NCBI GenBank assembly: GCA_032622095.1
Contig: CP136064.1
Location: 276,293,614 to 276,357,613, forward strand
Reading direction: 5' to 3'
DNA length: 64,000 nucleotides
Source: Siphonodentalium dalli
Lineage: Eukaryota; Mollusca; Scaphopoda; Gadilida; Siphonodentaliidae
Below are positions 1-64,000 of this stretch, in pieces (within the stretch, counting starts at the first letter, position 1; each line of letters opens with the position of its first letter). The translations under genes and the position numbers were made by a program. Below the pieces are notes generated by a model. That model had not been told where the DNA came from and made no database searches. It saw only the letters and a list, made by a program, of their open reading frames with translations.

Positions 1-121
1 GAATCTTTTTGGGATTTACAGCTGGGAGTTACCGTTAAAATCTCGAGATTAACGGGGTCTTTACGTGGTGTTATATGATGCTGACAAGTTAATTTAATGA
101 CAAAATTACGATTAGCCAATT

Positions 122-208
122 CGGCTGGTTAAACAACACATGTGGCGGCCCTCGTCCGGAGTTTTACCGGCCTCCCGATCGGCCAGTCCGCCTCTGCCCC
201 CCCCCCCC
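122..208. repeat. Dispersed repeat fragment (copy 1)
   Basis: The stretch starting GGCTGGTTAAACAACACATG and containing CGATCGGCCAGTCCGCCTCT recurs at 530-765, where the two parts are separated by extra sequence. It ends in a poly-C run. The family is not recognised; the repetition is seen directly. Confidence 0.6.
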
Positions 209-298
209 CGAACGTCACATTATACTCACATGGGGAACCTGCAAACTTCCCAATTTAGGTAATTTCTGTCTTTCCTCGCCGGTTTTCCGCTTCTCGGG

Positions 299-350
<52 letters not shown>
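299..350. repeat. (AT)n microsatellite
   Basis: About 50 bases of uninterrupted AT dinucleotide. Its length is likely to vary between individuals. Confidence 0.97.
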
Positions 351-353
<3 letters not shown>

Positions 354-529
354 CAATACACATTATCCGAAGTAAAACATTTTACATGTGGAATAATTTC
401 CGAATCAATATATTCTTGTTTAGTGACCGTTCCAAATATGGTTACAATCGGGACAATCTCAGACGCCATCGTAAAATGGAATTCACTTCATCAATTTATG
501 TGAGAAGAGTGCCATCTTATTGGATACAC

Positions 530-765
530 GGCTGGTTAAACAACACATGTGGCGGCCCACGTCGGTTTCACTTGCGGACCAAGTTGTGGTTGGGCGGCCC
601 AACAGTTGTGGTTGGGCGGCCCAACCACATATACCCCCCTCCCCAACCGTAAATAAAACCCTCGGATTGTCGCTTGATATAAAATCACGTGGAATCAGAA
701 TTTTTCCGGCCTCCGGCCCATCGGGAAATTTCCCAGTCTCTCGATCGGCCAGTCCGCCTCTGGTT
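530..765. repeat. Dispersed repeat fragment (copy 2) with internal duplication
   Basis: Second, longer copy of the 122-208 repeat. It contains a 22-bp unit (GTTGTGGTTGGGCGGCCCAA) twice in tandem near 582-626. Apparent ORFs on both strands here follow the repeat and look non-coding. Confidence 0.55.
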
Positions 766-780
766 ATAATCACGGATAAA

Positions 781-1700
781 TTTATAAATTTGCCGAAAAT
801 ATAAATCTCAATATATTATTATTTGAGAAAAAAAAAGTTATTTGAATATAGTCAATTTTAACACTGAATGTATGCATGAATATCAAAATTAGGGTGAAGA
901 AAGATGGCAGCATAATGTTCAACGCAGTCATTGGCCGGCTTAGTCGCCGATTGATCGAAAATATCCGCTAATAATTATTTGATTGACAGCTGTGGACAGG
1001 TCCAATGTGACAACATCGCCACAAAATGGACAAAATTTTGCAGGCAACTATATGTATTTGCCCGAAACGACGAAGGGATGGGTCATTATTAACGTTGCGC
1101 TTCCAGTCGAGTTTCAAGTTTGTTATTAGCTTCAGTTTTGAATATATAATCGTTAGGGTGCGGTACGTTCATACACGGTTACGTTTGCACGCTATTATTT
1201 GCGGGCATTTAGTCATAGCAAATAATATGGTGCCCGTATAAGTACGGCGGCATGCAAACACAATGCAGCTTTCTAAAGCTAACGCCATGAGGAAGTAAAA
1301 TGTACTGTAGATCAATATGTAACGGTGCTATTCTAACATTTGCCTTCAAATACCTGCAAGCACGATGAGTTCTTGCGAAATATATAATTGCATGCAATTG
1401 ACAGGAAATTCTTGGTAACATGGCTACATGTGGAACTGACGGGTTTTTACTTCATAGTTAGTCGTGGTACAGATTAATTTATATGCAGGTGTCCGTGTTT
1501 ATTCTGGCACCATATGATTTTCTTCATATATAGAAATGCATGCAAAAGGTACCGGCAGAGTTACGAGTGTGTGCACGTACCCTAAAAGGTGGTCAATCTC
1601 TTCCCGGCAAGTGGTATAATATATTCCGGGGTATAAATATACAATAGGGAAATCTTCCGTGTGGGATATGTGTTCAGTTCTAGCCAGTGGGCGATTAGAT
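781..1700. other. No supported feature
   Basis: Short ORFs under 75 codons with no recognisable protein signature. No RNA gene or structured repeat was seen. Confidence 0.6.
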
Positions 1701-1706
1701 GCCAAT

Positions 1707-1850
1707 GTAATCGATTACGATTACAATTACTTTTGATTTACATGATTACGATTATTGAATACATTTTTTTCAAATGAAATTGATTACGATTACAATTACT
1801 TTAGTAAAATGTAACTGATTACTTTTCGATTACATCTGATTACAATTTTT
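1707..1850. repeat. AT-rich repeats of the GATTACGATTACAATTAC type
   Basis: The word GATTACGATTACAATTACT occurs at about 1717 and 1783, with shorter variants (ACTGATTACTTTTCGATTAC) between and after. Clusters of such words are common near the ends of hAT-type DNA transposons. No partner end or target duplication was found, so this is only a possible transposon end. Confidence 0.4.
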
Positions 1851-2364
1851 AGTTTCCAACCATTTTGATCCCATAGCAATAAATAATGAAATAAATAAAA
1901 TTAAAATATCAAATGTTATTTAATAACAAACAAAAACTATATAATACGTAAACAAGGAACGGCTGAACAATTAAAACAACCAAGCAATAAGCACACAATC
2001 TTTCTAAATAAATTTGTGATGTTTTGTCATGCATGGAGTTGTGCACCAACATGTTGGGAATAGACCATGTTTTATGTGTATTTATTTAATTTGATTAAAT
2101 ATAGTTTTCATTTCGCTCGAACCAACCAAAATATCATCGAGTGAAATGTTAATACGCTCGTATATGCTTAGCTCCTAATTTGTATACAAAGCATTTATAT
2201 AAATAACCAAAATTGCACAAGTAAGCCCAAACTAGAGTTAAAACGAACTTAATTACAAACTATATACCGGTACATGGACTGGCTAAATCGACTCGCACTC
2301 ACTTTATCGTTCATACTGCCTCAAGGTGAAATGACATTTGTGTACAAAATGAAAATTAAACATG

Positions 2365-2462
2365 TGTCCACAAGACACCATAAACACCCCCCCCCCCGAT
2401 CCAAATTTAGTTGACCGCAGTCAATTTTGGATCGGGCGGGGTTTGTGGTGACTCTTTAATGC
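2365..2462. repeat. Imperfect hairpin with poly-C/poly-G arms
   Basis: ACACCATAAACACCCCCC...GATCCAAATT is mirrored by AATTTTGGATCGGGCGGGGTTTGTGGTG. The spacer is about 16 bp. It resembles a short palindromic MITE remnant. Confidence 0.5.
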
Positions 2463-2649
2463 GTCTTGGGGGGGGGGCAACTTACAGCACCCTTTGTTTG
2501 ACCTTAATATATAAAGGAACCGAGAAATGGCATGAGTCACCTATGTAAACCCTTCTGCATGGGCGGCGGCCATGTTCGAATAAGGAATGGAAGTAACGTG
2601 GTTCGTATAAGGTTAATACAAGCTGAAAAATGCGACTTTAAATAAAAAA

Positions 2650-2712
2650 AAGTGGCGGCCATTTTGAAAAAAGTTGCGGCCATATTGAAAAAAAGTGGCA
2701 GCCATTTTGAAT
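2650..2712. repeat. Three-copy 21-22-bp tandem repeat
   Basis: GTGGCGGCCATTTTGAAAAA and two variants follow head to tail at 2652, 2673 and 2695. Related GCCATCTTGGATTTTAC words occur near 33850 and 34010. Confidence 0.7.
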
Positions 2713-2719
2713 CAGTCGA

Positions 2720-3800
2720 CCATTATGATTGGTTTGTTGGGGAAAAAAATAATAAAGTGAACGATTCTGTTACTACTGTTGACACATATTTATATATAAG
2801 AAGGCAGTGTAACTCACCTTAATTGATCATAAGTGGTGTAAATTCAACATAATTGATATTTTGTTGGGCTCACTTGGTTATTTTCACGTATACTTCCAGA
2901 TAATATTCATCGTATTTCCCGGACAGAACCGATTACACTGGGAGAGAACCGACTCCATCGGGAGAGAACCGATCGAGATATCACAATTCGCAGTTTTCGT
3001 CGTTGTTATTACTCGCACAATAGGATTTCCATTATGTTTACGTTGTCTGTGACCATAGATTATTAGGGGAATGGAAAAGCTAATCGAATTATCACCTAGG
3101 TGGATCGACTGTCAAAAACTCGCGAAAATGTATAATTTGGATCATCAGGAACCGTCACAAATCAGACAAGAACCATCACAAATCGGCGATAGAACGATTT
3201 CCGATGTAACAGTTCCTACAGTGAAGGAAACGACGACATTAGATGGCGAAACTACAACATCTTGACTGTTTTTTTTAAATCATTAAATTCAACCTCCACA
3301 AATAGATATCGAACTGTGCATGTCCGATAGCTAGGTTTGGAGTTTGGTAAGATCCCCGGGAAGATTTGAAAGGGCTGTAAGCCCTTTCCTACAACCCACG
3401 TGTGTATGCCATAATGCCGCCGAAGAGCGTTTGTTGGGTTTGGATTTGTGAGTGTTTGATAGTAAGTGAACGTTTGCCTGTTGTGTATGGGTTACATGCC
3501 ACCGTAGCAAGAAGCAAAGCCCCACCCCCCTATTCCACAACAGGACTTACCTTGTTATAATTAGAGTTGTGCGTGTTTATCTTTGTTGATAACGTTTTAT
3601 GTAGTGACTTGTTGTAAACTAGTGTCCTGGTTAGTGCTTGCATGTACTCCATTGTCTTAGTCTGTTGTATTCAGGGCTTATACTACGGGCTCAACGCTAG
3701 GAAGAGGGTGTGATGCCAACCGGTTGACATAAGATCGGTCGGGGCTCCTCATGTCCGATGCCATCTGTTGGATAATTATATATTATTGTCACTCTAGCAT
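2720..3800. other. No supported gene
   Basis: Contains 60-70-codon ORFs without recognisable domains (2861-3052, 3071-3265 and 3331-3540 on the minus strand). GTTTGGAGTTTGG...CCCGGGAAGATTTGAA at about 3338 has an inverted relative near 11622-11657, suggesting an old dispersed repeat. Confidence 0.5.
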
Positions 3801-3807
3801 AAAGGCG

Positions 3808-3979
3808 CACCATGTAATACCTGTCAGTCACCATGTAACGCCTGTCAGTCACCATGTAATACATGTCTGTCACCATGTAACACATGTCAGTCACCATGTA
3901 ACACCTGTCAGTCACCATGTAACACATGTCAGTCACCATGCAACGCCTGTCAGTCACCATGTAATACATGTCTGTCACC
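3808..3979. repeat. 21-bp minisatellite, about 8 copies
   Basis: Unit CACCATGTAACACCTGTCAG plus T, with copies beginning at 3808, 3829 and so on. The period is a multiple of three, which explains the repetitive [12 protein letters not shown] and [11 protein letters not shown] ORFs on the two strands. It is not a gene. Confidence 0.95.
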
Positions 3980-4639
3980 ATTAACAGTTGGCCGCCTGAC
4001 ATCTCCCAGAGACGAGGCGGAGCAGAGTAGGACATTGTGGTGTGTGCACCATAAGTTAGAACTTTCACCTCAAATATAGGTTGAAATTTGTATCATTATT
4101 TTGTTATACAACACGTAACAAGCGGGTTATTTAGACCAATAGTAGCACTTGTTCTACGTGTGGGGTCAAACTTTGGTCTGAAATGGCCTTCGGTTGTAAA
4201 TTTGCCAATCTTAGGGTGTCAGGTTGAAATTTCTAACCCAATGGTGGGAGGCTGTAAATGGAATTTCGAGAGAGCAGTTAGTCACGTCCCTGTGTCCGCA
4301 GGAAAATATATGGTTAATACTATGACCTTTTGTAATAACTACCTGATATATAACAAGTATGATATTTAATGTTATACAATGAATCATGCCACATTCAGAC
4401 CTACATGTAAGTTCCGTCGGATACAGGCACAGCTATGAGTAGAAAGATGATCAGAAAGGAGGAGGTTTTCTGCGCGGCATCGTTACAGTTAGCATAATTA
4501 TGTACCAAATACTGAAAACACTAACGGGAACATTTTGATCAAAGTTGGTGGGTGTTACACACACAATTTCCCTCCCCCATCCACAGGGACGTGGCTAGAT
4601 GATATCCGCTGGGGTGTCCACCTTGTAGTTTTCAACTGC

Positions 4640-5010
4640 ACCCCATCAGCCCGTCCCCCATTTGCTTTTTTGATTCCCCCCACCTACTGTTCCATGACTA
4701 TTCTGAATGGATCAGCATGCTTGTGACCACCAGTCTTGGGTTAGGAACGGAATCCATGAGAAAATTTTTATATTTATTTAATTTTTGAAGTTTGAAATTT
4801 TAACATGAAATTTGCAAAATCCTCAATCTCGACTGGCCTCAAGTTTTCCATGTGTTGGAAATTTCCAACCTGACACCGTCCTAAGTTTGGAAAATTAAAA
4901 ATTGTGACAAAAAGTAGGAAAATATGCAAATGTTGGTCTAAACAACAAATTCCCCACTAATAAATTGTTGGGAAATCAAACTACAAAAACAGTTTCAACA
5001 TATTGTTGGT
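4640..5010 (+). repeat. Dispersed repeat family D (copy 1)
   Basis: Shares ordered blocks with 17920-18400 and, more weakly, 20000-20290: CTGAATGGATCAG, a Cys-free non-coding segment with TTTCCAACCTGACA, then ATGCAAATGTTGGTCTAAA and ACAAATTCCCCA. It is an old non-coding interspersed repeat of unknown class. Confidence 0.6.
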
Positions 5011-6270
5011 GTGAACTTTTACGCCCCTTTAGCACGCAAGACGACAAAACCAGATCGCCTTCAAAAAACACAATTGGGTCATCGAGTCTCAATCAAACCG
5101 ACCTTGATTGTCTCTCAATATCGACGAGGTCCGTGAAAATGGTTTCGGTCGTGGAACAAGATGTGTTGATTGGTGGTCCATGTCACTGCAAACAGTTGCC
5201 GTGGAATTCAGTGGGCATGTGACAACCTGGTATAAATATTGTGTGTTTCCCTTTATCTTCCTTTTAGATCTTGAATGACCAGCTCGGAAGAACTTACAAA
5301 CCAAGGTACTGTTTTTTAATTCGTATTTAATTATTTGGCCGACAGTTTCAACAGTCTGCAGCCATACATTATTATGTACATAGTATTTGCAAATTAGTAT
5401 TTCTGGACGAAATCATGTCTCCACCATGTGATAACGATGAACTTCGCGAATTGTTGACCATGCTGTTGCGGATTAGGAGAACTCACTTGATATGACCAGA
5501 ACCACATGTGTACCATGAGATTAGACCACTTGAAATTATTTGCTGCATAAATGTGTTTTTTTAGAAGCATAACTAATTTTGTTTTGGATTCACTTACCAT
5601 ATCACATTTTATTTGCTAAATGGGTAATAATTTCTTGGAAAAGCAACTTGATAATTATTTGAAAATTTAGTCCGAGCGCATGTTTACAGTGAATCGGGGA
5701 AACAAACACAAATTCAGTCAAATTTTCAAGGTTAATTTCTTGTTTTTATAGAATTGCCATCTTCAATATTTTTTCCTGCATATTTTACAGATGGCACAAC
5801 TTTGTGTGCAATGAGGGAGGTAAATTGGAAACATTTAAATGGGGAATTCAGATTTAATATTCAAGACAAGTTTACTCAGTATTTAGAAACCGTAAAATAC
5901 TTCATTTCATGTCGGAATGTTTTAGCATATATATATCTAGTGACAACGCGAAGCAGATTTTTCATTATACGTTTTGCATTGTGATGGATGGGAATAGTAT
6001 AAACAATGGTGACCTACTTTTTAATAATGTCCAATAATATCCTACCTGAGATGAAAATCAAAATTCCGCTTCTAATTGTCACTATGAGTAGATAAGTCTT
6101 CAAACTTTCCAGAAAGGTATAATATGGTCACCTGTGTTTTGTAAGGTTTGGTCAATCTTACCAACAATATTAACGCTGAATTCCCCGTACAAATGTTGCC
6201 ACTTTACCTGCTAAACCATTTTCAACCCATATATAATGGAGTCAAAATTAAGGATTATGTTCACTTTTAT
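5010..6270. other. No supported gene
   Basis: Short ORFs only. GTGAATCGGGGAAACAAAC near 5690 resembles GTGAATCGCGGAAACAAAC near 22960, so part of this is probably another diverged repeat. Confidence 0.5.
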
Positions 6271-7008
6271 TAGTAATCAAAGCAACCAAACCCATTTTTG
6301 CAACATTTTAATGAGTGTAATTCATGGTCGATTGTGTTAGAAATACAAAATGTGAAATTTATAGAAGTTTTTAAAATCTATTTTTTCCAACCCGATTCAA
6401 CAAACAAAGTCCATATCTAAGAACAAAATATGGGTACGTGTACTGAACACTCTGAAGAATGCTGAACAATAAAATAATATTCATATTTATCAAGCGTTCT
6501 TGGATAAATTTACTAAGAACCCATTGTTTACTAATGATAGAATATCTTGCCTTACACTGCTTGTCGGGACGTGACAGTTAAGTGTTAATATTTGTGGACA
6601 GTGGTGTTGTGAATCTCTTAACAGAATTGTGTAATCTCCCAATATGGTACCATGTAGCCCAGAAACTTGGTCACCAATCAGGAGTTACTATTCTCGTGGG
6701 TCGTGACCTGCTGATCATAATCCCAGTTGGCTTGAGTGGACATTAACTTGACCCATCAAATTCAATTCCCAAATAGCATTACTGAGCAATGAAATCTAAC
6801 ATGGGTAAATATATCAGTAAATATGAATATATTGTTATTGTTCATCGTTCAAAATATTCAGTAATACAGATTTTGATTTTGTAGAATTTGTTTTCGAAAA
6901 CAATATTTTAAAACCTCTATAAAGTTCACATTTTGTATTTCTAAGATAATCCACCATGTTTTATACTGTTAACATGTGGCATTCATGGGTTTGGTTGCTG
7001 CCATTACA
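6271..7008. mobile_element. MITE-like element with ~115-bp imperfect inverted ends
   Basis: The left arm (about 6271-6385, with AGCAACCAAACCCAT and GAAATACAAAATGTGAA) is the inverted relative of the right arm (about 6895-7008, with ATGGGTTTGGTTGCTGCC and TTCACATTTTGTATTTC). About 500 bp lie between them. No transposase was seen and the target duplication is not clear. It ends 10 bp before the target duplication of the foldback element. Confidence 0.6.
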
Positions 7009-7017
7009 AATAAAAAT

Positions 7018-7026
7018 GATCTCAAT
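7018..7026. repeat. Target-site duplication, left (GATCTCAAT)
   Basis: The 9-bp word GATCTCAAT directly abuts the left end of the foldback element and recurs exactly at 9906-9914 at its right end. Confidence 0.9.
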
Positions 7027-7081
7027 GGGTCCTACTAAAACCCGACCGCACCCGACCGCACCCGACCGCACCCGACCACAC

Positions 7082-9064
7082 CCGACCGGACCGCCCCCAG
7101 GGGTCCGAGCGAGATGGGGTTTGCACTAACGTGTAGAATGGACCCGATTGTACCAAAGTTCCAATCCCCAAGTCGATAGCTCGAGCGGTCACGGCACTGT
7201 TAACCCCTGACTGGCGGCCGTTTCCGCCAGGTACAGGAAATCCAAAAAGGCGCCGACCGCACCTCCCCTGACTGCCTGAACACGGAAATGGACATTATAT
7301 CATGAAGTGAATGCCCATATGCATCCATGGGCGATCGGACAAGTCGCTAGCTGCAGCGGAAGTGAATAAATTAACCCATACGCTGCTGCCGAATTCGCTA
7401 TAAATGTACGCAAAAACGCCGAAATTAACACCCGCCGACCGGACCGCCCCTATGGGACCGAGCGAGATGGGGTTTGCACTAACGTGTAGAATGGAACCGA
7501 ATGTACCAAAGTTCCAATCCCCAAGTCGATAGCTCGAGCGGTCACGGCACTGTTAACCCCTGACTGGCGGCCGTTTCCGCCAGGTACTGGAAATCCAAAA
7601 AGGCGCCGACCGCACCTCCCCTGACTGCCTGACCACGGAAATGGACATTATATCATGAAGTGAATGCCCATATGCATCCATGGGCGATCGGACAAGTCGC
7701 TAGCTGCAGCGGAAGTGAATAAATTAACCCATACGCTGCTGCCGAATTCGCTATAAATGTACGCAAAAACGCCGAAATTAACACCCGCCGACCGGACCGC
7801 CGCTAGGGGACCGAGCGAGATGGGGTTTGCAATAACGTGTAGAATGGACCCGAATGTACCAAAGTTCCAATCCCCAAGTCGATAGCTCGAGCGGTCACGG
7901 CACTGTTAACCCCTGACTGGCGGCCGTTTCCGCCAGGTACAGGAAATCCGAAAAGGCGCCGACCGCACCTCCCCTGACTGCCTGACCACGGAAATTGACA
8001 TTATATCACGAAGAGAATACCCATATGCATACATGGGCGATCGGACAAGTCGCTAGCTGCAGCGGAAGTGAATAAATTAACCCATACGCTGCTGCCGAAT
8101 TCGCTATAAATGTACGCAAAAACGCCGAAATTAACACTCGCCGACCGGACCGCCCCTATGGGACCGAGCGAGATGGGGTTTGCACTAACGTGTAGAATGG
8201 AACCGAATGTACCAAAGTTCCAATCCCCAAGTTGATAGCTCGAGCGGTCACGGCACTGTTAACCCCCGACTGGCGGCCGTTTCCGCCAGGTACAGGAAAT
8301 CCGAAAAGGCGCCGACCGCACCTCCCCTGACTGCCTGACCACGGAAATTGACATTATATCATGACGTGAATACCCATATGCATACATGGGCGATCGGACA
8401 AGTCGCTAGCTGCAGCGGAAGTGAATACATTAACCCATACGCTGCTGCCGAATTCGCTATAAATGTACGCAAAAACGCCGAAATTAACACCCGCCGACCG
8501 GACCGCCCCTAGGGATCCGAGCGAGATGGGGTTTACACTAACGTGTAGAATGGACCCGAATGTACCAAAGTTCCAATCCCCAAGTCGATAGCTCGAGCGG
8601 TCACGGCACTGTTAACCCCTGACTGGCGGCCGTTTCCGCCAGGCACGGGAAATCCAAAAAGGCACCGACCCCACCTCCCCTGACTGCCTGACCACGGAAA
8701 TGGACATTATATAATGAAGTGAATGCCCATATGCATACATGGGCGATCGGACAAGTCGCTAGCTGCAGCGGAAGTGAATAAATTAACCCATACGCTGCTG
8801 CCGAATTCGCTATAAATGTACGCAAAAACGCCGAAATTAACACCCGCCGACCGGACCGCCCCTAGGGGACCGAGCGAGATGGGGTTTGCACTAACGTGTA
8901 GAATGGACCCGAATGTACCAAAGTTCCGATCCCCAAGTCGATAGCTCGAGCGGTCACGGCACTGTTAACCCCTGACTGGCGGCCGTTTCCGCCAGGTACA
9001 GGAAATCCGAAAAGGCGCCGACCGCACCTCCCCTGACTGCCTGACCACGGAAATTGACATTATC
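7082..9064 (+). repeat. Left arm: 353-bp tandem array, five full units plus 218 bp
   Basis: Units start with CCGACCGGACCGCC and include GAGCGAGATGGGGTTTGCAC, a GGCGG/CCGCC mini-hairpin, GCTAGCTGCAGCGG and GCCGAATTCGCTATAAATG. Differences between units are scattered point changes with no indels, so the period stays at exactly 353 bp. Confidence 0.95.
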
Positions 9065-9851
9065 GGAACTTTGGTACATTCGGGTCCATTCTACACGTTA
9101 GTGCAAACCCCATCTCGCTCGGTCCCCTAGGGGCGGTCCGGTCGGCGGGTGTTAATTTCGGCGTTTTTGCGTACATTTATAGCGAATTCGGCAGCAGCGT
9201 ATGGGTTAATTTATTCACTTCCGCTGCAGCTAGCGACTTGTCCGATCGCCCATGTATGCATATGGGCATTCACTTCATTATATAATGTCCATTTCCGTGG
9301 CCAGGCAGTCAGGGGATGTGCGGTCGGCGCCTTTTCGGATTTCCTGTACCTGGCGGAAACGGCCGCCAGTCAGGGGTTAACAGTGCCGTGACCGCTCGAG
9401 CTATCGACTTGGGGATTGGAACTTTGGTATATTCGGTTCCATTCTACACGTTAGTGCAAACCCCATCTCGCTCGGTCCCATAGGGGCGGTGCGGTCGGCG
9501 GGTGTTAATTTCGGCGTTTTTGCGTACATTTATAGCGAATTCGGCAGCAGCGTATGGGTTAATTTATTCACTTCCGCTGCAGCTAGCGACTTGTCCGATC
9601 GCCCATGGATGCATATGGGCATTCACTTCATGATATAATGTCCATTTCCGTGGTCAGGCAGTCAGGGGAGGTGCGGTCGGCGCCTTTTTGGATTTCCTGT
9701 ACCTGGCGGAAACGGCCGCCAGTCAGGGGTTAACAGTGCCGTGACCGCTCGAGCTATCGACTTGGGGATTGGAACTTTGGTACAATCGGGTCCATTCTAC
9801 ACGTTAGTGCAAACCCCATCTCGCTCGGACCCCTGGGGGCGGTCCGGTCGG
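9065..9851 (-). repeat. Right arm: inverted 353-bp units, two full units plus about 80 bp
   Basis: Reverse complement of the left-arm units. The turn occurs abruptly after ACATTAT at 9064. The ORF at 9149-9391 and its mirror at 8601-8843 encode nearly the same 80 residues because both are the same repeat. They are not genes. Confidence 0.93.
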
Positions 9852-9905
9852 GTGCGGTCGCGTGCGGTCGGGTGCGGTCGGGTGCGGTCGGGTTTTAGTA
9901 GGACC

Positions 9906-9914
9906 GATCTCAAT
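9906..9914. repeat. Target-site duplication, right (GATCTCAAT)
   Basis: Exact 9-bp match to 7018-7026. Confidence 0.9.
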
Positions 9915-10470
9915 CCATTACTTGGCTCCATCAAATTCGGGTTGAAAACGGGTTATCAAAGCCCTTAATGGTTTTTAGATTGACACAAACTTGTTTCCAC
10001 GTCAATATCAGTTGACGTCCCCAGACCCTTAAAGAATAGGGGCGCCAGATTGTTTCCTAATAGTAGTGGCTAGGCTATTTTTTAGCCTATGCCAGAGATT
10101 TGCAGAAGACACATAGCATAATCGCGGTTCCCAATGGGTGTACATCACAATATTCACTATTTGAAAACTTCCATCTGAATCTATCTCCCATCGCAGATTA
10201 GGCCATGTAGAAAGAGGTCCCAAGTGGGTGAATTTGGTGATGCTAGCCTGCTATGCGGGATAGCATCACTAAATTTACCCTCTGGGGACCTCATATGACA
10301 GGCACACTAAATTCAGGCTTGGATCGCGCTCCACCAAAGCTACAGTCAAGGGGAAGTAATCGGATTAGGGCCAAACAGCACAGATCAATACATTAACGGA
10401 GAGAAAAATTGTAGTATGTCTGTGTCTGTCTGGCGATATTTGTTGGCCAGTTTATATTCTCTCAACTGAT
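9915..10470. other. Low-copy sequence with one hairpin
   Basis: No gene seen. The only structure is the 10216-10290 hairpin, listed separately. Confidence 0.6.
10216..10290. repeat. Short palindrome (hairpin)
   Basis: AGGTCCCAAGTGGGTGAATT...GATGCTA pairs with TAGCATCAC...AAATTTACCC...GGGACCT. Arms are about 32 bp with a few mismatches and a loop of about 10 bp. Possibly a very small MITE. Confidence 0.6.
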
Positions 10471-10472
10471 TA

Positions 10473-10683
10473 CAGTAATGCCCTAAATAATAGACTCCTT
10501 AACCACAGCAGAATTATGGGTAACTTTTCAGGATTTAGTCAGAAATATGGCTTGTTGCCTTTCATCGGAAATCTATCAATGAGAGCTTCCCGATGAATGG
10601 CAACAAGCCACATTTCCGACTACATCCTGACAAGTTACTCATAATTCTGCTGTGGTTAAAGAGTATTATTTAGGGCATTACTG
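10473..10683. mobile_element. Palindromic MITE with TA target duplication (Tc1/mariner-like)
   Basis: A 211-bp element with ends CAGTAATGCCCTAAATAAT and its complement, flanked on both sides by TA (10471-10472 and 10684-10685). The arms of about 95 bp are nearly fully complementary (TTAACCACAGCAGAATTATG, and GGCTTGTTGCC...CATCGG). TA duplication is characteristic of the Tc1/mariner superfamily; the specific family is not known to me. Confidence 0.75.
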
Positions 10684-10689
10684 TACCAG

Positions 10690-11269
10690 TAACTTCACTT
10701 TGCAATTGGAACGTAGTCCATGATCATGCCCAACTTTGGTTGGGTCTGGTTTAACATTGCCCAATTATATCAAGATAATCCTTGTTAAATCAATAGTCCA
10801 TTGCATTTTTGCTATCTACCAACAAATATAGACCAGTATCTACTTCCATACTGGGATATTTATATTAAAAAATAAGACAATGGCTCCAGCAATTTGTTTC
10901 AATTTTGCACAAAACATCGGCTAAAAAATAACCGACAAAATAGCGTTTTCCCAGGCAATTGCCTCGGTATGCGTTGAGTTCTTGGACATCTGCCTCCCAT
11001 TCAATGTCTCTCTCGTTATTTGAATGGAAATTTACATTTAGAATTGGTCTCTTGAGGAATATATAATCACTATTTTCAAATATGCCAACAGTGATTGAAA
11101 AGAATCGGTCCAGAGGGCCATGGTCACAAGTGTGTATCATATTGTTGTAAATGCATCACTTCAGTCTGCACGCATGCTTTCCTAGAAGCCTAATCCAATC
11201 CGAGGGGTGATCGGTTGCCTGTGTCAGACTGATCGAATCAAGATAATCCCCTTGTTGGCTACCTGCCAT
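10690..11269. other. No supported gene
   Basis: A 91-codon minus-strand ORF at 10865-11140 has no recognisable motif, no signal peptide and no obvious splice sites. Confidence 0.5.
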
Positions 11270-11272
11270 TTA

Positions 11273-12521
11273 GGGTACGTTCATACGCTGGCAATATTGC
11301 ACTGCAAACTGCAAAAATGCCAGCTGCAAAATTGCCAAAACGGATTAATTTCTGCCCGCTGTCAACAAATCAGCGTTAGTAGTGATCAACGAACGACATC
11401 CGTTTTGCGTGATTGATGAGCTGTTTGCAATATATCAGAACACGGTGCGTGTTGGTATTCTTAGGCCAGTCAAAATAATGTCACTTGACATGTTGGAATG
11501 TGATATTGCCACGGCCAGCTCTCTCGACGGGATGCTGCTCATGTATGAGTACAATTAACGTCACCTAGACAGGAGATGGTGCGTCCGCACTTGGCTCAAC
11601 GAAATTAACCGACGAATTCAAATCTTCCCGGGTATCATCCCAAACTCCAAACTTGTCATTCCAATAATGTTAGTCACAAACTCGTTGGTCTTCATGTTAA
11701 GCAAAACAGTAAGTTAAGAACGGGGAGAGGGCACGTGGTGCTGATGTTAAACAAAAACAAAGAAATCAAATAAATAGTAATACAAGTTAATCAAAAGCAC
11801 ACAATATATTGTTATTCAAATGGCATGAATAATAATATAGGCCCATATATCAATGCCAAAGACTAACATCCCATTATCCCCACTGTTAGACCCCACCCCA
11901 CCGCCACGACGACACAACCAGTCGCCTTTAAACCACTACAATTACATCGATATCGCAGTCTTGGTATATGGTGTTAGCACGTATTCGAACCCCAGCTTGA
12001 TCTGAATTGAGTGATCTCTCAATGTGCCATTCTGATCGATACATGACCATTTCGATAGGAATTGAGAATTTGTACACTGAAGTAAGCACATTTGAAGCAA
12101 TGCATGGATACTCATAGTGAGTCCTGCCACAACTTCCCCAATAGCTCCCACATTTATGACTCCGGAAGCATCACTTTTGGTACTATTTGTATCACGCCAT
12201 ATCATCATATCCTCATATAACGGAGATCCACATGTATAATTATGTGTGCATGAGAATCAGAGAACACACCCTGATCCCATTCGATCGTATCAATGACGGT
12301 ACAGACACAAACAATTATTGTTAGTGGCCTTGTGTTGTGGCCACCGGCAGAGAGGTATACACCCGTTATCATATACCACGGTTGATTGTTGACGACCAGC
12401 CACGAGACAGCACGAGCTCGCCGGTAGCTGGCAAAAATGCCAGCTAACAAAACAAAACGAACCTTTGCAGCTGGCATTTTTGCAGTTTGCAGTGCAATAT
12501 TGCCAGCGTATGAACGTACCC
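11273..12521. mobile_element. PIF/Harbinger-like non-autonomous element with TTA duplication
   Basis: A 1,249-bp element with inverted ends GGGTACGTTCATACGCTGGC, continuing through AATATTGCACTGCAAACTGC, mirrored at 12460-12521. It is flanked by TTA on both sides (11270-11272 and 12522-12524). A 3-bp TTA/TAA duplication is the mark of PIF/Harbinger. Internal ORFs at 11942-12208 and 12205-12579 on the minus strand show no DDE transposase motifs; the second runs out through the right end. Confidence 0.75.
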
Positions 12522-12779
12522 TTAGTCTGGTTGTAAGATCTCCGAGATCAACTGTTTTATTTGGGTCTATTTCTGACAAAATGTTTACATTGAATATGAG
12601 GAAACATGAAATTTCAAAGTCTTAAAATTGAGATGCGTTGCTAGTTTGGGGTGTCAAACGTATAGATTATGATGTTGTATCTACCTTGCGTAGCATATAG
12701 GCACAATTGGATACCGCTAAAAGTTGTTTATTATTCATGTATATATTTTTTAGAAATTTTCGAATCCATATTCCTTAAG

Positions 12780-13160
12780 CAGGAAATGTCATGCCTGGCA
12801 CAAATTTAAACATAGGTTGGAATTGTTTTCATTGTCCGATTGTCCAACCACCAATTTGTGGGGAATTTTTGTTTTAGACAAACAGTAATCTTTTCCTTTT
12901 TTTGTTTTTGATAAAGGTTGTCCGAAATTGGCTTTAGTTGTTACTTTTCAACCCAACATTGGGAGGGGGTTCTGCTTGGAAATTCCCAACCGTTTTTTAA
13001 CAGTTGTGGAACCTTGAGGTGCCAGTTAGGAAAAGTTAAACCAAATGTGGGGTTGGGTACAAATAGAGTTCCCCAAAACTGATTCAAGGGTTGGTGTACT
13101 GTTGGAAATTCCAAGGTGGATGGTATCCGTCGTAACATGTTCCCGTTTTCAGTCATATTT
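12780..13160 (-). repeat. Dispersed repeat family D (inverted copy)
   Basis: CCAATTTGTGGGGAATTTTTGTTTTAGAC near 12850 is the complement of the family D block GTCTAAAACAACAAATTCCCC, followed by TTGGAAATTCCCAACC-type words. Strongly diverged. Confidence 0.45.
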
Positions 13161-13369
13161 AGTCAATCGTTCGGGACCACACCGACATGGGAGATTCGAT
13201 TTCAACTGCATTCAGCCAGGGAAACGAGGTAGGATTTGCAAGGCCATCTGATCAAAATTGTCAATAGTTGTATATTTCACACTAAAAATAATTGTTAAAA
13301 TATTATTTAACAGTAGTTCTTCTAACCAGTAATTAGTGGGAATGTGTTTTTACAAACTATTGCATATTT

Positions 13370-14040
13370 TCCTACTGGTTGTCAATCTTTGGCAGAAATG
13401 GCAGTATGTTGGAATTTTCCAACCTTAACCCTTTACCCAACAGAACGGCCCTGTGCCAATGCATTCTCTTATATATGCGAGTCGACCATAGGTCGCCTCG
13501 CATATATAAGAGAATGCATTGGCTTAACACATTAAAAATTATAAAATTGTTAAAGAATGTAAGAAAAAATGGTAAAAAGTGTTAAAAAAAGATTTTTTTT
13601 AGGCCAATGCATTCTCTTATATATGCGAGGCGACCTATGGTCGACTCGCATATATAAGAGAATACATTGGCACAGGGCATAACTGTAACTATCACAATGT
13701 GGTCAAGGAGCCTGTTCCAATGATATCCATATTTGTATGGTTCTATTGAGACAGACCGAAGATATTTTAGGCTGTTGAAGCTTGTTTTGGCCGGTTTGTT
13801 GGGTAAAGGGTTAACGGGTTGTCAGGATAGATATTTTCCGAGCTGGAAAGCTAAAATAGACTTTCAAATTAGTAATTTGTGGCAAATTTGTTTTAGACCA
13901 ATAATAGTCGCATATTTACCTACTTTTTACCACACTTCGTCACAATAGTCATCTAAGAAATGTCCAACCGTTGGAGGGCGGGTCATAATGTCCACCCAAA
14001 TCCAGGGGTACAAATGGAATTTCCAATATTAGGGCACGTT
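13370..14040. repeat. Family D-like sequence hosting a hairpin MITE
   Basis: GGAATTTTCCAACCTTAACC before, and GTTGGGTAAAGGGTTAACGG after, the 13449-13677 element form inverted words. TTTGTTTTAGACCAATAATAG at 13881 matches the complement of the family D block. Probably an old repeat with a younger insertion. Confidence 0.4.
13449..13677. mobile_element. Two-hairpin MITE, family C (copy 1)
   Basis: Ends GCCCTGTGCCAATGCATTC and complement. Each half folds into its own hairpin: 13455-13523 and 13603-13671, each with 26-bp arms containing TCTTATATATGCGA and a 17-bp loop (GTCGACCATAGGTCGCC or its complement). The two hairpins are reverse complements of each other, so the whole element also folds. 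Related copies lie at 36574-36945, 55094-55425 and 55611-55760. Confidence 0.8.
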
Positions 14041-16930
14041 TATCTGGTGTAAGCGCAGCCGTGCAGTTGGACATTCAAACATGGAGAATCCCTCCCATAA
14101 CTTGCCCTCTCGCCAGACTTAATAGCATTGAAAAACGCAGGTCATATTTAAAATACTCCCTATTCCTCGATGCCTGTCCCAATACGTAAAGGTTCCAGCT
14201 CGAAATTCCATGATTGGATGACGTTTGTGAGCAGATTGTGCTTAGCGTTGCTTAAACTCGTTTGACATCCCCCGGGCAAACAATACAACGTTTATTGCGA
14301 AATCGGCCCACAAACTCCATACTTTTCAATATATTATCGAGGAACAAATATTAACAAAGAAATGTTCCCTGTGCTGTCTGTTATAAAAGTTATAAAAAGT
14401 TCACCGTCAAAATTCCCAGGTTTTGAACTGGTCCAATACATATGCGGATGTAGCCAGAGTTGATATTCGTATCATGATCTACACCATCTAAACGATATTG
14501 GGTCAAAATTCCCGACAGTAACTGTCGGCAAAATAGATGGCCGAACCGACGGCATTTAAAAAGTCAGAATGTTATGTTCAGCTAAGTGTTGTCAATACCG
14601 AGATATTATTTATTAGTCAGTTGAATGTTTCAGCAATAGACTGTTTGATTTGAAATTAGTCCCGTTTGTAAGTATATTCCAGTCGTTGCTATGGTGATTG
14701 CGAAATGATATGCATATATTCTTGATTATGTTCGGTTTGCGACAACCAAAACAATCGGCAAGGATAGAGTTGTCTCCTCGATACGAGGGTTGGACCCCGA
14801 TTGCGAGTACAGAACGTAAGCTTCTGTGATGTCATCACTTTTATCGGCTACAATTAATGCTCATAGTTCAGCATTTTAATAAACTAAGCTGTCCGCTATT
14901 GGAAATTAGTCTGAAATTGTCTGATATAAACGCGCGAAATTGTCCGCAGATGAACCCTTCCTATACAGAATACTAAAAGTGTAGTTTCTACAGTAAATGT
15001 TTGGATGAGTTCAACAAATGACAGCAGGTCGTTTGTTTAACTTCTTATCGGAACATTTTTATCCAATAAATAAGACCCCGTTCTGCACTAATATTCTCGT
15101 GTCTGCTTATTTTGCATGCATATACCATTCCAATATATTCTTTGAAAAACTTAATAGGAGAATCCATTTAGTATATTGTTCTAATTGTTGCCTTCGGTGT
15201 ACTTAAGATGGATTATCTCTTCATAGAACAATTTTGAAATGGTTGATTGGTTATAAAATAATATGAATTGACGAAACTCTTCAAATTAATGATTTTATTA
15301 CGAATATTTATTATGAATTGATTAAATGGGACCCGTTATTGTTCTATTTTTATAACAAGACTATTCAGGCGATGTGATATAGCGATAGAAATAATTGGGT
15401 TCTCATATCTACTTTCCGAACGTCAAATGTCCCCGATTGATTGTATTAGTTATTCCGTAGTTATAGGCGATAATGAGTCCAATTAACGTTTATTGCGACT
15501 TTACACAATAAAATTTCTGGGCTCTTTTAACAGTAACCACTGTTTGTTAGTTAGGTAACAAACACACGTTTTTAGACCAGAAAATATTCGGCATATAATC
15601 ATTATTAATCCATAAGAAGCATATCCGGACAACGGTTTTAGATTCATATATAATGCTATATACATGTATACCCGGTAACTATATATCACATGTGTACAAG
15701 AGATGACTGGGTTTGAATCAACTCGACTTGTCAACGTTAGACAAGAAACTGATTAGAACAGACACATAGACTATAAGCCAATTTTATAAAATGTTTACCG
15801 GATTTCCTGTTTCAAAAATACCCCATATCACGTCATGGCGATAGTCTGACACGCGAAGTTAGGGGGCATAACTCTCATTGGAGCTTACAACTGTATGTGC
15901 CATTAACATAGTTTACAATGTTTGTGAATGCTTTATACATGTACTTACTTTTCCTTTTCTTATTGGTCAAATGCCTCGAAATGACAATTTAAGTGTCGGC
16001 ACTTGTTCTTAACATAAGTTGTGCCCTCTCGGCATATAATAGCAATTCAGCAACCAACCCGCGTCTTGTGAATTTAGTAATATTACTCAACCAGGGGCGA
16101 TTGTGATTCTATGGAGACAGTATGTTGTTTGAAATTTGATTTACAATATGAGCAACGGTCAAATAACCTGGCTGTACTCGAGTGAATATACAACCTCTGG
16201 ATACTTGCACGTTATTACTTGATTAGTTAAATATCTGCACAGATCATGCTACCAGAGACTACCCGACATTTCGATGTCACTTAATTGATAGCAAAATTAC
16301 AATTTTATTTTGATTATAAACTTGAATATTTGTCACAGAAACCCGCATCTTGATTGGCAGAGTGCTGCCAACTTTTAGTTTTCGATTCACAAACCATCGG
16401 TCGCTAATAGGAAAATCGAATTTTCCATTCACCAGTCCCGTAATGGAAGCAACCACAACCACTATATAGGTACGGTTAACCTGAAGTTGTTCCAATTATG
16501 TTAAGAGTAACCATATGGAATTTGGAGATTTGATCACCCCCCGCCTGAAATTTTGTTTATCTCACATTAAAGCATATAATGCAGCTGCGTAATGTAGATA
16601 AACACAACTTTTTGTGAGGTTGATCGTTTAAATGTTATGTTCAATTATGGAATTGCAAATGAAATAAACGTGCCCTGTTTCGTTTGATATTCGTGGATTC
16701 GAGCATGGCAAGTTTGAACTCTCCGGCTTGTTAACAAACTGTTCATACTCTAATACCCGAATATCTAACGAAACGGGTTACAATTAACCCTAAATGGAAA
16801 GCGGTCAAAGAGGTCATCTGATTGCCCATGGAATTATCAGCAGACGTCGATCAAAATTAACCTGAGGTAGAAATTTCGACATACTAATATGCAAGTTTAC
16901 CTGGACAGATTGCATTGTATCCCAGTAATT
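14040..16930. other. No supported gene; one dispersed repeat
   Basis: Short ORFs only. The part at about 14250-14510 shares ordered blocks (AGGAACA..TATTAACAAAGAAAT, CCGTCAAAA..., CCCAGGTTTTG..ACTGGT, ATCATGATCTAC) with about 37230-37520, so it is an interspersed repeat copy. Nothing else was recognised. Confidence 0.5.
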
Positions 16931-16932
16931 CT

Positions 16933-17098
16933 GAGGCTGATTATAACAAATGACTTGCAAATCGTTTGGGGTTCATTGGATTTTTTGACCGGCAGAATAA
17001 TTAAAGTGTGTAAATCCCGATCACAGAACATTGTGTAATTAGTCTGCCGGTCAAAACCAATGACCACAATCGATCTGCAAGTGATTTCTTATAATCAA
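16933..17098. mobile_element. Palindromic MITE-like repeat
   Basis: TGATTATAACAAATGACTTG through TTTTTTGACCGGCAGAATAATT is mirrored by AATTAGTCTGCCGGTCAAAA through CAAGTGATTTCTTATAATCA. Arms are about 70 bp. No clear target duplication. Confidence 0.65.
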
Positions 17099-17344
17099 AT
17101 AAAAATCATATGCCAGTACATTTAATACAATATTAATAATTTGAACAACTTTTTCAAAAAAGTACCACAAATGGAAGTAGCATATATTGTTCAAATTTAA
17201 ACAGTCTCCCAATAATAACACGTAGCTTGAAGTGGACACCACGCGTCGAGCACGTGCACACGGTCGACTTCGAGTGACGTAGGTGTTCATCGCTTTTTAT
17301 GAAGTGTCGACTTGAGTTATTGCGATTTGTACAGATTCTTAAGG

Positions 17345-17450
17345 AAGCTAACCCTTGGAACAAACGTCGCACTACCGACGAATCTAATTCAATTAGAATT
17401 AGACTAGAGTTTAATTCATAATTCGTCTGTTGAAACAAACGTCGCATTTA
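17345..17450. repeat. Inverted repeat, AACAAACGTCGC family (copy 1)
   Basis: CTTGGAACAAACGTCGCACT and ACGAATCTAATTCAATTAGA are followed by GTTGAAACAAACGTCGCATT. The family recurs at 18468-18505 and 18585-18672. Confidence 0.55.
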
Positions 17451-17919
17451 ATTCAAGACGAATCTAAAATATAAGTGATTTCGTCAAAACGGCTAAAATA
17501 GAAGTTTTATATCGATTCTAAAACGTAAAATTTAGTGAGAAAATGTGGCTTGACTTCAAAGCGACGAAATTAATGTTACTATTCTGAGGAGTGGAAATGA
17601 TTGGTTTTATATCGCTATTTCGTAGGTATTTGATACATATTTTAGGTGGTATTTTTCTTTGAACTTGTCTGAAAGAAATCAGGTCCAGTTTATTTTTATC
17701 GAAAACGTTGTACCGTTTTAACAATTTAATAGCAAGTTGAGGTCAACGCGCTATATCACAATATATTGCGTCAGTATGCCTATCTAAAACCACGTGGTAA
17801 AATAACCATGGTGGGCAGGGTCGTACGGCTATAGGGTCTCAGTTGGGGGGGGCTAATAAATTTGCGTAATTCTTTTTGCACCCCCCCCCCTTGGCTGTTC
17901 CTTCACTTGCCTGGATATT

Positions 17920-18400
17920 AGCCTATTCTGAATGGATCAGTAGACTTGTGATCATGCACTGGGCGGGCCATGGTTCTGCCAGTAGAAGAAAAATCAGATC
18001 TGAACCTGAAAATCCGATCATAGTTTGGCACAGCGGGAGAAAACTTTGAACATGAGAACCGCAAAAAACTCTAGTATTAGACTGGCTTCAAGCTTTCCAA
18101 GTGCTGACAATTTCCAACCTGACATCCCCACGAAGGTTGGACAATTTCCAACTGATTACCATTTAAGTTCATAATTTTGAACTGAAGCATAGGAAAATAA
18201 TTAGCAGTTTTTTTGGCTGGCCATGGGAGTCATGAGGGACTAGGACACAGGCCATTTCAGTCAAAATGTTGGACCAAAAGTACGAAAATATGCAAATGTT
18301 GGTCTAAAAACAACAAATTCCCCAATAATTCATTTGCTTGAAAATCAAACTACAAGAACATTTTCAACCCATCTTTGATGTTAAATTTGCACACGTCCAT
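17920..18400 (+). repeat. Dispersed repeat family D (copy 2)
   Basis: ATTCTGAATGGATCAGTAGA, TTTCCAACCTGACATCCC and ATGCAAATGTTGGTCTAAAA occur in the same order and orientation as at 4640-5010. Confidence 0.6.
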
Positions 18401-18584
18401 GCACAGTATAGCGTGTATATCCAAACGGAATAAATATTTATTTAGTGCGTCTACTCGCATTTAATTTGAAACAAACGTCGCACTTTCGTCGACTCGAATT
18501 CAAATACCACCAAATTACGTCATGCTCGTTGGTGTTTTCCAGTTTCAATTGGAATTCCCTCATTAGCATATCTACTCGCATTTA

Positions 18585-18672
18585 TTTGCAACAAACGTCG
18601 CTCTACCGACGAATCTAATTCAAATAATTGAATTCGATTCGTCGGCAGTGCGACGTTTGTTTCAAGGGTAAG
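18585..18672. repeat. Hairpin, AACAAACGTCGC family (copy 2)
   Basis: Near-perfect arms of about 40 bp: TTGCAACAAACGTCGC.CTACCGACGAATC.AATTCAA, a 4-bp loop, then the complement ending GTGCGACGTTTGTTTCAA. A single-hairpin MITE. Confidence 0.7.
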
Positions 18673-19502
18673 AGTGAATGCACAGGGTGTGTGATTATGT
18701 TGCATTGGTTAATGTGTGATCGTTATCGTGAGACTGATGATTTGAGGGAATGTTGACTACCCCGAGTATTTGAATGCTTGAGTGAGGAACATATGTATGG
18801 AGGTGGTGCTCAGTTAGTCACAAGCACGTTATGATGGTACAAAAACTCATTTAAAGTGCACATTAAGAACAACTTAAGTGCTGCTTGTCGCTCCATGCCA
18901 CGAAAAATTAACTCTGAATTTAACCGCATGCCATTGCAATGAAAGTGTTAGAAAACACTTTGAAGCACTGAAATCTCATTATAATTATTGAAAATATGGC
19001 TTCCAATTCTCCGTGGAATAGCAATAATGCATTGTCACACCATTTACTGTTGCTGAAAAACTTGAAATATCTGGGGGTGATTACTAATATATGGCGAATG
19101 GGGTGGTTACTTGAGCTGTTATTTAATTATGTGAACATATCTTATTATTTATCCCCCACCCTTCATCCTAATTCACCGAGATAACAGACAGTAGATGTGG
19201 GTACTCAGATGTTCACGCACAACTATAGTGCGGATTTCTAAATCTTATTTGTCAATGATTTACGTTTTGAGAGCCATTTGATGGAGATCAAGGCGAAGGT
19301 AAATTTTGATTGACTTACGGATATGCAACAATACGCCACGCAGTTTTAGATTGATTGTGTGTTCAAAATGTTACTCCGATCGCGTGACTTGAGTCTGTTA
19401 CTTTTAATGAAAAACATACTCGCGCGTAACTATTCATAGTTCAATATGTCACCTGACTGTACCAATAAATCTCAATATTTATTTCTCTATTTTATCTTTT
19501 GT

Positions 19503-19504
19503 AG
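19503..19504 (+). other. Predicted 3' splice site before the start codon
   Basis: A pyrimidine-rich run (TTTCTCTATTTTATCTTTTG) ends in TAG at 19502-19504, 22 bp before the ATG. This suggests an upstream untranslated exon joined to an exon starting at 19505. Confidence 0.55.
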
Positions 19505-19526
19505 GCCAACAAATATCTGTCAAACC

Positions 19527-22500
19527 ATGGGAATGATATTCCTAACACTCTTCGGTCTCGTCGCACTCGGTAAGTACTTTACAATTAGCTTTGTTTTAAC
19601 AATCAAATCACCTCCGAAATATATTCTCAAAAATAAGCTTTTAAGATTAATCACATTACAAACGTGATTTAAATAGAAAAATACTAGACCTAGTATTTCT
19701 ACAATTTTGTCTTCGCCCAATGTGAATACTAGACTGTTGTCACTATATACATCCTATTTTATATTAACCTGGTGATTTATGGGCACCTTCTCCTTTTATA
19801 CTCCACAGAATATATGCAATTAATTTGAGCCATGGATTACTCCAAAATACACTCGAATGCTCTTGAGAAAGATGCGAACAACATGGCAATTATAATGAAA
19901 ATGACAAGACTCCATTCTGAATCTGGACGACTAACGCCATACAAATTATATCGGCCTCGATCTGTTTTTCTTTATTTGATGAGCAGTCCTGAATCCACAA
20001 CCGCGAGGGTCCAGGGCCACAACAGTCCAGTGGGATTAAAAGTTTGAAACCTGAACTGCAAAAGTCTAGCATCCTGACAGGACTGCAGCCCTGCGTTCGA
20101 AATGTCCAACCTGGCGCCCTACTGAGATTGCACATTTTTCATCTGATCACAATATTGGCAGATAGTAAAAGATGTGCAGTTGTTGGTCTAAAATAAACAA
20201 ATTCCACATAAATTACTAGTTTGAAAATCATAAGACATCTTTCAACCTATTGTTGGCGTGAACTATCTTGCCTATATATTCTTTTCGGTATGAAATTTCC
20301 TCCCACTTTTTAAAAACGATTTACCATAGGTGGGGCGAGGGTGGTACATCCCAGGCACGTGCTACACCACATGAACCAAATCCACAACTCTATAAAACTT
20401 CATATGTGCTCTCGATGGGACTTGCGTCCTCAAAATTAGTAAAAACGTATCGGTGTACATATTTGCAAATAGGGTGCCCACTCTCGTTTCACTCGGTTCA
20501 AACGTCTTGGTACTTGCGACAGGGGTGGGCCGTTTCACCCCACTACAAATTCAGTACACATTTGTAACAGTTTGAAAGTTCATGCTGTGTAAGAAATTTA
20601 AGAATCAAGGTTTAATTGATCAGAGTTTAATATGTTAAATTGGTTATGTGTAGACCAAAAGTAGAAGGTTTCTTATGTTCGGACTGAACGGGCAATCAAT
20701 TGGAACATTTCCAACGTAATGGCGTGCATAGTTTGTTTGGGATATCGCTCATAAACATAAACATCGCTACAAATAGACAAAATAAGGCCCATAACTCTCG
20801 TATAAAAGATTGGACAAACCTGTTTTAGTTTTAAGACTCTATGCTCTGTACCCCAAACGGAGACCCTCTTGCGACGTCCCTGCACGAATAAATAGATTCA
20901 ATCATCCATGACTTAACGTTAGCCCAGAGAAAACCACTTGGATGCCGCAGTGTTAATGCCGTTCTGAACAAAACATGCATGGACCAACCCACGGGGTATA
21001 TTGGCGGCAATAAAATGGCAGGCTGAACACGCCATAACAATAGAGTTCACGGTTCTAAAGCATTTTCGCATCCATTGAAACTACTCAGTTTTCGGTAGTT
21101 TTTCACCATGCACCATTGCCTATTCGAATGGGAACTTCAAGTTCAAAAGTTCAAAAGCTTTATTTATAAAGGCAGGCATTTTAAATTACAAACATGAGCA
21201 TTAAGCTCATAACTGTAAAATAATGAATATGCACATAAACAGTAACGTGAATAAAACACAACCTATCTGAAAAATATATTACATGTATATTGGCTAAAAC
21301 ATTGTAAAAGAGTGAAATCCCTGAGGACAGGTAGCCCCGACTCTATCAAAAGCGCAAGACACAAATTTGTATATTCATATACGGCACAGAAATGCGCACA
21401 ACGAGTCCATATTTCATTCCTGGATAACACGTTTTGTTCCATTCAGATATCATGCCAGAGAGTGAGGATTAAAATACAAAACATCTACATATAATTAGGA
21501 TATCCTACAGGCACTGCATTTACATTTAAAACCATTCCAGGTTTGTAACATACATTAAGTATTTGATAGTCTCTGCGGTTCTGCATGACTCTGGAAGAGA
21601 ATTCCACACTTTAGGTGCCATGAATCTAAACGAGCTTAAACCTAAAGTAGTAGTATCAGGTGATGGCAGTTCCAGAGTCTCAGAATTTCTAAAAGAGTAT
21701 AAACTAAGTTTACGATTCACCAGGCAGTCCAAATAGGAAGGAGTGCTAATGTCCTTTAGTATTTTGAAAACTGAGTGCCATTTTGAAAACTGCGAGTGCC
21801 ATAAGTTTGAGTCTTTGGAGATGTAGATGCTCAGTTTCCAAGCTTTAGGAGAAAGTCATAATCAGATGTGTAGTCATTATAGATATAACGAAAAGCTCTC
21901 TCCTGAATTTTCTCCAGCCTGTCCGTAGAAAACGCACTGCAGAAATGCCAGGTAAGAGGGCAGTAGTTACAATTTGAGAGGGTGAAAGATTTGAAGATAC
22001 ATTTTTTGCCTGAGAGGGTCAGCATATGTCCAAGTCTCTTTAAGACATTTAGCTGCCGTGATGGCTTTGAACATAGCGAATCAACACTGAAAAAAAAAAC
22101 TTAGTCAAAAGTAACTAAGTTACCTTAGTCAGAACCCCCGTCTCAAAACTAACTAACTTAGCTTAGTCAGAAATGACTAAGGTTGCCCTTAGTCATTTCT
22201 GACTAAGGCCTTAGTCAGAAATGACTAAGGCCTTAGTCAGAAATAAATAAGCCCTTAGTCAGAAATGACTAAGGCCTTAGTCGGAAATGACTAAGGCCTT
22301 AGTCAGAAATGACTAAGGCCTTAGTCAGAAATGACTAAGGCTTGACTAAGTCATCACTGTATCCATATAGTACATTTAATTGGGCCTAATTATTGGGGGT
22401 ATCATAGCCCTGCAGCCTCAGCTGAACATCGCAACTGCAGATTAAAATAACTGAAAATAATGACTCACAGGTATCAACATAAATTTTATTAACTATTGAA

Positions 22501-25500
22501 ACAATTAGACAATATAAACAATGTTTTATCTTGAAAGGAAATTATTCATCACAGAATACTAGTATGCATTGAATATACATTCAATATCTGACCAGTCGAT
22601 AATTGTTTCAAATTGAAACAAAAATTTATGCTTACATTAAAATGATAACGAACGACCAACATAGAAGTTTAAATCGGAGGAAATGAAGAGTTTTTTTAGA
22701 AGAAAAATTAAAAGATAAATATCTTCACCACTATGTGTGGAACTGAGCGCTTGTATCAAGCCACGGTGGGGTTTCCGACACACATCGTGACTTGCCTTCA
22801 GGCTCGTCACAATAATTTCAGGAACACCGCCTTGGCTTGATACAAGCGTGCATATCCACACAGGCATAGCACTTGGTGAATACCTCTATTTAACAAATGA
22901 ATGTGTTTTCAGAAATGCATGCAATTATGAACGCTTTGTTGCGGTCACATTTTGAGTGAATCGCGGAAACAAACCTCGCAACATTTGATTTAAATGTCAC
23001 AATTTTGAGCGCAAAGTGTCACCATATTAAGCGCAAAATATTGCAATAATATCACAAGCGACATGCTTATAAGTGTTTCCACTTGCCAAAATAGCATGCT
23101 TAATACACCACTTCTTTTGACTGGTACTGTACTACTGTATATATCAACAACAGCTACCGGTATTTGGGATTGGTCCCTTCAGGACAACAGCAGATCCAAT
23201 AAACATGTAACTGTGCGCAATGACTTGGCGACAATTTTCCATGAAATATCAGTGAATCAGCCGAAGATAGTTTGATAAGAACATCCAACCAATAACAGTG
23301 TACTCCTGGTAAATTGTCGTGATGCCGGTAACTTGACGATAACATGGCGAATAATGACAATGTCTCATATCCACACATTTCAATGAACAATGATGAACAC
23401 AGATGAATTGGTCGGGGTCATTGTAAAGTTGAGCATCCATCACTACACGGCATCAGTTTCATTGTTTTTTTGTGTTTTGTTGACGTTGGAGCTATGTGAA
23501 TTACACTGGTGCGCACGCCGCATATCCTCTCTTGTAATTGTACATGCATGTCAATGTGCTCGGACAGAATCAGATTCTGAACAAGTACCGTACTGTCAAC
23601 TGCATTTTCACCATTCTAATATTAATAGCTGCTCGTTGAGTCGTTGTTATTATTGTCACTATTGCTTGACATCGAAGCTTCAGCCTTGTGTTCATCTGAA
23701 TGAAGTCAGACCTTTGATTCGATTGAATAGATCATGTCATGATTCATCGATTAATTGGCATGCATCACTGCTCTCGATGAATTTAGTGGAAATTGTCGAT
23801 GATTAATAAGCCTTTTTTCGCAGAATTTAAACATGTGCGGTTATCAAAGGAGTTCACCGAAATCAGACCGTCTTTAACAACTGTCCGCAATCGAACAGGT
23901 AACAGTCTCGATCACCAAACCAAGCCGGAATGAACTTCAACTTGGGGTAGTCGTCCACAATGCCACAGCGAAAAACGTTCACCACACGTTATGTACTGAC
24001 TACTGTGCAGTATTGTGTACGGTACATGTAACCTTGAAGGAGTCATCAGGCACAAATCTAATTTTGGCAGCAAATATTTCAGGCGCCGTTCTTTCACATG
24101 TAGAATAAAGATTAAAGCTATTATTGACAAATTGTCCACTTGTTGAAAGCAGCTGAATAATAAATTAGTTCAACAATAGTCAATACACGATTAACGGTTT
24201 CGCAGATTATTTTCCTAACTTCTCTTTTATCCTGGTTTTATCCGCTCTCCAAATACGCCATGGTTGTTATTTATGTAATATGTCGTCTCTTTTAGTTCTT
24301 TCGACGCCAATATCACGACTAAATCACTCTGATTTTAGTGATTTTTCCGAATTAAAAATGTCAGCAAACCATAATGGTTGGCGATTATCGCAATACGATA
24401 GGGGAACACTTTTACGTTCGTACTCATATTTCACCAATTTTTGTACCTGGGTTGCCTGTCCTGAGTTTCACGTCAAAATGGCCAATTTGATTCTATTTGT
24501 CGTTGTATACATAGTTATCACCTCATTTATTATTCATTTTCATAAAAATAAAATAAAAGAAGCTGAAGATGACATGTTTAAAATGTTTGAAGGCTTTGAA
24601 GCATGAATTTGGCGATAAGTAGTTTTCAGAGTACGTTATACTTGCGATAGTTACGTTACGCACACAATGTTCCCCTATCGTATGGCGTGACAATAATTTA
24701 CGTTAAATTTACGTACTCGTCCATAGACGTACCGACCCGATTAACCCAGGATGGATGCGATATTATATACATATTAAATGTCAGCAGAGTAAGATTCAGT
24801 CATACTGTATGGAGTCATTGCCGTATATAATATGTCGCCGATAAGTATACTATTGAGTTTTGACGGCATGACTGAATCCAGAAAATATTAACCTTAGTAA
24901 CTAAGGTGTGACTAAGGTCACACTTAGTTACTTTTGGCTACGTTAGTCAAAAATAACTAAGTTACGGGTTGACTAAGGCTATGACTAAGTTTTTTTTTTC
25001 AGTGAATGCGAGTGTTCACAGTCCAGAGTTATACCGAGTAATTTCGCTTCCTCGATACATGGGATAAGATGTGAAGCATTTATGCCAGTTATAGATTTAC
25101 TTTTGGGACCCAATGATATTGCTTGGAAGTTCTCTGGATTTGCCTTCATGACATTTAGTGCGAGCCACTCAATGAGATGAAGGCTATCAGATTCCAGAGT
25201 GCTCCGAACAACACCAGGGTCCTTGTGAGAGAAGGCAATTGTGTTATCGTCTGCATAATTATAAAAGGAGCAGTCCTTCACAAAGCCGAAAATGTCTTTC
25301 AGAAAGATGTTAAACATGGTTGGGCCCAGTATGGATCCCCAAGTTCATATTTCATGATATAATATCTTTGTCTTCAAATCTCGTATATATTTTAAAGACG
25401 TCTGTCTGTCTGTCTGTTTGTTTGTCTGTCTGTCTGTCATTAATACAAATCTACGATTCTCGACCGATCGGGACGAAACTTGGTAGGTGTGTGTAGTTTG

Positions 25501-28500
25501 ACCAGGCGGTCGTCGTTGTCGTATTGGCGAGCCCGAGCGACGCCCGTGCAGCGCATGCGCAGACGAGATCTCGGAAACGGGTTGAGCTATCGACTTGAAA
25601 TTTGCTATGTGAATGTATCTTGCCCCGGATACGAATTTTATCGGGTCGCCGAGCCCGTGCGACGCCAGCTTCGCGCATGCGCAGACGAGATATCGGAAAC
25701 GGGTGGAGCTATCGACTTGAAATTTGGTATGTGAATGTATCTTGCCCCGGATACGAATTTTATCGGGTCGCAGACCCCGAGCGACGCCCGTGCAGCGCAT
25801 GCGCAGACGAGATCTCGGAAACGGGTGGAGCGATCGACTTGAAATTTGCTATGAATGTATCTTGCCCCGGATACGAATTTTATCGGGTCGCCGAGCCCGT
25901 GCGACGCCAGCTTCGCGCATGCGCAGACCAGATATCGGAAACGGGTAGAGCTATCGACTTGAAATTTGGTTTTTGAATAGCCCGGACAACGTCGGGCTGG
26001 GTAGAGCTATCGACTTTAAATTTGGGTTTTGAATAGCCCGGACAACGTCGGGCTCATCGGCTAGTCTAATATATATTTTGAGACTTCTGTTTGTTTGTTA
26101 GCTATGGCCGGTAAAACTACCGGACGGTTTTAACCCAAACTTGCCATCTAAGGGTAAAATCCAACGGGAATGGTCGTCGGACCGCTTTTGAGAAGCTCCG
26201 AGGCCCTCTTCTCCACTTACAGTCACCAAAATGACCGTCCTTGGCACTGTGGTGTTAATCGCGTTGATAGTTAAAGAGCGTTCGTATCCGCAGTGTCGTT
26301 GATAAAGGGCGTATGCGTGTAGTGTGATTATTATGTCTGGGGCCAGACGTGAGTGTGTCTGCATCCAGACATGAGCGTGTTGTGTGATTCTTATGTCTGT
26401 CCTCGTACTTAGCGGTTCCATGGAACGGGGGAGATTTTCATCGGGTAAATTTTTCCGCCAGAGGCGATCTTCACCTTGAAACGGGTACCCACAAACGTAA
26501 CTCTTTTAGGGACGGGTACAATCACGGGACGGGTACTATCATTTCTCTTAATTAAAAAGGCAGAATTAACTCAAATTAAATTAAAAAAATTAACGGTTTC
26601 GATACCTAGGGATAATTTTGTCGGGAGTGTTTTCGACGGGTCAAATCGTGAGTCATCGTGACCCTGACCTTCAAAATGGTAAATTCAAGGTCAAATCTGG
26701 TAAAGCGGACGGATTTCCACGAAATTTTATACCTAGGGCTACTTTTGTCCGTGGAGTGTTTTGGACAGGTCAAATCGTTACCCAGACCTTGACCTTCAAA
26801 ATTGTCAATTCAAGGTCCAAGCCCGGACGAATTCGAGTCACCTGCTAGTAGCATATATTCCTCAAGAAACCAGTTCCGTGAGATATTATTTTGCACCGGC
26901 TTGAGAAATATTCAAACTCCCAAGAAAACCTAATCTGCTATCAAACATTTCTATGATATACAGTATATGTAAAAAATAAACTCGCAATGCATTGATAGAT
27001 GATTCCTTCCTTCTATTTAAGTATGGTAGTAATACAAATATTCTTCGAATATTTTAAATATTGTACGTGAAACTGGCAGTATGTACGAACTCCTTATTAA
27101 ATACTAGTCTTAACAGGTTCTCGTACATTTATGAATTTGGGTTATCTCTCTTGAACTAGATTCGCCCATTGCCATTAGACATGTGTAACTATTATACATG
27201 GTTTAATGTCCGATATGTATGAATGTGACGTCCCAGACTAGATAATGTTACTTCAAACATTCTGTCGCTAACTATTTGTATTTTCATTTATAGCGGCGGT
27301 TGTTAGATCAAAGAACAGTCTATGCTATGATGACTACCCCGACCTGAGTGGCCTTCTCTGCTACAAGAACTGTCGATCGGGCTACGGTGGCGCTGGTCCT
27401 GTATGCTGGAGTAACTGCCCCGCAAACACAGTCGACATCGGCGCTGTATGCACCAAGAATACTTACAACAGAGGAGTCGGTACGACTCTACGATACTGTC
27501 CTAGCGGTAAAGAGAAAACCGGCCTGATCTGCTACCCAACGTGTCCAAGTGGCATGTCCGGTGTGGGGCCAGTCTGCTGGCAAAGCTGCCCATCAGATTA
27601 CCATGACGACGGAGCTTTGTGCAGAAGAGACGCTCATATATATGGCAGAAACACGGGCAGTTGTCCTTGGTACAATAAATGCGGATTGGGAAGCAACTGT
27701 GGTCGATCTTGCAATTCCGGTTACCGCAACGACGGATGTACGTGCAGAAGAGACGTCCATATATTCGCCAAAAGAACGCAAGGTCGAGGTGTTGGATCCG
27801 CTATGGTATGTGGGTCTAATGAGGAGCAGTCTGGATTGCTGTGCTACCCACGATGTCGATCTGGATATTACGGTGTATCGTTCCTGTGCTGGGCGTCATG
27901 CTCTGGTGCTACAACGGACACGGGCACCCAGTGTCAAAAGCAAACATACGGCAGAGGCATCGGTAAGGTAATAAACTGCTTCACTCCACCTAAATGTGGT
28001 AGTTTAGGCGGTTGCGGTCCACTTAAAAGCTCATTTTCCGGAATAAGTTCATTTACAGCTGCGGGGTGTGATGTTCTATACCAGCGAATGAGGCCAAAGC
28101 TGGCGCTCGTACAAACTCTGGCTGGCTGCTTTAGAAACGAAGAGTGGAAAACTGTCACGATATCCTATTCTGCAGGAGCTGCCGTAGGAGTGTCTGGTGG
28201 AGCAGAAGTTGGAATTGGCCTCGACGCGAATACAAATAAAGGCGTATGTTACGTTGGTTACTGCTACGGATTCGTTACTGATGTGTCCATAGGCGCTGAA
28301 ATTAATTTCGGATTTTGGAAGTCTCTGGACTCTATACCAGGAGAATCGCAGATGAGGGAGTACGGAATCGATATTCCCTTTACTGAAATAGGGTTTACTG
28401 TGGGTGTCGTTTACTCGAGCCCTGGTAACGACTTCATCGGTATCGTCTTCAGTATTGGCTTCGGTGTGGGTCTTTCGCCGATAGACATCGGTAGCTATAA

Positions 28501-28543
28501 CTGTAGAACTCCAGAAAATGCTCTCGTAAGATTCAACGGATAA
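19527..28543 (+). CDS. Secreted cysteine-rich repeat protein with Gly-rich C-terminal domain (two coding exons)
   Basis: Coding exons are 19527-19569 and 27294-28543 (430 residues). The donor GTAAGT (19570-19575) and acceptor TTTATAG (to 27293) join in phase, splitting Ala15. Residues 1-15 (MGMIFLTLFGLVALA) form a signal peptide. Residues 33-83, 90-137, 138-187 (degenerate) and 194-243 are four repeats of the form GLxCYxxC-x-x-GY-x-G-x-G-PVCWxxC-x(5)-D-x-G-x-x-C-x-K-x-TY-x-RG-x-G. After CGSLGGCG (about 249) comes a Cys-poor domain, about 300-418, rich in Gly and beta-branched residues (SAGAAVGVSGGAEVGIG, FVTDVSIGAEINFG, IGFGVGLSP). The protein is probably extracellular. The repeats resemble uncharacterised invertebrate Cys-rich proteins; I cannot assign a function. 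The reading frame is intact, unlike everything around it. Confidence 0.85.
20000..20290 (+). repeat. Dispersed repeat family D (copy 3, diverged)
   Basis: GTTGTTGGTCTAAAATAAAC, AAATTCCACATAAATT and CAACCTATTGTTGGCGTGAA align with family D blocks at 4930-5010 and 18290-18370. Confidence 0.5.
20295..21125. other. No supported feature inside the intron
   Basis: ORFs of 70-99 codons without recognisable motifs. No repeat partner was found in the window. Confidence 0.45.
21133..22084 (-). pseudogene. LINE (non-LTR retrotransposon) relic A, 3' part
   Basis: Minus-strand remains of the C-terminal reverse-transcriptase region: IDSLCSK..RQLNVLKRLG, then LEKIQERAFRYIYNDYTSDY (21831-22025), then, after frame breaks, FRFMAPKVWNSLPESCR (21526-21732). 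These are typical of the tail of jockey/CR1-like LINE proteins. Downstream is an untranslated region with AATAAA and a tail of CTTTTGAA repeats ending near 21133. It continues from 25005-25345, the two halves being separated by a CACTA-like insertion. Confidence 0.8.
22103..22350. repeat. Subterminal 22-bp palindromic tandem repeats
   Basis: CTTAGTCAGAAATGACTAAG plus GC recurs about seven times head to tail. Each unit is itself a near-palindrome. In CACTA elements such arrays are transposase binding regions; that role here is inference. Confidence 0.9.
22733..22863. repeat. Inverted repeat within the CACTA-like element
   Basis: TGTGTGGAACTGAGCGCTTG TATCAAGCCA near 22733 is mirrored by TGGCTTGATACAAGCGTGCA TATCCACACA near 22834. 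The loop is about 70 bp. Perhaps a smaller MITE nested in the larger element. Confidence 0.6.
24280..24606 (+). CDS. Unrecognised 108-codon ORF with a membrane segment (doubtful gene)
   Basis: The reading frame lies inside the CACTA-like element. Its last 42 residues begin MANLILFVVVYIVITSF, a plausible transmembrane helix, followed by a charged tail (HKNKIKEAEDDMFKMF). No family is recognised and no splice signals stand out. It could be cargo, a captured exon, or chance. Confidence 0.2.
   Translation: MSSLLVLSTPISRLNHSDFSDFSELKMSANHNGWRLSQYDRGTLLRSYSYFTNFCTWVACPEFHVKMANLILFVVVYIVITSFIIHFHKNKIKEAEDDMFKMFEGFEA
24885..25004. repeat. Right subterminal region of the CACTA-like element
   Basis: TTAGTAACTAAGGTGTGACT, AGTCAAAAATAACTAAG and ATGACTAAGTTTTTTTTTTC mirror the left subterminal words at 22085-22165. 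Confidence 0.8.
25005..25345 (-). pseudogene. LINE relic A, 5' part with reverse-transcriptase YADD motif
   Basis: Minus-strand translation gives GSILGPTMFNIFLKDI, then FYNYADDNTIAFS, then EAKLLGITLDCEHSH. These are the conserved reverse-transcriptase blocks: the GSILGP turn, the YADD active site and the LLGI block. It is truncated just upstream of GSILGP at about 25345, where the 120-bp-unit repeat begins. It is the first half of the LINE whose other half is 21133-22084. Confidence 0.85.
25375..26068 (-). repeat. Family B composite repeat, minus orientation (four ~120-bp units)
   Basis: Reads, in reverse, like the 43.2-46.7 kb arrays: terminal AAATATATACGAG, a (CTGT)n microsatellite, a CTTGGTA..TGTGTGTAGTTTGACC head, then ~120-bp units with GAGCTATCGACTTGAAATTT and GCCCCGGATACGAATTTTAT, ending GACAACGTCGGGCTCATCGG CTAG. 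ORFs here are repeat by-products. Confidence 0.9.
26069..26848 (-). repeat. Family A dispersed repeat, minus orientation
   Basis: Ends with CCGGACGAATTCGAGTCACC TGCTAG, the complement of the family A start CTAGCAGGTGGACCCGACTT seen at 39615. Internal words TTGACCTTCAAAATGGTAAA TTCAAGGTC and TTTTGGACAGGTCAAATCG match the copies at 42660-42800 and 49560-49815. Confidence 0.75.
26850..27293. other. Distal intron sequence, nothing further seen
   Basis: AT-rich, low-copy, ending in the pyrimidine-rich TTTGTATTTTCATTTATAG acceptor of the large coding exon. Confidence 0.6.
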
Positions 28544-29623
28544 TACTTGGACTGACATTACCTTTAGTTCTTGCTGCGTGTATTTGTAGAACTTTTAGTG
28601 AGAATGTTTGTTAACGTTTGAAGATTTAGTTTATTTTTGTTAAGATTCATTTTAGTTTTAGTTTGTTTTTAATTTCTGTTCAATTTTATTTGGTTGTAAT
28701 CATGCAGCGATTTTCCTTGTCTTTTTTTTACAGGAGCTTCAAACTCTTCAGATTTTCTGAAATAATTTGTGTCCACCTGTGATATATATACCAAAATTCA
28801 TAATTCACCCGATCCTCCAATGGAAATCTTCTTCGTGCTGGTACGACCAAAAATTGTATTGCATGTAACTTATCCGTAGTGACTTATTAACAGCACGTTC
28901 GCTCGCAACATTTGCGTTCAGATACCTAATCGAATCTTGCGAGGTGATTGCATACCATTCACAGGTAAAGTTCGAGAGCATCGTTATAGGTGGAACTGTC
29001 TCATCCGTTACTATTCATGCAATTTTCTCTGCACTACAATCTCCTGGTAAGACCGGGTGCTCTGATCAAGGTGATATATAACCGTTCTGTATATTCGGCG
29101 AGTGTCGTATAGGTGGACCTAAATTACCTTAGACTCTCCAACACGAGTTTCATTCTCCTGTTTAACATTTTCGTTTTTGTTTTTTATTCTAGTTTCCGAA
29201 AGTTTGATCATTAAAAAATGTTAAAAGGAACATGCTGATTTGTTTTCATTTTAGTTTCCCCTTACATGTTAACTTTCATTAATAATTTCATAAAACCCGT
29301 GACGTGAGCATGAATTTATGCTAGTTGTGTCCCTTCAGTGGATCGGGACATGTAGGTCAATAAATGTATTGGCCCTTTATATTAACTACATTGACGGGTA
29401 CTTCCCTCAGGAAATGTTAAGATAACGAGTACATCACCCTAGTTTGTTGCATTTATTATCTGCACAGTTCCTCCCCTATTGAATACGAATCTTTCTGCAC
29501 TAGTATTTTTGTTTATGCATGTCCTCTGCTAATTTATTTTCTGGACACCACTTAAATTGAATGATATTCCAATTTATCCACCGCTCACTACCTCTATTGC
29601 CTACATACAGACTGCCTAATAAA
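28544..29623 (+). other. 3' untranslated region and downstream flank of the Cys-rich gene
   Basis: AT-rich sequence after the TAA at 28541. Candidate poly(A) signals AATAAA are at 29359-29364 and 29618-29623; no nearer canonical one was seen. No repeat partner was found here. Confidence 0.45.
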
Positions 29624-30600
29624 CGTTACGTTTATTACGTCAAAGTTGCTTTATTAGGTCAACGTATCTTTATTAAGTTAGTACTACTTTCATGACGTAA
29701 TAATTCTATATGCAAATTGCGCAGGTAACTATGGATGTCAAACGACCTGAATGACATTTAGATTTTCGGACCTTTATTATTGTCCATAATTCACCACAAT
29801 TGATACAAAGTTCGTAATCGGATATGTGTTTTTCGCTCCAAAACCTCTATAAACCATTAGCTAAAGGTAAGCTTAGAATACCTAATAAAAAACACAACGA
29901 GCTATTTCGCTCTTAAGCTGCACTCCGGTTTTGCCATGTCATGAATACTAATTAGTTTGGTTGACTTTAGTATAGAAAGCGTAAACTACTTTATATAGAG
30001 TATATATTCTACAAACTTCTATCTCGACATCACATTAGAAATAATTTGACCGAAACCGTTTGCGAAATATTATATTTTAGTTGCCTCTTACCAACACGCT
30101 TTGGTCGAAAAAAATACGTATTTATGATCACATGTACTTTTCTAAATGATTCTAAAGGGAACAAATCGTGATTCATTTGATGAAAACCGGATCCGCAGAC
30201 ACGGTGAGTGGGTAAAAGATGCACTCATTCTTCAAATCCAGTTATAACAACGCATACTAACATGCATAACATTGTTGCCATAGTGATTGTTACTGTCCCT
30301 CTACATCGACCAATAAGAAAATATCGATATTGTATTTTAGATCTCGCAAACTAGTCTGACAAAGTGGCAACCGAGAGCTCAAACATGTTCTATATTTCGA
30401 GGTAGCCTCCCCCCACCCCCACACGGACTAGTGCAGGTCGCGGACGAATATGATCTCAATATTAACTGAGGGTGTGTACAAAGAGCTACTACATAAGGAA
30501 ATCCACAATGCTAGGTTCCCGAAATGGTACACGTGACGCTTCACAAAACGTGACCATGGCAAATGGAGGCGAAATTCCCATTTTTACAAGAGTTGTTCTT
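29624..30600. other. No supported feature
   Basis: Short ORFs only. No repeat or RNA structure recognised. Confidence 0.5.
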
Positions 30601-30659
30601 AAACACAATACAAACTGAACCTATACACTCTATCGCAACAGATGATGTGATGTTCTATC

Positions 30660-31480
30660 GGGGGAACTACATACTATACATATGGGTGGCTTAGTTTCTC
30701 AAAAGTTCGTCTCTAAACAAAAGCGTCTCGTAAAACAGACAATGAGTGTGCTGTTTGAGGAACCGACCAAACCGAAGTGTTGTACTTGAACGGTGTGGAG
30801 AAAGGGTAGTAATATCGGGATATGCACAATGTTTATGGGCTGGTTGGTCCCGAAAGCCTTTGGCACTTTACAAAGCGGATGGCAAACGACAGGCAGATAT
30901 ATTTAGTTTTTTTTGGGACCCCTTAACTCGTTTAAACTATTGGACACTCCATGTACTTAAGCTGTATGCTCTTCATATTAACTGGACGAATGGTAGTGCT
31001 ATCTGGAATATACAACTTAAATGGGTAGTCCGGTTCCCAATTTATATTGGGCACTTTAACAAAAACAAAAGGCGGCTGGCAAATACGAAAGTTGAACTTT
31101 ATTGTGAGGACCCCTTTTAAAAGTCTTAAATACACCGCAAACTGAAGGATGTATGCTCCCGATATTAAATGAGTGCGCGGAAGAAAGATAGTGCTGTCAT
31201 GGGTTATATAGAATTTGTATGGATAGTTTGGTGCCCGAAAAGCTTGGGCACTTGACAAAGGCCGGCTGGAAAATACGAACAGGTGAATTTTCTTTTATTG
31301 ATGACTCCTACCCCATTTGAAGTCTTTGAACACACTACGGACTGAAAGGATTTGCTCCCAATTTTAACTTCGGATTTGGGGAAGTGGAAGAAAATACACG
31401 TTGTTTATGGATGGGTTGGTCGCCGAATGTCTGGGATACTTTTACAAACGGCGGCTGTCAAACGAGAGGCGAATGATCGC
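30660..31480 (+). repeat. Degenerate ~190-bp tandem repeat, four to five units
   Basis: The landmark GGx(T/C)xGTxxGGTxCCCGAA recurs at 30838, 31022, 31220 and 31409 (spacings 184, 198, 189), with a weaker copy near 30681. Each is followed by GGGCACTTxACAAA and GGCGGCTGGCAAA-type words and then a GACCCC..TTT block. ORFs at 30746-31120 and 30932-31258 are consequences of this repeat. Confidence 0.75.
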
Positions 31481-31489
31481 TGTTTGTAG

Positions 31490-32220
31490 AAGACATCCGA
31501 ACCCATTTAATATGTCTGACACGTCATGAGCTGAAATTATATTTAGAATTGGCTGGGTGTATGAACGAAAGGCAGTGTTATTGGAACATACACTTGATAT
31601 AATGGCTCAGCATTGATTTGAAGTACAGTAGCCCCTCCAAGGTTGGCCAAAATTGCGGATGACTCCAGCCATAAATTAATTTTCATTATAGTTGCCATGT
31701 TGATTGCATCGTTCAGAGAGCACATGAGTGTATTTTGCACAAACGCTTGGCTCAAATTCATTCATTTCATATGTTATATTGAGTGAGCATTAAAGTAGAT
31801 GTCTCATAAATGGCAAGATTTGGAGTACAGTACCCCTTTAACCCAATGGCTCGGAGAGATTCATGTTTGTCCTATGAACATTGCTCAATCTCAATAATGC
31901 CATCATATATGAAATTGATAAGTGTATGGTTTAAAATATACTACATATAATTACTGCTAGCCCATATGATGGCGTTTCGGCCGTTCATGTACGGTTATAC
32001 CATACGTTAGACAGGAATTCTACTTCATAGAGCGTATCGGTTGAGTCACTTGAGGGTGGACGTCCTTATAACTTCAGTTGCATCCACCCAGGCCTAGATC
32101 ATGCCATGCATCTCTACTCAAGCTTACACACGACGAGCCCTTACTCCACCAATAATAACACATGGGAACTTAACTGTTGCGACAGAGAGATTAATAAGAG
32201 TAATATGACGTTACGTATAT
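31490..32220. other. No supported feature
   Basis: A 72-codon minus-strand ORF (31543-31761) without motifs; otherwise AT-rich low-copy sequence. Confidence 0.5.
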
Positions 32221-33317
32221 CAGTGTATAAACCGTACAAACATTAAATCGGAAGTTGTTTTCGAAAAGACGAAACATGCTATTTTTAGAACGTAAATGTG
32301 ACAGAAATATCACAACACCACAAAATCCAGGTTTCAGACGGACACACGGTTGCACCACATGTAATAACGTAATTATAAATTGTACATACACATTTGCCGA
32401 TCGTAGGCGGGGGCCATTTGAGCGAAGGACTGGGTTTAATGGATAAAAACGGCATTTGATCACTTCAGAAAATAATTTTCTCGCAAAAAATCCCTCTTCA
32501 ACTGTCATTTTAACACATAGCCAGCATCTGTCGGAAACTCCACTATATTGTAACGGAAAGGCCGTTATGTGTGCAACATATATCGACATGCCCATGGCTC
32601 GAGTGTATTCACAATTTAAAAGTAGAGAGTATTTATTTGGACACCCCACTCGTCAGTCTATGTACGCCTAGTTGTGTACGACGATAATACTAGTTGCGAT
32701 GTTATACAGGAATCGTACAGTAATGATATGTTCCTTTCCATCCACTTAAACATAACTATGTCTTCGAAATGTCACGTCATTGAACTTATATACTCTGTCT
32801 GAATCAAACAAGGTATTCCTATACTATTTAGTTACTTTTATTCGACTCCGCATGTAACAAAGCTGTATTTGGGGGTTGAGGGAATATGTTGTATTCTGTT
32901 ATGAAATTGTGTATAGGTCAGGGGTGGGGTATGCAATTGTTTTCCGAACACTAGGCGGGGCGGTGGTTGGTTCTGCAGCCCTGCTTACACATTGTTCCTG
33001 GCCCTGTAATTTTGTTCCTAGAGTCATTTTTCTTCAAAATAATGGGACAGAAAGGTTTTAAGAATACTTCTATTATGTAATATGTATGTACTTAACCATT
33101 GGTAGGGGGTTTGAGTTCACCAGCAGTTAATAATGGGGAATGACACCAAGGGGTAATAAAATGTCAGCTTGCTAAATGCTCAAGGATCTATCAATGCACA
33201 TTGGCATGGAAAGGCTGATATTTAAATAGTTCTATTAAAAATCATGTATTCAACCTGGTGTAAATGAAAGCATAACACAATAATAGATTCTTCAAATAAA
33301 TGTAAACTCTTCAAGTA

Positions 33318-33672
33318 AAGGTACTCAATCCGATTCGATGGTTCCCATATCATCAGATTCCAACAACAACATTTTTGTTTGAAATGCCGTGTCAGTTATA
33401 AGAATCCAGTAATTGCCCAAAACTAATGTTAATCAGTCAACTATAGTATAAAATTGCCCAAAACATGTTATTGTCAACTATCTGACACAATAAGTCACTT
33501 CTTTTTAGAGTTATCCATCTTCATCCGCAATTTGTTCAGATAAGTCTTCTCGTCGACTATTTACTGGGCGAATTAAAATTAAAATAATAGAATTCAAACA
33601 TCGAGATGTGATCACTCTGAGCTTTGATGGGTCGGTTCCGCGACTCGAATATCTTTTTGGATTGAGTAATTT
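33318..33672. mobile_element. AAGGTACTC-family MITE (copy 1) inside the long-TIR element
   Basis: Starts AAGGTACTCAATCCGATTCG after a TA (33316-33317) and ends GGATTGAGTAATTT before TA. Shares the internal TTTTAGAGTTATCCATCTT and GGTTCCGCGACTCGAAT with 52772-53225. TA flanks suggest Tc1/mariner mobilisation. Confidence 0.65.
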
Positions 33673-33837
33673 TAACTCTTCAAATAAAATTAGAGTATTA
33701 AACAACTGTAATAAAATAAAACAAATGTGTTAAAACAAACTTTGACCGATTTCAACGTTATTCGGTATATGGGTCGAGGACCACCTATAGACGGGAGCTG
33801 TAAAATTTGAATGATTTTTTATGAAAAATATGGCCAC

Positions 33838-34060
33838 TGGCAGCCATCTTGGATTTTACTCTTTTGCATCACTAAATCCTTTAACACAAAATGCAGAGCT
33901 TATCCCTCATCCGATCATCACCAATCTGTATATGGATCTTCGTTCTGACCTCTCGGTGGGTGCCTTCGATTTTTTTCCAAATTTTTTTAAATAAATGGCT
34001 GCCATCTTGGATTTTACTCTTTGTATGACCAAATCCTTTAGCACACCATATTGTCATTTG
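33838..34060 (+). repeat. ~160-bp direct duplication
   Basis: GCAGCCATCTTGGATTTTAC TCTTT...AAATCCTTTA.CACA appears at about 33840 and again at about 34000. Confidence 0.65.
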
Positions 34061-34608
34061 AAGCAGTTTGGATGGGGTGGGTCCCTATCCCAGATTCGGA
34101 AAACGGATGTGGAGCGGAACAATGCCTTTCTCTTGTGATTGAAGGTTAATAATGACCACCGGGAGGCCGAGTATCTCTAATATGGAAACCTAATTCATGG
34201 GTTCGTCTTTTCACATAAATCCCATCATCACAACTTGGCGTACATATTTTTGGCAACTAGTGATCATCAACTTAAACAACTAGGCGTACATAGACTCAGA
34301 GCGGGGTGTCCAAATCAATACTAGAGACCTTTCGCATCCTCACGTTTACGATTACGAATACGGATAGCTATTCGTAGTCGTAAGTCTATCCGTATGGCCA
34401 AAAAGTCCTTTCGCAAAACGATTACGCGTCAGAGTTTTGACGAACACGTACGGTCATTATTTCGTACCACTTTTACAACTCAAAGCGTTTGTTTGGTATA
34501 CAGTCCCTTAATACTTCACTTATCGTCTCATTTGCAACAATGCGATAATCATGACCTGTTAATATTGTCAATAATTCGACCAGTCACAACGTACGACCCG
34601 GGATTCTC

Positions 34609-34971
34609 GTGATATATTGTGGCAATACAGGTATAAATGCCAGGTCATATGTGGTGGAAATTCAGTTCGTTGTTAGCATGGATGACCAGATAGACGTTAT
34701 GCTGATGGGGGAAGAGGGGTTCCTGAATTTGGACCTCACATCAACCACGACGCCATCGTTCAAGCCCCTTCAAGTCCGCGATTTGATTTCAATGCGATTT
34801 CGGCTTCACCTCTTTGGGTTTAGGAAATCCGACATAAGGTTGGTGAGCTCGCTGATGTGCATCACTTCTGATTTGTTACTACCAAATCAAAACAAAGTCG
34901 ACACGGTAGAAGCGATGTGCATCAAGTTGCTTTTTTGTCAGATATTTGACAAACCGGCAAAATTTCGTTGA
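34609..34971 (+). pseudogene. N-terminal fragment of a DDE (HARBI1-like) transposase
   Basis: A likely start is ATG at 34678 (MDDQIDV). The recognisable part is about the last 55 residues: RFRLHLFGFRKSDIRLVSSL, then NQNKVDTVEAMCIKLLF, ending at KPAKFR. This order (FRF.K.DI..L, then a short loop, then EALCI.L.R) is typical of the region just before the DDE domain in animal Harbinger-type transposases. The catalytic part is missing, because the frame stops at 34969-34971 and an AAGGTACTC-family fragment begins about there. Non-functional. The family match is from memory of the pattern, not a search. Confidence 0.55.
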
Positions 34972-34977
34972 ACAAAA

Positions 34978-35140
34978 TGTTGATAAATAACAGGTTTTGG
35001 GCAATTTTATAATATAGTTGACTGTGGTTAGCATTAATTTTGAGCAATTACTCGATTCTGATAACAGAAGCGGCATTTCAAAAAAAAAATTGTTGTTGGA
35101 ATCTGATGATATGGGGACATCTAATCGGATTGAGTACCTT
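34978..35140 (-). mobile_element. AAGGTACTC-family MITE (copy 2, end fragment)
   Basis: The complement of 35140-34978 matches 33318-33480 (AAGGTACTCAATCCGATTAG, CATATCATCAGATTCCAACA, AAAATTGCCCAAAAC). It ends TGAGTACCTT followed by TA at 35141. The other end is lost. It lies where the transposase frame is interrupted. Confidence 0.7.
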
Positions 35141-36539
35141 TAAATGCCGCATTTGTGCGTGTTCTTTAAATTAAAAATAAATGCAAAGAACAAACCTGAC
35201 AGAGACTGCTGAGCTCTGGTGATGTCGGTGGGTGTGCCAAATATTCTTTTAGTTACGGTTCAGGAGCAGAAATCACCACTTACCAGTTGAATCGGGATCC
35301 AGGGTAGGTTCAGATTACTCAGACAGAGTACTTTATGTAACTTAGAACTCGGTTATGAATTCCATGTAATTTTAAAATCGGTTATGAATTCCATGTAATT
35401 TTAAAATGCCCTGCATTACAGACTCTACGAGAGAGATATATAAAACCCAACTTCTACCAAAAACCGAATATTATTAAATTGAATGAACTATTCAATTCGT
35501 GAAAGGGGAAGAGAACACAAAATCTTTCACTATTCATTAATAGGGTTATGCCATTCTTTAGGCTCTCCTGAGGCATTCTATAACTGCATACGCTAGGACA
35601 CCACCATGGGTTGTTGAATTAAATAATTGTTGAATTTCACTATATATTGTGTACTATCTTGCACATAATAATCACTCAAAACTCCTCATGCATCGCACAC
35701 TATATACTGTATTTTTGGCGACTGGTTTCATAATGCACTCCTCTTACTGTAAAGTTTTCTGTCGCAGCCAGCGATGGCTATCCGTTGTGAATAGCGATCT
35801 TATTTCGCGGGAAGCTCGTGATTCACGACGACGAGTACAGTGATTGACAATCTAAACAGCATATCGAGGTCGTAGCTCAATACAACTGGATGGTTTACAT
35901 GATATACATATACAGTCTCGAACGGAGTAAAGTGATATATTGCAGAAAATAAATTTCAGGTGTTATTTGAGCTTATTAGAAACCATGAAATCGTAACCGT
36001 CATTACGGATAGTAAAATACGAGAACGATTAGAAAGTACACAAAGGTTGGTGACGTAGTACCCTATCCGTATCCGTAATCGTAAACGTGAGTTTTGCGAA
36101 AGGTCTCTACTATCTACGTTCAAATTGTGAATACACCCGATCCAAGAGCATGTCCATATATGTTACACACGTAACGCCTTTCCGTTGCAATATAGTGGGA
36201 TTTCCGACAGATGTTGGATATGTGTTAAAATGACATTTGAAGAGGGAAATTTTGCGAGAAAATTATTTTCTGAAGTGATGTCAAAGGCCGTTTTTATCTA
36301 TTAAACAGAGTCCTTCGCTCAAATGGCCCCCGCTTACGATCGGCAAATGTGTATGTACAATTTAAAATTACGTTAGTAGATGTGGTGCAACCGTGTGTCC
36401 GTCTGAAACCTGGATTTTGTGGTGTTGTTGTGATATTTCTGTCACATTTACGTTCTAAAAATAGCATTTTTCGTCTTTTCGAAAACAACCTGCGATTTAA
36501 TGTTTGTACGGTTTATACACTGTGTATATGTGACCCGCT

Positions 36540-36985
36540 ATATCAAATCCAGTCGTAAGTCGGGATTTTTTTACCCTGTGTCAATGCATTCTCTTATATA
36601 TGCGAGTCGACCACAGGTCGCCTCGCATATATAAGAGAATGCATTGGCCTAACAATTTTTTACAATTTTAATAATTTGTTCTTGTATTCTTTAACAATTT
36701 TATAATTTCACCCATACAGAGCCCCAGACAAACATGAGCAGACGACACTCTTATATATGCTTCTATATATGTGTGGGCTCCCTGCAGGGTAATGGATGTT
36801 TTTTATTTTATGTCCTAAAAATTGTAAGAAACATTTATTTAAAAAAAATGATAAAAAATTGTTAGGCCAATGCATTCTCTTATATATGCGAGGCGACCTA
36901 TGGTCGACTCGCATATATAAGAGAATGTATTGGCACAGGGTAAAAAAAATCCCAACTTACGACTGGATTTGATATGGCGGGTCAC
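36540..36985. mobile_element. Palindromic MITE containing family C hairpins (copy 2)
   Basis: A 446-bp element with inverted ends GTGACCCGCTATATCAAATC then CAGTCGTAAGTCGGGATTTT, and ATAT on both sides (36536-36539 and 36986-36989). Inside are two hairpins, about 36579-36647 and 36863-36932, with the TCTTATATATGCGA arms and CCACAGGTCGCC / GGCGACCTATGG loops. In this copy the family C unit has an additional outer inverted repeat that the 13.4-kb copy lacks, so the two may be a nested pair. Confidence 0.8.
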
Positions 36986-36989
36986 ATAT

Positions 36990-38286
36990 GTTCTCAGAAC
37001 GGACATTATTGTTGTTTATCGTGGTGTTATGGCACATGCAAATTGCCTAAATTAAATATAGTAACATTGAAAAAAAACAGTGCAGGTAATATATATTCAC
37101 ATTTCTCAATTGATATATGCTCCTTAACAATGTATTTCACTGTAGGTGAAGGTCCCAACTCAAATTTTCACGATTTATAAATGACTGAGTGATTTTTCTT
37201 TGCGTCGCTTACAATCATGGAATTTTCCCGGCTAATTAAGTCAATCCTTATTGCGATATCTGCTAAACAAAACAATCTCGACATGGGACCACTCGCAACT
37301 GTGGAGTAGATAATTGAGGAACACGTATTAACAAAGAAATATATTCCCTGCCTTGTTTGTTCAATGTTATGAATTTCCCTCCGTCAAAACAGCAAAACGT
37401 TCCCAGGTTTTGCACTGGTGGAGTATGATCTATACGGGTGGAGTATGATCTATACGGGTGGAGTATGATCTCTACGGTTGTAGCTAGAGTAGAGATTCAT
37501 AGCATGATCTACCCCAGGCCCAAAATATGCTGACAAATAATTGGGTTAGAATTGTACAAAATCAGGCTTTCCAACAGTTTAAAATATCACAAGAGGCACC
37601 TCAGTTCAAAATGTTTACTTTTAATTTCAAACAAATTGCAGACTCAATATTGGCTGTAAAGTCAACATATTACAATTTCAATCAATTTTCAACTTTCATT
37701 TGGTGTGAATTTTCCAAATAATGCCGCGTTAGGCATGGCAATTTCAACGGTTTACACTTTTGATCAACGTTTGGATAAGGTACCCGCTTCCACAAACCCC
37801 CTTCAAACCGACGTCAGCAGTTACAAGCACTCCAGCTTGGATAGCAGTATCAGAACAGATCCGTTGGGACGAAGAAAAGACAACACATTATGCGGTTTAT
37901 GGCTATTTACTCGGCATTGGTCGCTTGTATCGTACGACGGCACAAACTGTCACCACACACCAGTTAAAATGGCACTGGTCGATGTATGGCATAACACATC
38001 ACACAAAGTTTAATGACTATGTTGGTAATTGCAGAATAGAGAAGGCAGTACTAGCACACCTTTATCAACGAAAGCCAGTGACACACGATTATCTACTGAG
38101 AGTCAATTCTTATAGAAATGAACAGTTCAATATTTAATGTTACAATATTCATAACAATTGAAGACATCTTGTCGCGCTGGGACAAAAAATTACTCGGCAG
38201 AAAAACATTGCGAATATAAATAATTTTACCTGAGCACAGGTTTACCGAAGTCATAAGAAACTTGAAATTAATTGAAGACGGTTATG
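36990..38286. other. Low-copy sequence with one dispersed repeat
   Basis: About 37230-37520 is related to 14250-14510. 37419-37478 holds three exact-period 20-bp units (GTGGAGTATGATCTATACGG). Otherwise only the ORF pair at 37705-38137 was seen. Confidence 0.5.
37760..38137 (+). CDS. Unrecognised 125-codon ORF (doubtful gene)
   Basis: Open frame beginning MINVWIRYPLPQTPFKPTS and ending RVNSYRNEQFNI, basic and Thr/Tyr/His-rich. An overlapping frame at 37705-38013 is also open for 102 codons, so neither is compelling. No signal peptide, repeat or domain seen. Base composition here is less AT-rich than the flanks, which could reflect an old coding exon or a transposon fragment. Confidence 0.2.
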   Translation: MINVWIRYPLPQTPFKPTSAVTSTPAWIAVSEQIRWDEEKTTHYAVYGYLLGIGRLYRTTAQTVTTHQLKWHWSMYGITHHTKFNDYVGNCRIEKAVLAHLYQRKPVTHDYLLRVNSYRNEQFNI

Positions 38287-38918
38287 TGTGACAATTTATT
38301 ATGGTGGAATTTGGTGACAATTGATCGTCACAAATAATATGCCATAGCTAGCCATGTCGCCCGCTGCATATTCGCACAACGGGTATTCAAAAGTTCGTTA
38401 TGATCAGCCTTTTTCTTGTTTTGGTCCTTGTATATATTGTTAGCTTTGCTTATTCCAGATACTTTCTCTCAGTTGCATTTCCCCCCAACAGTTATGACAC
38501 AGCTTCATTGGCCCACATGCAGATGATAATGTTAGCGGAATTATGCGTAAAACTAAACGTCGGAAAATAAAAAATGCAATTGGGGAACTGTCTTAATACG
38601 CATGAAATTAAGATAAGTAGATAAACATGCATCATAAGTTGAGATCATATCAATAAAATAGTACGTGCATGATATGTGAGTGAATGAGGGATTGCCACGG
38701 TCAAACACAATTCTGGACGATCGATCGTTCAATTATATATATCATAGAGAATACAATGTAGCAAAAGGTAATGAGCAGAGATCAACCTTGGTGAAATGCA
38801 ATGGGTTAGTTGGTCCAGTCAACTCATTGTGCGGAAACTCAGCGGGCAACATGACTTGCTATGGCACAGAATTGTGACGACCAATTGTCACCAAACTTCA
38901 CCATAATAAATTGTCACA
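38287..38918. mobile_element. MITE-like element with ~50-bp inverted ends
   Basis: TGTGACAATTTATTATGGTG ...TTTGGTGACAATTGATCGTCACAA is mirrored by TTGTGACGACCAATTGTCAC ... CACCATAATAAATTGTCACA. About 530 bp between arms. No convincing target duplication and no transposase. Confidence 0.7.
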
Positions 38919-38919
38919 C

Positions 38920-39610
38920 CCAATTTACCATTGCTACTGTGGTACGCGTGTCCGCAGCATTCGGCGTTTATCCAGCATTTTTAAAAATATTGATTATCCG
39001 TATCTATAGTCCTTAAGGGGTTTACACGCCTAAGCTATGTGGAAAATTTAGATGTACCTACGTGTACATGCACACATAACACTACATAATTGTTAAACTA
39101 GTATACCACGTGCAGGAATTGATGCTATCTGAAAATGACATCAAGCATATTCTAGAACAATATAAATGTCAAAAAGATTACTTTAATCATAGTTTTAGAA
39201 GGGACAATTTGGGAAGAGCGTTCTCATCAAGTATATATTGAGTGGAAACAACTCAAGCTGGGAGAATTCAATAATAGGTCACAGCGTTAGAGATGGCTGA
39301 TAATATGATAATTTGGCTATGGGTATATGACCTAAATTAATCTCAGCCAAAATGTTTATATCAATTCTTGCAAAATGGATTTTCATAATTTTCCAGCACA
39401 TTACCAACAAAATGCTGAGATTACTGAAGCAGTATTGAACTTAATTAAATTGTCATTCGAGTATTTTAATGGCGCAGATCATGTACTTTTTATGGTATTT
39501 ATTCATTTCCACTCAATTTCATACTTGCCGAGGTGGAACGCTCTTCTCCGCAATTTCCCTTCTAAAGCTATGATTAAAGTAAGCTTTGGCATTTCATTGT
39601 TATATATAAT
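38920..39610. other. No supported feature
   Basis: AT-rich sequence with one unremarkable ORF (39375-39698) that runs into the family A repeat. Confidence 0.5.
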
Positions 39611-39612
39611 AC

Positions 39613-42600
39613 TAGCAGGTGGACCCGACTTCGTCCGGGCTGTTTCCCCTCTGCTTTTCGGCGAATTGCGCGATTTGACCTTGAATTGTCCATTTTGAAG
39701 GTCAAGGTCAGGTGGGCTCTTTTGATTGAACATATTTATTGTGACCCACAAATGTATATACAAATTACACTTATTATTATAGACATATATAGATAGTTGT
39801 GTGGGCACAGAGGATCGGAGCACAAGTTACGGAACTTATCAGAGCCCCTCTCCTCTGGCATTTGGCTGCTAATAAAAGTAATTAGAGATAGGTTCAAAAT
39901 TTAAAGTGGAATGTTGCATGCTGTAGCTGTTTGGAGTGGCTATGGTCTCGCGGTAGGGGGTAGGGTAACATTTATGAGAAGCGGTCAGTCTCGAAAATGC
40001 GCGTATTTATTGTTTCACTATAGTGCGGGATGCCGAACAGGAGATCTTTTTCAGAGACGATAGATACATTAAGTTCATCCAACCTTGCCCACATCAGTTC
40101 TCTGGAGTCTGCGTACCAAGGACAAATGAAGAACAAATGGTTAGCGTCTTCACATGCATGACCACAACTGCATGATGGTTGAGCCGAGATGTAATTTTCA
40201 GTGCAGTATGTTTAGTTTCCTCTGACCAGCGTTATAGTATGATGGGGTTTTTATAGTAATTTCTTGTTTGCAAAAAGTTTTATACATGTTAATTATGATT
40301 TCATCTTTAGTTGGTTCTGATGAGGGGTCAGTAAGTTTGTTGTTGCGGTAGTGGCTTTGCATGATAAATTCCATTCATCAATCATGGACGGGATGAAACT
40401 CGATTTGAAACGGGCCGTATTAGTGAAGTATTTTATGTATCGTAAAGGGGTTCCGATGGGGTATCGAGATGCTTCACTGACAGTATGGGGTAGTAACTTT
40501 ATGAGGTAGTTTGGGACATGATTGGTTAATATTTTATTCCAGGTATGTATTTTATGAAGGTTTCATCTTTCTTTATGGGGAGCCCATCCGAGTTCGAATA
40601 ATACTCTCTCATCTGATACCGAACGTGTCACGCCACTTACTATTCTACCGGCGTCAATATAGAGGCGGTCGAGTTTCCGGAGGAGGCAATGGGGGGAGGG
40701 GCGTTGTCCCAGACAACGTCTCCGTATTCCAAAATCGGGAGTACATAGGTTTTGAACATTATTTCGAGGGTTTGTCTATTTACAAGAAATTTCATTCTCC
40801 TTAGTTGTGACAGTCTGGTTGCCACTCGACTGCAGATTTCATTGATATGAGTGTCCCAATGAAGATTTGATTGTATAGAAATTCCAAGATGTTTGTGGCA
40901 AGCTACTTGCTCAATGTCGCGATCATCAAGATCAAGATCCATATGATATTCGGAGGGAGTGAGCGAAAACACCATAGATTTTGTTTTGTCTGCATTGAAT
41001 GTAACCAACCATTGTTTCCACCAGCAAGATACTCTATCCAAATCTTCGAATAGTTCCCGCGAACTGTCTTCGACTGATGGTTGTGCAGTGAAGAAACAAG
41101 TGTCATCTGCATACATACGAGTACAGGAGTGTATATCCGTTGCCAAGTCATTTACATATGTCAGAAATAAGAAAGGTCCAAGGATAGATCCGTGTGGGAC
41201 TCCTGCCGGAATAATGTGATAATCAGAAAAGGAGTTACCAACTAAGACACGTTGTGATCTGTTGGAGAGATAACTATTTAGCCAGTTGTGGATGTTTCCA
41301 GTAACTAACTCCGTATTGTTCCAGTTTGAATAACAACCCCATGTGCCAGACTCTCTGAAACGCTTTGGAAATATCGCAAAATATTGCTGACGTATTTAAC
41401 TCATCGAGGGCCTGGCACAGGGTGTGGTATATATCAAGTAACTGGAAAGATGGGCTGTGCCCGGGGACAAATCCTGATTGATATTGGAATAGTATATTAT
41501 TATTTGAGAAATGGGCGGATAAGGATTTCACAACGATTTTCTCCATGATCTTACTGAGGCACGGGAGTAAGGATATAGGGCGGTAGTTTTTACAGCTGGA
41601 TTTATCATTTTTTATTGTAGATAGGGATAACATTTGCCTGTTTCCACTTTGGCGGAAAATCGCTAACTCGAGTGATTTCTTAAAAAGAGCTTTAGGGGGG
41701 GGGGGGGGGGTGGCCATAGCTGGGCTTGTGATTTGGATAATTTTGACGGTGATGCCATCGTGGCCAGATGCTTTGTTCGGTTTCAACGTTCTAATAGCAC
41801 AAATTATATCTTCGATAGTGAATTCAATGTCTGTTACAGTGTTGTTACATTTCTGGGTAAATATTGGTAGACTACACGACGACTCGTCGAGGTCTGAATT
41901 AGAGATGACCACACCATTGAGCATGGATGCTTTGGTGTTGTCGTCAAACACTAAGTTGCCACTGACATCGGTAAGGGGGGGGGGGTGGTTAGCGTCTTTG
42001 TGTTTGGTTTGCATAATTTACTTTATGCAGTGCCAAAAGTATTTGGATGATGGATGCTCTCGAACAGTTTTTTGAAGTGTTTCTTCTTAGCGGGCTCCGG
42101 CGTATTTTTTTCATGTTATTGACTGTGTTTCGCACTTTTTTGAATTTTGCCAAATCATGGTCATTTTTTGACTTTATAGCAATTTTACGCAGTCTGTCTC
42201 TTTTGCGGATCATCGTTCGCAGTTCTGAGGTGAACCAATGTTTATCCTTATGTCTTATTAATACTCTAGACTGAGGGGCGGTTTTGTCCACTGATAATAT
42301 CAAGGTATTTTGAGGTGAAAATATGAGTAGCTGAATCAATGTCGGGTGCTGTTTCGATAGCGTGTAGCCACTCTGGGTCCAGAATGAGTTTTACAGCTTC
42401 ATCAAGATTAAATCTGGTATAATTCCTGTCTAACCGAAAGGAGGGGACATTACTGCCTGAATCATAATTTAGGTACCCAATGGCGCAGTGATCTGATATG
42501 GCTCTTCCAAAGTCGATCACCTCAGATTGACATGTAACATAGTCATTCACTATGATGGGATCTAGTAGAGTGGATGTGGTCGAAGTAACTCTGGTTGGTG

Positions 42601-43172
42601 ATTCAATGACATTTCGTAGACTATAGAATGATATAATTTCCCTGATTTTTTATGAGGGGTCACGATTTGACCCGTCCAAAACACTGCCCGGACAAAAGTA
42701 CCCGACAAAAGTACCCGTCGAAATCCATCCGGTTTTACCCGATTTGACCTCGAATTGATCATTTTGATCAGGTCGGGGTCACGATTTGACCCGTCCAAAA
42801 CACTCAGTAGACAAAAGTAACCCTATGTATCAAATTTTGTCGAAATCCCATCAAAATTCGCGATTTGACCTTGAATTGACCAGATTTCAAGGTCAGGGTC
42901 GTCGCACGGGCAAACGAATAGGCTTACGACACTCCCCATACGTAAGTATCCACTAATTTTCATCGAAATCCCGCGATACTCTGACGTTTGACCTTGAAAT
43001 GACCAGATTTAAAGGTCAAGGTGACGTCGCACGGGCAAATTAATAGGCCCATGCCACTACCCGGCCGAAAGTACCCCCACATACCAAGTTTCATCGAAAT
43101 CGGCTAGGCCGTTTTCGAGTCCATCGCGAACACACAGACAGACTGACACGGATTTCCCAAAATATATAATAG
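39613..43172 (+). repeat. Family A dispersed repeat, split by LINE B
   Basis: The left part (39613-39721) begins CTAGCAGGTGGACCCGACTT CGTCCGGG and reads TTGAAGGTCAAGGTCAGGTG. The right part resumes at about 42650 with GGGTCACGATTTGACCCGTC CAAAACAC and continues through repeated TTGACCTTGAATTGACC units to CAGACAGACTGACACGG and AAAATATATAATAGACT. In the 49.5-kb copy these two halves are contiguous (GGTCAGGTCGGAGTCACGAT), which shows that LINE B is inserted in it. Confidence 0.75.
39722..42650 (-). pseudogene. Jockey/CR1-type LINE relic B (endonuclease end, reverse transcriptase, zinc-knuckle tail)
   Basis: Minus strand, 5' truncated. Order of blocks: endonuclease end ESPTRVTSTTSTLLDPIIV ... 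ISDHCAI (42630-42460); basic linker KHWFTSELRTMIRKRDRLR; RT blocks PNKASGHDGI, NYRPISLLPCLSKIMEK, FCDISKAFQRVWH (42014-41274; the second Asp of the usual AFD is Gln); IHNWLNSYLSNRSQRV, GVPHGSILGPFLFLTYVNDL, MYADDT (41300-41110); HLGISIQSNLHWDTHI, LPILEYGDVVWDN; then a C-terminal CSCGHACEDANHLFFICPWY (about 40185-40120). An untranslated tail follows with AATAAA near 39739. Several frameshifts and stops make it inactive. Confidence 0.9.
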
Positions 43173-46100
43173 ACTGGCCGATGAGCCCGACGTTGTCCGG
43201 GCTATTTAAAAATCAAATTTCAAGTCGATAGCTCTACCCATTTCCGAGATCTGGTCTGCGCATGCGCAAAGCTGGCGTCGCACGGGCTCTGCGACCCGAT
43301 AAAATTCGTATCCGGGGCAAGATACATTCACATACCAAATTTCAAGTCGATAGCTCCACCCGTTTCCGAGATATCGTCTGCGCATGCGCGAAGCTGGCGT
43401 CGCACGGGCTCGGCGACCCGATAAAATTCGTATTCGGGGCAAGATACACTCATACCAAATTTCAAGTCGATAGCTCCACCCGTTTCCGAGATCTCGTCTG
43501 CGCATGCGCGAAGCTGGCGTCGCACGGGCTCGGCGACCCAATAAAATTCGTATTCGGGGCAAGATACATTAACATACCAAATTTCAAGTCGACAGCTCCA
43601 CCCGTTTCCGAGACCTCGTCTGCTCTTGCGCGAAGCTGGCGTCGCACGGGCTCGGCGACCCGATAAAATTCGTATTCGGGGCAAGATACATTCACATAGC
43701 AAATTTCAAGTCGATAGATCCACCCGTTTCCGAGATCTCGTCTGCGCATGCGCTGCACGGGCCTAGCACGGGCTCGCCAATACGACAACGACCACCGCCT
43801 GATCAAACTACACACACGTACCAAGTTTCGTCCCGATCGGTCGAGAATCGTAGATTTGTATTAATGACAAACAAACATACAAACAAACATACAGACAGAG
43901 GTCTTCAAAATATATACGAGACTAGCCGATGAGCCCGACGTTGTCCGGGCTATTCAAAAACCAATTTATTTTGTCCGGGCTATTCAAAAACCAATTTTTT
44001 TTGTCCGGGCTATTCAAAAACCAAATTTCAAGCCGATAGCTCTACCCGTTTCCGAGATCTGGTCTGCGCATGCGCGAAGCTGGCGTCGCACGGGTTCGGC
44101 GACCCGATACAATTCGTATCCGGGGCAAGATACATTCACATACCAAATTTCAAGTCGATAGCTCCACCCGTTTCCGATATCTCGTCTGCGCATGCGCGAA
44201 GCTGGCGCCGCACGGGCTCGCCAATACGACAACGTTCACCGCCTGGTCAAACTACACACACGTACCAAGTTTCGTCCCGATCGGTCGAGAATCGTAGATT
44301 TGTATAAATGACAGGCAGACAGACAAACAAACAAACAAACAAACAAACATACATACAGACAGAGGTCTTCAAAATATATATGAGATGATTAATTAATGGA
44401 TGAACAAATGCACAAAACGTAAAGTATAAAGTCTTGTTTTTTCTTGCATAATGGATGAACAAATGCACAAAACGTAAAGTATAAAGTCTTGTTTTTTCTT
44501 GCATGTATCGAGGGCTGCCGGTGAATGATGACGGCACAATTTCGTTATTATTGACCAGATTTTAGTGGATGAATGTTAGTGAAGATATGCTTGTGATTAA
44601 TACATTTCAACCCTTTTCCGAGATGTGGAACTCCAATGGTAATCAAGAAATCAGAAAAGATTGGCGTCGCACGGGCTCGGCGACCCGATACAATTCGTAA
44701 CCGGGACAAGATACATTCACATAGCAAATTTCAAGTCGATAGCTACACCCGTTTCCGAGATCTCGTCTGCGCATGCGCGAAGCGGCGCCGCACGGGCTCG
44801 CCAATACGACAACGTCGACCGCCTGGTCAAACTACACACACGTACCAAGTTTCGTCCCGATCGGTCGAGAATCGTAGATTTGTATTAATGACAAACAAAC
44901 ATACAGACAGACAAACATACAGAGGTCTTCAAAATATATATGAGACTAGCCGATGAGCCCGACGTTGTCCGGGCTATTCAAAAACAAAATTTCAAGTCGA
45001 TAGCTCCACCCGTTTCCGAGATCTGGTCTGCGCATGCACGAAGCAGTCGTCGCACGGGCTCGGCGACCCGATATAATTCGTATCCGGTGCAAGATACATT
45101 CACATAGCAAATTTCAAGTCGATAGCTCCACCCGTTTCCGAGATCTCGTCTGCGCATGCACGAAGCAGTCGTCGCACGGGCTCGGCGACCCGATATAATT
45201 CGTATCCGGTGCAAGATACATTCACATAGCAAATTTCAAGTCGATAACTCAACCCGTTTCCGAGATCTCGTCTGCACATGCGCGAAGCGGGCGCGAAGCG
45301 GGCGCCGCACGGGCTCGCCAATACGACAACGACGACCGCTTGGTCAAACTACACACACGTACCAAGTTTCGTCCCGATCGGTCGAGAATCGTAGATTTGT
45401 ATAAATGACATACATACATACAGACAGACAGACAGACATACAGACAGAGGTCTTCAAAATATATATGAGACTAGCTGATGAGCCCGACGTTGTCCCGGCT
45501 ATTCAAAAACCAAATTTCTAGTCGATAGCTCTACCCAGCCCGACGTTGTCCGGGCTATTCAAAAACCAAATTTCACGTCGATAGCTCTACCCGTTTCCGA
45601 GATCTGGTCTGCGCATGCGCGAAGCTGGTGTCGCACGGGCTCGGAGACCCGATAAAATTCGTATCCGGGGCAAGATACATTCACATACCAAATTTCAAGT
45701 CGATATTTCAAGCCGATAGCTCCATCCGTTTCCGAGATCTGGTCTGCGCATGAGCCCGACGTTGTCCGGGCTATTCAAAAACAAAATTTCACGTCGATAG
45801 CTCTACCCGTTTCCGAGATCTGGTCTGCGCATGCGCGAAGCTGGCGTGGCACCGGCTCGGTGTCCCGATAAAATTCGTATCCGGGGCAAGATACATTCAC
45901 ATAGCAAATTTCAAGTCGATAGCTCCACCCGTGTCAGAGATCTCGTCTGCACATGCGCGAAGGGGCGCCGCACGGGCTCGCCAATACGACAACGACGACC
46001 GCCTGGTCAAACTACACACACGTACCAAGTTTCGTCCCGATCGGTCGAGAATCGTAGATTTGTATAAATGACATACAGACAGACAGACAGACAGAGGTCT

Positions 46101-46720
46101 TCAAAATATATATGAGACTAGCTGATGAGCCCGACGTTGTCCCGGCTATTCAAAAACAAAATTTCTAGTCGATAGCTCTACCCAGCCCGACGTTGTCCGG
46201 GCTATTCAAAAACCAAATTTCACGTCGATAGCTCTACCCGTTTCCGCGATCTGGTTTGCGCATGCGCGAATCTGGTGTCGCACGGGCTCGGCGACCCGAT
46301 AAAATTCGTATCCGGGGCAAGATCATTCACATACCAAATTTCATGTTGATATTTCAAGCCGATAGCTCCACCCGTTTCCGAGATCTCGTCGGTCATGCGC
46401 GAAGCTGGCGTCGCACGGGCTCGGTGACCAGATAAAATTCGTATTCGGGGCAAGATACATTCACATAGCAAATTTCAAGTCGATAGCTCCACCCGTTTCC
46501 GAGATCTCGTCTGCGCATGCGCGAAGCTGGCGTCGCACGGGCTCGGTGACCCGATAAAATTCGTATTCGGGGCAAGATACATTCACATAGCAAATTTCAA
46601 GTCGATAGCTCCACCCGTTTCCGAGATCTCGTCTGCGCATGCGCTGCACGGGCGTCGCACGGGCTCGCCAATAAGACAACGACCACCGCCTGGTCAAACT
46701 GCACACACGTACCCCCGAAT
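43173..46720 (+). repeat. Head-to-tail array of family B composite repeats
   Basis: About six composite units starting (CTA)GCCGATGAGCCCGACGTTG (about 43175, 43925, 44950, 45476, 46121, one degraded). Each contains one to four ~120-bp repeats (CAAATTTCAAGTCGATAGCT, CCCGTTTCCGAGATCTCGTC TGCGCATGCGC, GATAAAATTCGTATCCGGGG CAAGATACATTCA). Most close with CCAAGTTTCGTCCCGATCGG, a CAGA/CAAA microsatellite and CTTCAAAATATATATGAGAC TAGC. The period near 120 bp keeps frames open on both strands, producing many false ORFs. Confidence 0.93.
44396..44505 (+). repeat. 55-bp exact tandem duplication
   Basis: ATGGATGAACAAATGCACAA AACG... occurs at 44396 and 44451 with no visible difference, implying a recent duplication between two family B units. 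Confidence 0.9.
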
Positions 46721-49445
46721 GGCGCCTGGCGTTCGACGAAATAGTGTTACTGTTCTTGAATTTACATACATTCCATCGGCGAACAGTGTTATTCCTCTGG
46801 TATTTAACGGAATATCTACGCTGAAATTGCATCGACTTGAGGGTCAGTAAATGTTTTGATATAAATATGAAATTAATAAAAACAAAATTCTGTGTGGATA
46901 TACAATTTTAACTAGCATTGGGGTGCATTATTTCGCTCATAAAATAATAAAGGCCAATAGGCCCTATATATATAGTGTTCTCAAGATCCGCGGCTTTGAC
47001 TTCGATCATATATATACAGTGTAACTGAACAAATGGTATAGTTTCACAATTTTGATGGCGCAAACATTTCTCGGGACACATTTTGTCGCCATGCATATAG
47101 CCTTATAGACCCACACATAATTTTTATAAGTTTATTTTAAATTATAAGGCGAAAAGGTGCATGCTGCAGATGTTCCGTTGAGAACTTGAGTGCTACATGT
47201 ATTCGTGTCCGATATCGTGACCACCGTGCGCTCGCCACATGAGATGGTCGTATATTTAGTAGATTATAGCTACATGTGTAGTCTTATCTCAAACGCCGAA
47301 TACATGCACATAACGGCCTTGTGGAACAAAATCATATACAGGTTATATCGGCTTGTCGGAATGATTAATGCCCGTCACAATTGTCACTGAAAAATCGTGC
47401 GATATGTCCAACATTGTTCACGAAATAATACAAAACAAGCATATATATAACAAGATATAGAGGATCTCACATGAGTTTCTATTTTATACGGAATTTATCA
47501 ACCGAGTTCACTAAATTCGATTTGAGCCGAGGTTTACCAAGGCTCAAATAGAATTTAGAGGACGAGGTTGATAAATTACGTATAAAATAGGACGAGTGTG
47601 AGATACCTTTTATCACATGATCAAATAAACCCGAAGCAACGCGAAATATTCATCGAAAACAACAATCATAAACTACAGCGATCGCAAGTTATTTGAAGAA
47701 CGCCGTGACGTCATCGCACGCGCTGATATTAAACGTGTCTATTACCGATAATTATGAAACTGCTTTTATGGCCAAATTATGTGATAAAAATGCATCGATG
47801 TGGACGTCACTATAAAGTGTGTTTATTTAGCTCACCTTAGAATTCATACTAGTAAATCTCCCTTGACCTCGAGATATCAAACATTCTCAAACTCTTTAAA
47901 ACTTAATAATTTTGTATATCTTTATTTCCATTTAAACAAAACAACTTTCAAACTGATTGGTCAATATTCGAATCTATTTTCTGGCTGAAATGTCAAATTA
48001 CTTCTATTGGTTCGGGTATGCATGGAATGTCCAACGTTGAACATTTTGACCAAAGTTAGGACTACCCGGTCGCCACACTCATGCATGCAGTGCCTCAACT
48101 TGTTTTAAAATTTCGCCAGGTAATATCCCGCCATTATAATTCGCGACTTGCATTTATGATCCAATAAACAGTTAAATACAAATATCGTATACTTTGTTTT
48201 ATATGAATTCATTCCATGACGAGTTATATTATTATAGCATGTTTTTAAATAACTTTTCATGCGCGGTATATATATCATCATCATGATGTAGTCAGCCATG
48301 TGTAACTGCTATATGTCGGTATAGTGGACAAGATATTACATGTGCATAAACTTGCACGAACTGTTCGGTATATAAATAACTTAGTAAAAATAAATAAACA
48401 AAAATAGAAAACATGGAATTTCCAGAATTGTTATCTGCACGCCAAAATATAGAGGCTTATTTGACTCGGACACATGCCCTCCAAGAGTTGTACTGAACTA
48501 GAACCTATCATGTTCGTCCCCGTAAAAACGGTACATAACAGCATGCATGGACATATTCCTCAAACTTATCACGCCTGCATAATTCACATCGTGGACTGCA
48601 ATGTATATACGCATATTTAAACACCTCGCATATTTAAGGGGAAAATTGCAAGTAGAGATCTACAAAACTAGCGAGTTGAAAATTATCACATGAACGAATT
48701 AATAGCTTAAGTTCATATGATATTTGATTGTAAAAGATAATTAACGGAAAACATAACGATAAACTTACGAACCCATCATCATCGTGCTTGAAAAGTTCAA
48801 CTTATATAGACTTATGCACACCAGACACTAAATGAAATGGTCGGCTGGCACTCTGTATCTGGTAAATATTCGGAAAGATATTATGGATTAATATAATGTC
48901 TGCCCTATCTCTGAAAAACAGTGCCATTGTCGGTGGAATAGAATAAAGAGAAAGTGCCGCGTGAAGTAATAGTTTCCCGTTAAGACCTGGCGTAATACTA
49001 ATTTTCCGGACAATCGCGCGCTTGGTTCGCTTCCGATTCCAGAAATTCAATTAATCGGAATGGCACGTGTAATTGATGTAATTTTTTGTGTGACTTTAAT
49101 CTGTTTCTTGATTTGAAACTATATCGGGTTTATGTATTGTATAACTTCCTGGTAAAGTGTTGATTGTTTTTGGAGGAATCCATTTACAATAAATGCATAT
49201 TTATCGACCTTTGATATTATTGACAGAATGCGTATAAATAACGGAATATCACGACGGAACGAACCGCGTGCACCGGCGGTATATTTTTCAGATAAACTTT
49301 GGCTCTTTATTCGAAAATGTGCAACTCCCGAGGCCAGAACATTTGCGAAATATGTTTATTGACACGTAGCCTTTCAACATTTACCAAAATTATGTAGTAC
49401 CTCAAAAGTTGCAGAGCAATGACAGCTTAGGATTTTCATCCCATG
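46721..49445. other. No supported gene; one hairpin
   Basis: Low-copy AT-rich sequence with ORFs under 85 codons and no recognisable motifs. Contains the palindrome at 47461-47612. Part of the intergenic space. Confidence 0.5.
47461..47612. mobile_element. Palindromic MITE-like repeat
   Basis: AGGATCTCACATGAGTTTCT ATTTTATACGGAATTTATCAACC pairs with GGTTGATAAATTACGTATAA AATAGGACGAGTGTGAGATACCT, and the centre (AAATTCGATTTGAGCC / GGCTCAAATAGAATTTA) also pairs. No clear duplication. Confidence 0.7.
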
Positions 49446-49453
49446 GTCTATAG

Positions 49454-49820
49454 CAGGTGGACCCGATACTTCCATATACCACGATTTCCCCGTGTTATAC
49501 ATTACATTCTTCAAGCTGTCTCTAGTGTGCCCGACTTCGTCCGGGCTGTTCCCACCTGCTTTCCGGCGAAAGGCGCGATTTGACCTTTTAAAGTAAAGGT
49601 CAGGCCGGGGTCATGATTTGAACCATCCAAAATACTCCCCGGAGGAGAAAAGTAGCCCTTGGTATCAAATTTCGTCGAAATCCGTACGTTTTACCCGATT
49701 TGACCTTGAATTTACCATTTTGAAGGTCAAAGTCAGGTCGGAGTCACGATTTGACCCGTCCAAAACACTCCCCGGACAAAACCATCCTAGGTATCAAATT
49801 TCGTCGAAATCCATCATTGA
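49454..49820 (+). repeat. Family A dispersed repeat (copy with contiguous core)
   Basis: AGCAGGTGGACCCGATACTT, then GCCCGACTTCGTCCGGGCTG, then TTGACCTTGAATTTACCATT TTGAAGGTCAAAGTCAGGTC and CCGTCCAAAACACTCCCCGG AC. Used as the uninterrupted reference for the LINE B insertion site. Confidence 0.75.
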
Positions 49821-49904
49821 TTAATACACGATCGCATGCTTTCCAAGTGTGGTAATTATCAATATCAGCACATGTGCTAATCTGTGTCGGACTCTTTTAT
49901 TGAG

Positions 49905-50030
49905 GATACCGCAATCGGGGTAACACTACAGCTTTTAAAGCGACCCGTTCGCAGCTTTTACATCGACCTAATCCCGCATAACACCAGTGGATATTATATT
50001 TTCAAGCACAGTATACACCGGTGGCGTTAA
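49905..50030 (+). repeat. Direct repeat E (copy 1)
   Basis: GATACCGCAATCGGGGTAAC through TACACCGGTGGCGTTAA. A second copy is at 51446-51585. Confidence 0.75.
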
Positions 50031-50039
50031 TTACATTAC

Positions 50040-51440
50040 ACTACACTAATTATTCTCCACATGGCACAGGCGACAGTGTTAATTTCCGGGAATGCTAGAT
50101 TCCTTGTGAATGCTGGAACTCTATAACATAGTCAATTGTGAAGAGTGACTCTTCGTACCTAATATGACCAACAGAAAAAATAAAAAAAATAATATGTCCG
50201 TGTGCCGTCCTTAAATTTGCCACTCTTGATACTATAATTCCGCACAAAATCATCATCACCAAATTTTCAAACTGACCCCAAAAATGCCAGTTTGTGTGTG
50301 CGATTAATTATTTCATAACTTGGCCACTAAACGCTTTATAATAAGAAATCTCAGAATAAATCTGTCAGAACTGTATATATACCGTAACCAAACCCTGTTT
50401 TTTCCCACTCCAATATATAAACAAAACGCGCGATCTTGCGAGATAAATAGCTCCCGTCTACAATGAATCAGAATGATTATTACCAGGATCAAGGCATCCA
50501 ACGAGAATAGAAACAAGACGCACGTGGTTTTATCGATAAAGCAATTGATAACTATATGATATCTGTTTGGTTTTAGGACACAATTTTTTTTGGCCCATTC
50601 ACAGGCTAAAATACTATAAGTAATTGGCCACACATCTATGTATAATAATCAAGAACGTTTGACATAAACAAGGTAAATAATTTACTAAATATTGCCGTTA
50701 TCAATTATCTTTGTACGAACCGGTGACGGAAATTTTCAGTTCAGGGGTCAAGTGAGATAATATTCGCTTCAAACAAACTCACCTCTGCCTCAATAAATAG
50801 TTTGTCAAAACTGAAATGCGATTTGTGAACAAATACATTAACATGCGTTTTAACGAGGTGAGCTTTAATTAAATGAAAGAAGCAATGCTACATAATCTAT
50901 TTGTCATGGACTCAGAGAGTGTGTCATATATCTGTGTCAACTAAGGTCGCTTTGCGTGGTAAAATGAACAGTGAAAGTGAAAATTCTATCAAATTCGGAC
51001 AATCCTATTGAAAGTGAAAGTACAATTCTGGGAATTCCGCAGACTCAGAGAATGTATACTATTGAAAGTGAATGTACGATTCCGGGAATTCTATCAGATT
51101 TCGCGACTCTGCTGGACCATAGGTTATATAGGGCCTATATGACCACAAAAACGAGTCGAGTCACGATACATGCATCGGTACAAACACATTGTGTTATATG
51201 ACCAGAAAATAAAAAGATAGCGATTACTCCCAACATAACAGGCATGCGCACTACAATTAAAAATACCCATAATTCACTATACCCCAGGGGCTCCCAATGG
51301 GTTATAAATTATTTTCAGGCTATCAATTTATTGAATACTATTTCCTTTTTACTAAACTAAATAAATAAACTAAAGTAAAATATAGGACTTACATATTATT
51401 TTTTGGCATATCTTATAAGAAAAAAATTAAAAATAACCAT
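50040..51440. other. No supported gene
   Basis: A 106-codon minus-strand ORF (50313-50633) has a hydrophobic stretch (VLFLFSLDALILVIIILIH) but no other support. Around 50975-51105 there are three ATTGAAAGTGAA..TACxATTC-type units about 60 bp apart. Confidence 0.4.
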
Positions 51441-51445
51441 TATTG

Positions 51446-51585
51446 ATACCGCATTCGGGGTAAGACTACAGCTTTTACAGCGACCCGTTAGGAGTACCAC
51501 TACAGCTTTTACATCGACCTATTCCCCCATTTGACCAGTGGTTATTATATTTCCAAGCACAGAATACACCGGTGGCGTTAAAAAT
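51446..51585 (+). repeat. Direct repeat E (copy 2)
   Basis: GATACCGCATTCGGGGTAAG through TACACCGGTGGCGTTAA, with one ACTACAGCTTTTACA block more than copy 1. Confidence 0.75.
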
Positions 51586-51619
51586 ACAGTCGACGCTAAT
51601 TAAACAGGCCCTTCCACTG

Positions 51620-52560
51620 CTAAATAAAGGCTCCCGAATGGAGCCTGTTCAGTTAATATCTTGATTGTTGCGTTTCATATGTGCGTGCATATATGTGGGT
51701 TGGGGAGGGGGGGGGGGGGGTAGAAAATATTGTTTTATTGAAATATTAAAGTGTTTCCACAATTGGGCCGCAGTGCATTGGCCTGTGATCATTAGGCTGC
51801 ACGTTGAATACAGGCTCCCAAGGGGGTCCGTTTAAGGCACGGGCGGCGTTCGTTGCAGAAATATTTATGTTTGTTCAAATCGCCATCAACAGCTGAAACA
51901 CCAAAATATATACAGTTCCGCTCATACGCCAAACATAATCATGGCGTAATTAGTATATTGTCGTCAAGGCGTACGCTGGTGTACTTAAATAAGAGCAACT
52001 CGTGTTACAGAACTTGTGCTTCTGTTTACATAACGCGGCGGAATTCTATTGGTTAATCACACAAAAATGACATAAACACTCATTATTTCCATATCAGGAA
52101 ACAGCAACAAATAACGCTCTTTAGGTTTACCATATCCGGATATAAACAAAAGCCAGGAAAAGTAACTTTTTTTGCTTTTGTTTACATAACAAAGGGGAGA
52201 AAGTTGACAATAACATACGGTTTATGCCATATTTCTGATTGGCATAAGAACAAAGTCTGTCTATATTATACTATTTTTTCTGTTAATGGCGGTTTTTGAC
52301 GGAGATTAATATTTTAACAGCACACCCACCACCAAGGCCTCCCGCATCTTCAAGATCAAAATGTGCCGCAAGACCCCTTCGTCGCCGAATAAAGGCTCCC
52401 GAATTGAGTATGTTTCAGTATATAGTAATATTTAAAGTAATATGACTTTGTTTAGTTCAATGTGTGCATGCGTATAGGGCCTAAATATGTAGGTTGGATG
52501 TGCGGAAATACAGTTTTTAGTGAAATAAAGTGTTCCCTCGCGCATCCAGTGACAAAAAAA
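51620..52560 (+). repeat. Duplicated segment F with an embedded dispersed repeat
   Basis: AATAAAGGCTCCCGAATGGA G.. with TGTGCGTGCATATATGTGGG TTGG (51623-51760) recurs at 52387-52535 (AATAAAGGCTCCCGAATTGA, TGTGCATGCGTATAGG). Between them, 52064-52200 (TGACATAAACACTC, AACGCTCTTTA, AAAGTAACTTTTTTTGCTTT TG) is an inverted relative of 61321-61455. Class unknown. A poly-G run sits near 51706. Confidence 0.55.
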
Positions 52561-52771
52561 AGAAGAGAAGAATGACCATTCCATTTCTAATATAGAAATG
52601 AGAATTTGTTTATGACCGCGGACAATAGAAGGTAACAAAGAACATTATATATCCGTCATTTTGTAACGGGTAATTCCCTAATATTATTAATATTATTGAA
52701 TAACAAAGCTAGCGCAAAAGATTGTACAACGAATTTTGTCGGGAGAGTATTCATTCGCTGCTATACTGTTA

Positions 52772-53225
52772 AAGGTACTCAATCCGATTAAGCACCCCTA
52801 AATTACTATTTATTTGGCTTCGGGGGTAAAAAATATTTGATTCGAGTCGAGGAACCCACCCTTCAAAGTTCAGTGATCAGATATCGATTTTTGAAATTTG
52901 ATAATTTTTTAGATCTGGTCCACTTCCACGTGCTCAAACGGACACATTACGGGTATAAGATGGATAACTCTAAAATCAAGTGGTTATTACTAACAATAAC
53001 AACCACTTGATTTTAGAGTTATCCATCTTACACCCTGGATTTGTCCGTAATGTGTCCGTTTGAGCACGTGGAAGTGGACCAGATCTAAAAAATTAACAAA
53101 TTTCAAAAATCGATATCTGATCACTGTGCTTTGAAGGGTGGGTTCCTCGACTCGAATCAAATATTTTTTACCGCCGAAGCCAAAGAAATAGTAATGTATG
53201 GGTGCTTAATCGGATAGAGTACCTT
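52772..53225. mobile_element. AAGGTACTC-family foldback MITE (full copy)
   Basis: 454 bp, flanked by TA (52770-52771 and 53226-53227). The two arms of about 220 bp are almost fully complementary (GATCTGGTCCACTTCCACGT GCTCAAACGGACACATTACG and its inverse, with the centre at about 52990). Ends AAGGTACTCAATCCGATTAA GCACC. Copies at 33318-33672 and 34978-35140 are less palindromic. Probably Tc1/mariner-mobilised; TTAA on this copy also allows a piggyBac reading, but the 33.3-kb copy has GTAA. Confidence 0.8.
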
Positions 53226-53239
53226 TAAGAGTGAAAGTT

Positions 53240-53900
53240 GGCTATTTGCACAGTCTTCTATTCCCGAGGCAAATAAAGGAAATATGAATATGTTATGGTA
53301 ATATACCACTATACTAGTGGGATTCAGGATATGCCTGACAGGATGTATTGATGTTTGCTAGCACAATAGGAATCTCACCCTAAATAAAACTTGCATGTTG
53401 AGAATATACAAGTGTTCAAGAGACTTAGGTCAGCAGTTTGTTTGGTGGAAACTTGAACGCTAATATGTCCTTAACAATAAGTGTTCGATGTCGGGTTTTT
53501 TCTTATTGCCCTATCATAAGTTGATCGGATAGTTCATTAGTCGAATAACTTGCGTACAATATACTTGCATTCTATTGAATGTGGACTCTAAAAGAATACC
53601 CCCCCTCATTGTCAAACAAATCCAATACCCCCCCCCCCCCTCATTGTCAAACAAATCCAATGTACTAGGATCATACTTATACCTTATTTATTACTATATT
53701 GGCATTTGTAAAGTGCTGCAAGGTAGACTGCTCTGGGCACAATTAATAACGTTCTTCACTACCGACGTCCAAGACGGGTACCGCTACTGGAGATTCTGGA
53801 TACGAGCACCCCCTGCTCGTATACCATGGGTAATATAAAACGATTAAATCACATGTCGGGTTTTATTTAAGTCGCCAATAAACAAGACAACTAATGAATC
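53240..53900. other. No supported feature
   Basis: Contains a C-rich duplication (CCTCATTGTCAAACAAATCC AAT at about 53604 and 53639) and short ORFs only. Confidence 0.5.
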
Positions 53901-53906
53901 TTAGGA

Positions 53907-54713
53907 TATGTTCACACAGCTGACAAAATTTTCTGACAAATTTCACGCAATTGCTCAGATTATTTATTTATCGCACACACTTGGGTGATAGGCTTAATAT
54001 AGAAATTACAAAATGTGTTCATTCGTTAGTTGTGTCGCATATTAGAGCCATACAATATCATGGACGTTTGCTTGACTGCTCGTATCTCATTTGTCATGGC
54101 AGTTGTAGAATAAGATAGATCTGCATTGTTAATGTACTAAATTATAGTATTATGTACTTGTGCATTTTTATAACAAGTGTATTTCATATCCTGGCACATC
54201 ATGTATCAAAATATATTGTCTGGCTATTGCGGTTTGACGGACTCAATTCAAGGAACATGAACCAAAATAAAAAAAACAAGCACAAGTACATGATGTTTGT
54301 CTCAACAATGAAACCGAAATTAAAAATAAAAGCATAATCACACATGACAAAACAAGACTATGTGCCTAAATAAACCTTGTAAGGCTGTATTTTTAAAGCA
54401 CGGATCCTAGGACGGGTGCCTTGTAATAAACACAGAACGACACGTGTGTTAATGGATTTGTCGATACGGCACTTACGCCATCGCGGAAGGATATAACTTG
54501 AGCTTCGCCTCGATCTCGTTCTTCGTGCCAATACTCGTGCCGTATTAACAAGCCCATTAGCACATTCGTGTCGTTCTGTGCATTTCTTGGTTCAAATTTA
54601 ACGGCGTCATCTACACGAATGAAACTCTAAGGACAATGACATTTGTTCCCTTTGTGACAAATTGCCTGAAAATTGTCGGGAAAGTTTGACAGTGTGTGAA
54701 CGTAACCTAAGGA
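53907..54713. mobile_element. MITE-like element with CTTAGG...GTTCACAC ends
   Basis: Left end CTTAGGATATGTTCACACAG CTGACAAAATTTTCTGACAA and right end (complement) CTTAGGTTACGTTCACACAC TGTCAAAC. Resembles the GGGTACGTTCATAC ends of the 11.3-kb element, so a PIF/Harbinger link is possible, but no clear duplication was found. An inner hairpin at 54432-54582 (CAGAACGACAC...GATACGGCAC / GTGCCGTAT...GTGTCGTTCTG) may be a separate MITE. Confidence 0.6.
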
Positions 54714-55005
54714 TCAGACGCCGAAGCTAATCTCAGCGGACATGATTGTCGTATTTGAAATTCATTATGTTTGTTCTGCCATTGAGAAAAACACAGTATT
54801 GTAACACAGATAGTCATGATGGCGAAAACGCCTAGCACTAAGGATCCTGTCCAAAAATATTGGGGAATCTCTTGTTTTTCCGATGGTCTCTTTGCTTGAA
54901 TCAATCCCCGATCGTGGTCAATGTGTTGGTTGATCGGGTGGCAAACCGGCGTATTAATCTGCAATCTTCCGGTTGACGACGCAACATTATTTCCGGAATA
55001 CTCGT
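54707..55005 (-). CDS. Possible terminal exon of a single-pass membrane protein
   Basis: On the minus strand a strong acceptor (TTCTTGATTGTAATGTCTTT CTAG) is followed by an open frame from 55005 to a TAG at 54707-54709, about 99 residues. It reads DEYSGNNVASSTGRLQIN, a short hydrophilic stem, a membrane helix (SLVLGVFAIMTICVTILCF) and a short Lys/Arg/His-containing tail ending ASASDP. The frame extends upstream through the acceptor to an ATG at 55049-55051, but the acceptor suggests a spliced exon. No upstream exon was identified. The TAG lies in the end sequence of the 53907-54713 element, so the original C-terminus may have been replaced. No family recognised. Confidence 0.35.
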
Positions 55006-55093
55006 CTAGAAAGACATTACAATCAAGAAATGTTAAATAAAATATGAACATATTTTACTTTGGTCGAAATAATGTCAACCCTTTCATGCCGGG

Positions 55094-55425
55094 AGCTGCC
55101 CTGTGCCATTCTCTTTTATATGCGAGCCGACCATAGGTTTCCTTGCACATATAAGAGAATGTATTGGCCTAACAATTTTGATGATCAATTTTTCTTAATA
55201 CATTCTTTAACAATTTTTATAATTTTGTTTTATTATTTGTTCTTACATTCTACGACAGTTTATATCATTTTTCTTATATTCTTTAACAATTGTTTCAGTT
55301 TTTCTTGCATTTATTAAAAAATATTATATAAAATTTGTTAGACCGTGCATTTTCTTTTTCACGCGAGGCGATCTATGGTAACCTCGTATATTTCAGAGAA
55401 TGCATTAGTATAGCGTTTTCGCAAA
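55094..55425. mobile_element. Family C two-hairpin MITE (copy 3, diverged)
   Basis: CCTGTGCCATTCTCTTTTAT ATGCGAGCCGACC...TATAAGAGAATGTATTGGCC at the left and GTGCATTTTCTTTTTCACGC GAGGCGATC...AGAGAATGCATTAG at the right, with AACAATTTT-rich spacer. Same order as 13449-13677 but more decayed. Confidence 0.65.
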
Positions 55426-55610
55426 CATTCAGGAAGCTCCAGTCGTGAAATGCGTAGGAAAATCGAACTGACTGAACACTTTCGACGTACGTCTGAAATT
55501 TCCCAGATGTCTTGCAAAACTTTATGTTCCAGCTCTTGAAAATTGTGACCAAAGGGGTTTAACTCTTTTATGACTGGAGTTTCCTGAAATTCTGTGGTGC
55601 CAATGTAATC

Positions 55611-55760
55611 TCTTCATATGACAGTCTCCCATAGAGAGCCTCGCATATACAAGAAAATACATTGACCCAACACAATTTACCTTGATCTTGCAAACCAATG
55701 CATTCTCTTATATATGCGAGACTCCCTATGTGCGAGACTCACATATATAAGAGAACGCGC
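55611..55760. repeat. Family C hairpins (copy 4, remnant)
   Basis: CTCTTCATATGAC..AGAGAGCCTCGCATATACAAG and ATTCTCTTATATATGCGAGA CTCC...CTCACATATATAAGAGAA are two decayed hairpins of the same family. Confidence 0.6.
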
Positions 55761-56049
55761 TTATAAAAAAAACACTGATAAACCATGGTTAACACACTAG
55801 GGTTGTGGTATTCTACCATACTAATTGCGACCAGGTAATTTTATTCTAGTAAAATTCATCTAGTTAATGGTCACGATATTATATGCAAGCATGTAGACCC
55901 ATGTATTTTTGCTCTGGTGAAATATTCCAACCCATGTATTTCACCAAAGTATTTTACCTGGATGTTTTCCACTGATTAACGAACAAAATATGACTTTAAT
56001 CTCACAAAAGAGACAGAAAACGCATTAGTTGAGAAATGAACTATTGTGA

Positions 56050-56395
56050 TATAGAGCCATATCCTTGTAAATTTACTCTGGTAAAATACGGTAAAATCAT
56101 ATAGACAATGATATATACTCTGATAAAAGCCACGTAAAGTCCACGTAAAAAGGACATACCATTGTAAATTTACTCTGGTAAAGCCAGGTAAACCATGGTT
56201 TACGTGGCTCTACTCTGGTAAAATACGGTAAAATCATATAGACAATGATATATACTCTGGTAAAATACGGTAAAATCATATAGACAATGATATATACTCT
56301 GGTAAAATACGGTAAAATCATATAGACAATGATATATACTCTGATAAAAGCCACGTAAAGTCCACGTAAAAAGGACATACCCTTGTAAATTCAAA
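56050..56395 (+). repeat. 42-bp tandem repeat with flanking duplications
   Basis: CTCTGGTAAAATACGGTAAA ATCATATAGACAATGATATA TA repeats at 56213, 56255 and 56297 (exact 42-bp steps), with a further part-copy at 56339. An earlier copy lies at 56084, and AAAGCCACGTAAAGTCCACG TAAAAAGGAC occurs at 56127 and 56346. 42 is a multiple of three, which explains the repetitive VYIIVYMILPYFTR ORF on the minus strand. Confidence 0.92.
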
Positions 56396-56399
56396 TTAC

Positions 56400-57067
56400 A
56401 AGGCATAATGTACCAAACTTACATTATACTGTATATTATTATTACATACAAAACATTAAACATGGGAGCCTATGTACCAGAAATTTTGAGATTGGTTGGA
56501 CTCACATTGCAGAGTTGTTGCTATTTTGAATTTCGATATACAAATATCCAACCAACCTAAAGTATTGTCCCTGTTTGAAATTCGTATTGTAACATCGGTA
56601 ATGTAAGTCTGAACTGCTACAAGGACAACATACCAGATTATAGTCTAGAAACCCTCATTTAACATAAAAAGATATGTGTTATTAGCTGCCAAATTATATT
56701 AATATGAGATATTGTAGACCTCCATTATTCGTAAAATCCATCTCTGACTGGAACCAACCAATATAAAAAGCAACATGGTTGTATAGCGCTACGTTGTAAA
56801 GTAATGCGTTCTGTAAAGAGCACTAGTTTCCTCAAAATAAACTATAACTACTAACTACCAACGGATGTATGCATAAATAAAAAAACTTCATAAAAAAATT
56901 TAACGAACGTTTTTTTCCTGAAAAAGTGATTTACTACACTATGTTTTTACCCATGTGTGTCGCATTTCCCGAGAGTAAATTGGGGTACACCGTGCCTTTA
57001 CTTGCATGTAATTTACACTGCTAACAATGGGCCTAATTGAACCTGGTTTAACAAAAGATGACCTATA
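56400..57067. other. No supported feature
   Basis: AT-rich low-copy sequence, no ORF of note. Confidence 0.55.
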
Positions 57068-57075
57068 TATATATG

Positions 57076-57640
57076 CAGGGTCCGCGCTGGACCGAAATTT
57101 ACTTTTGCCAAATAATTTTCCAAATACTAATATTTTTTGGCCAAATTATTTTAGCATTTGCCAAATGCTATCCGTGATAGTATAATTTGCTGCAACCTTA
57201 AGTCTTGTTTCGACACTTGCGGTTTGACCAACTTTCGATATCACTAGAAAAGCTGTTAGTCAGTTAATAATTAATTATTCTCGCATCTCTATTGTAGTTT
57301 ATCATACACCAATAAGCCACCGAACAATACAATGTTTGAAGGTTTACTTCACCTCAGAAGGGCACACCACAGGAGGATTAGTAACCCCTCCAACCATCAG
57401 TAATAATTCTATGCATCTTAATAGAGATGTTAACTTTCCATAAACCTTATAATACTCCACAAATATAACTATATGTTGCAAGAGTTTCTTGAAATTAATG
57501 GTAATGATTGACCAATAGTTGTCAAATTGCCTGAGGAATTAAAGTGCCTTGCCAAAACGTTTGCCAAATGAAAATATGTTTTGCCAAATGTGAATTATTT
57601 TTGCCATTGACAAAATTGGCAAGTGGCAGCGCGAACCCTG
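57076..57640. mobile_element. hAT-like MITE with 8-bp target duplication
   Basis: A 565-bp element. The left end CAGGGTCCGCGCTG and the right end CAGCGCGAACCCTG are inverted repeats. Exact 8-bp duplications TATATATG flank it (57068-57075 and 57641-57648). An 8-bp duplication with CAGGG termini is characteristic of hAT elements. TTTGCCAAAT words are clustered inside both ends. No transposase frame remains. Confidence 0.85.
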
Positions 57641-57649
57641 TATATATGG

Positions 57650-59250
57650 TATCCACGACATACTGATATCGAAACTGGAACACTATGGCATCAGGGGTGT
57701 AGCAATGTCATGGTTCCATAGTTATTTGAATGAGCGGAGGCAATACGTGGGACTACTTCTAACCTTATGAACACTTCCTGCGGGGTCCCACACGGCTAAA
57801 TTCTTGGGCCGATTATTTTCTTAATATAATGAATGATATGGTAAATTCTACAACAATAGACATTTTATCGTATGCCGATGACACAACACTGTTTACAAGC
57901 GGTAAAGATGGCGAACTAGTACAAAGTTACGTCAACAATGAATTAGCCAATGTATCAGACTGGTGCTGCTGTAATAAACTCTCAATTAATATTAATAAAA
58001 GCAACTACATGCTTTTACACCCACAAAACAATGATCAAAAGTGGAGTACTTTGAAATTAAAGCTAAATAACACTCAATTGAACCGAATAGGGAATCTTGG
58101 ACATGAATCATCGGCAAAATTTCTAGGTATTCACATTGATGAGAACTTGACATTCAAAAAGCACATATCCATAATCTGCTCAAAATTATCACATGCAATC
58201 TACTGCATCAATAAGGTGAAACATTTTTTCCCCAAGTAAAGCATTGAAAACATTGTACTATGCACTGATTCAAAGCCACTTAGTTTATGGAATCCAAATA
58301 TGGGGTCATGTTCCGGAAGTCAAGAACATATTCCTATTACAAAAAAGAGCAATGCGCATAATATGCAATAAGAAGTATAGGAGTCACACAGATCCACTCT
58401 TTAAAAGAGAGAATATCTTGAAAATATATGACTTACACACCCTCAATTCCTCCATTTTCATGCATGACTGGTGTTAAAACCGCCTGCCTGCGTCTTTTGG
58501 AATGATGTACAATAAACGAGCAAAATCAACACCAAGACACCCGAATCCCGTACCGTTAGAACTACCTAGAACTGACTGGTCAGGTAAATTGCCACACCAC
58601 GCCTACCCCACAACATGGAACATGGAAAAAGACCATACATTCTTACCAAAGCAGGAACACGTTGAAGAAGCCCTTACATATAGCAATGCTTAGAAATTAC
58701 CAAGAAAATGTACGCTGTAAAAACAAAGGATGCCCCGACTGTGCTCTTTAAATAATATGAATATTCATTGTTATACTCGATGCAAAATCATAATTGTTCT
58801 CGACACTAACATACGTATAAACATTACATATATGTAATACTGTTAATTTGATTATCCCAACACCTCACCCAACAAAAAAAAAAAAGAAGACTTTCCAGCG
58901 ATATATATAGATAATTCCTATCTTACTTACTTAACTAAAGACGGCGGTATCTTACAATTCGTCTGGATTGTCTCACAACCACACCAATACTTGTCTGTGA
59001 TATGCCCCAAAACTAGTTTCTAGTTAGTTTCATACACGATAATACATGTAGTCTGTACGTATGCGTGGACACAAATACAAGCCATCGATGCAAATAATTA
59101 TAGTGATACTTGTTTTAGGGGGTAGCAGGAAGACAGCCCGATAGGGCTAGCCTAACCCCCAACAATATATACAGCATTTATTTTATTATATGTTACTGTC
59201 ATTGTATTATTCATGTGTATATTGTAAATAAATTATCCTATCCTATCCGG
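57650..59250 (+). pseudogene. LINE relic C (reverse-transcriptase fragment with 3' tail)
   Basis: Plus strand, 5' truncated. HDILISKLEHYGIRGVAMSW FHSYL (57651-57726) is followed, after a frameshift, by GVPHG(stop)ILGPIIFLI and MNDMV...ILSYADDTTLFTS (57829-57900), CNKLSININKSNYML, AKFLGIHIDENLTFKKHI, then another frameshift, ALKTLYYALIQSHLVYGIQI WGH and FLLQKRAMRIICNKKYRSHT DPLF. These are the fingers/palm/thumb blocks of a CR1/jockey-like LINE distinct from relics A and B. The 3' UTR has AATAAA at 59227-59232 and ends in TATCC repeats (59234-59248), a typical LINE tail. Confidence 0.9.
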
Positions 59251-60350
59251 TTAAAAGCAGCCGTCAACCGGCGGTTTAAACCCAGAGGTTTGCCGAGGCC
59301 AAGTTTAAAACGGACACGACGAATGTGTCTTTTAGGTCACCGAAGACCGGATATCAGTCGCTAAGGGCATATGCACATTGTACATAACTCATTCTAGTCA
59401 AACTAATAATTTAACCTAATTTGTATGTATAATTAAGCTATCAGCAACACATCGCCTCCACACCTGCAACATGAGCGATGTCTATTTTTTCCCTATACAA
59501 TTGTCAACAACAACGCGTACGATTTTACGAAGAGTAAGTGCAAGAGACAACTGAAATAATATGAATTATCTGTCCGTACACACAAATATCTCAGTGATGC
59601 ATGGACTGAAATTTGATATATTTGTTACCGGTCTTTCAAAGGAAGGCCCAGCAGCCGTTGTTCAAACTGTTGTTGACAAGACACCACACACATGCCGAAC
59701 TTGTGATGGGCGCTAGTATAGGCAGCTTAAATGAGTGAATTATAGTTACTAATGAACGTATGTCAATCTATTTCCCCATGTACTTGCTTGTGATAGCTGT
59801 TTTACACACTTTTATATTTCGCATGAACACACTTCGAAGGTTTGTAGTCCCTTTCATCGTATTGCCGGACCCGTGGTGTACATTACTCACCAAATATAGC
59901 ATCTGTTAAGTCCCTCTTCTTTCTGTGTGAGTGTGGACAAGAGCTCTGAAGAGTAAAATGTACACATCATTCGTTGGCAAACATCGTCCACATTAGTATG
60001 CAAACATCGTACACATTAGTGTGCAAACATCGTTGACCTTAGCAGGCAAACATTGAATAATTTAGTTGGTAGACATCGTACACACTAGTATAGATAATCA
60101 TCGTACACACCAGCAGACAAACATCGAACACCTTAGTAGGCAAACATCGTACACCTTAATACACAAATATGTTACGGATATGTCAGGATATAAACTGTGT
60201 TCTATGCGATTCTCAGATTTCCAATTGTCACAAATCTTAAAAAATGACATTCGAAAGTATGAAGAAAGGCCAATACGGGCAGTCATGAAATGTGGCTTTA
60301 ATTAATTGTCTTTCATATACGCGCATTATGTATAGGTATACTTTTATAAA
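59251..60350. other. Low-copy sequence with a short minisatellite
   Basis: No gene recognised. Only the 23-bp repeat at 59978-60165 stands out. Confidence 0.5.
59978..60165 (+). repeat. ~23-bp minisatellite, about 8 degenerate copies
   Basis: GCAAACATCGTACACATTAG TGT and variants head to tail; later copies are interrupted and diverged. The overlapping ORFs at 60066-60305 and 60098-60286 derive partly from it. Confidence 0.8.
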
Positions 60351-60354
60351 ATAC

Positions 60355-62690
60355 TAGCAGGGTTACCCGGCGTTGCCCAGGTTAAAGTGATGTGAAACCA
60401 TCTGCATATTGTGGATATATGGATGGAATAGAGGATACTCTTGTTCAAATCGTTCCACATATTCTCATAAATTATATATCCAAATAGCATCACAAAACAT
60501 GATTCTTACACACGGAATGACGGAATATAAGTAGTAGCTCACCTTGTCGGATCGGAGCGACTGTCATTTTGTTTATCGCGATTAATCTGTCCCATGCACC
60601 AATAAAGAACTATCTATTTATTTATTTACAACTGCGTATACTTCAGACGTTATAACATGAACATCATAAACACATTAGGTTTTACATAGAGATGTATCAA
60701 TCAATCTAGTGGGTTTGATTTAGATTTTGAGGACACCTGGTTATCATATTTCCACGAAGATACAGATGTTTTAAAGAAATGTCCAGGTGCTCCTTTGTGC
60801 ATTGTGCTATATACTGGTAATTCTCAGTTTAAAATAAATGTTGCTATGCACTATATCAGCTGTTAATATTTTAACATGCACCATTATCTTCCTCGTGAAA
60901 AGTTACCACTGTTAGAACGCCTTGGTGCCATCTCGATTGTACCCCGTGAAGTAATATATATAGAACACAGACAGACATATATTTGCAAATATATCTAGGC
61001 ACCTAATGTGACATTTTTAACACGCACGATTGTATTCCTCGCATCATTTGAGAAGAACGTGTATGAATTTGATGTTAATTGGCACTAAACATGTTTCCTT
61101 CAGTTTATTTGACACGCTCGTCCCTATTTCGGACTCAAGCGGCGCCACATTTGACATCATTAAAGGTACGGTTGGCCTTGGCGGTGGGTATCCTGTGAAA
61201 ATATTTCCACCCGTCAAAAACCGCCACAAACAGGAGGAACAACAAAATATAGACAGACTTTGTCCGTATACAAATAAGAAATATGGCATAAACAGTATGT
61301 TATTGTCATATATTTGACCATTGTTATGTAAACAAAAGCATAAAAAGTAACTTTTCTGGTGTTTGTTTATATTATGATGGTAAACATAAAGAGCGTTCTT
61401 TGTTGGTGAATTCCTGATATGGAACGAATAAAGAGCGTTTATGTCATTTGTGTGTGATTAGCCAGCAGCATCGTGCTGTCTTCTGTAAGACAATCAGGCT
61501 CTTGCTTAGGTGAAATATAGTAAATCTTTATGATAACATGCTGTTTACGCGATGGTCATGGTATATATGAACGAAACTGTATGCGTTTTAATGTTTTTCT
61601 GTTTACGGTGATTGGAACAAATATGAATATTTTCGACAACGAAGGCCGCACGTGCCTTTAAACCACAAACTTACTCATTATGGAGATTAATATATATAAA
61701 ATTCGTACCAAATTTAGGCCCCCATATCTCTCACCCAAACGGTACCAATTTGGCGTATTTAAACCGCACGATTAGATTCCTCGTATATCGGAGAAGAATA
61801 TGTATCAGTCTCGTGGAAATCGGCGCTAAACGTATTGTTTATCCATTTTGGTCTCTCTCTCCCACTCTGTGGACCCCTGTCTCGAATGTCACCACTTGTG
61901 ACATCTTTAAATCACACAATTAAGACTCCTGATATCATGGAGATAAATATTTATACGTTTTGTGCTAATCGGCGACTAAATAAATTGTTTTTATCTTTCA
62001 TACAAACGACATCAATTTCGAGTATTTAAATCGCATAATTAGATTCCTTGTATCATGGAGAAGAATATATATCAATTTGGTGGAAATTGGCGCTAGAATT
62101 AGTTTTTATAAATTTTGGTGCCCCCTCCCCTTCCGTTCATCCCTGACGCGAATGGCGCCACGTTTGACATATATAAGCAACACCATTAGATACCTCATAT
62201 GATGTGAATGATTATATAAAAGTTTCGAGGAAATCGGCGGCAAACATTTTTTTCTAGCCCTCCCCTTTTCTGCCCCCGACAACAATTCTAACCCGCACCA
62301 TTATCTTTCTCGTAAAAAGTTACCCCTAGTAGACCGTTTGGTGCCATCTAGATGGTCCCTCGGTGCTAAACTTAGTTTTATCAATTTTGGTGCCCATTCC
62401 GTGCATCCCTGACTCGAACGGCGCCACTTTTGACATATTTAAACCACACACTATCAGATTCCTTATATCAAGGGGATGATTATATATAAGTTTCGTGGCA
62501 ATCTGCGACAAATTTGTTTTCTGCCCCTCCCCCTTTTCTGCCCCCGACAACGGCGTCACTTTAGATCCTCACCATTATATTTCTCGTCAAAAGTTACCCA
62601 TAGTAGACCCCTTTGGTGCCATCTAGATGGTCCCCTGTGAATTTCTATAGAAGACAGACAGACAGACATTCGCAAATATATATATAGATG
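60355..62690 (+). repeat. Degenerate composite repeat, family G (CTAGCAGGGTTACCCGGCGT start)
   Basis: Starts CTAGCAGGGTTACCCGGCGT TGCCCAGG. Ends GACAGACAGACAGACATTCG CAAATATATATATAGATG; a similar internal end (CAGACAGACATATATTTGCA AATATATCTAG) is at 60969-60998. From 61750 it contains about five diverged units with TATTTAAAxCGCAxxATTAG ATTCCT..TATCATGGAGAA and GTGGAAATCGGCGCTAAA, spaced about 120-265 bp (61756, 61901, 62021, 62168, 62434). Two copies of GTTACCC.TAGTAGACC..TTTGGTGCCATCTAGATGG occur near 62320 and 62592. Architecture parallels families A and B. Confidence 0.65.
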
Positions 62691-62699
62691 TAAATTTGT

Positions 62700-64000
62700 T
62701 GCACACGCATGTCTCCGTGTATTTAGGGTGCAACTCTTAATACTCTCTATAAAACATTCTTTCCCAGAAATATATCGGCCCACCATCTTACTTCGACAGT
62801 AGTACGCAACACTTTTGGCAAGTGACTGGATTGGATAAATTTGAGCCCGACACATGTGTACGTCTTACGATACTATATGTTCAGACTCACCCCATCGCAG
62901 TTAGTCGTACAGACTGTAAAATTACACGAGAACTGTACGTCGCTATGACCGTCGATACGAAAGGCGCCGAAAAACGGACTGTATACGAACCGTCCCTCTG
63001 TGTCGAAACCATCAGTCTTCGAAAATACCACTCCGTCACCACAGCTAGGGAAACAAATGGAATATATAAATTACCACTCTGTCACCACAGCTAGTTAACA
63101 AACTGAATATATCAATTATGTAAGAAATAACACATGTTTAGATTAAAGACATATTATGTACTTGTTCGGGTGCGTGGAACTGATGTTAGTATTCAGGTGG
63201 TATGCCAACTGGAGGAATGTAGCATTCTACTAACATCACCAAAAATTTAAAGCAAATCGACCGTAACACTCCATATAAAACATTGTCTGAACTATGCTAA
63301 ATTGTAAATAATTACTACTCGAATTGGGACGCTTCTATCGGCGATAAACTAACGAAAATTATTTCGCAATCGGCAGTCACTGCATTTAATTAATATATAA
63401 GAATGTCGGTGTGTGTTGTCAATTTAGATATAATATTTCGAAAAATAACTAATTTGAACAAGATTATTCTCCATTTCTATTTAATCACCCTACCGGAGTG
63501 TTTCACATCACTTTAATTCTATGCAGTTATAATGTAGTCACAAGATGTCAATTCATCGAATAAAGGGGAATCAGTTGTTGCCTCTCAATTAACCATTAAG
63601 GTTATTTCTCCGCCACTCTTCCAGAAAGAATGCATGTGCGCAAACTGTTTCTATACGGAAGATAATTATGTGTTAAAACTTTGGCAAATTCCCAACTCAA
63701 CGGAAGCCCATTACGGTCACACGGATCACAATACAAAAACGTGTATTACGTTGAAACAATTAACATTGTGTTGAAACGCGAAAATTAAATGCGTTTAAAT
63801 CACAGGCCTATGGGGAAAATTACTAACATACTAATAAAGACTATACCAGTGTAACTGTTCCAGTGATCGATTTTGGCTAAAACCACACCAACTATCAAAA
63901 CCGTACTAAATTCTAGAAATCCATAATAATATCCTCAGGTGTGTCTCATTGACAATAAAATACACTTTCATTTGACATATATGACTCGGCGAAATTGAAC
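62700..64000. other. No supported feature
   Basis: Contains a small duplication (TACCACTCCGTCACCACAGC TAG near 63027 and TACCACTCTGTCACCACAGC TAG near 63071). ORFs (for example 62822-63094) lack recognisable motifs. Confidence 0.5.

Follow-up and report, generated by a model that had tools for sequence, protein, structure and literature searches.

Inverted arms built of short tandem repeats characterise the Foldback elements of Drosophila (FB4/NOF) and the TU elements of sea urchins, the latter with target-site duplications of 8 bp. Foldback members of the MULE superfamily, in which 8-11 bp of target are duplicated (PMC6446971), are also already known as such, and several described elements share features with the family reported here. 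Tm1, a Mutator/Foldback element of root-knot nematodes, is described as having tandem-repeat foldback arms and a MULE-type transposase, with repeat numbers unequal between its ends and terminal motifs that, for most copies, are unlike; in M. hapla, one copy whose two ends share a motif has no duplication (PMC3169594). Tetris of Drosophila virilis has arm units of ~220 bp, 8-10-bp duplications and arm units that seed satellite arrays, and the gain of a unit in one allele was attributed by the Tetris authors to unequal crossing-over (PMC4079207). The account of Muta1, an active MULE of Aedes aegypti, gives it subterminal tandem repeats, many non-autonomous derivatives and, in yeast, 8- or 9-bp duplications (PMC5225508), while Galileo is described with foldback-like arms of unequal tandem-repeat number and with chimeric copies that have no duplication (PMC3573991). 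Here, we describe an element in a 64,000-nucleotide stretch (the window; C4:276293614-276357613) of an assembly of the scaphopod Siphonodentalium dalli comprising 2,226,750,531 bases in 9 contigs. It is very probably a non-autonomous derivative, lacking a spacer, of a family of MULE-type foldback transposons.

The window element and its insertion site

The first-pass annotation of the window had proposed a foldback transposon with matching ends, decamers near the tips and five and a part units on the left against two and a part inverted units on the right; all of these were found (Table 1), and the proposal is borne out by inverted tips, tandem-repeat arms, a target duplication and empty sites. 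The two arms pair at 98% across 847 nt. Its description of the arms as 'exact 353-bp tandem repeats' holds for the period, which is exact with 0% indels, but not for the unit sequences, as full units of the left arm share 95.2-98.0% identity with one another. Between the two arms, the first unit is 99.7% identical, a match that forms no general pattern across elements. Judging from junction positions, one idea is that a centre without a spacer retains a loop of ~50 nt or more that stays unpaired. An Rfam scan of the window gave no match at gathering score. Elsewhere in the window, at 25528-26054 and 43214-46667, arrays of ~122-bp units lie in opposite orientations, bounded by TAGCCGATGAGCCCGACGTTGTCCGGGC-like and GACA-rich stretches; these are another repeat family.

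Table 1. Coordinates of the window element, its empty sites and related elements; positions without a contig are those of the window
Feature	Position	Strand	Details
Foldback DNA transposon	7027-9906		
Left target-site duplication copy, 8 bp	7019-7026	.	ATCTCAAT; from flanks and single copy in three empty-site paralogues
Right target-site duplication copy, 8 bp	9907-9914	.	ATCTCAAT; from flank comparison
Left tip (G-end)	7027-7043	+	G+GGTCCTACTAAAACCC; GGTCCTACTAAAACCC itself 7028-7043
Right tip (C-end, read inwards)	9890-9906	-	C+GGTCCTACTAAAACCC; inverted GGTCCTACTAAAACCC itself 9890-9905
Subterminal decamer array	7040-7092	+	ACCCGACCGC, 5.3 copies
Subterminal decamer array, inverted	9841-9893	-	5.3 copies
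Left arm, 353-bp units	7082-9063	+	5.6 copies
Left-arm unit starts	7082, 7435, 7788, 8141, 8494	+	217-bp part at 8847
Right arm, inverted 353-bp units	9062-9851	-	2.2 copies; tandem array itself 9065-9851
Right-arm makeup	9062-9145; 9146-9498; 9499-9851	-	84-bp part; two 353-bp units
Foldback centre	9062-9064		Left unit position 217 abuts right unit position 84, head to head, without spacer
Empty sites	C5:15.38 Mb; C4:276.13 Mb; C4:276.24 Mb		
L018, coding copy	C1:212680028-212689607		Arms 4.2 + 4.5 units, core 6.4 kb
37-kb element, second full-length transposase match	C1:113940954-113978191		37,238-bp tip pair
Sister element	C9:48927895-48944282		~180-bp units: 13.0 + 25.6 left, 17.2 right

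Across the genome, the 16-base tip GGTCCTACTAAAACCC occurs at 557 exact sites, compared with 0 for a reversed-pattern control, and the base preceding it is G in 262, C in 286 and A or T in 9. Pairing was assessed for 184 of the 548 G- or C-preceded tips, up to C4:77 Mb (85 of 262 G-tips and 99 of 286 C-tips, among those listed), with the nine A- or T-preceded tips left out. Neighbouring tips <60 kb apart among these 184 gave 56 convergent pairs, spanning 481 to 41,713 bp, and nine pairs in other orientations; 112 tips were in pairs and 72 unpaired. Since exact sites number 557 against none in the control, and convergent pairs outnumber other orientations, the tip is not a product of chance. 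At one locus (L003, C1:40077426-40083755), two left tips lie ~2 kb apart with an identical 30-base flank, as if the left arm and its flank had been tandemly duplicated; the inner of the two was taken for pairing.

In the window, GATCTCAAT stands on both sides, at 7018-7026 and 9906-9914, and was read earlier as a 9-bp target duplication. The window duplication appears 9 bp long because the flank has, by coincidence, a G at 7018, the same as the element's terminal base at 9906; this copy alone cannot tell 8 from 9, and we read it as 8 bp because the family frame decides. That frame is N8-S/GGTCC...GGACC/S-N8, where S is G or C and has the same top-strand letter at both ends. Counting the window copy with the 56 pairs gives 57 elements, of which 41 have an exact 8-bp direct duplication, two (L002 and L058/059) have a 9-bp duplication outside the S base and 14, L018 included, have neither, an 8-bp repeat being visible but displaced in two of the 14 (L019 and L049). 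A duplication of 9 bp therefore fails as a family rule, though both lengths lie within the range of MULEs. Bases outside the duplication match in 11 of the 41, about the chance level. Read in the G-end orientation, the target is weakly palindromic (n = 41), with G at position 1 in 19, T at position 2 in 22, A at position 7 in 18 and C at position 8 in 21. Partial duplications, with mismatches mostly in the first four bases by the right (G) tip, were seen at L007, L015, L017, L035, L036, L041 and L048.

Three empty-site paralogues of the window copy each hold one copy of the target (GATCACAAT, GATCACAAT and GATCACTAT) and no element, with 93-94% identity across 237-240 of 240 joined flank bases. 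These refute, for the window copy, the reading that a satellite array or a segmental inverted duplication merely mimics a transposon. The arms are indeed satellite-like arrays, and one pair of tips in a sister family (L084/085, below) does resemble an inverted duplication, but the 557 exact tips, and the exact 8-bp duplications that 41 of the 57 elements show, also stand against such an origin, and we regard its probability as negligible.

Coding copies, arms and cores

A transposase search gave at least 118 genome matches, two of them full-length at 99-100% identity and a partial one, of 223 residues, at 99%; six loci among these matches were cut out, and two neighbourhoods were enlarged. In L018, the OTU exon matches PF02338 at 39.1 bits (cut-off 23.3), and an exon scored against the MULE domain PF10551 reaches 27.3 bits (E 5e-6, 35 residues matched), just under the cut-off of 27.6; the long exon has no Pfam match. 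By eye, we recognised motifs that we take to be the catalytic D, D and E of the transposase. Spliced in silico at two GT/AG introns, the L018 frame begins at the arm junction and stays open to the final stop, with no in-frame ATG found in the first coding exon. The 37-kb element, the most complete copy among those examined, is flanked by an exact 8-bp duplication (GTAAATAG) and has arms of 28.5 and 30.1 units around a core of 16.4 kb, which is 98.2% identical to the L018 core over 5.3 kb and reaches 9.5 kb further upstream. It holds a single open frame, 1,127 or 1,129 residues long according to the acceptor chosen, that runs from the PHD acceptor to the stop across two GT/AG introns and contains PHD (PF00628, 32.0 bits, cut-off 24.0), OTU and MULE-type parts. 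As its exon continues upstream of OTU and encodes the PHD finger, the deletion in L018 cut the exon between PHD and OTU. A start exon was looked for upstream in the 37-kb element and not located, so the gene as read in both copies is incomplete at its 5' end. The autonomous MULE-type copy suggested as a check on the window element is thus matched by a coding element with the same tips. Between three coding copies of this family, dN/dS is 0.21-0.31, from few changes. No FLYWCH profile appeared at E<=1 in the exons scanned, which begin downstream of the gene's 5' end, and a search of viral contigs for relatives of the transposase gave 51 pattern-matching stretches, of which 0 were confirmed.

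Galileo, with long arms and, in one subfamily, internal tandem repeats of ~210 bp as described, raises the alternative of a P-superfamily foldback (PMC3573991). The likeness is very probably structural only: Galileo has a P-type transposase and a 7-bp duplication, compared with 8 bp here, and in elements with GGTCCTACTAAAACCC tips the coding exons matched profiles of MULE type, with neither P nor THAP among the profiles at E<=1, making a P-type origin highly improbable. We prefer, with high confidence and as a joint explanation for the coding and window copies, a MULE-type foldback family whose copies insert as a unit with a target duplication. Under the mechanism we propose, a MULE-type protein would cut between the terminal base and the target (cut-and-paste) and would move window-type copies in trans, with the decamers, and perhaps the units, serving as extra binding sites. 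Unequal exchange would add or remove units; crossing-over between the inverted arms would flip the core and leave the tips, outside the crossover, unchanged; and transposition would need a G-end paired with a C-end. As the window copy is spacer-less and has no core, its descent from a coding element rests on its tips and units.

Cores of the 46 fully read elements (45 and the window copy) form recurring classes. In a class of ~494 bp (seven elements), the inner junctions are fixed, and the arms, which vary in whole-unit steps, hold 1.3-6.4 units at one end and 1.4-6.5 at the other. The cores of L006, L010 and L038 are 99.0-99.4% identical (99.4% between L006 and L038), with arms of 3.3/2.4, 2.3/5.4 and 6.3/6.4 units, respectively. 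The 5' part of the 37-kb core was found in 12 elements, in L020 at 99.3% identity. It lies as in the 37-kb element relative to the G- and C-tips in five of these (L008, L009, L039, L040 and L046) and is flipped in seven (L003, L004, L014, L020, L037, L050 and L051). Both orientations also occur in a ~840-bp class, and all seven members of the ~494-bp class share one orientation, a 117-bp fragment of it being reversed in L028. Of 33 spacers >=100 bp, 16 did not map to the 37-kb core. In L008 (2793-3146), the spacer contains a 117-aa ORF with no Pfam match that, by eye, we take to resemble an SGNH-hydrolase-like fragment, possibly captured sequence.

For 247 full units from 45 elements, within-element class means were 94.9-95.6% identity, compared with 93.6% between elements. 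For 93 of 244 units, the closest unit belonged to the same element (chance 2.6%), for 141 to another element, and for 10 it was tied; with the nearest relative so often in another element, homogenisation within elements is partial. A comparison of full units within the 37-kb element (26 from the left arm, 27 from the right) showed an identical four-unit block three times in succession on the left, a less strict period of seven units on the right and two unit haplotypes common to both arms; order permutations reached the observed value in 4 of 20,000 (left) and 411 of 20,000 (right). L050 contains one identical and one nearly identical unit pair, each three apart, and a unit-by-unit comparison of L050 with L051 for a single-unit gain was not clean. 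Whole-unit differences, the repeated block and cores in both orientations indicate that the arms recombine. The block patterns fit best as marks of unequal exchange, although gap repair after excision could also lie behind them. The prediction that arms change in unit number was thus upheld, both by whole-unit differences between near-identical cores and by the arms of the 37-kb element.

Unlike ends in two families

As S is the same top-strand letter at either end, reading inwards gives unlike starts, GGGTCC at one end and CGGTCC at the other. All 56 convergent pairs, from the listed tips used, were mixed, with one G-tip and one C-tip (33 CG, 23 GC). Allowing one mismatch gave 1015 tip sites, of which 458 remain once the 557 exact sites are subtracted; spread across the other 16 positions, these changes average ~29 per position, compared with an A or T at the terminal base in 9 of 557; three alternative bases are counted at each inner position against two at the end, where swaps between G and C are invisible.

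A second family extends this comparison. Several transposase matches were at 74-75% identity, and one of them, L025, led to a sister element with tip GGTGTGACTAATTAC, an 8-bp duplication AACAACAC and the frame N8-G/.../G-N8. Between the families, synonymous sites are saturated (pS about 0.83; pN about 0.17), and the ~180-bp sister unit has no detectable relation to the 353-bp unit beyond short matches. The two units have two conserved 9-mers in common (AGGGGTTAA and GGACCGCCC; shuffle mean 0.32, maximum 3), which is only suggestive of a common binding site. A second sister coding copy (L075), in a 10-kb stretch, has one ~180-bp array, with a 21-bp minisatellite on the other side. Sister tips were paired for 191 of 2084 G- or C-preceded sites (91 of 477 G and 100 of 1607 C, among those listed; 40 A- or T-preceded tips left out), and 59 of 61 convergent pairs were mixed, the remaining two being G/G. 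Flanks were read for ten pairs and the C9 element: an exact 8-bp duplication was found in seven, all mixed, and was absent from the two G/G and from two mixed pairs. At L084/085 (G/G), the flanks are near-exact reverse complements, as expected from an inverted duplication. The two mixed pairs without a duplication, L088/089 (C1:18.53 Mb) and L090/091 (C1:43.16 Mb), have flanks that are near reverse complements of each other's, and may represent a single locus that was duplicated to another part of the contig. Genome-wide, C-preceded sister tips number 1326 on the reverse strand and 281 on the forward strand, and a run at C2:216.61-216.75 Mb holds 14 same-strand, A- or T-preceded sister tips; run and strand bias perhaps reflect a satellite built from a foldback end.

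These patterns admit two readings. The difference between G and C may be a founder accident at the edge of arm homology, with no rule of end pairing. Such a difference would persist, as crossing-over within the arms leaves the tips untouched, all copies of a young family derive from one founder and like-ended pairs available for examination number only two; we give this account close to an even chance. Against it, the sister family, at 74% protein identity and with synonymous sites saturated, has retained the difference too; there, both G/G pairs are without the 8-bp duplication and seven of nine mixed pairs examined have one, and the terminal base is A or T far less often than other positions are changed. 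The other reading, that the transposase can carry transposition to completion only if a G-end is paired with a C-end, is plausible, and we place it somewhat below even. V(D)J recombination, which pairs unlike signals, offers a likeness for such an unlike-ends rule. If true, the rule would give polarity to a near-palindromic element and would keep lone arms and inverted dimers immobile, without restricting block expansion of the arms or their flipping of the core. An end rule and target size common to both families, with differing arm units, suggests that architecture is conserved while arm sequence is replaced.

Comparison with described elements

A literature search confined largely to papers outside subscription turned up no foldback element described as having PHD together with OTU parts, no rule of ends unlike by one base and no arms approaching 30 units of 353 bp. 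Helentrons, too, are reported to contain OTU parts (PMC6431247), so OTU alone is no marker of lineage. The 9-bp duplication of Drosophila FB, invoked for the window element in the first-pass annotation, is unmatched by the 8 bp found in 41 of 57 elements.

As described, Tm1 has repeats of mostly 14 bp, 7-bp motifs, a 9-bp duplication and a Phantom/FLYWCH transposase (PMC3169594), the domains of the Phantom group being given as 'None or FLYWCH or SWIM' (PMC6446971). The family described here differs from Tm1 in its 353-bp units, 1-bp end difference, 8-bp duplication and PHD and OTU parts. The repeats of Muta1 are 12 bp, and the accessible text of its report makes no mention of units of hundreds of bases or of OTU (PMC5225508). 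For Tetris, its authors are described as having found no autonomous copy (PMC4079207), whereas here there is a coding 37-kb copy. Rehavkus has a PHD finger, as here, with a minisatellite before its 3' TIR and a duplication of 9 bp rather than 8, and MuDR-6_HM of Cnidaria has an ovarian-tumour (OTU) gene, also found here; by their description, both differ from the present family, in which PHD and OTU lie in one frame within foldback arms (PMC6446971). As a coding element, recent derivatives and empty sites are comparable inside a single chromosome-scale assembly, the family opens two questions to testing. One is the manner in which foldback arms expand, by whole units or blocks against ~1% of change in the core; the other is what keeps the ends of a near-perfect palindrome different.
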